From Candidatus Coprosoma intestinipullorum (lineage in GTDB: Bacteria > Bacillota_I > Bacilli_A > RF39 > UBA660), in contig DVFV01000123.1 in NCBI GenBank assembly GCA_018713045.1, forward strand, positions 1 through 49,713: DNA of 49,713 nucleotides, written 5' to 3'. Within the stretch, counting starts at the first letter, position 1, and each line of letters begins with the position of its first letter. Under the pieces are notes generated by a model that was given only the letters and a program-made list of their open reading frames with translations, made no database searches and was not told where the DNA came from. The position numbers and the translations under genes were made by a program. Below are positions 1 through 49,713 of this stretch, one piece after another.

Positions 1-288
1 ATCTAAATTTAATGTTTTATCAATGTATTTAAAAATATTTTTTGAACTATTAATTCTATAATAAGATAAAATATCGTATATTATTGATAAAAGTTCTACT
101 GCTGTAGTTTTTCCCGATGCGTTTTTGCCGATTATTCCCATGGTACTAAACACATACAGATCTTCAGCGATTTCTTGTAATTCAAACTCTTTATCTGCTG
201 CAGTTTTATTTCCTGTAGGTACAAAAGAGATGGTAAAGTTCTTTTCACATAGTTTAAAATTATTGGCAACTACTTTTAATAATTTCAT
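1..288 (-). CDS. AAA-family ATPase, N-terminal part (runs off the left edge)
   Basis: Minus-strand reading from ATG at 286-288 is open to position 1: MKLLKVVANNFKLCEKNFTISFVPTGNKTAADKEFELQEIAEDLYVFSTMGIIGKNASGKTTAVELL...; Walker A GKNASGKT; upstream GGAGGAAC ribosome-binding site (RBS). Absent from the ORF track because it is truncated. Confidence 0.8.
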   Translation of the reverse strand, partial: MKLLKVVANNFKLCEKNFTISFVPTGNKTAADKEFELQEIAEDLYVFSTMGIIGKNASGKTTAVELLSIIYDILSYYRINSSKNIFKYIDKTLNLD

Positions 289-467
289 TTTAGTTCCTCC
301 TTATTTTATATTTATTATATCATAGCTTATTTTCGAAAAAAACATTTTTTTTGTTTTTTTTGAAAAAATTATATATATAATAACTTGTTTTTTGTGAAAA
401 ATCAAGCTTTTTACTATTATTATATGCTTTTTTATTTTTGTAATACATTTTGATTTTTATGTAAAAA

Positions 468-495
468 AAGAAACTTATTTACGTTTAAGTTTCTT
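468..495 (-). terminator. Rho-independent terminator of the alkD-like gene
   Basis: Minus strand AAGAAACTTA-aacgtaaa-TAAGTTTCTT followed by a T run; overlaps the stop codon. Confidence 0.6.
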
Positions 496-1179
496 TAATT
501 TTTCTTTAGTTTCTTTTGACACTCTTAGTGATTCGCATATTTTACTAATTGTCTTGTTGTATGTAAAGTTATCTAAATCACCGCTTTTTAGGTATTTTAA
601 GGTGATTTCCGGGTATTTTATGTAGCAAATGGAAAGTAACCAGGCAATGGCCATTTTTACGTAATAGTGGTCTTTTTTAACGGTATTACAAGCACTGAAG
701 ATATAGCTTAAGTTTTCCTTTTCTATATAATAATTTAATAGGATAACTAATCCAAATCTTATTTCCCAAGGATTTGAGCTTTGAAGGTATTTTTTAGTTT
801 GATTGATATTTAGTTTTTTGAATATTTTTAGATTGGCGCATGTTACATCACAGGTGGCCCAGTTATCGATATAAGGTATAAAGTCGTCTGTTAGGTTTAG
901 AATGTTATCATCTTTGATGAATCCGAGTAACAGACCATGGATAATGTTTTCTTCGTAATAGGTGTGAGTATTATATTTTATAAATTTTAAATAATCGGTT
1001 TTACTTATTTGACGTGCTATTTCTTTTAATTTGGGTGTTCTGATTCCTAAAACTTTAATCTTTTTGTTTTTGAGTAGTTTTTGATGAAATTTTTGATAAT
1101 TTTTTTCCGATATCGTTTTTAAATATTTGATAAATTTTTGATGAGTTTGTTTGTTCCATTTTATGTTTTGAAAATCCAT
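475..1179 (-). CDS. DNA alkylation repair (AlkD-like HEAT-repeat) protein
   Basis: 234 aa; VLGIRTPKLKEIAR, DNWATCD, NPWEIRFGLVILLNYY are typical of the DNA_alkylation family. Confidence 0.8.
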   Translation of the reverse strand: MDFQNIKWNKQTHQKFIKYLKTISEKNYQKFHQKLLKNKKIKVLGIRTPKLKEIARQISKTDYLKFIKYNTHTYYEENIIHGLLLGFIKDDNILNLTDDFIPYIDNWATCDVTCANLKIFKKLNINQTKKYLQSSNPWEIRFGLVILLNYYIEKENLSYIFSACNTVKKDHYYVKMAIAWLLSICYIKYPEITLKYLKSGDLDNFTYNKTISKICESLRVSKETKEKLKKLKRK

Positions 1180-1188
1180 TATTCTTCC

Positions 1189-2085
1189 CTACTTTCCATG
1201 TGGATGAAATTCTTTGTAATTGTTTTGTAATCTTTCGTTGGTTATATGTGTATATATTTGGGTTGAGGAGATGTCGCTGTGACCTAAAAGTTCCTGTATG
1301 CTTCTGAGGTCAGCTCCGTGTTTTAGAAGATGGGTTGCAAATGAATGTCTTAGAGTGTGTGGTGAAAAATCGGTTTTGATGTTTTTTTCTTGGGCAAGTT
1401 TTTTGAGTATTTTGAAAAATCCTTGTCTTGTCATTTTTTCACCGTGATTATTTAGAAATAGATAATTATTTTCACCGTGTTTAAATAAGTTTGCCCGGTG
1501 ATATAAGATATAATTATCTAAGGCCTCACAGGCGTATTCGGTTAAGGGAATTATTCTTTCTTTGGAACCTTTTCCGAATATTTTTACAAGAGCGCTTTTG
1601 GTGTCGACGTCATTTAAGGTTAGGTTTATGAGTTCACTTACTCTTAGGCCACTACTGTACATAAGTTCAAGCATGGCTTTATTGCGAAAATCATAATCGG
1701 TTTTTAAATTGATGTCTAGTAGGTTTTCTATTTCGTCTTCACTTAAAACTTTGGGTAATTTTTGAGCTTTTTTTGGGCTGGAAATAGCCTGCATAGGATT
1801 GATTTTTATCTGATTATTTATTTTTAGGTATTTGTAAAAACTTTTTAGAGTGCTTATAGTTCTGGATATACTGGATGGATTTAAATCTTTAAGGTCGTCT
1901 TGAATGTATTTTTGAATATCTTTTTTTTCTAATTTAGTGAAGTCTTTTTTTATGACTTTGTCTAACTTAATTAGGTCTTCTTTATATGAGGAGATGGTAT
2001 TTTTACTGTATTTTTTTTCAAACATTAGATAGCTTTCAAATTCGTCTATAAGAGTTTGGTTTATTTCTGATTTCATATTGGTCAC
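1189..2085 (-). CDS. xerD: Tyrosine recombinase XerC/XerD family
   Basis: 298 aa; SGLRVSELINL, FGKGSKERIIPL, HTLRHSFATHLL, LGHSDISSTQIYTHI catalytic motifs. Confidence 0.85.
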   Translation of the reverse strand: MTNMKSEINQTLIDEFESYLMFEKKYSKNTISSYKEDLIKLDKVIKKDFTKLEKKDIQKYIQDDLKDLNPSSISRTISTLKSFYKYLKINNQIKINPMQAISSPKKAQKLPKVLSEDEIENLLDINLKTDYDFRNKAMLELMYSSGLRVSELINLTLNDVDTKSALVKIFGKGSKERIIPLTEYACEALDNYILYHRANLFKHGENNYLFLNNHGEKMTRQGFFKILKKLAQEKNIKTDFSPHTLRHSFATHLLKHGADLRSIQELLGHSDISSTQIYTHITNERLQNNYKEFHPHGK

Positions 2086-2160
2086 CTTATATTTATTTTA
2101 ACACAAATTCTTGTTTTATTATAGCTTGATTTGATGTTATAATATTTGGTGGTGATGTTT

Positions 2161-3366
2161 ATGAGACCACTTGCAGATATGGTGCGGCCGGCGAAGTTAG
2201 AAGAGGTTGCCGGACAGAAGCATTTAGTTGGTAAGGGTTCAGTTCTTTATAATTTGGTTAATCATAAAAAGATATTTTCAATGATTTTGTATGGGCCTCC
2301 AGGAACTGGCAAAACAACTTTAGCTTATGTTTTGATCAATGAACTTAATTTAGAATGTGAATTTTTAAATGCAGTTATTAATAGTAAGAAAGACTTTGAT
2401 ATGGTAATTTTGAAGGCTAAGGAAAAAGGCGGTCTTGTTTTGATAATGGATGAGATTCACCGGCTTAATAAGGATAAGCAGGATTTACTTCTCCCCTATT
2501 TGGAAAATGGTTTGATTACTTTAATAGGTTTAACAACGTCTAATCCTTATCATGCGATAAATCCGGCGATTAGAAGTAGATGTCAACTTTTTGAGTTAAA
2601 GCCTTTGAGTAGTGAGGATATTGTTTTAGCTTTAAAAAGGGCTTTGCCGGCGCTTGATAATATAAAAATCAGTGATGAGGCTTTGGATTATATTGCTTTT
2701 CTATCTGGCGGGGATATGAGATACGGATATAATTTGTTAGAGGTTGCATATTATGCTTCTGATGATTACAATGTCGATTTGGATGTTTTGAAGAGAATAA
2801 GTAATAAACCTAGTTTATATATCGATAAGAACGACGATGGTTATTATGATGTGATAAGCGCGCTTCAGAAATCGATCAGAGGTAGCGATGTCAATGCTTC
2901 TTTACATTATTTGGCTAGACTTATCGTGGCTGAAGATTTGGATATTATTTTTAGAAGACTTTCAGTGATTGCTTATGAAGATATCGGTCTTGCTAATCCG
3001 GCGATTGGCCCAAGACTTGAAGCGGCAATTAGGGCAGCTGAACGAACAGGTCTTCCTGAGGCGAGAATTCCACTTGGGGAGATAGTTATAGATATGGCTT
3101 TATCTCCTAAGTCTAATAGTTCAGAATGCGCGATAGATGCAGCAATAAACGATGTAAAGATGGGAAATATAGGAAAGGTTCCAAAGCATATTACAACGAA
3201 TTCAAAGGATTATAAATATCCACACAATTATAAGGGAAGTTTTGTAAAACAGCAATATTTACCCGATGAACTTAAGGGCCGACGCTATTATAATCCAAAG
3301 ATGACTAGTAAGTATGAGGCTAATCTAAAGATGAGATACGATAAAATAAATAAAGCTATGGAGTGA
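2161..3366 (+). CDS. rarA: Replication-associated recombination protein A (RarA/MgsA AAA+ ATPase)
   Basis: MRPLADMVRPAKLEEVAGQKHL, GPPGTGKTT, DEIHRLNKDKQDLLLPYLENG, TTSNPYHAINPAIRSRC. Start refined to 2161 after GGTGGTGAT. Confidence 0.92.
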   Translation: MRPLADMVRPAKLEEVAGQKHLVGKGSVLYNLVNHKKIFSMILYGPPGTGKTTLAYVLINELNLECEFLNAVINSKKDFDMVILKAKEKGGLVLIMDEIHRLNKDKQDLLLPYLENGLITLIGLTTSNPYHAINPAIRSRCQLFELKPLSSEDIVLALKRALPALDNIKISDEALDYIAFLSGGDMRYGYNLLEVAYYASDDYNVDLDVLKRISNKPSLYIDKNDDGYYDVISALQKSIRGSDVNASLHYLARLIVAEDLDIIFRRLSVIAYEDIGLANPAIGPRLEAAIRAAERTGLPEARIPLGEIVIDMALSPKSNSSECAIDAAINDVKMGNIGKVPKHITTNSKDYKYPHNYKGSFVKQQYLPDELKGRRYYNPKMTSKYEANLKMRYDKINKAME

Positions 3367-3381
3367 TTCCGTAGCTTTATT
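3349..3381. terminator. Bidirectional terminator shared by convergent rarA and holA
   Basis: 14-bp stem AATAAAGCTATGGA / TTCCGTAGCTTTATT (one G-T wobble), 5-nt loop; contains both stop codons. Confidence 0.7.
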
Positions 3382-4297
3382 CGTTTAATAGAAATAATTC
3401 AAGTGCGAGATTTTTATCTGTTTTACCTGTTTTAATGGCGATATCGATATCGGCTAAAGCATTTAAATAGTTGAGTAAGGTTTCAGCTTTATATTTTTTT
3501 CCTTTTTGAAGTGCTAATTTGACCCGGTATGGATGAACTTTTAGAACTTCTGAAATATTTTTTTCACTATAACCTTTTTTAGCTAGTTCTTTAGCTTGAT
3601 ACATAAGTCTAAATTGACTGGCAAGCAGAATTACAATTTTTAACGGTTCTTCGTTTACTTTAAGCATTTCATTATATATTTCTAGTGCTTCATCTTTGTT
3701 TTTCATAACGATGTCGTCAATTAATTTGAAAATGTCGATTTCAGGTCTTTTAGTGGTTAAATTTAAGATGTCTTCTTTGGTGACGGTTTTATCGTCTTTG
3801 TATAGTTTGATTTTATTAACTTCGTTTTCTAAAATTAAGGGGTTCGTTCCTACTCTATCGATTAAAAGGTTTATGTTCGATGAAGTAATGTTATAACCGT
3901 TTAAAAGATTTCTAACGAGACTATTTGGGGTCTCATTTTGATTGAATGATATTAATTTGTAATCTTTTTTGATTTTTTTGGTTATTTTTTTGCGTTCATC
4001 GATTTTTTCTTCGTTTATGGTAAATATCAATATGGTATTGGGATTGATGTCGGCTAGATAGTTTTCAAGTATTTCTAAATCTCCATTACCTGATGAGGTA
4101 AATATTGTTGCATTTTCAGCAATAACAACTTTATTGTCGGCAAACATCGAAAATGTTTCGGCATCACTTATGACGTCTTTGATATCATCTTCGGTTAAAT
4201 CATGTTTGCTGATATTCATTTTATCGAAATCTTTTGTTATTTTTTCTATTTCTTTTTGAATGGCAAAATCATTTGTGCCATAAAGTAGATACACCAT
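3377..4297 (-). CDS. holA: DNA polymerase III delta subunit
   Basis: MVYLLYGTNDFAIQKEIEKI..., NPLILENEVNKI, LLASQFRLMYQAKEL, HPYRVKLALQKGKKY. Start refined to 4297 after AAGGTGAT. Confidence 0.88.
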   Translation of the reverse strand: MVYLLYGTNDFAIQKEIEKITKDFDKMNISKHDLTEDDIKDVISDAETFSMFADNKVVIAENATIFTSSGNGDLEILENYLADINPNTILIFTINEEKIDERKKITKKIKKDYKLISFNQNETPNSLVRNLLNGYNITSSNINLLIDRVGTNPLILENEVNKIKLYKDDKTVTKEDILNLTTKRPEIDIFKLIDDIVMKNKDEALEIYNEMLKVNEEPLKIVILLASQFRLMYQAKELAKKGYSEKNISEVLKVHPYRVKLALQKGKKYKAETLLNYLNALADIDIAIKTGKTDKNLALELFLLNE

Positions 4298-4370
4298 ATT
4301 ATCACCTTTTTCATTGTAACATATTTTGTTTTGAATAACAATGAACAATGTACTTGATTTATAAACTAAT

Positions 4371-4403
4371 AAAGAAGCCTCTTTTTAATTATGAGACTTC
4401 TTT
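4371..4403 (-). terminator. Rho-independent terminator of the histidine kinase gene
   Basis: AAGAAG.CTC...GAG.CTTCTT stem with flanking T run on the minus strand. Confidence 0.55.
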
Positions 4404-5839
4404 TTGGTTTGCTCGATTTTTTTGATTTCGAAGTAGAATGTCGATCCTTTTTTACTTGTTTTAACACCATAATTACTGCCGTGACTTTGAAGTATTTGTT
4501 TAACAATCGACAATCCTAATCCTGTTCCATAACTGTTTCGTTTGTGTTTTTTATCACTATGATAGTAACGGTCCCAGATATGGGCAAGTTCTTCTTTTTT
4601 AATACCTTTTCCGGTATCGATGATTTCAATTAAGTATGTATCTTTTTGTTCTTTGATGTTGATGGTAACTGTTTTATCTTCGCCGGTATAATTGATTGCA
4701 TTGTTAACTAGGTTATAAATTACTTGATAGATTCGTTTATAATCTGCTTCGACGATGACTTTATCTGGATGATTGAAGACGAAGTTGTATTGTTCTTTAA
4801 CGGTTAATATGTTAAATTTATCGATTATTTGATAGATTAAATCATTCAAATCTATTTTTTCGATTTTTAACGGTGTCGCTTTAGCTTGAAGGGCTGATAA
4901 ATCTAAGATGTCATTAACTAGTAAGGTTAAACGGTCGGTTTCTTCGATGATGGTATTTAAGTTTTCTTCGCGTTTTTCTTTTTTATCATAGTTAATGTCT
5001 CTAATTAATTCGGCATAAGCTTTGATCATCGTAAGCGGTGTTTTAAGATCATGACCGACATTAGCCATCAGGTCTCTTTGAAGTTTTTCGGTTTTGGATA
5101 GTTCTTCTTTGGCGTAGTTTAATGAATCTGTCAGTTCGTTTATTTCATATATATTTGAGTTAGTTGTGAAATCAGTACTAAAGTTTCGATCTGCAAGTTT
5201 ACGGGCATTTTCACTTATTTGAATAATTGGTTTAGAGATACTTTTAGATATGAAATATCCAACGATTAGTGACAGAATCAAAACTCCGATGGTTGTATAA
5301 ATAAACTGACTAGATAGAATTTGAATGGTCGAATCTAGGGGTTCGATGGATGCATTAATGAAGGCATATGTTGTACTGTCTAATTTTAAAGCATAAATCA
5401 AGGTTTCTTTTTTAAAGTCTTGGTTAATTAAGCTGTAGTGCTGTTCTTCAAGGCCACTATTTAAAAAATCTTTTTTTACTTTGAAGTTTTTGTTACCAAA
5501 TTCCATGCATCCTTGATTATAAATGCTGGAAATGTATGAACTATTTGCTCCATATATTTCGATGCAAATATCACGACTTTTGGCAATTTCTTCGATGGCT
5601 GAGAGACTTAAGTAATTGTTGTCTTCTTTTAATTCACTGGCTGCTTGATTTAAGTCGTTTGTTTTACGATATTTATAATAGGTTCCTAAAAATAGCGTTT
5701 GAAATAGCCATAATGATAAAAGAATTATAATAGAAAAAGATATTAAAAATAGCCAAATTTTGGTGGTTAAGCCATTTGGTTTGGTATTTTTAATGTTTGA
5801 TAGGATTTTTTTGAATCCATTTTTAATCTTTTGGAACAA
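4385..5839 (-). CDS. Sensor histidine kinase (two TM segments, HAMP, HisKA, HATPase_c)
   Basis: 484 aa; NVGHDLKTPLTMIKAYAELIRD H-box, NLVNNAINYTG, DTGKGIKKEEL, GTGLGLSIVKQIL. Confidence 0.92.
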   Translation of the reverse strand: MFQKIKNGFKKILSNIKNTKPNGLTTKIWLFLISFSIIILLSLWLFQTLFLGTYYKYRKTNDLNQAASELKEDNNYLSLSAIEEIAKSRDICIEIYGANSSYISSIYNQGCMEFGNKNFKVKKDFLNSGLEEQHYSLINQDFKKETLIYALKLDSTTYAFINASIEPLDSTIQILSSQFIYTTIGVLILSLIVGYFISKSISKPIIQISENARKLADRNFSTDFTTNSNIYEINELTDSLNYAKEELSKTEKLQRDLMANVGHDLKTPLTMIKAYAELIRDINYDKKEKREENLNTIIEETDRLTLLVNDILDLSALQAKATPLKIEKIDLNDLIYQIIDKFNILTVKEQYNFVFNHPDKVIVEADYKRIYQVIYNLVNNAINYTGEDKTVTINIKEQKDTYLIEIIDTGKGIKKEELAHIWDRYYHSDKKHKRNSYGTGLGLSIVKQILQSHGSNYGVKTSKKGSTFYFEIKKIEQTKKKSHN

Positions 5840-6488
5840 ATTTATAACCTACTCCTCTAACTGTGATTATTAAATCACGATATTTACCAAGGCTATTTCG
5901 AAGCATTTTAACGTGAGTATCAATGGTTCGATCATCACCGTAAAAGTCATATCCCCAGATTTTATTTAGCAGTTGGTTACGTGATAGAGCGATGTTTTGG
6001 TTCTCAATCATATAGACTAAAAGTTCGTATTCTTTTAGGGTTAGTTTTATTTCTTCGTCGTCAATAGTTACGGCGTGAGCTTTAAAGTCAACTTTTAAAT
6101 CGTGATATTGATATATATCTTCAGGGGTATTTTTAGTTCTTTTGAGAATGGCTTTGATACGGGCGATTAATTCTTTTGGACTAAATGGTTTGGTTAAATA
6201 ATCGTCTGTTCCAAGGTCGAAACCTCTTAATTTATCATATTCTTCGGTTCTAGCTGATAAGATAATGACTGGAATGTTTTTTTCTTTTTTTAATGTTTCG
6301 AGAAAAGACATGCCATCCATTTTGGGCATCATGATATCTAGGACAATTAAATCAATGTTTTGCTTGTTTATTATATCTAGAGCCTCTAGACCGTTTTCAG
6401 CTTCTAAACATTCAAAATTTTCTTCTTCAGCGTATGTTTTGATAACGTCTCTAATTAGCTTTTCATCATCGACAATTAATATTTTCAT
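5823..6488 (-). CDS. OmpR/PhoB-family response regulator
   Basis: 221 aa; DDEKLIRDV, LDIMMPKMDG, LTKPFSPKEL, winged-helix DRTIDTHVKMLRNSL; overlaps the kinase start by 17 bp. Confidence 0.93.
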   Translation of the reverse strand: MKILIVDDEKLIRDVIKTYAEEENFECLEAENGLEALDIINKQNIDLIVLDIMMPKMDGMSFLETLKKEKNIPVIILSARTEEYDKLRGFDLGTDDYLTKPFSPKELIARIKAILKRTKNTPEDIYQYHDLKVDFKAHAVTIDDEEIKLTLKEYELLVYMIENQNIALSRNQLLNKIWGYDFYGDDRTIDTHVKMLRNSLGKYRDLIITVRGVGYKFVPKD

Positions 6489-6584
6489 AGGCAGTCCTCC
6501 TTCTAATAATAATATACCATAAATATGTAAGAAAAGTGAAATAAAGAGATTATTGGATAGAACAAAATACCAAAATAAATTTTG

Positions 6585-6702
6585 GCATTAGCTTACCTCA
6601 CGGTAAGCTCTTTCTACTTCGACGGAACCTAAGGCTCCTCCATAGACCAATATCGGATGGTCGCCACCCTAATTTATATTATTTGTTTGTCAAAATTTAT
6701 GT
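6585..6702 (-). ncRNA. Candidate omegaRNA (reRNA) at the 3' end of tnpB
   Basis: GC-rich structured block just downstream of tnpB; minus-strand hairpins GACCA-n8-TGGTC (6645-6662), GGAGCC-TTA-GGTTCC (6624-6638), GCTTACC-GTGA-GGTAAGC (6591-6608). Boundaries approximate. Confidence 0.55.
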
Positions 6703-7851
6703 TTAAATAGATTGTTCTAAATATAACATGTGTTTTTCTAAACCTTTAAACATTATATTAACTGCTGCATTATAATCACGACTATGCTCTGTATGACATT
6801 CTGGACATTCCCACTTTCTTATACTTAAATCTTTTACTTCTCTATTTTGATAATTACACACACTGCATATCTGACTACTTGGATAATATCTGTCTATTTG
6901 TATTAATCTTTTATTATTCCAATTAGCTTTGTATTTAAGTACTCTAATTATCTCTGATATTGGGTTTTCGTTTAAGCCTTTGGCTATATAATGATTCTTT
7001 TGCATTCTTTTAACATCTAAATCTTCAGTTACTATAATGTCATTTTCATTTATCAATTTATTTGTTATATCATGTATCATATGCTTTCTTGCATTTCTTA
7101 TTTTTTGATATAATCTTTGTATTTTTAGTTTCATCTTATATCTATTTTTACTTCCTTTTTTACATCTAGCTAAGCCTCGTTGTAAACCCATCATTCTTTT
7201 TGTATTGAGTTTAATCTTATTTTCTATTTTCTCATTATAACTTGTTACTATTAAATCTTTTATTCCTAAATCTATGCCTATTATACTTGTTGGAATAAAT
7301 GACGGTCTTATTAACTCTTCTTCTATTAAAACACTTACATAATATTTACCAGCATCTTTTTTAATAACTGCACTTTTAACCTCACCAGGTATCACTTTTT
7401 TATTTCTATATCCTCTTATCTTTACTTCCTTTAATTTTGGTAGGGTTATTATTTTATTTTTTAAATCTAGTTTTATACTGTTATAATTATTTCCTTTATA
7501 ACTACTTTTAATATTATTAGTTTTATAGCTTTCATGTACTCCTTTTGCTTTAAATTTTGGGTATCCACTTCCGTCAAAGAAATTCTTATATGCATTATCT
7601 AAATTTAATAAGCTATTTCTAAGTGCACAGCTATCTACTTCTTTTAAAAATGGATATTCTTTAGAAAGTGATGGTATTAATTTTATTTGGTCATAAGCTG
7701 ATTTACTTTTTCCAGTTTCTTTATATTCTTTTATTTTATCATCTAAGAAATGATTATATATAAATCTAGAGCATCCAATAATTTTATTAATTAATTCTTC
7801 TTGTTTTTCATTTGGATACATTCTAAATACATAGCCTTTTAGTATTTCCAT
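6703..7851 (-). CDS. tnpB: TnpB RNA-guided endonuclease (IS200/IS605 OrfB family)
   Basis: RuvC motifs GIDLGIKDL, VTEDLDVKRM, HSRDYNAAVNI and zinc ribbon CSVC...CPEC; start refined to 7851 after AAGGTGGT. Confidence 0.93.
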   Translation of the reverse strand: MEILKGYVFRMYPNEKQEELINKIIGCSRFIYNHFLDDKIKEYKETGKSKSAYDQIKLIPSLSKEYPFLKEVDSCALRNSLLNLDNAYKNFFDGSGYPKFKAKGVHESYKTNNIKSSYKGNNYNSIKLDLKNKIITLPKLKEVKIRGYRNKKVIPGEVKSAVIKKDAGKYYVSVLIEEELIRPSFIPTSIIGIDLGIKDLIVTSYNEKIENKIKLNTKRMMGLQRGLARCKKGSKNRYKMKLKIQRLYQKIRNARKHMIHDITNKLINENDIIVTEDLDVKRMQKNHYIAKGLNENPISEIIRVLKYKANWNNKRLIQIDRYYPSSQICSVCNYQNREVKDLSIRKWECPECHTEHSRDYNAAVNIMFKGLEKHMLYLEQSI

Positions 7852-7879
7852 ATGACCACCTTCTATCATTGTTGCAACG

Positions 7880-7909
7880 AGTATATCACGAATAGTTACA
7901 CTCCGTCAA
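7880..7909 (-). promoter_or_regulatory. tnpB promoter
   Basis: Minus strand TTGACG-N18-TATACT (-35 at 7904-7909, -10 at 7880-7885). Confidence 0.5.
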
Positions 7910-7960
7910 TAACTTTTTGCAACCTTTTACCTTTTACAAAGCAAATTCCTAGTAAATAAA

Positions 7961-7987
7961 AAAAATACTAGAAAACCTAGTATTTTT
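7961..7987 (-). terminator. Terminator of the 125-aa gene
   Basis: AAAAATACTAG-aaaac-CTAGTATTTTT, 11-bp perfect stem. Confidence 0.65.
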
Positions 7988-8363
7988 AAGCAGCTAAAGT
8001 AAGCGCTGGTTTGATTAATCTAACTTTAACTTTAGCATGATGGTCACCGATTTCTTTGACTGTTTTTTTGTTAGTTATTCTTCTAATTGGCGCATCTGGT
8101 TTAGAAACTTCGTATGGTTTCATCTTTTTAAATTGGTGTTTTAAGACACTTAAGTTTGGAACAGCAACTGTTACGGTAACTATTTCCGGGTTATATTTAT
8201 TGATAAAATCATTTAAGAATTTTAACTCTTCTTTATCTAAGTTTTCAATGTTAATTACATAACTATAGATTTTGTTTATGTAATTTTCGTCAGGAGTTTG
8301 AACACTTTTTAAGTAATTTTCTGTAGCTTTTTTAACGTTTTTTAATGTATCTAATATATTCAT
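7986..8363 (-). CDS. Hypothetical protein (125 aa)
   Basis: RBS AAGGAGG before ATG; own promoter; ends in a terminator. No family recognised. Confidence 0.75.
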   Translation of the reverse strand: MNILDTLKNVKKATENYLKSVQTPDENYINKIYSYVINIENLDKEELKFLNDFINKYNPEIVTVTVAVPNLSVLKHQFKKMKPYEVSKPDAPIRRITNKKTVKEIGDHHAKVKVRLIKPALTLAA

Positions 8364-8389
8364 ATTCTTCCTCCTTACATGGCTATTTA

Positions 8390-8418
8390 ATTATAATATT
8401 AAAGTAAACTTTTGTCAA
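8390..8418 (-). promoter_or_regulatory. sigmaA promoter of the 125-aa gene
   Basis: Minus strand TTGACA-N17-TATAAT. Confidence 0.75.
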
Positions 8419-8433
8419 ATTTAGGTATTAAAG

Positions 8434-9339
8434 TTATTTTTGCTTGACAATTTGTTTTTTAGCTTCTTTGGCGAATTCTTTGGTTTCTTGTCTTTTATGA
8501 CTTTGGCGATATAGTTCAATTAGTTTGTTTATTAATTTGTGATAAAATATATGATCATTTGGATGAATAGCTACGTAATCTATTTTTAAAACGATGTTGA
8601 TTGCGTCTTTAATATCCATAGATTTTGTAAGTTCTAGAATTAGATTTTCTAAGCAGGCATTAAAATAATCTGTTTCCATATCTTTAGGATTTTGGTAGAA
8701 TTTTTCAATGAGACTAGATAATCTTACTAATTTTGGAGAATTAATAGCCACTTGCTGGAAATAGCGTTGATTTAAAATTTCGGTATATCCTTCATCTAAT
8801 CCGTTGCCAATTTCATATGAGTCTTTTTTGAATGTTCCATAAGTGTGAAAACCGTTTGTTTTGGCGTGCTGATTGTTAGAAGAAAGGTGCAAAAGGTCGT
8901 GGGTTAGGGTTTCAGGTAATTGGGTATAAATGGTTATTTTGTTTTTTGTTTGATCGTAAAATGACTGAAAAACACATTTCTTTTTCTTTTTGCTGTCATT
9001 TATATCTAGGGTTGCAAATTGAATGTTACTAACGAAATTACGAAGGTTTTCAGGTGATGTGTGTCTTGTAAGTTCACGGTAGAATTCATAGATTGCTTCA
9101 TTGCTTTGCTTTAATTTGTTTTCTACTCTTTTAAATATTTCCTGTTCTTCTTTATTTAAAACTGCATATTTTTCTTTAACAAAAAGCGTATTTTGATTTT
9201 CCTTTACGGCTTCATTTAAGGTCTCTTCATATTTTTTAAGAACTAGTTTTGTTTTCTTTCTGCAGGTGTGCTGATAATAGACTACTCCTCCAACAAATAC
9301 ATAGGCTAAAATGTCACCAGATATAAGCCATTCTTTCAT
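8434..9339 (-). CDS. Membrane-anchored metalloprotease-like protein, paralog 1 (HDLLH variant)
   Basis: N-terminal hydrophobic segment; HDLLHLSS-n-GLDEGYTEILNQRYF; DMETDYFNACLENL; aligns along its length with the next two ORFs. Confidence 0.7.
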   Translation of the reverse strand: MKEWLISGDILAYVFVGGVVYYQHTCRKKTKLVLKKYEETLNEAVKENQNTLFVKEKYAVLNKEEQEIFKRVENKLKQSNEAIYEFYRELTRHTSPENLRNFVSNIQFATLDINDSKKKKKCVFQSFYDQTKNKITIYTQLPETLTHDLLHLSSNNQHAKTNGFHTYGTFKKDSYEIGNGLDEGYTEILNQRYFQQVAINSPKLVRLSSLIEKFYQNPKDMETDYFNACLENLILELTKSMDIKDAINIVLKIDYVAIHPNDHIFYHKLINKLIELYRQSHKRQETKEFAKEAKKQIVKQK

Positions 9340-9374
9340 ATAATATTCCCCCTCTTATTTAAATTATGGGTTAT

Positions 9375-9402
9375 ATTATAATCTTTTTTGAGTTTTTGTC
9401 AA
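9375..9402 (-). promoter_or_regulatory. sigmaA promoter of paralog 1
   Basis: Minus strand TTGACA-N16-TATAAT. Confidence 0.65.
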
Positions 9403-9428
9403 ATCTACGCATTTATTTTAGTTTGGAT

Positions 9429-10349
9429 TTATTTTTGCTTTTGGGATTTATTATATAATTTTGTTATTTTTGAATATGTTTTTTTATAAAAATTTTGATC
9501 ATCTGGGTGCTCATCAATGTAATCTATATCTACGAGAATATCTACTGCTTCTTCAATTGTCATTTTTTGAGATAATTCGGAAATCAGGTTTATTAAACAG
9601 GCGTTAAAGTAGTCGGCTTCCATGTCTTTGGGATTATCATAGAAACGCTCTATCAATATACTCAAATTTTGTAGTTTTGGATATGCTTTTTCATTTCTTG
9701 TTTTAAAATAGCGATTACATAAAGTTTCAGTGTATCCTTCATTTAGACCGCGACCTATTGATATAAAAAGATGGTCATGTTCTAGGTTTAATTCGAAGCC
9801 GTTAAGTTTGTTTTTCCGGTCTGCTGAAGAGGTGTGAAATAATTCGTGATGTAGAGTGTCTTTATTATTTTGAGGATTATAAAAAATGTTTATTGTATTT
9901 TTGACGTTGTCGTAGTTACCAAGACAAAAATACATTGTTTCTTCTATTTTTTTGATGTTAGAATTATCGCTTTTGACGATTTTTAAGGTTTGAATATTAT
10001 TATAGAAATTTATCAAGTTATTTGGTGCGACTTTATTTTTTAGTGTTTGGTAAAATTCAATGACATCTTCATCTTCTATAGAATTTTCAAGGTTAGTTAT
10101 TTTTGCTATTTCATTAGCTGATAAAATGGCGTATTTTATTTTTGGTATATCTTTTAAAGAAGTAAAGATATCTGTAAAATCGTTTTTAAATTTTTGAAAT
10201 TTTATTTTATCGTTTTTACTGTTATATTTTTGAATCTTATATTTGTTTATTTTATATATGTTTTTTTTTGTAACATAATTTTCATATTGAAGCCCTATAT
10301 AGAGGGCTGCTGGCAACTGAAGCAAAAAAGTTATATTTTGATAGTCCAT
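9429..10349 (-). CDS. Membrane-anchored metalloprotease-like protein, paralog 2
   Basis: HELFHTSS-n-GLNEGYTETLCNRYF; DMEADYFNACLINL; N-terminal hydrophobic segment; 21 nt downstream of paralog 3. Confidence 0.72.
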   Translation of the reverse strand: MDYQNITFLLQLPAALYIGLQYENYVTKKNIYKINKYKIQKYNSKNDKIKFQKFKNDFTDIFTSLKDIPKIKYAILSANEIAKITNLENSIEDEDVIEFYQTLKNKVAPNNLINFYNNIQTLKIVKSDNSNIKKIEETMYFCLGNYDNVKNTINIFYNPQNNKDTLHHELFHTSSADRKNKLNGFELNLEHDHLFISIGRGLNEGYTETLCNRYFKTRNEKAYPKLQNLSILIERFYDNPKDMEADYFNACLINLISELSQKMTIEEAVDILVDIDYIDEHPDDQNFYKKTYSKITKLYNKSQKQK

Positions 10350-10370
10350 GTAATCCTCCCCCCATCTAAA

Positions 10371-11300
10371 TTATTTTAGCTTAGCTTTAACTTTAAATGT
10401 TTCTTTTTCACTTTTACTATGATTTTGTGAATATAAGCTATACATATTTTCTTTGATATTTTTAAAATATTTATTATCGTGCGGGTGGTAAAGAATGTAA
10501 TCGGTGTCAATAAGCATATTGATAGCTTCGTCATAAGAGATACTCTGGGTGAGATGTGCTAAAAGGTTATAAAAATTTGCATGGAAGAAATCGGCTTCCA
10601 TGTCTTTTTTATCTTCATAAAATAGTTCGATTAGTTCGGCTATTTTCTTTAATTTTGGATAAGAGAGATTTTTAGAATTAAAATATCGCCTATTAAGAAG
10701 TTCGGTGTATCCTTCGGTAATTCCTTTACCTATCAGAATTTTATTTTCTTCGTGGTCATAATATGAAAGCCCAACTTGTTGAGTGCAGGAATTAAATGAT
10801 GCCAAATGTAGAAGTTCGTGGTTGATGGCACTTTTTACAAAATTGTGATAAATTGTAATCTCATTTTTATTTGGATTATATTCAGCAAATTTAATTAAAC
10901 CGTTTTCTATCTCAATTATTCGTTTGGTCATAGTTAATTTTTCGTTACTTACGGTTACGGTCTGTGCATTTGTAAGGAAGTTAGTTAAATGATCTATTTT
11001 AATTTCTTGACTTAATTTTTGATAAAACTGATATATTTTTGGCTTTTCTTCTAATTTTTTAGACATATCTAATAATTTTTCGTTTTCTTCTTTATTTAGT
11101 ATGGCGTATTTTATTATAGGAAAGTTATATTTTTGGTAATCTTTATCTTTGGGAATGAATTGTTCTTTAATTTTTTGAAGTTCGTCTTTAGTTTCTTTTC
11201 TGCTTTTTATTTTAATTCTGCGATCAAGGATAAAGTTTGTTTCAACTAACATTCCTCCAACTAAAATTGGAAGCATAGATAATAGTTCGTTTTTATCCAT
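10371..11300 (-). CDS. Membrane-anchored metalloprotease-like protein, paralog 3
   Basis: HELLHLAS-n-GITEGYTELLNRRYF; DMEADFFHANFYNL; N-terminal hydrophobic segment. Confidence 0.72.
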   Translation of the reverse strand: MDKNELLSMLPILVGGMLVETNFILDRRIKIKSRKETKDELQKIKEQFIPKDKDYQKYNFPIIKYAILNKEENEKLLDMSKKLEEKPKIYQFYQKLSQEIKIDHLTNFLTNAQTVTVSNEKLTMTKRIIEIENGLIKFAEYNPNKNEITIYHNFVKSAINHELLHLASFNSCTQQVGLSYYDHEENKILIGKGITEGYTELLNRRYFNSKNLSYPKLKKIAELIELFYEDKKDMEADFFHANFYNLLAHLTQSISYDEAINMLIDTDYILYHPHDNKYFKNIKENMYSLYSQNHSKSEKETFKVKAKLK

Positions 11301-11359
11301 AAAAGCTCTCCTTTCTTTAATTTGATATATTATATTTATTTAGAGAAAGTCAAGATTTT

Positions 11360-12187
11360 TTAATTGTTTATATGATGATGAATTTGTGGAGTTTTTTTGG
11401 TTATTTTAGCAAACGTATATCCACCCTCTTTACCATATTTTATTATATTTCTTAGGGCGCCTACTGTAGTCATTTTGGTTGGCGAGTCGTGCATTAAAAT
11501 GATATTGGTTCCACTTTTCAAGTGAGTGATGACATTATTATATATTTGATTTTCGTCGATGCATCCTGAGGCATCCATCGAATCGATATTCCAGTCATAG
11601 TAATAAAAGTCATTATGTGTTAATATTTCAGTGATTCTTGTCATGATGCCTGGTGAGTATTTTTTACTAATCGTGTTTGAAGAACCGCCTGGGAGCCTGA
11701 TTATTCTAGGTTTTTCGCCGATTATAGTAAATACTTTGTTTCTGATTTCGGTTAAATCGTTAAAATAGTTTTGCTCGCTTGAATATATGTAACTGTAGTT
11801 ATGGGTTGCGGTGTGAACGGCAACTGTATGATTTTCAGTATATTCTCTTTTGATGATATTTTGATATTTGTCTATTTGTTGGGAGGTGACAAAAAAGGTA
11901 GCCGGAACATTTTCTTCTTTTAATATATCTAATATTTCATGGGTTAAATAGCTTGGTCCATCGTCGAAGGTTAAGTAAATGGTTTTGTCTGAGATGATAG
12001 AAGGATTTATATTTTGAACTTTGATTTTAGATGCTTTTTTTAAGGTGATTTGTTTGGTAAAAGTTTTTTTCGGTATTTTTTTGAGTTGGCCATCTGGTTT
12101 TGTATATGACAAAGTACAGATTATTAATAAAAGAATATCCAGAACTATAATAATCCCGAATATTTTTATCTGTTTTTGATTTTCCAT
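11360..12187 (-). CDS. Polysaccharide deacetylase (NodB homology domain), membrane-anchored
   Basis: TFDDGPS, HTATHNY, RLPGGSSNT, DWNIDSMDA, LMHDS. Confidence 0.92.
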   Translation of the reverse strand: MENQKQIKIFGIIIVLDILLLIICTLSYTKPDGQLKKIPKKTFTKQITLKKASKIKVQNINPSIISDKTIYLTFDDGPSYLTHEILDILKEENVPATFFVTSQQIDKYQNIIKREYTENHTVAVHTATHNYSYIYSSEQNYFNDLTEIRNKVFTIIGEKPRIIRLPGGSSNTISKKYSPGIMTRITEILTHNDFYYYDWNIDSMDASGCIDENQIYNNVITHLKSGTNIILMHDSPTKMTTVGALRNIIKYGKEGGYTFAKITKKTPQIHHHINN

Positions 12188-12203
12188 TTACATCACTTCT
12201 TTT

Positions 12204-13586
12204 CTAGTTGTTTACTTTATGGGTAACCATAGGAGTATTCATGGTTATTTTTTCAAAGGTATAGCCGTTATTTTTACCGTATTTAATAATATTTCTTAAG
12301 GCATCGCGAGTATATGGTTTGATATCATGCATGAGAATAATATTGCTGCGGTTTTTACTTAAAGATTTTATAACGTTATTGTAGACACCGGACGAAGATG
12401 TGGTTTCCCCGGCATCGCCGGAACTTATATTCCAGTCATAATATTTAAAGCCCTTATTTACAACATCTTTAGTTAAATAAGTCATTATACCAGACGAGTA
12501 TTTTTTACTGACAGTGTTTGATGAGCCTCCAGGGAATCTGATGATTTTAGACTCATAACCGGTTAGGTTTTTAACTCTGTTTTGAATTTGGTAAAGGTCT
12601 TGATAGTAATTGTTAGATGAACTATAAACGCTTTGATAGTTATGAGAGTATGTGTGAAGCCCAACGGTATGGCCTTCGTTATATTCTCTTTGAATTAAAT
12701 AATCTGGCCCTTTGCCGGTTACGAAAAATGTTGCTTTGACGTTTTCTTCTTTTAGAATGTCTAGGATAACATTGGTTGTTCCTTCGTTTGGCCCATCGTC
12801 AAATGTTAAATAGATTACACCAGGTTTAGATGACTGAGCTGGCTTTTCGATAACTTTAACGGTTCTTTTTACAGAAGACACGTTGCCTGATAAATCGGTA
12901 ACTTCGTATGTTATAGTATAAGTCCCAATTTTATTTGTGTCAACGGTTCCACTGGTTTTTATGTTTAAATTATTATCACAATTATCAGTAACGGATGCCC
13001 CTTTGTCTTGGTAACTAGTTCCTTTATAAATTGTTTCGTTTTTACCATTTAAGGTGATCTGCGGCGGAGTTTTATCTTCTTTGATGATTTGTCTTGTTAT
13101 TTCGGTTTTATTTTTAGACGAGTCTACTACACTATAATAAATTAGACCGTTTTCGTTTTTTACTTTTACTTTTTTTGTTAAATCGCCGTCATAGTTGTCG
13201 GTGGCTTTATATCCTTCTTCTTGATATTCGGCATTGGGACAGATTGTTTTTGTCAGGTCACCGTTTAAGGTGATTATTGGTTTCTCATCATCGACTATTT
13301 TTACTTTTCTTGTCTTGGTAAAGGTCATAAAACCGATTTTAATTTGATAATCGATGTCGTATGTTCCAATTTTTTTATAATCGATGTGATTTTGTTTTTT
13401 AACTTTTGATGTATAGTCGTGTCCAAATCTAGTTACCTTGAATCCTGGTTCGCGATATTTTTGACCATATTCTAATTTTATATTGCCTTTTTTAAGATTA
13501 AATGTTGGTGGGTAGAACTGATATGTTGCTATAAGACTTAAAAAAAATATGAAAATTACAACAATTATAATGATTTTTTTACGCAT
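12204..13586 (-). CDS. Polysaccharide deacetylase with N-terminal DUF5011/Ig-like repeats
   Basis: TFDDGPN, HTYSHNY, RFPGGSSNT, LMHDI; repeats such as ITLNGKNETIYKGTSYQDKGASVTDNCD...GTYTITYEVTDLSGN. Confidence 0.92.
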   Translation of the reverse strand: MRKKIIIIVVIFIFFLSLIATYQFYPPTFNLKKGNIKLEYGQKYREPGFKVTRFGHDYTSKVKKQNHIDYKKIGTYDIDYQIKIGFMTFTKTRKVKIVDDEKPIITLNGDLTKTICPNAEYQEEGYKATDNYDGDLTKKVKVKNENGLIYYSVVDSSKNKTEITRQIIKEDKTPPQITLNGKNETIYKGTSYQDKGASVTDNCDNNLNIKTSGTVDTNKIGTYTITYEVTDLSGNVSSVKRTVKVIEKPAQSSKPGVIYLTFDDGPNEGTTNVILDILKEENVKATFFVTGKGPDYLIQREYNEGHTVGLHTYSHNYQSVYSSSNNYYQDLYQIQNRVKNLTGYESKIIRFPGGSSNTVSKKYSSGIMTYLTKDVVNKGFKYYDWNISSGDAGETTSSSGVYNNVIKSLSKNRSNIILMHDIKPYTRDALRNIIKYGKNNGYTFEKITMNTPMVTHKVNN

Positions 13587-13669
13587 AAAACTTACCTCTT
13601 AATTATTTGTTAGAGACTTTTATTCTCTACTTTTGATTATCTTTATTATACCATTTTTAATTAAAAAAG

Positions 13670-13690
13670 AATACTACCCAAAGTAGTATT
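13670..13690 (-). terminator. Terminator of the prepilin peptidase gene
   Basis: AATACTAC-n5-GTAGTATT followed by a T run on the minus strand. Confidence 0.6.
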
Positions 13691-14450
13691 AGTTATAGAA
13701 GTTAATTATTGTTTGAATGTCTATTTGGGCTAAAAACATAATAAGGGCACCAGCGGCTAGAAATGGTCCAAAAGGGATTATATGAGTTGATTTTCGGGCC
13801 ATGATGATTAGAGATATTGGAAGACCAATAAGTGAGCCTAAAAAGATAGAAAGGATGGCAATTGGATAGCTTAAAACCATACCAAAGATGAAAAGTAATT
13901 TAATATCTCCCCCACCCATCGATTCTTTTTTGAATAGAAAGTCGCCAAATTTTTTCAAGGCCCACATCGTAAAGAAGGCTAGTATTCCATTTAAAAGGGA
14001 ATATAAGGCATCTTCAAAACCGTTTATCCACCAAATTTCACCGAATAAAAGGATTCCAAAGAAGATTAGAACTTCGTCAGATATTATCATGAATTCATAG
14101 TCGCTTACAACGATAATTGTAAGCATAGATACGAAAGTTATCGACAAAATAAACTCTTTGGTTGGACCAAATATTAAATACGAAATGATAAATAGAAGTC
14201 CAGTTAAGAATTCAAAAACAGGATAAAATCCAGATATTTTTTGTTTACAGTGCTTACATTTTCCTTTTTGAAAGAGGAACGAGAAGATTGGAATTAGTTC
14301 TGAGGATCCTAGGCGATGATTGCAATTTGGACAGTGACTTGGTGGAAAAACTATCGACTCCCCTTTTGGAAGTCGATAGCCGACGACGTTATAGAAGGAA
14401 CCCAGTAGCGTCCCTACGATGAATATAAATATTACAACAAATAGTTCCAT
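13689..14450 (-). CDS. pilD: Prepilin peptidase (A24 family)
   Basis: GSFYNVVGYRLPKGESIVFPPSHCPNCNHRL, CKHCKQKISGFYP, SDYEFMIISD, GGGDIK. Confidence 0.92.
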   Translation of the reverse strand: MELFVVIFIFIVGTLLGSFYNVVGYRLPKGESIVFPPSHCPNCNHRLGSSELIPIFSFLFQKGKCKHCKQKISGFYPVFEFLTGLLFIISYLIFGPTKEFILSITFVSMLTIIVVSDYEFMIISDEVLIFFGILLFGEIWWINGFEDALYSLLNGILAFFTMWALKKFGDFLFKKESMGGGDIKLLFIFGMVLSYPIAILSIFLGSLIGLPISLIIMARKSTHIIPFGPFLAAGALIMFLAQIDIQTIINFYN

Positions 14451-14459
14451 ATTTACCCC

Positions 14460-15959
14460 CTAAGCTTGAATCGCACTATACATGTTGAACATTGGAACAA
14501 CGATAGATAATACGATGACACCAACCATAACTGTTAAGAGAATGATTAGTATTGGTTCGATAAATGTTTTGATTCTGGCAACCGCGTTTTTATGAAGATC
14601 TTGATAATAAGCAGCAACTTTATTCATCATTTCTGGTAATTGACCTGTTTTTTCACCTGTTACAATCATTTCGTAAGCTGGAATTGGGAAGGCCCATTGA
14701 TCTTTGAAGGCGGTTGATATTGATTTTCCTTTTGCTATGTTGTTAATGGCATTATGAATTAGTTGTTTATATATTTCGTTATTACTTACTTTATCTAAGA
14801 TTTCCATACTATTAGTGATGAAAACATTGTGAGCAAGCAATGAGGCGAATGTTTTGGAGAACATTGTAACTTCGTTATAGATAACAACGTTACCAAATAC
14901 TGGTGTGTGCATAACTAACCATTGAACACCAGTTTTGAATGATTTAACATTTTTGTATAAATAAAGGAATATTAATAAGAAGAAAACGATTCCAACTAAT
15001 ATCCAAAGGATATATTTTTGGAGGAAGTCACTTAGGGCGAGGACGGCTAAAGTAATTCCTGGAATATTTGCCCCATCCATTGTTTTGTAGATGTCGACGA
15101 ATCTTGGGACGACGAATAACATGATGAATGTTCCGACACCTAGGGCGATTATTAAGATTATAACTGGATAAATCATAGCTGTAACCATAGCTTTACGTGT
15201 AGCTTCAGTTTCTGCAAAGTATTCTTCCATATCATCTAGAGTTTCTGGAAGTTCACCAGTCATTTCAGATGCTTTTATCATGTTGATTAGAATTGACGGA
15301 AAGGCTTTGCCTTGTTTTTCTAAGGCTTCACTAAAGCTTTTTCCGGTTGTTAGGTCATAAGCTATACTATTTAAAACTAGTTTATAACTTTTCTTTTCAA
15401 ATTGTTTTACTAAAATTTTAATGGAATCAGCTAATGGTATTCCGGCTTTTAGGTAAGTAGATAACTGGGCAAGCATGAAAATTAAGTCTTTAGTTTTTAT
15501 TTTGATGTTGCTTGTTCCGTGCTGGCCATACATAATTTGAATCCATTTATTGGTTTGAATGTCATAGACGGTATAACCTTCGTTGATCAAATAAGAGTTA
15601 ACTTCGACTTTGGAAAAAGCATCGAAATAACCTTTAATCATTTTTCCTTCACTATTTTTAGCTATATATTGATAGGTTAATTTTTTGTCACTTTTTTTTG
15701 CATCTTCTCCATCGAAATTAAGCCTTAAAGGTTCAAGTGGAACTTTTCCTTTATAAACGTTGTCTTTACGTTTTTTTTCTTTTATTTTTTTGACTTTTTC
15801 TGGAGCGTTTACGATGTTTTCACCTAAATTGTTTAGACTGTCAGTGACAGATATTTTTTCTATTTTGTGTTTTTTATTAAATGGTTTTGTTAATGCTAAA
15901 AAGAAGTGGTATACCCAGACACATGGAGTTACTAAAATTTTTAGAAACATTATAGACAC
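14460..15959 (-). CDS. pilC: Type II secretion/type IV pilus inner-membrane F protein (PilC/ComGB-like)
   Basis: YQYIAKNSEGKMIKGYFDA; two T2SSF domains (LAQLSTYLKAGIPLADSIKIL, FSKTFASLLAHNVFITNSMEIL); EPILIILLTVMVGVIVLSIVVPMF. Confidence 0.9.
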   Translation of the reverse strand: MSIMFLKILVTPCVWVYHFFLALTKPFNKKHKIEKISVTDSLNNLGENIVNAPEKVKKIKEKKRKDNVYKGKVPLEPLRLNFDGEDAKKSDKKLTYQYIAKNSEGKMIKGYFDAFSKVEVNSYLINEGYTVYDIQTNKWIQIMYGQHGTSNIKIKTKDLIFMLAQLSTYLKAGIPLADSIKILVKQFEKKSYKLVLNSIAYDLTTGKSFSEALEKQGKAFPSILINMIKASEMTGELPETLDDMEEYFAETEATRKAMVTAMIYPVIILIIALGVGTFIMLFVVPRFVDIYKTMDGANIPGITLAVLALSDFLQKYILWILVGIVFFLLIFLYLYKNVKSFKTGVQWLVMHTPVFGNVVIYNEVTMFSKTFASLLAHNVFITNSMEILDKVSNNEIYKQLIHNAINNIAKGKSISTAFKDQWAFPIPAYEMIVTGEKTGQLPEMMNKVAAYYQDLHKNAVARIKTFIEPILIILLTVMVGVIVLSIVVPMFNMYSAIQA

Positions 15960-16060
15960 CTTCCTATTCTTTTACACTATTTTTATTATAACATAAATTT
16001 ATAATTATTTTAAAACTTTTTAGGACAAAAACATATAATATTTTAGAAAGGGGCAGTAAT

Positions 16061-16402
16061 ATGAATTTTTATAATCCTTATTATATGACTATGCCAGTAA
16101 GTACAGGACGTGGCCTTATGGGTCTATTTGGACGAGGTGGCTTTAATTTGGGAAATTTACTTAATGGAGCTCAAAGGACTTTGGGCTTAGTAAATCAAGC
16201 TATTCCACTTATTAAGCAAGCAGCACCGATGGTAAGAAATGCCAAAACGATGTTTCAAGTGATGAACGAATTTAAACGGGTCGAGACTCCGCAAGAGAAT
16301 GTAAGTAATCGAATTGTAGAAAGTAGCCCCGATAATAATGTTCAAAACGATTATGTTCAAACAAATAGTGTGAATAGTTCTGGTCCAACTTTCTTTATAT
16401 AA
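16061..16402 (+). CDS. YqfQ-like protein
   Basis: MNFYNPYYMTMPVSTGRGLMGLFGRGG...LGLVNQAIPLIKQAAPMVRNAKTM; near trmK-rpoD-dnaG as in Bacillus; RBS GAAAGGGG. Confidence 0.65.
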   Translation: MNFYNPYYMTMPVSTGRGLMGLFGRGGFNLGNLLNGAQRTLGLVNQAIPLIKQAAPMVRNAKTMFQVMNEFKRVETPQENVSNRIVESSPDNNVQNDYVQTNSVNSSGPTFFI

Positions 16403-16429
16403 AAAGCCAAGGGTTTAATCTTGGCTTTT
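16402..16429. terminator. Bidirectional terminator between yqfQ-like and trmK
   Basis: AAAAGCCAAG-ggtttaat-CTTGGCTTTT, 10-bp perfect stem. Confidence 0.7.
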
Positions 16430-16864
16430 GGCATATATTATAGTATAGTCTTTTTTATCGTTTACTGATATTTCTTTTTCAATTTTATAATTTTTGCTTA
16501 TCAAAAACTCTTTTAAATCTTCAATATTGGTATGACTTGAAATAATTAAATCATTATGAATATCAAAGTTTAGTATTTTGATTATATTTTTAGTTCCCAT
16601 GCCGGAGATAACGATGATTTCGTCTTTTAATTTTAAGCCGGTTAAGCCATCGTTTGTCAAAGTTTCTATGTTGGCTTGATATTTAATAGCGTTTTCTTTG
16701 GCTTTTTCAGTACAATATGGTGATATGTCAGTAGCTAGGCATGAGCAATTTTTATATTTGTTTAAGTGAATATCCAGTAAGGCGTGATCGGCGCCGACAT
16801 CGATTACTTTTGAGTCGTTTGGAATTAAATCGCTTATAGCTTTTAATCTTTTACTTAATTTCAT
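16415..16864 (-). CDS. trmK: tRNA (adenine22-N1)-methyltransferase TrmK, short form
   Basis: MKLSKRLKAISDLIPNDSKVIDVGADHALL..., VISGMGT; directly follows rpoD. Confidence 0.82.
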   Translation of the reverse strand: MKLSKRLKAISDLIPNDSKVIDVGADHALLDIHLNKYKNCSCLATDISPYCTEKAKENAIKYQANIETLTNDGLTGLKLKDEIIVISGMGTKNIIKILNFDIHNDLIISSHTNIEDLKEFLISKNYKIEKEISVNDKKDYTIIYAKSQD

Positions 16865-17941
16865 TTAGTCTCCTAAGTAATCTTTTAATTTACGGCTACG
16901 TGATGGATGACGAAGTTTTCTTAAAGCTTTGGCTTCGATTTGTCTTATACGTTCACGTGTAACACCAAATAGTTGGCCAACTTCTTCCAGAGTTCTTGGG
17001 CGTCCATCTTCGAGACCAAATCTTAATCTGATTACTTTCTCTTCTCTTTCTGTTAAGGTAAGTAGTACTTCAGATATTTCATCTTTTAAAAGTTCATTGA
17101 TGGCGAAGTCTTCAGGTGACATGTTTGTTTCGTCTGGAATGAAGTCGCCTAGATGAGAATCGTCTTCTTCACCAATTGGAATTTCAAGACTAACTGGTTC
17201 TTGACTTATTTTGTAGATATCTCTGATTTTATCGACACTGATACCCATTTTTTTGGATAATTCTTCTTCGGTTGGTTCCCTATTTAGTTCAAGAGTTAAT
17301 TGTCTTTCAACACGAGCTAACTTATTGATGGTTTCAACCATGTGTACGGGTACTCGAATTGTACGAGCTTGATCGGCAATGGCTCTAGTGATTGCTTGTC
17401 TTATCCACCATGTTGCATATGTCGAAAATTTATAACCTTTGCTGACGTCGAATTTTTCAACGGCTTTCATTAAACCGATGTTTCCTTCTTGGATCAGATC
17501 TAAGAATAACATGCCACGACCAACATATCTTTTGGCGATACTAACAACTAGTCTTAAGTTAGCTTCAGCTAAAGTGGCTTTAGCTTGTTCATCACCTTCT
17601 TGGATACGGTCAGCTAATTCTAGTTCTTCTTCTGTTGTTAAAAGTTTAATTTGACCGATTTCTTTTAGATACATTCTAACTGGGTCGTTGATTGTTAAAT
17701 CTTTGCTTAAAAGTTCAGCGTCTGTGCCTGTAATGTCGGTTTCGTCATCATCGGGGTTTTCAGAGATGACTTTGATGTGATTTTCACTTAGGGCATTATA
17801 TAAATCATCTAAGGAATCGGCATCTAAATCTAATCCTTTTAATTTTTCGGCTAATTTTTCATAAGTAACAGTTCCGGTTTTTTTACCTTCAGCAATTAGT
17901 TCTTTTTTTCTGTCTTCGAATGTTTTCATTTCTTCAAACAT
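16865..17941 (-). CDS. rpoD: RNA polymerase primary sigma factor
   Basis: [96 protein letters not shown]. Confidence 0.98.
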
Positions 17942-17945
17942 GTTT

Positions 17946-19667
17946 TTACTCTCCTTTTCTTAAATCAATTATTTTTTGAGCAATAGCTGCTTGTTTTAGT
18001 GGATCTGTTTCGGCATCCATTTTTTTAGTTAAGCGTTTTACTTCGCTATTTATATTATAATCTTTAATGACATTTATATAATCTTCGATTTCTTCATTTG
18101 TGTATTTTTCAGAATAATTGTTTTGGTTTATTTTTTTGATTGTTTCCATAATATCGGGATCATATTCGATATAGTCGAGAAAGTCTGCTTCATTTATATA
18201 ACCGTTTTTCTTGTAGAATTCACTTATTTCTCTGGCCAGAAGACGGTATTCGGCTTTTGGCATATAAGTGACTTTGCGATCATACATTTTAATAACCTCT
18301 GAACTTTTTAACATGTGATAAACCAAAGCCGCTTCAGCTTTTTCGTATTTGTTTTTGATTATGTTTTGAGTGACTTTTGTTTCTATTTCTTTTTTGGGCT
18401 TTTCAGTAAGATGACTTTTCAGAAAATCCTTATCGATATTTGCTTCATCTGCCACTTTAGAAATGGTTATTTCTCTTAAGATGTCGTCATCAATTTTGTT
18501 TATTTCGGCAATTACTTCTTTGATGTAACTGGCTTTATCGACACTGTTTCCGAGATTTTTATCTTTTTTCAAATATGAAAGTTTGAATTCTAAGGAACTT
18601 TGTGGATGGTTTATTTTACTTATAAAGGCATCCTTACCTTTTTGCCTGATGTAGTCATCTGGGTCGAGGCCATCTTCAAGTCTTACGACTTTAGGATTTA
18701 CGCCAAGAGAGATTAATTCATCGATAAACGATAAAGTTCCTTTGGCTCCTGCTTCATCACCGTCAAAACAAATTATCACATCTTTAGCCAATCTTTTGAT
18801 TAAATGGGCCTGGGTATTAGTGACGGCCGTTCCCATGGTAGCAACGACGTTTGGAAGGCCATTAATGTAAGTTCGAATGGCGGCCATAAATCCTTCGACA
18901 ACGATGATTTGATTTTTTTGCCTTGCAGGTTCTTTGGCCCGGTGATAATTATATAGAAGTTCACCTTTTTTGAATATTGGGGTTTCTCTGGTGTTAATGT
19001 ATTTTGAATTGTCTTTACGGTCATAGATACGCCCACTATAAGCGACGACTTCACCATTTAAATCATATAAGGGGAACATTATACGATTATAGAATAAATC
19101 GAAATAGCCATATTCATTTTTTTTAACTAATCCACTTTCTAAAACATCTTCGGGTTTAAATTTACTCAAAAGAATTTTTGCTAAATCGCGGTCATTTTCG
19201 AGAGATAGGCCGATTTGAAATTCTTTGATGATACTTTCATCGACATCTCTATTTTTAAGATATTCTTTAGCTTTTTTGCCTTGCGGGGTATTGATATTGT
19301 TGGTGTAAAATTTTAAACTCAAGTCGTATATTTGATGAAGATTTGGGTATGTTTTAGCTGTTTTAACTTTACCTAAATTAACTTTAATCCCACCTAAATT
19401 GGCAACTTTTTGGACGGCTTCTTTGAAGGAGACATTTTCAAAGTCCATAATAAATTTGAAAACGGTTCCCGTCGCTCCACAGGAGAAGCATTTGTATATT
19501 TGCCTTTCTGGGCTGACACTCATACTTGGGTTACTGTCATCGTGAAATGGACAAATACCAAAATAGTTTTTACCTTTAGGAGTGAGAGAAACATACGATG
19601 AAATAACGTCGACGATATTGACACTGTTTCGAATTTCATTTATTTGTTCTTGAGTTAGTGTGTTCAT
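17946..19667 (-). CDS. dnaG: DNA primase
   Basis: [29 protein letters not shown] zinc motif; [15 protein letters not shown]...CFDGDEAG; start probably the second ATG (MNTLTQEQ). Confidence 0.97.
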
Positions 19668-19797
19668 GAATACCATACCCCTCTATATATAAATATACAA
19701 TATTCGAGTCGAATTTCCTTTTTTTTTCGAAAAAAAATTAAAAAAATTATATTTTTTTGAATTTTTACCAATATTATAGGTAGAAAAAGGTGATTTT

Positions 19798-20334
19798 ATG
19801 ACGGTAAAAAATATTAAAGTTGCTGGGGTTTTTATATCCTTTTTAAGCTTTGCCTTGGCCCTACTTTTTTACGATGCTTTTCCGTGCTTCTTAACGAGTA
19901 TTTTCTTTCCAGTAAGTCAAAGTTTATTCGAAAGTTTAAAAGTGATTATAAGTGGTACTTTAATAAGTTTATTAATCCAGTATTTTATTTTAGAGAAAAA
20001 TACGATAAATGTCAAAAATTTAAGTTTAAGTATTTTTACAACTGTTTTTATTGATATTTGCTTGTCTATCATTTTTTATTTACCAATTACTTTAGAATTT
20101 GGTATAAATTTGATTTTTACTTTGGCATTTTTAATTATAATTTCCATTTTTAACCAATTTATTTCCTACTACTTTATATTTATAAAAAACTTTGGATGGC
20201 TTAATTATTTGGCTTTAATCGGGATAATTATAATTTATATTATTTTAGGACTTTTAACATATTATCCATTTTTAAATGATATTTTTTTCGATAAAAACGC
20301 ACATAAATTTGGAATAAACACTTATCTTATTTAA
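19798..20334 (+). CDS. Integral membrane protein (possibly DUF6512-like)
   Basis: 178 aa, multiple TM segments; PVSQSLFESLKVIISGTLISLLIQYF; RBS AAAGGTGAT. Confidence 0.7.
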   Translation: MTVKNIKVAGVFISFLSFALALLFYDAFPCFLTSIFFPVSQSLFESLKVIISGTLISLLIQYFILEKNTINVKNLSLSIFTTVFIDICLSIIFYLPITLEFGINLIFTLAFLIIISIFNQFISYYFIFIKNFGWLNYLALIGIIIIYIILGLLTYYPFLNDIFFDKNAHKFGINTYLI

Positions 20335-20684
20335 TTAAATAAAGCGTTTATTTGTCTTCGGTAATTTAAATTGGTTATGACATTATATATTTCTTCCTGG
20401 GTACAAAGGTGGTAGATAGTCTCGTTTGTTAGATATACTTTGTAACCTGATTTTTTATTTAAACCTATTTTATTTTGAGTTAGTACTTCTTCGATGTAGG
20501 GTTTATCTGTCGCCTCAATTTTAACGGCAATAGTATTTATTTTTAGATTTTTAAAATGTATTTTTTTAAATAATTTAAAAAGAATTTTAGCTTTTAGAGA
20601 AAAAGCTTTATATTTTGATGGCTTTTTAATTTCTAAAAAGCTTACTGGGATTAGAGCGTATTGGAAATTATCCTGCTTCATCAT
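20331..20684 (-). CDS. Hypothetical protein (117 aa)
   Basis: RBS GGAGGAATCTAG before ATG; consensus promoter just upstream; 4-nt convergent overlap with the neighbouring CDS. Confidence 0.7.
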   Translation of the reverse strand: MMKQDNFQYALIPVSFLEIKKPSKYKAFSLKAKILFKLFKKIHFKNLKINTIAVKIEATDKPYIEEVLTQNKIGLNKKSGYKVYLTNETIYHLCTQEEIYNVITNLNYRRQINALFN

Positions 20685-20709
20685 CTAGATTCCTCCGTTC
20701 TTGCGGGTT

Positions 20710-20738
20710 ATTATAGACTTCTGTTTTTGTTTCGTCAA
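20710..20738 (-). promoter_or_regulatory. sigmaA promoter of the 117-aa gene
   Basis: Minus strand TTGACG-N17-TATAAT. Confidence 0.7.
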
Positions 20739-20771
20739 TTCTTTTTTAAATATTTCACAATAAATTTAAAA

Positions 20772-20788
20772 CCCACCAAAATGGTGGG
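20772..20788 (-). terminator. Terminator downstream of comEC
   Basis: Minus strand CCCACCA-ttt-TGGTGGG followed by TTTTAAATTT. Confidence 0.6.
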
Positions 20789-20811
20789 CATCTATATAAA
20801 ACGCTAATGCA

Positions 20812-22887
20812 TTAGCGGACGGATGTAATGATGGCTTTGGTCGTTAAGTTTATTTTAACCGAGCCATCATCTTTGGTCACAAAAACTTTACTATCTTTTA
20901 AAGCTTTAAGTGTCTCTTTATGAGGGTGGGAATAAATATTATTTTGACCAGCCGAAATTAAACTGATTTGGGGTTTTATTTGATTTATAAATTTTGAGCT
21001 TGTACTGGTGCGGGAACCATGATGACCTACTTTTAGTATATTCATCTTTGGTAAATTATATGTACGAAGGAGATGGCTTTCGACGTTTTGGGAGGCGTCT
21101 CCCATTAATAATATATTCTCCCCCTCTAAGTTTGCATATATTATTAAACTAGAATCGTTAATGTCTTTGGCTTGATTACCCTCTAGAAAGGTAAATTTAT
21201 TTTGAGAAATAGTTAAGACTTTAGTATTTATTTGTGAAAATTTGATTGTTTTTCTTTTTGCAAGATTTTTGATATTTTCTATTAGTTCATTTGAATAAGT
21301 ATTGGTTATGATATTTTTGACTTTAAAATTATTTATAAGATTTTCGGCCATTCCAGCGTGGTCGAAGTCACCGTGTGTAATGATAAGATAATCGAGCTTT
21401 GGTATTCCTTCTGATTTTAAATATGGAATTGTGATGTTTGAGGCAAGATCATATGGTTTTTGGCCATCATAATTTAACTGACCACCGGTATCGATTAAAA
21501 TGTTTCCCCTATTATGTTTTAGTTTGATTAAAATACTGTCACCTTGACCGACGTCGATCATCGTCAAGGTTGTATAAGGGTTTAGATAACTTAGGCTATG
21601 GTGGAATAATAGTGTGGGGATTATTAAAAGTGTATATAGTGGTTTTCCTTTATCCCATTTAATTAAAATATAGGTTATTAATATATAATATAAAATATAA
21701 AAGAAAATTGGAAGTGAACATAGAACTATGTTAAAATTATTTATTTTGGAGAAGAATAAGGATGATTTTTCCATTATTTTAATTAGATAAAATAAGGTGT
21801 TATCGAGGGGTTTTAAAAACAAGGTAAGAAGAGATAGTGGATAGATTATTAGAGATACAAACGGAGTAAATAAACAGTTTATAACTGGCGATAGAATGTT
21901 TATTTCGAAGAAGTTTTTGATTAATAAAGGCGTACTTGCCAGAAAAGCAATAATATTTATAGTAAATAATTCTTTTAGAAAACTTTGGGATTTAGATATT
22001 AATTTGGAAAAGATGATTAGATAAAATGAGATGATAAACGAGAGAAGAAAACCTAGGTTATAAAGATAATACGGGTTTACGAAGAGAAAGAGACTAAAGA
22101 GTAATATCAGTAAGTAGATGGTTTTAATTTTTAAATTTAACTGTTTATTGATGGTTAAGATAATAAAAAGACAAATAGCTCTTAATATTGAGGGAACAAG
22201 GCCGGTTAAAAAGAGAAAGAATATTAAAAATAGAAAAACAATTAAATAAGATATAGTTTTATTTTTTATAAAGAAATTGACAATTTTTAGGATAATTGCC
22301 GATATTAAAGTGATGTTCATACCGGATATGGCAAGCAAATGAGTAATTCCGTTTTTTTGATAGCTGTTTTTAGTTGTTTCATCTAGATAATCGTCGTTTC
22401 CGAGGATAAAGGCGTGAAGGTGCGAGCTTGATTTAAAGGTGTTTATATGGGATATTATTTTATTTTTGATTTGATATGGTAAAGATATTTTTTTATTTAA
22501 AATGGTTATTTTATCCGCACTAAAAGTATATTTGATATTTAAACTTAAAAGGTATTTTCGATAGTTAAAAAGATTCCAGGTAGTATTTTCTTTTGGAATC
22601 TTAAATTCGCCTTGGGCTTTGATTTTCTGACCTAATTTAAACTCTTTTTCCTCTGAATAGTTAATGATTAAGGGTTCAGTGCCAGTTATTTGGATCTTAG
22701 TATACCCATCTTTTATTTGATAAGAGGTTATTGTGCCGCTTACAATATTTGCATTTTTATCGTATTTACTTGAGGGGTATGTTTGAATTTTAATTACTGA
22801 ATAAATTAGGCTTAAAACTAGAAGGGATAGACACAAGATGTTAAACGGTGATGTTTTCTTTAATTTTTTCAAATGTGCTATCCCCAA
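20812..22887 (-). CDS. comEC: ComEC/Rec2 DNA-uptake channel
   Basis: HLLAISGMNITLISAIIL competence domain; C-terminal MBL domain MIDVGQGDSILIKL...THGDFDHAGM...VGHHGSRTSTS. TTG start likely. Confidence 0.95.
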   Translation of the reverse strand: MGIAHLKKLKKTSPFNILCLSLLVLSLIYSVIKIQTYPSSKYDKNANIVSGTITSYQIKDGYTKIQITGTEPLIINYSEEKEFKLGQKIKAQGEFKIPKENTTWNLFNYRKYLLSLNIKYTFSADKITILNKKISLPYQIKNKIISHINTFKSSSHLHAFILGNDDYLDETTKNSYQKNGITHLLAISGMNITLISAIILKIVNFFIKNKTISYLIVFLFLIFFLFLTGLVPSILRAICLFIILTINKQLNLKIKTIYLLILLFSLFLFVNPYYLYNLGFLLSFIISFYLIIFSKLISKSQSFLKELFTINIIAFLASTPLLIKNFFEINILSPVINCLFTPFVSLIIYPLSLLTLFLKPLDNTLFYLIKIMEKSSLFFSKINNFNIVLCSLPIFFYILYYILITYILIKWDKGKPLYTLLIIPTLLFHHSLSYLNPYTTLTMIDVGQGDSILIKLKHNRGNILIDTGGQLNYDGQKPYDLASNITIPYLKSEGIPKLDYLIITHGDFDHAGMAENLINNFKVKNIITNTYSNELIENIKNLAKRKTIKFSQINTKVLTISQNKFTFLEGNQAKDINDSSLIIYANLEGENILLMGDASQNVESHLLRTYNLPKMNILKVGHHGSRTSTSSKFINQIKPQISLISAGQNNIYSHPHKETLKALKDSKVFVTKDDGSVKINLTTKAIITSVR

Positions 22888-23527
22888 TGCCTGAGACGTT
22901 TTTTAAATCTTCAATTGTTTCGAATTTACCGTTTTGGGTGCGATAATCAACGATGGCCTGAGCTTTGGTCTCCCCTATTCCACTTAATGCTTGAAGTTCT
23001 TCGGTAGTCGCAGTATTGATGTTTATTTTGCCTGTCGTTTGGGTGCTTTCGGTTTCTATTTCTTCATCTTTTAATTCTGCGGTTTTATCTTCTTCGGTTA
23101 TACAGGCGTTGTTACATGGTGGACATATGACTTCTTCGGCTTCTTTCATTTCTTTGATTTCGCTCGAACTATAAACGATGATAACCATTTCATCGGATAG
23201 TTTTTTGCTTAGGTTGATGTTACTGGTATCACTTTGTTTGGTAAGGCCGCCTGCCATATTTATGGCATCCATAACGGTATTAGTGGATAAAAGTTCATAG
23301 ACACCAGGGGTAGTTACTTCGCCTTTAACATCGACGATTACTTTTTCTTCTTTTATTTTTTCAGTTGTTTTTTTGGTCTCTTCCTTTTTAGTTACGGTTT
23401 CGTTTGAGGCCATTTCTTTTTCATCTTCGATAGTAACTACGGAGGAAACTGAGTAGAATGCGAAACAAATAAAGATTAAAACAAATATTTTGGTTTTATG
23501 TTTTTTTAAAAAACTCATAATTTTCAC
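22841..23527 (-). CDS. comEA: ComEA competence protein (SLBB plus helix-hairpin-helix)
   Basis: VDVKGEVTTPGVYELLSTNTVMDAINMAGG; ININTATTEELQALSGIGETKAQAIVDYRTQNGKF. Confidence 0.94.
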   Translation of the reverse strand: MKIMSFLKKHKTKIFVLIFICFAFYSVSSVVTIEDEKEMASNETVTKKEETKKTTEKIKEEKVIVDVKGEVTTPGVYELLSTNTVMDAINMAGGLTKQSDTSNINLSKKLSDEMVIIVYSSSEIKEMKEAEEVICPPCNNACITEEDKTAELKDEEIETESTQTTGKININTATTEELQALSGIGETKAQAIVDYRTQNGKFETIEDLKNVSGIGDSTFEKIKENITV

Positions 23528-23587
23528 CTGCCTTCATAGATATATATAGTATATCGAAGGCTGATTTCCTTTTAAAAAGATAAAAAA

Positions 23588-23610
23588 AACAAACTTTTAA
23601 GCAGTTTGTT
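23588..23610 (-). terminator. Terminator of the FtsW/RodA gene
   Basis: AACAAACT-n7-AGTTTGTT followed by a long T run on the minus strand. Confidence 0.6.
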
Positions 23611-24781
23611 TAATTTTTATTTTTTCTTTTTGGTTTTTTGATTCAACACAAACACGCTGAACGATAGCAAGGGCGGCGATTAGGGACATAACGAAGCTAC
23701 CACCATAACTTAAGAATGGAAGTGGTACTCCGGTTAGAGGGATTAAGCCAAGCATTCCACCTAAGTTTACAAAGATGTGCACGAAGATGTAGGAGGCTAT
23801 GCCTAAACACATATAGCGTCCACGTAGGGTGTTTGATTTAGAACTGATAACGAGGATTCGCCATAGAACGATTATATAACCGATAAAAATAAATACACAG
23901 CGATATATTCCGTATTCTTCGGCGATGATGGCAAATGCTGAATCGGTATGAGGCTCTGGAATGTATGAGTATTTTTGTTTACTTTTACCAATTCCAAGAC
24001 CAAATAAGCCACCATTATTTATGGCAATATAACTGTTACAAACTTGATATCCTCCGTTTTCGTAGTTGCCACATGGATCTAAATAGCTTTTAAAACGACT
24101 GATTCTCTGATCGTTTAAAATGTATCCTTGAACATTATAAATGATGAGACCGGCAAGAGCAATAATGCCGATTAATAGTAAAAATGATTTTAATTTGTCA
24201 ATTTTCAAGATTGGACTTGCGAGTAACATCATACCAACAATAAACAAAGTGATAAGTAAAGTTCCGAAGTCTTTTTGCAGGAAGATGAGAACGGGAATTA
24301 TCATTGATACGAAGAGGATGATTCCAATGGCGTTATATCTTTTACTGTCTAAAGTTCTTAATTTTCGGTAATATTTTTCAAACATCATAGCCATTAGGAC
24401 GATGATTATCGGTTTTGAAAATTCACTCGGCTGGAGTTTGATAAAACCTAAATCAATCCAGTTTTTGGAACCACTGAGTTCTTCTCCGGTTAGGGCAACT
24501 AGGTTTAAGATGATAACGACGACGAAGAGCGCGGGAATGATTATTTTATAGGATTTGGTATCTATTTTTATTATTATTAGGCTCATAATAAGACCGATTA
24601 TGATAAAAAGAAGCTGTCTATAAAAATAATAGTAAATTGATACGTCATAATTGACTACAGCGGCTCTTGAGGAGGCTGTAACAATGTTTAACAGTCCAAA
24701 GATAAATAAAGCCATACTAACAAAGAGAAGTGGCTTATCTAAATCGTGAAATATTTTTCGTAATGATCTTTTATCCTGCAT
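23597..24781 (-). CDS. FtsW/RodA/SpoVE family SEDS protein
   Basis: LQPSEFSKPIIIVLMA, YIPEPHTDSAFAIIAEEYG, GLIPLTGVPLPFLSYGGS. Confidence 0.93.
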   Translation of the reverse strand: MQDKRSLRKIFHDLDKPLLFVSMALFIFGLLNIVTASSRAAVVNYDVSIYYYFYRQLLFIIIGLIMSLIIIKIDTKSYKIIIPALFVVVIILNLVALTGEELSGSKNWIDLGFIKLQPSEFSKPIIIVLMAMMFEKYYRKLRTLDSKRYNAIGIILFVSMIIPVLIFLQKDFGTLLITLFIVGMMLLASPILKIDKLKSFLLLIGIIALAGLIIYNVQGYILNDQRISRFKSYLDPCGNYENGGYQVCNSYIAINNGGLFGLGIGKSKQKYSYIPEPHTDSAFAIIAEEYGIYRCVFIFIGYIIVLWRILVISSKSNTLRGRYMCLGIASYIFVHIFVNLGGMLGLIPLTGVPLPFLSYGGSFVMSLIAALAIVQRVCVESKNQKEKIKIKQTA

Positions 24782-24861
24782 TTCCCTACTCCTATCTTAT
24801 ATAATGATAGCATATTCTCAGATTTTTTGAAAGATAAAAAATAAAATTAGGTGTTTCTAAT

Positions 24862-24888
24862 ATACGTTATTTGATATAAACATACACT
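24862..24888 (+). promoter_or_regulatory. sigmaE-like (mother-cell type) promoter candidate
   Basis: ATA (24862-24864)-N16-CATACACT (24881-24888); no good sigmaA -35/-10 pair at proper spacing. Confidence 0.4.
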
Positions 24889-24914
24889 ATATTAGAAAAG
24901 ATAGGAGGTATTAT

Positions 24915-25079
24915 ATGTATTACTATGGTGGTTATCAAGGCTATGGTTGTGGCAATCCTTGTGGTGGTTACGGCTATGGCGGCGGATATGGAACAGGATA
25001 TGGAGCAGCGATTGTTTTAGTACTTTTCATTTTACTTGTAATAATTATAGGCGCAAGAGCTTACGGTAATAATCGATAA
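24915..25079 (+). CDS. YjcZ-family small Gly/Tyr-rich TM protein (54 aa)
   Basis: MYYYGGYQGYGCGNPCGGYGYGGGYGTGYGAAIVLVLFILLVIIIGARAYGNNR; RBS AGGAGGT at 24902-24909; terminator immediately after. Below the ORF-track cutoff. Confidence 0.8.
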   Translation: MYYYGGYQGYGCGNPCGGYGYGGGYGTGYGAAIVLVLFILLVIIIGARAYGNNR

Positions 25080-25080
25080 A

Positions 25081-25104
25081 AAGAGGTTTCTCTAGAAACT
25101 TCTT
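25081..25104 (+). terminator. Terminator of the yjcZ-like gene
   Basis: AAGAGGTTTC-tcta-GAAACTTCTT then TTATTATG. Confidence 0.65.
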
Positions 25105-25183
25105 TTATTATGTTTTTTTATTTTTTTTATGTTTGTCATTTTTTCACATTCGCTTAAATATATATTTATATTGTTTTTATAAA

Positions 25184-25206
25184 AAAATGACTTTAACGGT
25201 CATTTT
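25184..25206 (-). terminator. Terminator of trpS
   Basis: AAAATGAC-n7-GTCATTTT, T run on the minus strand. Confidence 0.65.
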
Positions 25207-26287
25207 AATTGAATTTATTTTCTTGTTCTTTGATCCAACTATCATTTTCGAAGTAATTTATTCCCATGGCGGCTTTGACTTCTTTGGTTGTTTCAATAGC
25301 TTTTTGTCTTGCCTTTTCAGTTCCATCTTTTAGTATTTGATAAACTTCTTTAATATGATTTTCCCAATATTTTCTTCTTTCTCTTATCGGTTTTAAGGTT
25401 TCTTCCATAACGTTATTTAGGAATTTTTTAACTTTCATATCCCCTATTCCACCTTTTTCGTAGGCTTTTTTAAGTTCATCTAGGTTTTGGAATTCTGGCC
25501 AATATTTAGCAAAGTGAGATGCGTTTGAAAAAGCTTCGAGATAGATAAATACTGGGTTGTTTTCAGTATGTCCAGGGTCTTCAATTTTTAAATGAGTAGG
25601 ATCTGTGTACATGCTCATGATTTTCTTTTTGACTTCTTCTTCTGAGTCTGATAAGTATATACAGTTGCCTAATGATTTACTCATTTTGGCATTACCATCT
25701 AGTCCTGGTAATCTTGAACAAAGTTTATTTTTAGGAAGCAAGATTTCTGGCTCAACTAAGGTTTTACCATAGATATTGTTAAAGCTTCTGACAATTTCTT
25801 TGGTTTGTTCAAGCATTGGAAGTTGGTCTTCACCAACGGGAACTAGGGTTGCTTTAAAGGCAGTTATATCAGCAGCCTGTGATACTGGATAAGCTAGGAA
25901 GCCTGCCGGGATCGATGTTTTAAAACCTCTTAATTTGATTTCATCTTTAATGGTTGGGTTGCGCTCGAGCCTTGAGACGGTTACAAGGTTTAAATAGTAA
26001 AAAGTAAGTTCACACAGTTCAGGAACTGCTGATTGAATAAAGATAGACGTTTTTTTAGGGTCAATGCCACAAGCAAGATAATCTAAAACAACTTCGATAA
26101 CGTTTTGTCTTATTTTTTCTGGATTATCAGCGTTATCAGTTAGAGCTTGGGCGTCAGCTATTTCGATGTATATTTCGTCAAAGTTTCCAGAATCTTGAAG
26201 TTCTACGCGGTTTTTAAGTGATCCGGCGTAGTGACCGATGTGAAGTTTTCCGGTTGGACGGTCTCCAGTTAATATTATTTTTTGCAT
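25205..26287 (-). CDS. trpS: Tryptophan--tRNA ligase
   Basis: [53 protein letters not shown]. Confidence 0.95.
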
Positions 26288-26886
26288 TATATCATTCCTT
26301 TTCTTCTTTTTTGTAATTTTTTTTGACCTTTTAAGGTAAAATCTATTTCTTTTGGTTCGATATTATCTACTTTGTATGTGTTGTGGTACAAAGGAAGTCC
26401 TTGCCATTTGTTTTGAGATAATATTTCTCTTTCAAGTAATTTTCCGTTTTGCCATAGTTCGCTGACGATGTAACTAGCCGTGCTTTGGAAATCGATGATG
26501 ATGTAGTTACCGATGTTTATAAATTTGCCAATACCATCACTTATTATTATTTTTTCGCAGGTCGCATTCCAAGCTTTTCTTTTAAAGACAAATCCATATT
26601 TGTTTTGAAGTGATTGATAGTTTTTGACAGTTATTTTCGGATTTTTTATTTTTTCTTGCATTTCTCTTTTTATTTCGTTTTCGTTTTTTTCAAGGGCAAC
26701 AGCATAAATTTTTACGCATTTTTCATTATCTGGAATTAGTGGGATATTGTCTTTGACCCATGAAATTAATCTCGTATCATCTTCTTTAGGATTTGAATAT
26801 TTGAAATTTTCAATGAGATAATTTTGGATAATTGGTTCATCCCATAATAAATTATAAATGTATGATATTTTACTGCATAGTTTCAT
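26287..26886 (-). CDS. Hypothetical protein (199 aa)
   Basis: Stop/start overlap TAATG with trpS; lies in the nudix-orf-trpS operon. Confidence 0.7.
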
Positions 26887-26887
26887 A

Positions 26888-27394
26888 TTATAGTTTGACC
26901 TCTCTATTCATTTCGTAAAAGTAATTTTCGAAGTAATCAAATGACGATTTAACTCCTGTACCGTTTTTAATCATTTCTTTAAATTCGCTTTGGGTTACGT
27001 ATTTGACGTCATTAACTTCTTTAGGGTCTAGTGTTAGTTCTTTTAGATTGATGTTTTTTTCAAGAAGGTATACTTCGGCATAATCAATCAATCTTTTATA
27101 TGTGGCAATATATTTAAGCTCATATTTGGAAATACTTAGTCCAAGTTCTTCTTTGATTTCTCTAATGGCTGCGGCAATTGGGGTTTCTCCAGCTTCAACG
27201 GCCCCGCCAGTATTGGCCCACATATTTGGAAATTTATGGGATGAGCTGACTCTTTGCTGAAGAAGGAGATTTCCTTTTTTATCTATAATCCAGACATGAA
27301 CAGAAACCCTAAAGTAACCTTTAGGGACGCTGTGTTTATCTGATACTAAACCGGTTGGTTCGTGTCTATCGTTATATAAATCAACTAATTCCAT
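26888..27394 (-). CDS. NUDIX hydrolase (isopentenyl-diphosphate isomerase-like)
   Basis: Perfect Nudix box GAVEAGETPIAAAIREIKEELGL; start refined to ATG after GGTGATTTTC. Confidence 0.9.
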   Translation of the reverse strand: MELVDLYNDRHEPTGLVSDKHSVPKGYFRVSVHVWIIDKKGNLLLQQRVSSSHKFPNMWANTGGAVEAGETPIAAAIREIKEELGLSISKYELKYIATYKRLIDYAEVYLLEKNINLKELTLDPKEVNDVKYVTQSEFKEMIKNGTGVKSSFDYFENYFYEMNREVKL

Positions 27395-27440
27395 GAAAAT
27401 CACCTGTTTTCATTATAACAGATAAATTTTAATTAGTAAA

Positions 27441-28364
27441 TTAAATTGCGATTAAAGTTATTTCGGTTGGGTATATTGGACCGCCATGATATCTTAGATA
27501 AAACTTATAAGTATTATCCATTTCTTTGATCATTTTAGGTATTTGCCAGATATCTTCATTACTGTGATAGATCGATATCAGTAGTTTAGGATGGGAGGCC
27601 TTAATATGATTTTGGGCACCTTTTAGGGCTTTTTGCTCCATGCCTTCGATATCACTTTTGATGATCGTTATTTTTTCTTTTATTTCGTCATCTAGGGTGG
27701 TTATTTGAACTTTAGTCTCCCCTTCTTTGGATAAGGTATTGGCGGAGATACCAGATTCGTTTATTTTTAAATATTCTTCACCTTTTTTATCACTCACACC
27801 TTTTTCGATGATTTCAAGGTTTGGAATCGAAGAAGTATTGGCTTTTAGATATTCGATTGTTTCAGGGCTTATTTCAAAGCAGTATATTTTTTTATAGTTG
27901 TCTCCATAATTTTGAGTAAATGATATGGCGGTGTCGCCTATATAGGCACCTAGGTCCACTAATACTTCTTCTTTGTTTGGCTTGATTAGGTCTAGATCGA
28001 AATAGTCGTCATAGGTATTTTCAATTACTTTAGAGAGGGTTTTAAAGTCGTAGTTATACCAATTATTGATGGTGGCAAGCAAGACTAGTTTTGAACGATA
28101 GTCTTCTAGTGATTCATACAATTTTTGGTATTCTTTGTAGTTTTCTTTTAAGGCTTTGGCCTTTTTTTCGATTTCTTCGAAGTTGTCCTCCTCTTCTTTT
28201 AAAAGGCCCCAATAGTTAAAGTCGTTTAGAAATTTTTCGATTCCTTTTTTAGTTTCGGGGTTTAGGTTTACGTAAAGATTTTTGATATGATTGAAGATTT
28301 CTTGGGTACTTGAGGTTTTGAAATGTTCTATTAAATCGTAAAAGTTTTTATCGATATAATTCAT
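27441..28364 (-). CDS. FkbM-family methyltransferase
   Basis: VLVDLGAYIGDTAISF, YCFEISPETIEYLKAN, IKSDIEGMEQKALKGAQNHI. Confidence 0.87.
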   Translation of the reverse strand: MNYIDKNFYDLIEHFKTSSTQEIFNHIKNLYVNLNPETKKGIEKFLNDFNYWGLLKEEEDNFEEIEKKAKALKENYKEYQKLYESLEDYRSKLVLLATINNWYNYDFKTLSKVIENTYDDYFDLDLIKPNKEEVLVDLGAYIGDTAISFTQNYGDNYKKIYCFEISPETIEYLKANTSSIPNLEIIEKGVSDKKGEEYLKINESGISANTLSKEGETKVQITTLDDEIKEKITIIKSDIEGMEQKALKGAQNHIKASHPKLLISIYHSNEDIWQIPKMIKEMDNTYKFYLRYHGGPIYPTEITLIAI

Positions 28365-28419
28365 TTTTTTCTCCTTTCTATATAAGGATATTAAACTTTT
28401 ATTTATTTATGATTTTGGT

Positions 28420-28448
28420 TTGACAATATACCAGCAAAATTATATAAT
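28420..28448 (+). promoter_or_regulatory. sigmaA promoter of the def operon
   Basis: TTGACA (28420-28425)-N17-TATAAT (28443-28448). Confidence 0.8.
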
Positions 28449-28539
28449 ACGAAGAGTTTATGGATGTGTGTAAAGTAGATGAAATCCATTAATAGTTTTA
28501 AAGAAAAATATGATAAAATAGATATATGGAGATGATATT

Positions 28540-29088
28540 ATGTTTAAACCACTAAAAATGGTTGATGAGAAACAAAAAATTATTCGAACAACGTGCAAAG
28601 AGGTAAAATTTCCACTTTCAAAGGAGTATAAAGATTTAATCGATAAATCAATTAAGCATTTAACTTACAGTCAAATTGAAGAATATGCAAATAAGTATGA
28701 TATTAGGCCAGGAACGGCTTTAGCTTTTCCACAAATTGGAATCAATGCCAGAATAATCATCATCGTTTACGAATATGAGAAAGGTAAGTTTAAAAATTAT
28801 GTGATGGTTAATCCAAAGATAATTAGCCATTCTGAGGAAATGGTTGCTTTAGAAGAGGGGGAAGGATGTCTTAGTGTAAATAGAGATGTCGAAGGTCATG
28901 TTCCAAGGTATGCGAGAATTACGGTTACTGGTTATGACGAGGATGGAAACAAAATGACAATTAGAGCTAGAGAGTATTTGGCAATTATTTTCCAACATGA
29001 GATTGATCACCTTAACGGAATGCTTTTTTACGATCATATAAATAAAAAAAGACCTTTCTATACAGATAGTGAGATGCGTTTGATTTAG
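28540..29088 (+). CDS. def: Peptide deformylase
   Basis: EGEGCLS and QHEIDHLNG motifs; PGTALAFPQIG (variant motif 1); RBS GGAGATGA. Confidence 0.93.
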   Translation: MFKPLKMVDEKQKIIRTTCKEVKFPLSKEYKDLIDKSIKHLTYSQIEEYANKYDIRPGTALAFPQIGINARIIIIVYEYEKGKFKNYVMVNPKIISHSEEMVALEEGEGCLSVNRDVEGHVPRYARITVTGYDEDGNKMTIRAREYLAIIFQHEIDHLNGMLFYDHINKKRPFYTDSEMRLI

Positions 29089-29097
29089 AGGTGCTTT

Positions 29098-30810
29098 ATG
29101 AAAAAGATAATTTTTAAATATGTTTTATTAATTGTGGTTACTTTTGCGGCTTCAATTTTTATTTACGAGTATATTCAAAAATCTACAGCAGTCGATACGG
29201 AATACGATATTTTGTCACATCAGAAGGATTTAGAAAATCAATATTTGGCAAATACTAATTATACTTTGGATAATCCGAATGTTCTTTTGAATTTTTATGG
29301 TAATTCGCCTTTAACGGCTTTGGTCGTTTTCGAGACTAAAGATTTAACTTCGGTTACGGTAACGGTTAAGGGTAAGGATGGTGCGGCAGATATTACGCAC
29401 ACTTTTGTGCCGAATAAAGTTCATATTTTACCGATTTATGGTCTTTATCCAGATTACGATAATAAGGTGGTTATTACAGCTAGTGGAACATCGAAGGAAA
29501 TTACGATTAAAACTGATGCTTTACCTGATGATTTTACAAAGGCAACTTATGTTTCAGATATGGAACTTGAGGATGGAGAATTTTATTTTACAACTCCAGA
29601 AGATAAAGGATATACAGCAGCTTATGATGAGAATGGTGAAGTTAGGTGGTATTTAACTGGTGATTATAAATGGGATATTCAAAGGTTAAATAATGGACAT
29701 ATTATAATCGGCAGTGATAAGCTCGTAAGTCAGCCTTATTATAGTATTGGTCTTGTGGAGATGGATTTGCTTGGAAAAATTTACTACGAGTACAATATTC
29801 CAGGAGGATACCATCATAATATGATCGAGTTTGATAATGGAAATTTACTTATCGCTTCAAATAATGATAATGATACACGTGAAGATTATATAGTTGAAAT
29901 TGACCGGGCAACTGGTAATATTGCGAAGGAAATCGATTTGAATAAGATTTTAGGTGGTAATCATGAGGGCAACTGGTTTGGCATTACTTCCCTAGCCTAT
30001 GATGCTCCGACTAATTCTTTAACGATTTCAGGTTATCATAATGACATGATTATCAATATTGACTACGCTTCGACAGAAATAAACTGGATTATCAGTAAAC
30101 ATGATTTAGGTAAGCTTAATAAGTACAAGTTAGATGGCGATAGTTTACCAGATTCACCTGAGACAGTAACACTTATTAATTCTGATGAGTTTGTAGTTAC
30201 TAGTTTAGATGGCGATAAAAGAGTTTTACTTACTTACAAGTTAGATAGAGTGAATAAAACGTTTGAGGTGACAAATAAAATTACACTAGATGATAATGAG
30301 AATGCTTATATCGATAAGACTGATGATGGTTATTTAATAACTCAAGGTAATAATATTTTGAGGGTTAATGATTCTTCTGCTGAGAGATTGCTTTCTATTA
30401 ATTCTACTCTTTATAATACTAAGTTGATGCCACTTTACGCGAATGATATATATACTGGAGTTCAAGGCACGCGACTTGGAGTTTTAGGTAAGACACCGAC
30501 TACTTCTAATCATTTGCTTATATGGGCAAAGGAAGACGAAAGTATTATCGATAAATATAATTTGAATTTTTATAAAGATGTTTATGGTCTTAGATTTGCA
30601 GGAACATTTAGTAAAGATGACGATGTTCAACTTATTTTAGACAATGTTTTAAGTAAAAAAACTTACGATATTCAAATTCCCGATAGCGACGATGAGGAAA
30701 TAGTTACTTCAAAATATGTCAACGAGGATGAAATTAAAGGTAAATATTATATATTTATAAGAATAAATGGAACAATTTATAAGCTTAATAAATATGTTGT
30801 ATTCTATTAG
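29098..30810 (+). CDS. Arylsulfotransferase (ASST)-family protein, membrane-anchored, probably divergent active site
   Basis: N-terminal TM; Ig-like domain TALVVFETKDLTSVTVTVKGKDGAADITHTF...IPIYGLYPDYDN; propeller motifs GGYHHNMIEFDNGNLLIAS, NNGHIIIGSD. Confidence 0.8.
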   Translation: MKKIIFKYVLLIVVTFAASIFIYEYIQKSTAVDTEYDILSHQKDLENQYLANTNYTLDNPNVLLNFYGNSPLTALVVFETKDLTSVTVTVKGKDGAADITHTFVPNKVHILPIYGLYPDYDNKVVITASGTSKEITIKTDALPDDFTKATYVSDMELEDGEFYFTTPEDKGYTAAYDENGEVRWYLTGDYKWDIQRLNNGHIIIGSDKLVSQPYYSIGLVEMDLLGKIYYEYNIPGGYHHNMIEFDNGNLLIASNNDNDTREDYIVEIDRATGNIAKEIDLNKILGGNHEGNWFGITSLAYDAPTNSLTISGYHNDMIINIDYASTEINWIISKHDLGKLNKYKLDGDSLPDSPETVTLINSDEFVVTSLDGDKRVLLTYKLDRVNKTFEVTNKITLDDNENAYIDKTDDGYLITQGNNILRVNDSSAERLLSINSTLYNTKLMPLYANDIYTGVQGTRLGVLGKTPTTSNHLLIWAKEDESIIDKYNLNFYKDVYGLRFAGTFSKDDDVQLILDNVLSKKTYDIQIPDSDDEEIVTSKYVNEDEIKGKYYIFIRINGTIYKLNKYVVFY

Positions 30811-30840
30811 AAAAGATGTTACTTTTGGGTAACATCTTTT
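30811..30840. terminator. Bidirectional terminator between ASST and ABC-F genes
   Basis: 12-bp perfect stem AAAAGATGTTAC / GTAACATCTTTT. Confidence 0.75.
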
Positions 30841-32435
30841 TATTTGTTTTTTTCTAAGTAATCTAGATATTCATCATATGTCATTTGTTTGTCGGTGTAT
30901 GTTCCATCATCGTGGATATCGATTAACCGGTTGGCTAGGGTTCTAATAAGTTCAGTATCAAAACTTGCAATAACAATTGGTCCATTAAATTTTGCTAATC
31001 CGTTATTTAAGGAGGTTATAGATTCGATATCAAGGTGGTTGGTAGGTTCATCTAATAGTAAAACATTTCCTTTATTAAGCATCATTTTAGAAAACATACA
31101 TCTAACTTTTTCACCACCGGACAAGACTTTGACACTTTTTAGTGATTCTTCTCCAGAGAATAGCATTCGACCTAGAAATCCTCGGACAAAGCTATCGTCT
31201 TTGTTTTCTGAATATTTACGTAACCATTCGATAAGATTTTCGTCTTCAGTAAAATATTCATCGTGGTTTTTAGGAAAATAAGACATTATGACGGTAGAAC
31301 CGATTTTTATTTCACCACTGTCGGGAGTTATTTCACCAGTAATTACTTTAAATAAAGTTGTTTTAGCTATTTCATTTTCTCCTATTAGGGCAATTTTATC
31401 ATCAGGCTTAATGTTTAAGGTAAAGTTTTTTAAAATTTGTTTACCATTGATAGTTACGTTTATTTTGCTTAGGGTTATTACTTCCTTCCCTAGTCTTCTT
31501 TCATATTCGAAGTTTATGTATGGATATTTTCTAGATGATGGAACAAGTTCTTCTAAGGTTATTTTATCTAATAATTTTTTACGAGATGTGGCTTGTTTTG
31601 ATTTTGAGGCATTTGCTGAGAAACGGGCAATAAAGCTTTCGAGCTCTTTTATTTTGGCTTCTTTTTTCTTGTTGGCTTCTTTTATTTGTTTTTGCATAAG
31701 TTCATTAGTTTGATACCAGAAATCATAGTTTCCAACGGTCATTTTAATTTTTTGTCTATCGATATCGACCATATAGGTACAAATTTTATTTAGAAAATGG
31801 CGGTCGTGAGACACTAGGATTATGGTTCCTTTAAAGTCTAATAGGAAGTTTTCAAGCCAGATTTTACTTTTTAAATCTAAACCGTTTGTCGGTTCATCTA
31901 ATAATAGGATATCTGGCTCACCAAATAGAGCTTGAGCGAGTAAAACTTTGACTTTATCTTTGTCAGTTAGTTCTTTCATATTTTTATCATAGTATGAATT
32001 ATCTAGGCCTAATCCTGATAATAATATCGCAGCATTACTTTCAGCTTCCCAGCCGTTTAAACTTTCGAATTCGTCTTCTAATTTTGCTACTGTTATGCCA
32101 TCTTCATCGGTGAAATCAGGTTTCATATATAATGCTTCTTTTTCTTTCATGATTTGATATAATCTGTCGTTACCCATAATAACGGTATCGATAACCGTAT
32201 ATTCGTCGTAGGCATTATGATTTTGCTTTAAAACAGATATTCTTTCGTATTTGTCTTTGATAATTTCACCGGTAGATGATTCAATTTCACCAGTTAATAT
32301 TTTTAGAAATGTACTTTTTCCAGCACCGTTTGCACCAATGACACCATAACATTCATGGGGTTTAAATTCGAGATTTACGTTTTCGAATAATACTCTTTTG
32401 CCAAATCTTAAACTTAAATTTTTAACTTGTAACAT
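30840..32435 (-). CDS. ABC-F family ATPase (YkpA/YbiT-like)
   Basis: MLQVKNLSLRFGKRVLFENVNLEF, GANGAGKST, LLDEPTNGLD, ANASKSKQATSRKKLLDKI linker, LSGGEKVRCMFSKMML, LLDEPTNHLDIESI; start refined to MLQV after GAGGTGAT. Confidence 0.93.
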   Translation of the reverse strand: MLQVKNLSLRFGKRVLFENVNLEFKPHECYGVIGANGAGKSTFLKILTGEIESSTGEIIKDKYERISVLKQNHNAYDEYTVIDTVIMGNDRLYQIMKEKEALYMKPDFTDEDGITVAKLEDEFESLNGWEAESNAAILLSGLGLDNSYYDKNMKELTDKDKVKVLLAQALFGEPDILLLDEPTNGLDLKSKIWLENFLLDFKGTIILVSHDRHFLNKICTYMVDIDRQKIKMTVGNYDFWYQTNELMQKQIKEANKKKEAKIKELESFIARFSANASKSKQATSRKKLLDKITLEELVPSSRKYPYINFEYERRLGKEVITLSKINVTINGKQILKNFTLNIKPDDKIALIGENEIAKTTLFKVITGEITPDSGEIKIGSTVIMSYFPKNHDEYFTEDENLIEWLRKYSENKDDSFVRGFLGRMLFSGEESLKSVKVLSGGEKVRCMFSKMMLNKGNVLLLDEPTNHLDIESITSLNNGLAKFNGPIVIASFDTELIRTLANRLIDIHDDGTYTDKQMTYDEYLDYLEKNK

Positions 32436-32567
32436 AAAAATCACCTCTTCCATTATACAGGAAAAGGTTTATTTTTTAAAGGATAATTTTTTTATATTGA
32501 GTTTTACTTCTTTTATTTCTTTAACGATTGTGGGTAGATACATTTCGCATTAATATTTTATGAAAAA

Positions 32568-32590
32568 AGCACATTTATTTTTTTGTGCTT
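32568..32590 (-). terminator. Terminator of the smc-orf operon
   Basis: AAGCACA ... TGTGCTT with T run on the minus strand. Confidence 0.6.
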
Positions 32591-32596
32591 ATAACT

Positions 32597-33886
32597 TTAA
32601 TTTAGTATTGTTTCAACAATTGTAATTATGCCAAGTCCGAAAGCAGCACCACTTATAAATGTTAAAAATAATGGGTTTGCAAAGGCTGCTTGCGTAAATT
32701 TTGGTGGAGTTAATCTTTTTACTTTAACTTTTGCGTTGGTTTTTTGAAGATTATCAGAGTCTTTAACTTCTTCATATACTTCTTCAGCAGTTTCTTTAGT
32801 CTCATCTGGTAATTCTGTACGTTCTTCTGGAACTTCGTATTCTTTTAGAAGGTCTTTTTCTTCTTCCGTTAAAGGAGTGTTTGTTTTTAATTTTTCATGA
32901 ATTTTGTCAAATGTATTGTCTACTAAGTAATTATCGATGTTTTGATTTAAATCGTCTTCTTTTTTCTCGTCTTCCATATTAACTTTAGTTTCAGTAACAC
33001 TTTTGGTATTGTCGATTTGCTTTTCTTCGCCAAATGATATTTTAGTTTGACCATTTTCTTCTAATTTGACAAATATTGGCTGGAAACCTTTACCGAAGTC
33101 GACCATAAGCATTCCATCGGTTATAGTTTTGTCGGTTTGTCTTATACCATAGATGTTTTTGATGTGATAATTTTCTTTTAGGTAATCGGCTATTTGATCG
33201 ATTGGGTATTCAGCTTTATCAATGTTTACCGTGTCGTTTTCTCTTAAGGCGGTGTTTCTTTGAGTTTCCATGGCATCTTTAATACTTTTATCGATTTCTT
33301 CACGATTATTCATTTTATCAAATTTTATACTTTGTAGGATGATTTCATAGATGTTGGTGTTTGGATTGATTTGATTAATCGTGTGAGGTATTCCATCTTT
33401 AACGTATGTGATAACTGAACCTGTGTTGCTTACTTTATATTCGGTAATTCCGTTTTCTTTGAATAGTGTTTGAAGATCAACATCGATATTTTTCTTGACG
33501 GCTTCTTTTTTAGTTTCTTTGTTTTCTAAGGTGCTTTTATATGTTTCATCTAACTCTTTTAAGGCTTCTTTATATTCTTTTCTACCAGTTAGATCGATTT
33601 TACCGAATTTTTTGAGAACTGGGATGTCGGCATCTTTAAGTCTTTTTTCAAATTCATTATGATAATCGCTTGTTTTAGTGTATTTCTTTTGTTCAATTTC
33701 TTTTTTTATTTCGTCTTTTACAAGGTTGATTGTCTCGATTATCGTCTGATTTATTATTCTGTTGGTTGCAAAATGGGGATCGATAATTTGAGGCATTCCG
33801 TTTTTGTATTTGAAGACCGTAACTTTTTTGTTTTCTTTAACAAAGATAAAGTTTTCACCGTTAATGGTTACAATTCTTTTATTCAT
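32597..33886 (-). CDS. Tail-anchored hypothetical protein (429 aa) with internal repeat
   Basis: C-terminal hydrophobic helix PLFLTFISGAAFGLGIITIVETIL; 14-nt gap after smc; no known family recognised. Confidence 0.78.
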   Translation of the reverse strand: MNKRIVTINGENFIFVKENKKVTVFKYKNGMPQIIDPHFATNRIINQTIIETINLVKDEIKKEIEQKKYTKTSDYHNEFEKRLKDADIPVLKKFGKIDLTGRKEYKEALKELDETYKSTLENKETKKEAVKKNIDVDLQTLFKENGITEYKVSNTGSVITYVKDGIPHTINQINPNTNIYEIILQSIKFDKMNNREEIDKSIKDAMETQRNTALRENDTVNIDKAEYPIDQIADYLKENYHIKNIYGIRQTDKTITDGMLMVDFGKGFQPIFVKLEENGQTKISFGEEKQIDNTKSVTETKVNMEDEKKEDDLNQNIDNYLVDNTFDKIHEKLKTNTPLTEEEKDLLKEYEVPEERTELPDETKETAEEVYEEVKDSDNLQKTNAKVKVKRLTPPKFTQAAFANPLFLTFISGAAFGLGIITIVETILN

Positions 33887-33900
33887 ATTTTTCCTCTTTT

Positions 33901-36837
33901 CTAAATATCTTCTAAACGAACACTTACAAGTTTACTAACTCCAGATTCTTGCATGGTTATACCGTATAATATGTCGGCATATTCCATGGTTTTTTTCTTA
34001 TGAGTTATGATAATAAATTGTGAGCGATTTTTAAGTTTAGTTATGTATTTACCAAATGTATCGACGTTAGCTTCATCTAAGGCAGCTTCAACTTCGTCTA
34101 AGATACAGAATGGAGATTGTTTGGTTTTTATTATCGCGAAAAGCAGACTAATGGCTGTTAAGGTTTTTTCACCACCTGATAAGAGTGTGATGCTTGTAAG
34201 TTTTTTTCCTGGCGGACTGGCGATTATTTCAACACCAGTTTCCAAGATATTATCTGGATCAGTCAGTTTTAAGGTTGCTCTTCCACCTTTGAATAATTCT
34301 TTAAAGGTTTCTTCAAAGTTTTTATTTATTTTAGTAAAGGTTTCAGAAAATTCTTGAATCATAACTTTATCCATGGTTTTAATTATCTCATGAAGGGTGT
34401 TTTCTGCTTCGTCTAGGTCACTTAACTGTTTAGTTAAGAATTCATATCTAGAACTTACTTCTTCATACTCTTCGGGAGCAGTTAAATTAACTGGTCCAAG
34501 TGAATCGATTGTTTTTCTTAATTTGCGCACGCGCTCTTTGGCAATGTCATAATCGATTTCAAGTTTATATGTTTCTTTGGCTTTTTCATAGGTCATATGA
34601 TAATTTTCACTGAGGTTATTTAAAAGATTATCTAGTTTAACATCCATTCTTCCAGATTTAATTTCTAAATCTTTTAATTCGCTTGTTTTGGCTGAATAAA
34701 TACTATTTTCTTTTTTAATCGATATTTGATAATCTTCTAAGGCTTCATTCAATTCTTTTTTCTCTTTGGTTAAGTTATCAATGGTACTTGAAACTTCGTT
34801 TTTCATTTTTATGGCCGCATAATATTTTTCGAGAATATCTTCGCGCTCTTTAGAAAGAGACCCGTTTTTAAGATTATCATTAGTCTGAAGTTCTTGTTTG
34901 ATTTTAGCTATTTCTTGTTTTAGAGATTGCTGCTTAGTACAGTTTGTCTCTAAGGCGTCGTTTTTAAGCATCTTATCTTTACTTAGAAGGTAAATTTTAT
35001 CTTCAAAACTTTTAAGATTATAATCTGTTTCGTTAATTTGATTTTCAATTTCTTTAGCTGAGTTATCGAGCTTCTCGATTTGTTTGATGACGTTTTCTAA
35101 TTCATATTTATCAGAAATGACATTTTTAGGTTTGCTTTGTTTACCACCTGTCATCGAACCTCCGATATTGACTGTATCACCGTCTAGGGTAACTATGCGG
35201 TAGCGGTGGTTTATTTTTTTACCAATGCGAACCGCGTTATCTATGTTGTCTGTGATGATAACAGTTCCCAACTGATTTAACATAACACTAGTGTATATTT
35301 TATCGTATTTAATTAGATTACTAGCTATATCGATAAAACCGTTTTCATTTTTTAAGATATTTAAAATATTATAATCGATTGTTTTAGGTTTGATAACGTT
35401 TAGGGGGAAGAATGTCGCTCTTCCGATGGTTTTAAGAAAGTTTATTGCTTCTTTGGCATCTTTGTCGGTGCTTGTGATGATGTTGTTAGAAGCGTATCCA
35501 AGGGCAGATGAAATAGCTAAATTATAGTTTTCATCAACTTCGATTAAGTTTCCTACTGTCCCATGAATTCCTTCAAGACGTGGGTTATTTAAAACTCTTT
35601 TAACGGCCTCAGGAAGACCACCGCCATTTTCAATATTGTTTTTTAAGTATTCTTCACGAATGTTTAGGTTGTGGCGCTGGCGAACTAAATTAGTTAACTT
35701 TTCTTCAAGTGTTTGTTTTTTATCTTTTTCAGCTTGAAGTTTTTGATTTTCTTCTTCCATTTTCTCGTTTGTTTTCTTTATTTCGTTTGAAAGATTACTG
35801 ATGGTTATATCCAGTTCATCAAGGTATGCTTCTAGTGATAATTGTTCATTTTTAAGAGTTAAAATGGTTTCTTCGAGTTCTGATTTGTTTTCTTCGTGCT
35901 TTTGCTTTTCAGCTAAGAGGTCTTTTTGTCCGTCTAGTTTTTGGACTAGGGCCGTAAGTTCGAGTAATTTGTTTTGAAAGGCATTGATTTGGGTGTCAAT
36001 GTCAGTTATTTTGACTTTGTACTCTTCAATTTTAGCTTCACCTAAGGTATTACTCGAAGTGATTTTTAAGAGTTCTTCTTTTAGTTTTTCGATTGTCCCT
36101 TTATTTGTTTGATATTCGAAATTTATATTCGTGATTTCTTCGGTTATTAGGGCAATTTCGATATTTTCAAGTTCACTTTTGGTTTTAGTATAGGTTTCAG
36201 CTTTTTCTTTGGCCTCTTTTAATGGATTTAATCTTTCTTCGGTTTCTTTTAGAATGTCGCCGACTCTCGATTTGTTGTCTTTGGTTCTATCTAGTTTGTG
36301 AAGGGCCTCTTCTTTTCTTCTTTTGTATTTTAAGACTCCGGCTGCTTCTTCAAAGATGGAACGACGATCTAATGGTTTACTACTGATTATTTCTTCGATT
36401 TTGCCTTGTGATATTATGTTGAAGCTTTCTTTGGCAATTCCACTATCTAAGAGAAAGTTAGTTATATCTTTAAGTCTTACTCTTCCACCGTTTAGAAAAT
36501 ATTCGTTAGTTCCATCACGGTATACACGTCTTTTTATTTCAACTTCATCATATTCTATAGGTAAGTATTTATCAGTATTATCAAAGATCAAGGAAACTGA
36601 AGCAACGTTCATCGCTCCCCTACTTTTACTTCCGGAAAAGATGACATCAGTCATCGATCCGTCACCACGGAGTGACTTTACTGATTGTTCACCTAAAACC
36701 CAGCGAACGGCATCGACAACATTACTTTTACCGGAACCGTTTGGTCCGACGATACCGTTGATTCCGTTTGTAAAGACGATGTCGGTTTTATCGGCAAATG
36801 ATTTAAAACCATGAGCTTTTATTTCTTTTAAGTACAT
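33901..36837 (-). CDS. smc: Chromosome partition protein SMC (978 aa, short-armed)
   Basis: MYLKEIKAHGFKSFADKTDI, GPNGSGKSNVVDAVRWVLGEQ, hinge GGSMTGGKQSK, LSGGEKTLTAISLLFAI, CILDEVEAALDEANV. Confidence 0.96.
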   Translation of the reverse strand: MYLKEIKAHGFKSFADKTDIVFTNGINGIVGPNGSGKSNVVDAVRWVLGEQSVKSLRGDGSMTDVIFSGSKSRGAMNVASVSLIFDNTDKYLPIEYDEVEIKRRVYRDGTNEYFLNGGRVRLKDITNFLLDSGIAKESFNIISQGKIEEIISSKPLDRRSIFEEAAGVLKYKRRKEEALHKLDRTKDNKSRVGDILKETEERLNPLKEAKEKAETYTKTKSELENIEIALITEEITNINFEYQTNKGTIEKLKEELLKITSSNTLGEAKIEEYKVKITDIDTQINAFQNKLLELTALVQKLDGQKDLLAEKQKHEENKSELEETILTLKNEQLSLEAYLDELDITISNLSNEIKKTNEKMEEENQKLQAEKDKKQTLEEKLTNLVRQRHNLNIREEYLKNNIENGGGLPEAVKRVLNNPRLEGIHGTVGNLIEVDENYNLAISSALGYASNNIITSTDKDAKEAINFLKTIGRATFFPLNVIKPKTIDYNILNILKNENGFIDIASNLIKYDKIYTSVMLNQLGTVIITDNIDNAVRIGKKINHRYRIVTLDGDTVNIGGSMTGGKQSKPKNVISDKYELENVIKQIEKLDNSAKEIENQINETDYNLKSFEDKIYLLSKDKMLKNDALETNCTKQQSLKQEIAKIKQELQTNDNLKNGSLSKEREDILEKYYAAIKMKNEVSSTIDNLTKEKKELNEALEDYQISIKKENSIYSAKTSELKDLEIKSGRMDVKLDNLLNNLSENYHMTYEKAKETYKLEIDYDIAKERVRKLRKTIDSLGPVNLTAPEEYEEVSSRYEFLTKQLSDLDEAENTLHEIIKTMDKVMIQEFSETFTKINKNFEETFKELFKGGRATLKLTDPDNILETGVEIIASPPGKKLTSITLLSGGEKTLTAISLLFAIIKTKQSPFCILDEVEAALDEANVDTFGKYITKLKNRSQFIIITHKKKTMEYADILYGITMQESGVSKLVSVRLEDI

Positions 36838-36905
36838 CTTATCACCTTATCTACTATTAATAATTATACCTTAATAACGTACAATAAGCAAATGTTTGAA
36901 TCCGA

Positions 36906-36944
36906 AAAAAGCTTACTTTTTTAATTTCTTATAGTAAGCTTTTT
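36906..36944 (-). terminator. Terminator of the alpha/beta-hydrolase-like gene
   Basis: AAAAAGCTTAC ... GTAAGCTTTTT, 11-bp stem; loop contains the stop. Confidence 0.65.
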
Positions 36945-37965
36945 CTTTTGTTTCGTCTATTTCGTCGTTTATGATACTAAAGACTTCATTTGCATCTTGA
37001 ACGTTTCCAAAGATATTATGGGTTGATGATTTAACTTGATGTATTTTTAATCCTTCAGGATTTAAGTTTTCTAAGGCCTGTTGTGATGATAGTGGAACCA
37101 TTCCATCGGACTTTTCGTCAAAAATTAAATCGTCCATTAAACATAGTCCCATACCAGTAAAATCACCAGCTTTTAAGCATTTTTTAAAGGTATCTTCTTC
37201 TATTCCGGTGTATATGTTGTGATATGAGTTTATTTTTGGAATCATATCTAAATTTTCTTTTTGTAAAAGTTTTTCGATAAATGTTTCATCATATTTATCT
37301 GGGTCGGCACCACCTGGAATGGCAATATCGTAATCCATATGTGAATTACTTGAGATGCCACTATAGACACTGCTTATTGCTTTAGTTATTTCTTTGGCTA
37401 AAAATTCATTGTTTATTTTGTTTTGAATTATTCTTTCTAATTTTGGATAAAAAATAGCTGGAGATGCCATAATGGTTCCTTTAAATGGAACGGCCGTAGT
37501 AAATAGATTAGTTTTGCTTAGGGCAAGAGGTCTTTTTATGTATTTTAAACTATCGAAGGCAACGGGTGCACCTTTAGAATGAGCAATTACGTTTATCGAA
37601 TTTATATGTGGATTGCTTGAGATACTTTCAATGTGATTACCTAAAAAGATACTTTCTTCTTTTAACGGCGCATCATTATCTAAAAGCAGTAATTTCATGT
37701 GGATGTTTTTATCTAATTTGCCAAAATATTTAATTGCTTTATCTATATTACCAGCTTTGTCAGATACGATTTTTGAGTCTTTTGAGACATTTTCAAGACG
37801 AATTCCTGGGCAGAAGATAAAGTATTCATAATTATAACTTTCACCTGTTATAACGTTTTTTAAGCTAACTAGGGAAAGGGATTTCCCTCTCTCTTCTTCG
37901 GTGTATGGATCATACCAACTGTTATTATTTAAATCCCACTTTCCAATTATATCTACTTTTGACAT
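36913..37965 (-). CDS. Alpha/beta-hydrolase (lipase-like) protein, no signal peptide
   Basis: NVIAHSKGAPVAFDSL nucleophile elbow; candidate Asp in DEKSDGMVPLSS; candidate His in SSTHNIF. Confidence 0.65.
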   Translation of the reverse strand: MSKVDIIGKWDLNNNSWYDPYTEEERGKSLSLVSLKNVITGESYNYEYFIFCPGIRLENVSKDSKIVSDKAGNIDKAIKYFGKLDKNIHMKLLLLDNDAPLKEESIFLGNHIESISSNPHINSINVIAHSKGAPVAFDSLKYIKRPLALSKTNLFTTAVPFKGTIMASPAIFYPKLERIIQNKINNEFLAKEITKAISSVYSGISSNSHMDYDIAIPGGADPDKYDETFIEKLLQKENLDMIPKINSYHNIYTGIEEDTFKKCLKAGDFTGMGLCLMDDLIFDEKSDGMVPLSSQQALENLNPEGLKIHQVKSSTHNIFGNVQDANEVFSIINDEIDETKEKAYYKKLKK

Positions 37966-38049
37966 AATTTCCCCTCTTTCTATAAAGATTGTTATATTGT
38001 AATACTTTTTAATTATATGTCAAGTTGGAAAATAATAATGTCAAATTTT

Positions 38050-38325
38050 TTAAGATAGAATTTTCTTTTTAGCTTTAGTAATTCCACTTTCTAAAATTTC
38101 ATCTATTTCTCTTCCATAAGCGCTTTTAGTGGCGTTATAAGCAAGCATACAAATTGTCATTGGACCGACTGCCCCAGTTGGCGGAGTTATCAGTGATGCT
38201 TTTTTAGAGTTTTCATCAAAGGCAACATCACCGACAGCTTTTCCTTCTTGAAGTAATTTGATATATTCTCCTTTTATATCTAAGGCTACATCATCTTGAT
38301 ATATTCCTGGTCCCCATGCGCCCAT
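38050..38325 (-). CDS. DUF4259-like small protein
   Basis: [30 protein letters not shown]-terminus. Confidence 0.65.
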
Positions 38326-38425
38326 ATTTTCACACTCCTTTTAATATTTATTATCTATGTTCGTTATAACATTTCGTTTGATTTATAAATAGTATTTTTT
38401 ATAAATATATATTTAAAATGTAAAA

Positions 38426-38451
38426 AAGAACTGATTAATCCATCAGTTCTT
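38426..38451 (-). terminator. Terminator of rpoBC
   Basis: AAGAACTGAT-n6-ATCAGTTCTT followed by TTTTTT on the minus strand; overlaps the rpoC stop. Confidence 0.7.
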
Positions 38452-41400
38452 GTTCAAGGGCCTCTAAAGGTTCATCTTTTAGTAAAGCGTTTTCTAAAGT
38501 GTATTCGGTATCACGATATTTTTTCGCACCAGTTCCGGCAGGAATTAATTTACCAATGATAACGTTTTCTTTTAGACCAGTTAAGTGGTCAACTTTACCG
38601 TGAACGGCTGCATCAGTTAAGATTCTCGTAGTTTCTTGGAATGAAGCAGCTGATAAGAATGAATCAGTTTCAAGAGAGGCTTTAGTAATACCAAGTAAAA
38701 CAGGTTTTCCTGTTGAAGGACGTTTACCTTCAAGGATAAGTTTCTTGTTTTCTTCGGTAAATTCATTAATATTAATCATTGTTCCTGGTAAGAAGTAAGA
38801 ATCACCTGAATCAACGATTCTAATCTTAGAAATCATACGTTTTGCCATAATTTCAACGTGTTTATCAGAAATATCAACACCTTGTGAACGGTAAACTTTT
38901 TGAATTTCATATAAGATATATTGTTGAACAGTTATAGGGTCTGTTACAACTAGTAATTCTTTAGGGTTAATTGGTCCAGCGGTTAAACGCTCACCAGCTT
39001 TAACTTCTTGACCTTTTTCAACGATTAATTTAGCACCGTAATTTGTTACGTGTTCGCGAGTTTCAACATCATTTTTAACTGAGATCTTGAAGCTTCCACC
39101 GTCTTCTTTGATTTCAGTAACAACACCATTGATTTCAGATATTGTAGCTTTACCTTTAGGGTTACGAGCTTCAAAGATTTCGGTAACACGTGGAAGACCT
39201 TGAGTGATGTCGTCTCCACCGGCAACTCCACCTGTGTTGAAGTTACGCATTGTAAGCTGAGTACCAGGTTCACCGATTGATTGAGCGGCCATGATACCAA
39301 CTGCTTCACCAATTTCAACTTCAGAACCAGTTGCGAGGTTACGTCCATAACATTTACGGCAAACACCGTGGTCGATCTTACATGTAAGAACGCTTCTGAT
39401 TGGAACTTTAGTAATTCCGGCTTCGATTATCTTTTCAGCAATTCTTTCAGTAATGTATGTATCTTTTTCAACTAGAACTTCTTTAGTTCCTGGTTTTAAG
39501 ATATTTTTAGATGTATAACGACCAACGATACGATCTTCTAGTGATTCGATTAGAGTTCCATCAGTATTCTTGAAGGCTTCAATAACAACACCTTGATCAG
39601 TTCCACAGTCGTTAGCTTTAACGATAACGTCTTGAACGACATCGACTAACCTTCTAGTTAAGTAACCAGCATCGGCTGTTTTTAAAGCGGTATCAACGGC
39701 ACCTTTACGAGTACCATGGGTTGATGTAAAGAATTCTGATACGGTAACTCCTTCACTTAGAGAAGATGTGATTGGGATTTCAACGTAATCTCCGTTTGGC
39801 TTACTAACGATACCACGCATACCAGCAAGCTGTCCGTATTGATCGATAGATCCACGGGCCTTAGAATTAATCATCATAGAGATTGATGAGTTTGGATTAG
39901 CTTTTAACTGGTTGTTTAAGTCATCATAGATTTTATCTTTAGCATCAAACCAAGTTTGAATTACATTTTCATAACGTTCTTGATCGGTGATTAAACCACG
40001 TCTGAATTGTTTGTTGATAGTGTCAACTTTGTTTTGAGCTTCGTTGATAACATCTTTTTTGATCGAACTTTCTTTGATATCGTCGATTGAAATACTAACA
40101 CCAGAGATTGTCGAATATTTGAATCCTAAGTTTTTAATCGCATCAAGCATAACTGAGGTTTCAGTTGTGTGATAACGTTTATATATTTGTGAAATTAGTT
40201 TTCCGATAACGCTTTTATTGAAAGCTGGAACTAATTCTTTGTTTTTAATTTCTTCCGGTATGTTTTTACCTTTATCGATAAAATGAACAGCTGGAGTTGA
40301 TTTAGTAGCGTTTTCTGATGTTCCGTCGTTAATATATTGGAATGTATCTGGGAAAACGTCATTGAATATTAATTTACCTGGAGTTGTAACTAAATATTTG
40401 TCTAAATATTTATCTGGGAAAATCTTATGTTTAAATGATTTTACCGGAACAGCAACTCTGGCATGCATATCAACTTCGCCTCTTTGGAAGGCCATAATAA
40501 CGTCATCGCTATTACGGAATGCACGTCCTTCACCTTTAGCTCCTGGTTTTTCCATGGTCAGATAATAGTTACCTAAGACCATATCCTGTCTTGGAGTAAC
40601 GATTGGAGAACCATCTTTTGGTGAAAGAATGTTGTTAGAAGCAAGCATTAGGATTCTGGCTTCAGCTTGAGCTTCTTCACTAATTGGAACGTGGATTGCC
40701 ATCTGGTCTCCATCGAAGTCGGCATTGAAACCTTCACAGACAAGTGGATGGATACGGATTGCTTTTCCATCGACTAATTTTGGTTCGAAGGCTTGGATAC
40801 CTAAACGGTGAAGCGTAGGCGCACGGTTAAGCATAACTGGATGTTCTTTAATAACTTCTTCAACAACATCCCAAACACGTTCGTCTTGATTTTCAATCAT
40901 TCTCTTAGCTGCTTTGATGTTGCTGGCAATTTCCTTAGAAACAAGTCCATGAATTACATGTGGTTTAAATAATTCAAGAGCCATTTCTTTTGGAAGACCA
41001 CATTCGTGCATCTTAAGTGATGGTCCAACAACGATAACTGAACGGCCGGAATAATCGACACGTTTACCAAGTAAGTTTTGACGGAAACGACCTTGTTTAC
41101 CTTTTAACATACTTGATAGTGATTTAAGCGGTCTATTACCTGGACCTGTGATGTTTTTACCACGGCGTCCGTTATCAAATAAGGCGTCTACTGCTTCTTG
41201 AAGCATACGCTTTTCGTTTTGAATGATAATAGATGGTGCGCTTAAATCGATAAGCTTTTTCAAACGGTTATTACGGTTAATAACTCTTCTATATAAATCG
41301 TTTAAATCAGATGTGGCAAATCTACCACCGTCTAATTGAATCATCGGTCTGAGCTCTGGTGGAATTACTGGAAGAGCATCCAAAATCATCCATTCAGGGC

Positions 41401-42070
41401 GATTACCTGATTCTAGGAATGCGTCTAAAACGTCTAAACGTTTAATTAAACGAACACGTTTTTGACTAGATGAATCTTTAATTTCATCGATTTCTTTTTT
41501 GATTGTGTCGACTTCTTTTTGTAAGTCAACTTCTTTTAATAATTCTTTAATGGCTTCAGCACCCATACCTACTCTAAATGTGTTTCCGTATTTTTCATAG
41601 TATGAGCGGTATTCCTTATCACTGATTGTCTGTTTTTTCTCAAGTGGTGTATCACCTGGGTCAAGGACAACGTAAGAGACGAAGTATAGTACTTCTTCAA
41701 GGTCTCTTGGTGACATATCTAGAACTAATCCCATTCTAGATGGAACGCCTTTAAAGAACCAGATGTGAGATACAGGAGTTGCAAGTTCAATGTGTCCCAT
41801 ACGTTCACGACGTACTTTGGACTTAGTTACTTCAACTCCACATCTATCACAAATGATATTTTTATATCTTAATCTTTTGTATTTACCACAAGCACATTCA
41901 AAGTCCTTTGTTGGTCCAAAGATTTTTTCGCAAAATAAGCCATCACGTTCTGGTTTTAGAGTACGATAGTTCATCGTTTCGGCTTTTTTTACTTCACCGT
42001 AAGACCAAGAACGGATTTTTTCTGGTGAGGCAATGGCTATTCTTAAGCCAGCAAAGCTATTAGCATCCAT
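38435..42070 (-). CDS. rpoC: DNA-directed RNA polymerase subunit beta'
   Basis: [57 protein letters not shown]. Confidence 0.99.
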
Positions 42071-45000
42071 TATTTATCCTCCCCTTCCAAATTTTCTAAT
42101 TCTTCGGCTGTTGGTTCTTTTAAACCAAAGTCGTCAAAATCGTCAAGTTCATGTTCAAGATCACTTTCATCAGTTTGAGCTTGATCAAGATCTTCTTCTG
42201 GTTCAGCTGTCTTTAAATTTTCAGATTTTTCGTTTTCGTCTAAGTCTGGAACAAAGCTATCTTTTTCAGCTTCTTCTAAGTCTTTTAATTCGACGAATTT
42301 ACCTTCATTATTTAGAACAGTTATATCTAAACCTAAAGCTTGGAATTCTTTGATGACAACTCTGAAGCTTTCTGGAACACCAAATTCTGGTAATTCTTCA
42401 CCTTTGACTAAGGCTTCGTATACTTTAACACGGCCGGTAACGTCGTCTGATTTTACAGTCATCATTTCTTGAAGAACATGAGATGCACCATACGCATATA
42501 ATGCCCATACTTCCATTTCTCCGAAACGTTGACCACCGAACTGAGCTTTACCACCTAATGGTTGTTGTGTAACTAATGAATAAGGTCCAGTTGAACGAGC
42601 GTGAATCTTATCGTCAACCATGTGGTCGAGCTTGATCATATACATAACACCGACACTAATACGGTTATCGAAGGCTTCACCGGTACGTCCATCGTATAAA
42701 ACCATTTTACCGTCACGGTCTAATCCAGCTTCTTCTAGAGCGTCTAGGATTTCTTCTCTGGTTGCACCATCGAATACTGGAGTTGCCATGTAGGTATTTA
42801 AGGTTTTAGCAGCCATACCTAAATGAAGTTCTAAAATCTGACCGATGTTCATACGAGATGGAACACCTAGTGGGTTTAATAAGACATCGACTGTGTTTCC
42901 GTCTTTATCGTAAGGCATATCTTCTTCTGGTAAAACTAGAGAAACAACACCTTTGTTTCCGTGACGTCCTGAGATTTTATCACCAACGGTAATTTTTCTC
43001 TTTTGAGCGATGTAAACTCTGATTTTTTTGCTTACACCAGCTGGAAGTTCATCGTCGTCCTCTTTAGTTAAAATTTGAACATCGTGAACGATTCCTCCGC
43101 CACCGTGTTGAACTCTTAGAGAAGTATCTCTTACTTCACGAGTTTTTTCACCAAAGATTGCGTGTAACAATTTTTCTTCTGAAGTAAGTTCAGCCATACC
43201 TTTTGGTGTAACTTTTCCAACTAGGATATCGTCGTCTTTAACTTCAGTACCGATACGGATGATTCCGTTTTCGTCTAAGTTTTTACGAGCTTCTTCAGAA
43301 ACGTTTGGAATATCTCTAGTAAACTCTTCTGGTCCGAGTTTAGTGTCACGACATTCGATTTCATAATCTTTGATGTGAATTGAGGTGAAGGCGTCGTCTT
43401 TAACTAATCTTTCGTTTAAGACAACTGCATCTTCATAGTTATAACCTTCGTAGTTGATGAAGGCAACTTTTAGGTTTTTACCTAAAGCCATTTCTCCTTT
43501 ATCTGTTGAAGGTCCATCGGCAATGACATCGCCTTTTTTGATCTTATCGCCTTTACGAACGATTGGAATTTGGTGATAACATGTACCACTGTTGCTTCGT
43601 TCGAAACCTTCTAAGTAATATGTATCTGTTCCTTTAAGGTTTTTAACGATAATTTTACGAGCGTCGACATAGTCAACTGTTCCGTCAGCTTTAGCAACGA
43701 TAACAGCGCCTGAGTCTTTAGCAGCAATCGCTTCAACACCTGTTCCAACGAATGGAGCTTCTGGTTTTAAAAGTGGGATTGCTTGACGTTGCATGTTCGC
43801 ACCCATCAAGGCTCTTTTTCCATCGTCGTGCTCGAGGAATGGAATTCCACTAGTAGTAATTGATATTACTTGTTGTGGAGATACGTCCATGTAATCGATT
43901 TGTTCTTTGTTTACGATAATGTTTTCGTTTTCGTGACGAACAGGAACACGATCTTCGATGATAATATCGTCATCGTTTGTTTTAATGGTTGCTGGTGCAA
44001 TATAGTATTCAAGCTCTTCATCAGCAGTCATATATTTGATTTCATCAGTTAATTTGCAATTTTCAACTCGACGATATGGAGTCATGATAAATCCATATTC
44101 GTTGACTTTGGCGTAACTTGCAAGTGATGTAATAAGTCCGATGTTTGGTCCTTCTGGAGACTCAACTGGACATATACGACCATAGTGTGATGGGTTAACG
44201 TCACGTACTTCCATACTGGCACGGTCTTTAGAAAGTCCGCCTGGTCCTAAAGAAGAAAGTCTTCTCTTATTAGTAAGTTCAGCGATTGGGTTAATTTGAT
44301 CCATGAACTGAGACAATTGTGATGATCCGAAGAATTCTTTAATTGCGGCAGTTAATGGTCTTATGTTGATTAAAGTTTTTGGAGTTACTTCAGTTATTTC
44401 CTGAGTACTCATACGATCTCTAATCATTCTTTCAATTCTACTGATACCAATTCTGAATTGGTTTTGAAGTAGTTCACCAACTTGTCTGACACGACGGTTA
44501 GATAAGTGATCGATTTCGTCAAATTTACCAATTCCTTCTAATAAGTTTAAGTAATATGATAATGAAGCGTAGATATCGGAAATTGTAAGTCTTTTGATGT
44601 CGATATCTTGATCATTACCAATGACATTAACGATTTTATCAGGATTTTTCTTAGAGTATACTTTGATCATTTGAACTTTATCATAAGTATCTAAGTCGTG
44701 ATTGATTAAAACTTCTTTTTTACCGTAACCGTTTTTAAAGATTGGTTTTAATTTCTCAAGTAAATCCTTAGTTATTTCTTCTCCGCTTGAAGCAATAACT
44801 TCACCGTCAACTTCAATAGTTTCAGCTAAAACACAGCCTAATAGACGGTCAGTGATGTTTAGCTTTTTATTGAATTTGTAACGACCTACTTTAGCTAAGT
44901 CGTAACGGAAGGCGTCGAAAAATCTAGTAATCAATTGGTTTTTCGCACTTTCTAAGGTTGAAGGTTCTCCTGGTCTTAGTTTAGTGTGAATATCAATTAA

Positions 45001-45699
45001 AGCTTCGTCGGTGTTTTTGTTCGTATCTTTTTCAATAGTTTTTAAAAGATAGTCATCTTCACCAAATAAGTCGATGATATCGTTATCACTAGATAAACCG
45101 ACAGCTCTTAAAAGAGTTGTGACAGGAACTTTACGAGTTCTGTCGATACGGACATATATAATGTCACGGGCATCGGTTTCGTATTCAAGCCAAGTACCAC
45201 GACTTGGAATGATTTGGGAACCAATAGTTACTTTACCATTTTTCTTGTCTACTTCTTTACCGAAATAAACAGATGGTGATCTAACTAATTGGGATACGAT
45301 TACTCTTTCAGCCCCGTTGACAATAAATGAGCCACTGTCAGTCATAACAGGCATGTCACCTAAGTAAATTTCTTGTTCTTTTACTTCGCCGGTTTCGGCA
45401 TTGAAAAGACGAGCTTCTACTTTAAGTGGTGCAGCATAAGTAGAATATCTCTCTTTACATTGTTTAATAGAATATCTTGGTTCGTCAAAACTGTAGTCGC
45501 CAAATTCTAAAGACAAATTTCCAGTGAAACTTTCCACTGGAAAAATATCGTCAAAGACTTCTTTGATTCCTTCAGTTAAAAACCATTCATAAGATTTCTT
45601 TTGAATTTCTAATAAGTTAGAAAGTTCAACAGTATGTTTTGTTTTTCCGTAATTTCTTCTCTCACGTTTTGCGTTGATTTTTTGAATTTTGTAAGCCAA
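42070..45699 (-). CDS. rpoB: DNA-directed RNA polymerase subunit beta
   Basis: [58 protein letters not shown] overlap with rpoC. Confidence 0.99.
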
Positions 45700-45767
45700 T
45701 TTGTCACCCCTATAACCTAAATTTTCGTTATTTCATGTACCCCAAAAATACATGTCACCATTTTATA

Positions 45768-45796
45768 ATTATACTTTTGTTTCTCGCGGTTGTCAA
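45768..45796 (-). promoter_or_regulatory. sigmaA promoter of rpoBC
   Basis: Minus strand TTGACA-N17-TATAAT; -35 overlaps the 3' end of the upstream methyltransferase gene. Confidence 0.8.
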
Positions 45797-46377
45797 TGTT
45801 TTTTAGCAGATATTATATAAAAACCTTTATTTTTTGCGATGATGGTTACTTCGTAAATTTTACTTAAATCACGAGCTGTGGTTTTTGCTCCTTGGTTTTT
45901 ATTTATAACAAATATAAGCTTCCCATCTGGTTTTAAATGTTTTTCTGCTTCAAATAAGATTTTGTACAGTGTTTTCTTCCCTACTCTTATCGGCGGGTTA
46001 GTAACAATATAATCGTATTTTTTTGTGACGTTTGTATAAAGATCACTTTGAAAAATGTTTACGGATACGTTATTTATTTTAGCATTTTTCCGAGCTAAGT
46101 TTAGAGCTCTTTCGTTGACGTCGAGCATATCGATATTGGCAGAGGTGTTCTTTTTTAAATAGATTCCGATTGGTCCATAGCCACAGCCAAAATCAAGGAT
46201 GTCCCCTTTAAGAACTTGAATGGGCAGGTTTTCGAGTAATGATCTCGTACCAAAGTCTAAACCGTGCTTGGAGAAGACGCCATTATCCGTTATGAATGTA
46301 AGGTCTGTATTTTTGATTTTTACTTTTATTTCATTTTCATTACTTTCGACATAATCGTTTGTAAAATAATGTGACAT
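45793..46377 (-). CDS. RsmC-like class I methyltransferase (YbxB-type)
   Basis: SHYFTNDYVESNENEIKV, VFSKHGLDFGTRSLLENL, DILDFGCGYGPIGIYL, DYIVTNPPIRVGK; position between rplL and rpoB. Confidence 0.92.
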   Translation of the reverse strand: MSHYFTNDYVESNENEIKVKIKNTDLTFITDNGVFSKHGLDFGTRSLLENLPIQVLKGDILDFGCGYGPIGIYLKKNTSANIDMLDVNERALNLARKNAKINNVSVNIFQSDLYTNVTKKYDYIVTNPPIRVGKKTLYKILFEAEKHLKPDGKLIFVINKNQGAKTTARDLSKIYEVTIIAKNKGFYIISAKKH

Positions 46378-46400
46378 ATTATACCTTTCTTAGCTAAAAA

Positions 46401-46419
46401 GCCCGCAATTATTGCAGGC
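46401..46419 (-). terminator. Terminator after rplL
   Basis: Minus strand GCCTGCAAT-A-ATTGCGGGC followed by TTTTT. Confidence 0.6.
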
Positions 46420-46434
46420 CTTATTTAGAATAAA

Positions 46435-46803
46435 CTATTTAACTTCTACAGAAGCTCCAGCTTCTTCTAATTTAGCTTTTAATTCATCAGCTTCACTTGA
46501 AGGGATGTTTTCTTTGATAGCTCCACCGTTATCAGCTAAGTCTTTAGCTTCTTTTAAGCCTAAACCAGTAACTTCTTTGATTAATTTGATAACTGGTAAT
46601 TTGTTTGGACCAGCAGATGTTAAAGTAACAGTTACTGTACTTGGACCTTCGTCAGCAGCGGCAGCAGCTGGTGCAGCAGCAACGGCTACAGCACTAGGGT
46701 CAACACCAAATTCCTCCTTCATAGCGTCTACTAATTCTTTAACTTCAAGAATAGACATTTCTTTTAATCCTTCAATGAATTCTTCTTTTGTAAATTTTGC
46801 CAT
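46435..46803 (-). CDS. rplL: 50S ribosomal protein L7/L12
   Basis: EFGVDPSAVAVAAAPAAAAADEG...KLPVIKLIKEVTGLGLKEAKDLAD. Confidence 0.98.
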   Translation of the reverse strand: MAKFTKEEFIEGLKEMSILEVKELVDAMKEEFGVDPSAVAVAAAPAAAAADEGPSTVTVTLTSAGPNKLPVIKLIKEVTGLGLKEAKDLADNGGAIKENIPSSEADELKAKLEEAGASVEVK

Positions 46804-46820
46804 TTAAATCATTCCTTTCT

Positions 46821-47312
46821 TTATTTTTCTAAATCTTTGCTATATAGATCTAAGCAAATTGATAAGTCTCTAACTGTTCCCATCATGCCTGAAGCAAGCA
46901 TAGTAAGTAATCCTTCTCTAGATGGAATATTAGATAATTCTTGTAATTTTGCTTCATCTGCGATTTCACCATCAATAATACCGGCTTTTAAAATTAAAGC
47001 TGGATGAGTTTTGGCGAAGTCAGCTAAAACTTTAACTGGAGCGATTTCGTCTTCAGAAAAGGCCATAGCTTTTGGTCCTTTAAGTTCATCAGCTAAGTCG
47101 ATTTTTAAAGTGTCGAATGCTCTTTTAACTAAAGTGTTTTTGTAAATTTTGAACTTAGAACCGGTTTCAGCAAGTTTGTTTCGCAGTTCGTTAGTGTCTT
47201 CAACAGTTAATCCTTGATATTCGAATAAAACCATTGATTTAGCTTCTTTAGTTCTTTTAGCTATTTCATCGATAATATCTTGTTTTTTATCGAGAATTTT
47301 TTGATTTGCCAA
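46821..47312 (-). CDS. rplJ: 50S ribosomal protein L10
   Basis: (M)ANQKILDKKQDIIDEIAKRTKEAKSMVLFEYQGLTV; probable TTG start at 47312 preceded by AAGGAAGGTG. Confidence 0.97.
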   Translation of the reverse strand: MANQKILDKKQDIIDEIAKRTKEAKSMVLFEYQGLTVEDTNELRNKLAETGSKFKIYKNTLVKRAFDTLKIDLADELKGPKAMAFSEDEIAPVKVLADFAKTHPALILKAGIIDGEIADEAKLQELSNIPSREGLLTMLASGMMGTVRDLSICLDLYSKDLEK

Positions 47313-47337
47313 GAATAACACCTTCCTTTCTTCCACC

Positions 47338-47432
47338 GCAACAAAAAGCTCTACAAGACGTAGAGCTCCAAGGTTAACAAATGTCCTCGGTAGGATATTA
47401 AGCTTTTTAGCACCTACTGTCTACGGCTTTCA
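47338..47432 (-). ncRNA. Ribosomal protein L10 leader with attenuator hairpin
   Basis: Minus strand GAAAGCCGTAGACAGTAGGTGCTAAAAAGCTTAATATCCTACCGAGGAC...AGCTCTAC-gtctt-GTAGAGCTTTTT; sits directly upstream of rplJ. Confidence 0.8.
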
Positions 47433-47439
47433 TGTATTC

Positions 47440-47468
47440 ATTATAGCATATTTGATTTTAGAAGTCAA
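47440..47468 (-). promoter_or_regulatory. sigmaA promoter of rplJL
   Basis: Minus strand TTGACT-N17-TATAAT; -35 lies in the last codons of rplA. Confidence 0.75.
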
Positions 47469-48153
47469 AGCTATTTATATCAACTTTAACTCCTGGCCCC
47501 ATTGTTGAAGATATAGTTATATTTTTAACATATGTTCCTTTAACAACAGATGGTTTTGCTTTAACGATAACACTTACGAAAGTTTTTAGGTTTTCAAGTA
47601 AGTCTTCTTCACTGAATGAAGATTTACCGATTAAAGCGTGAACGTTTCCGTATGAATCAGTACGGTATTCAACACGACCTTTTTTAACTTCTTCAACGGC
47701 TTTTTTAGTATCTAAAGTAACCGTTCCAGTTTTTGGATTTGGCATTAGTCCTTTAGGTCCTAAAATACGTCCGATTTTTCCTAAAGCTGGCATCATATCT
47801 GGAGTTGCAATCATAACGTCGAAATCAAACCAGTTTTCTTTTTGAATTTTATCTAAGTAATCAGTGTCGCCAACGTAGTCAGCACCGGCTTCTTTTGCGG
47901 CGTCGGCAGCAGCACCTTTAGCGATTACTAATACTTTTTTAGATTTACCAGTTCCTTTTGGTAAAACGATAGCTCCTCTTAATTGTTGGTCAGCTTTTTT
48001 CGTATCTAGATTTAGATGCATAGCTACTTCAACAGAAGAGTCAAATTTAGTTGTTGCTGTTTCTTTAACTAATTTAACAGCTTCTTCTTTAGTATATAAT
48101 TTATGTTTGTCAACTTTTTCAGCTGACTCTAAAAATCTCTTACTCTTTTTCAT
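47458..48153 (-). CDS. rplA: 50S ribosomal protein L1
   Basis: [42 protein letters not shown]. Confidence 0.98.
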
Positions 48154-48168
48154 TTTTTAATTCCTCCT

Positions 48169-48203
48169 TGTGGTTTGGTGGAAAGCGGATATTTCCTCCC
48201 ACA
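48169..48203 (-). promoter_or_regulatory. Candidate L1-binding leader element upstream of rplA
   Basis: Minus strand GTGGGAGGAAATATCCGCTTTCCACCAAACCACA, similar to the rplK leader element. Confidence 0.4.
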
Positions 48204-48218
48204 TAGGCTATACCTATG

Positions 48219-48647
48219 TTAATCTTCTACTTTGATTCCCATATTTAAAGCTGTTCCGGCAATTGTGTTCATTGCAGCTTCTACGGTTGAACAGTTTAAA
48301 TCTGGTAATTTAGTTTCAGCAATTTCTCTTAATTGTTCTTTAGTAATGGTTCCAACAATTTCGTTTTTACCTTTTGTTCCACCTTTATTAATTTTAGCAG
48401 CTCTTTTGATTAAGAATGGAGCTGGTGGAGTTTTAACGACGAAGTCGAATGTACGATCTTCATATACGTTAATTACAACTGGTAAAACATCTCCCATTTT
48501 ATCTCTTGTAGCTTCGTTGAATTTAGTACAAAATTCTCCTAAGTTAACTCCGGCTGGACCTAAAACTGTACCAACTGGTGGTTGTGGGGTTGCCTTACCG
48601 GCTTCGATTTGTAATTTGATTTGCTTAACTAATTTTGCTTTTGCCAC
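48219..48647 (-). CDS. rplK: 50S ribosomal protein L11
   Basis: (V)[46 protein letters not shown] start at 48647 after GGAGGTG. Confidence 0.98.
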
Positions 48648-48677
48648 GAAAAACACCTCCTATAATATTTTTTCGTG

Positions 48678-48737
48678 AGTGGTTCAAATGATTATCCGCC
48701 AACTGAATTTCAGTTTTCATTTTATGAATCTCCCACT
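48678..48737 (-). promoter_or_regulatory. Candidate L1-binding leader of rplK
   Basis: Minus strand AGTGGGAGATTCAT...GGCGGATAATCATTTGAACCACT within the 5' UTR. Confidence 0.45.
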
Positions 48738-48762
48738 TAAAGCTATAAAACATAGCTATTTA

Positions 48763-48791
48763 ATAATATCACAAATTAAATAATTTGTAAA
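48763..48791 (-). promoter_or_regulatory. sigmaA promoter of rplK
   Basis: Minus strand TTTACA-N17-TATTAT. Confidence 0.65.
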
Positions 48792-49325
48792 CTAAGCCTT
48801 AGTAATTTGTGATAATTCGAGTTCGACAACGGTTTCTTGGCCGAACAGGTCAATTGAGACTTCGAGTTTTGCATTTGGAAGGTCAACTGATTTGATTTCA
48901 CCATACATTCCGTCGAATGGACCTGAGATAACCTTGATTTTTTCACCAATTTTAAGGTCACTATCGGCTTGAAGACGACTCATGCCCATTGATCCTAGGA
49001 TTTTATCTACTTCCTGAGGAGTTAATGGGAAAGGTTTTGCTCCTTTACCAGATGATCCGATAAATCCGGTTACTCCTGGAGTATTTCTGACGATGAACCA
49101 AGCTTCATCTGTCATGATCATTTCAACTAAAATGTATCCTGGGAATAGTTTGGTTGTTTTTTCTTTACCATTTTCATCAACTGATTTTACTTCGGGAACG
49201 ACTACTCTTAAGATATAGTCTTCCATTCCCATAGAACTAGCACGCATTTCTAATTTTTCTTTAACTTTATTCTCGTGCCCAGAATAAGTATTGACAACAT
49301 ACCACTCTTTTTTCATATCTTCCAT
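48792..49325 (-). CDS. nusG: Transcription termination/antitermination protein NusG
   Basis: WYVVNTYSGHENKVKEKL; FPGYILVEM; VRNTPGVTGFIG; GPFDGMYGEI KOW motif. Confidence 0.98.
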   Translation of the reverse strand: MEDMKKEWYVVNTYSGHENKVKEKLEMRASSMGMEDYILRVVVPEVKSVDENGKEKTTKLFPGYILVEMIMTDEAWFIVRNTPGVTGFIGSSGKGAKPFPLTPQEVDKILGSMGMSRLQADSDLKIGEKIKVISGPFDGMYGEIKSVDLPNAKLEVSIDLFGQETVVELELSQITKA

Positions 49326-49327
49326 AA

Positions 49328-49513
49328 TTATAACCTCTCTAGTAACTCTCTAATACCAGCAATAATGAAGTCTGATGCGACAAAGAAAAGACTTAAGAAG
49401 ACGATGCAGAGAAATACCCAAATGGCATAGTGCATGGTTTCTTTTCCTTTTGGCCATCTAACTTTTTTCATTTCTTTGATTACGTTACCGAAAAATCCTT
49501 TGATTTTTCCCAT
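49328..49513 (-). CDS. secE: Preprotein translocase subunit SecE
   Basis: VIKEMKKVRWPKGKETMHYAIWVFLCIVFLSLFFVASDFII; adjacent to nusG. Confidence 0.96.
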   Translation of the reverse strand: MGKIKGFFGNVIKEMKKVRWPKGKETMHYAIWVFLCIVFLSLFFVASDFIIAGIRELLERL

Positions 49514-49582
49514 ATTTTCACCTACTTTTAAATCTTATGATTTTCTAAAATAAAAAACACTTTTATGTGCTTTTCTAGGTAA

Positions 49583-49611
49583 ATAATAACACAAATATAT
49601 AGTGTTGTCAA
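49583..49611 (-). promoter_or_regulatory. sigmaA promoter of secE-nusG
   Basis: Minus strand TTGACA-N17-TATTAT. Confidence 0.75.
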
Positions 49612-49713
49612 TGAAAAATGATGAGTTTTTTAGGTATTTATTTTGTCTTTTTTAAACATTTCGAAGATATTAGATCTTTGGCAAAAACTGTTTGAAGATA
49701 TTTTCTCATTTCA

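Follow-up and report, generated by a model that had tools for sequence, protein, structure and literature searches.

Three paralogous genes in tandem

The window, i.e., the whole stretch of 49,713 nucleotides of Candidatus Coprosoma intestinipullorum analysed here, encodes three consecutive metalloprotease-like proteins, which we call copies A, B and C.

10371..11300, minus strand: copy A, 309 aa, HELLH...TEGYTE
9429..10349, minus strand: copy B, 306 aa, HELFH...NEGYTE
8434..9339, minus strand: copy C, 301 aa, HDLLH...DEGYTE, with Asp in place of the catalytic Glu

An earlier sequence-only reading had described three minus-strand open reading frames of 301, 306 and 309 aa with shared motifs; they are present at these positions, and full-length alignment gives identities of 36-38%. 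They have in common HE/HD-L-L/F-H, EGYTE, RYF, DMExDxFxA and NL, and EGYTE follows HExxH at a distance of 30 residues in copy A and 31 in copies B and C. Copies A and B are close together, as had been noted, with a gap of 21 nt. The N-terminal hydrophobic segment that the same reading attributed to all three is clear in copy A (mean Kyte-Doolittle 1.71) and copy C (1.78) and weaker in copy B (1.30). Across the family, a strict hydrophobicity cut-off is passed by only 39 of 65 members, and most of the members that have a hydrophobic N-terminus carry positive charge after it. In the three copies, the stretch after the segment is Lys/Arg-rich, which predicts an N-out orientation, with the catalytic domain in.

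A motif pair resembling that of gluzincins

The motifs are conserved far beyond the window. In a 48-sequence alignment of divergent homologs (mean column identity 22%), no variation is seen in the two His of HExxH, in one Gly or in the leading Glu of EGYTE, which bears out the earlier description of a gluzincin-like arrangement made of HExxH and a downstream EGYTE glutamate. More than 90% of members retain the HExxH Glu in each of the two large alignments. Of the 65 members of at least 230 aa, a motif scan assigned HE..H to 57 and HD..H to 3; the second motif lies 14-52 residues downstream of HExxH and reads (N/D/T)EGYT(E/Q/D) in nearly all of them. It thus agrees with E-x3-D/E, the glutamate-helix signature of gluzincins.

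Compared with the gluzincins (clan MA(E), thermolysin type), the likeness lies in the HExxH motif and in a later Glu that is set in an E-x3-(E/D) context, NEGYTE here being the counterpart of NExxSD in thermolysin. Copies A and B carry the HExxH of the clan and copy C an altered form of it (HDLLH); the EGYTE Glu stands where gluzincins have their third ligand and would likewise bind zinc. The family differs from gluzincins in its short motif spacing, in its predicted N-terminal membrane anchor and in having no sequence match to them above threshold. A zincin fold is putative, the structure models having a pLDDT of about 47.

Remote similarity to zincin families

The window proteins gave no match above curated or usual E-value cut-offs in Pfam, NCBIfam or PHROGs, and a sequence search of the PDB returned nothing convincing, only coiled-coil and repeat noise. 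The earlier statement that no characterised family could be named therefore stands. Below the thresholds, individual members or the family consensus matched PF18818, DUF5700, SprT-like, M13, Tox-MPTase4, DUF6782 and M91. The best score of the consensus against SprT-like PF10263 was 14.7 bits (E 0.027), short of the gathering score of 25.6 bits. For PF18818, a divergent homolog reached 14.1 bits, short of the 27.5 bits needed, and the best E-value among 35 members was 0.0026. Single queries gave sub-threshold matches to the putative metallopeptidase DUF5700 (E 0.0029) and, over the HExxH region, to DUF6782 (E 0.17, far under its curated cut-off).

In profile-profile comparison with hhalign, the family core aligned with SprT/YgjP at P 2.2e-4 and with MPTase-PolyVal at P 2.2e-3, both alignments falling in one register, a strand-turn-strand followed by the HExxH helix, while eight unrelated neighbour families used as controls gave P 0.037-0.59. 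The scores of 32.1 (SprT/YgjP) and 26.5 (MPTase-PolyVal) compare with column-shuffled maxima of 14.2 and 17.6, and reversed controls also score far below the real alignments. Masking HExxH removes most of the profile score, and the same register still ranks top. The match to zincin families supports kinship with them and falls short of proof. Beyond the shared register, each family has its own features: most SprT/YgjP proteins have NHS..F after HExxH and lack EGYTE, whereas MPTase-PolyVal has a downstream EELIAE that is also E-x3-E but resembles the family only in the HExxH region and remains below the Pfam cut-off. Two AlphaFold runs on shallow alignments (9 and 11 sequences) gave pLDDT values of 47.2 and 46.9; in these low-confidence models, HExxH lies within a helix and the following helix begins at EGYTE, and Foldseek searches with both models returned noise and no significant match.

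The low confidence of the structure models leaves some room for proteins that are not proteases at all, in which HExxH and EGYTE would hold a structural metal or serve another use, as in a membrane-attached scaffold or a pseudoenzyme. The retention of the HD variant under purifying selection fits such a function, as do 177-aa homologs that match the family profile and lack HExxH. A purely structural metal site would not require the Glu of HExxH, though, and its conservation across the family makes this reading unlikely, if still one to be taken seriously.

A chromosomal family restricted to one lineage

The family was found in 47 of 149 relatives and, across the order, in 110 of 289 genomes, i.e., in 45 of 104 genera. 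Searches of class and phylum samples gave no family match outside a single taxonomic family (f1), in line with the earlier view of a lineage-specific family, and no confirmed relative was found among viral contigs, phage records and plasmid records. Given these two results, the family is chromosomal and lineage-restricted. The second of them also counts against a phage-derived, plasmid-borne or inter-bacterial toxin-type metallopeptidase, an origin hinted at by weak resemblances to metallopeptidase domains of polyvalent proteins and toxins. Such an origin is barely credible, since the genes are inherited vertically in stable chromosomal synteny across the genus and no secretion signature or pairing with an immunity gene was seen.

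Family members at other sites have different neighbour genes. The window genome itself has a fourth, distant paralog on another contig (C116; locus L008, 1318-2406; 362 aa, HEFLH...NEGYTE), which has yabP/yabQ/divIC on one side and spoVG/yabG on the other. Elsewhere, a family member of another genome adjoins spoVAE, and a second genome has the same gene order. These contexts, together with the spoIVA gene of the window genome, raise the question of whether family members serve spore formation. We find this quite improbable. No sporulation gene was recognised beside the window locus, where the promoter-like sites are of sigma-A type, and the presence of the family is independent of spoIVA: spoIVA occurs in 260 of the 289 genomes of the order, and most of the genomes with spoIVA lack the family; among 20 listed spoIVA-negative genomes the family is present in 7, compared with 110/289 overall.

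Local expansion and selection on the copies

At most of the genus loci examined, there is a single metalloprotease-like gene at this site. Three copies are found in the window species and in L010, two plus a frameshifted relic of copy A in L011, and one in L012. The copy expansion is thus local to this subgroup, and the proposed expansion by local duplication is supported by the contrast between one copy at the same site in most species of the genus and three here. In the phylogenetic tree, each window copy pairs with its L010 and L011 counterparts, and all copies form one group with L012 (support 94/92). The single-copy L012 falls among the three copies in the free tree, with weak support, and the AU test does not reject a clade that unites the three copies and excludes L012 (p 0.204). 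Either a recent triplication or an older one followed by loss may account for this history.

The sequence-only reading had further proposed an undescribed system of three specialised versions, which is not supported: most species of the genus have a single copy at this site, copy A is a pseudogene in the close relative L011, and the copies have no established partner gene. The copy A ortholog in L011 (5489-6321) is frameshifted and has EAYTE in place of EGYTE.

Relative to the sister species L010, dN/dS is 0.26 for copy A, 0.34 for copy B and 0.11 for copy C, and identities are 84%, 82% and 96%, respectively. Such values, together with the invariant His, His and Glu in divergent homologs, show that the features shared by the three copies are not due to chance. 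Copy C evolves most slowly of the three, and its HD variant is present in all three species where copy C was found. Copy C may be catalytically impaired, judging from its altered motif. It is not a decaying gene, as follows from its slow evolution and from the perfect and conserved promoter-like site that precedes it.

Gene order and promoter-like sites

The genes around the three copies belong to an order that is widespread in the genus.

11360..13586, minus strand: pair of polysaccharide deacetylase genes, which stand on the opposite side of the copies in the conserved order
9375..9402, minus strand: copy C promoter-like site, perfect sigma-A-type TTGACA-N16-TATAAT, 12/12
8390..8418, minus strand: c5 promoter-like site, perfect sigma-A-type TTGACA-17-TATAAT, at nearly all loci examined
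7986..8363, minus strand: c5, 125 aa, fast-evolving, of no known family, adjoining the metalloprotease-like gene in most genus loci examined
4385..6488, minus strand: two-component system next in the conserved order, with a histidine kinase (4385-5839) and an OmpR-type response regulator (5823-6488)

In most loci examined, the order is two polysaccharide deacetylases, MarR, an ABC exporter pair, the metalloprotease-like gene, c5 (about 130 aa across the genus loci), the response regulator and the histidine kinase, with all genes in the same direction. The MarR/ABC genes are absent at this site in the window species, L010, L011 and L012. In the window, a TnpB/OrfB gene (IS605-type, 388 aa; 6703-7869, minus strand) stands between c5 and the response regulator; it looks inserted in this species, since c5 and the regulator are adjacent in L010 and at other loci.

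The promoter-like site of copy C lies 35 nt before the start and is kept in the related species L010 and L011. It agrees with the earlier suggestion that copy C has a promoter of its own. Sites of 12/12 occur in 0.3% of random stretches. At many of the loci examined, a near-perfect promoter-like site also precedes the metalloprotease-like gene. A single operon of this gene and c5 was considered and set aside; c5 has its own perfect promoter-like site nearly everywhere, and with separate sites the two are probably not one transcription unit. Given this site at nearly every locus, c5 is possibly a strongly expressed small protein.

The conserved order, kept in one direction from the deacetylases through MarR and the exporter genes to the kinase, could reflect a signalling module tied to the MarR-ABC exporter genes, in which the metalloprotease-like protein would be a regulatory protease that cleaves c5 or feeds the two-component system. 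The separate promoter-like sites of c5, and often of the metalloprotease-like gene too, speak against such a module. The window species has no MarR/ABC genes at the site, yet the protease gene was kept and multiplied there, and members elsewhere lie beside other genes. We regard this role as rather improbable. A further reading concerns the paralog set: copy C, which evolves most slowly and would be strongly expressed, might bind metal and either regulate the faster-evolving, active copies A and B or hold substrates for them, the set feeding the c5/two-component locus. This is a long shot.

A candidate family of membrane-bound metallopeptidases

We favour, with a probability of roughly 0.6, the reading that the proteins belong to an undescribed family of zinc metallopeptidases that are gluzincin-like and have one N-terminal membrane helix and a cytosolic catalytic domain each. 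By analogy with gluzincins, one zinc would be held by both HExxH His and by the leading Glu of (N/D/T)EGYT(E/Q/D), and the Glu of HExxH would activate the water; the second acidic/amide residue of EGYTE would orient a His, as in E-x3-D/E gluzincins. The membrane tether would restrict cleavage to membrane proteins or to regulators at the inner membrane face. The canonical residues are present in copies A and B, which are the candidates for proteolysis. Copy C keeps the putative metal ligands and has Asp for the catalytic Glu, so that it would likely be slow as an enzyme or act as a modulator that binds metal, and some division of labour between the copies may exist.

The analysis adds an unnamed, widespread family of probable membrane-bound metallopeptidases, predicted from sequence, in uncultured Bacilli, a group in which little is known of the cell surface and of regulation. 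So far, no known open question depends on the family; its HD variant, kept under purifying selection, offers a natural test of an active-site change among paralogs.

Short and long homologs

The profile-matching 177-aa homologs without HExxH are encoded in L088 (528-1061), L107 (3255-3788) and L108 (1154-1684). LNEGYTE is kept in those of L088 and L107, and the L088 protein has HALLG in place of HExxH. They are apparent pseudoenzymes, judging by these residues. In L107 and L108, an intact family member is found no more than about 6 kb from the short homolog. At the other extreme, L073 and L086 have a frame of 616 aa whose C-terminal half looks like a duplicate of the domain that lacks HExxH.
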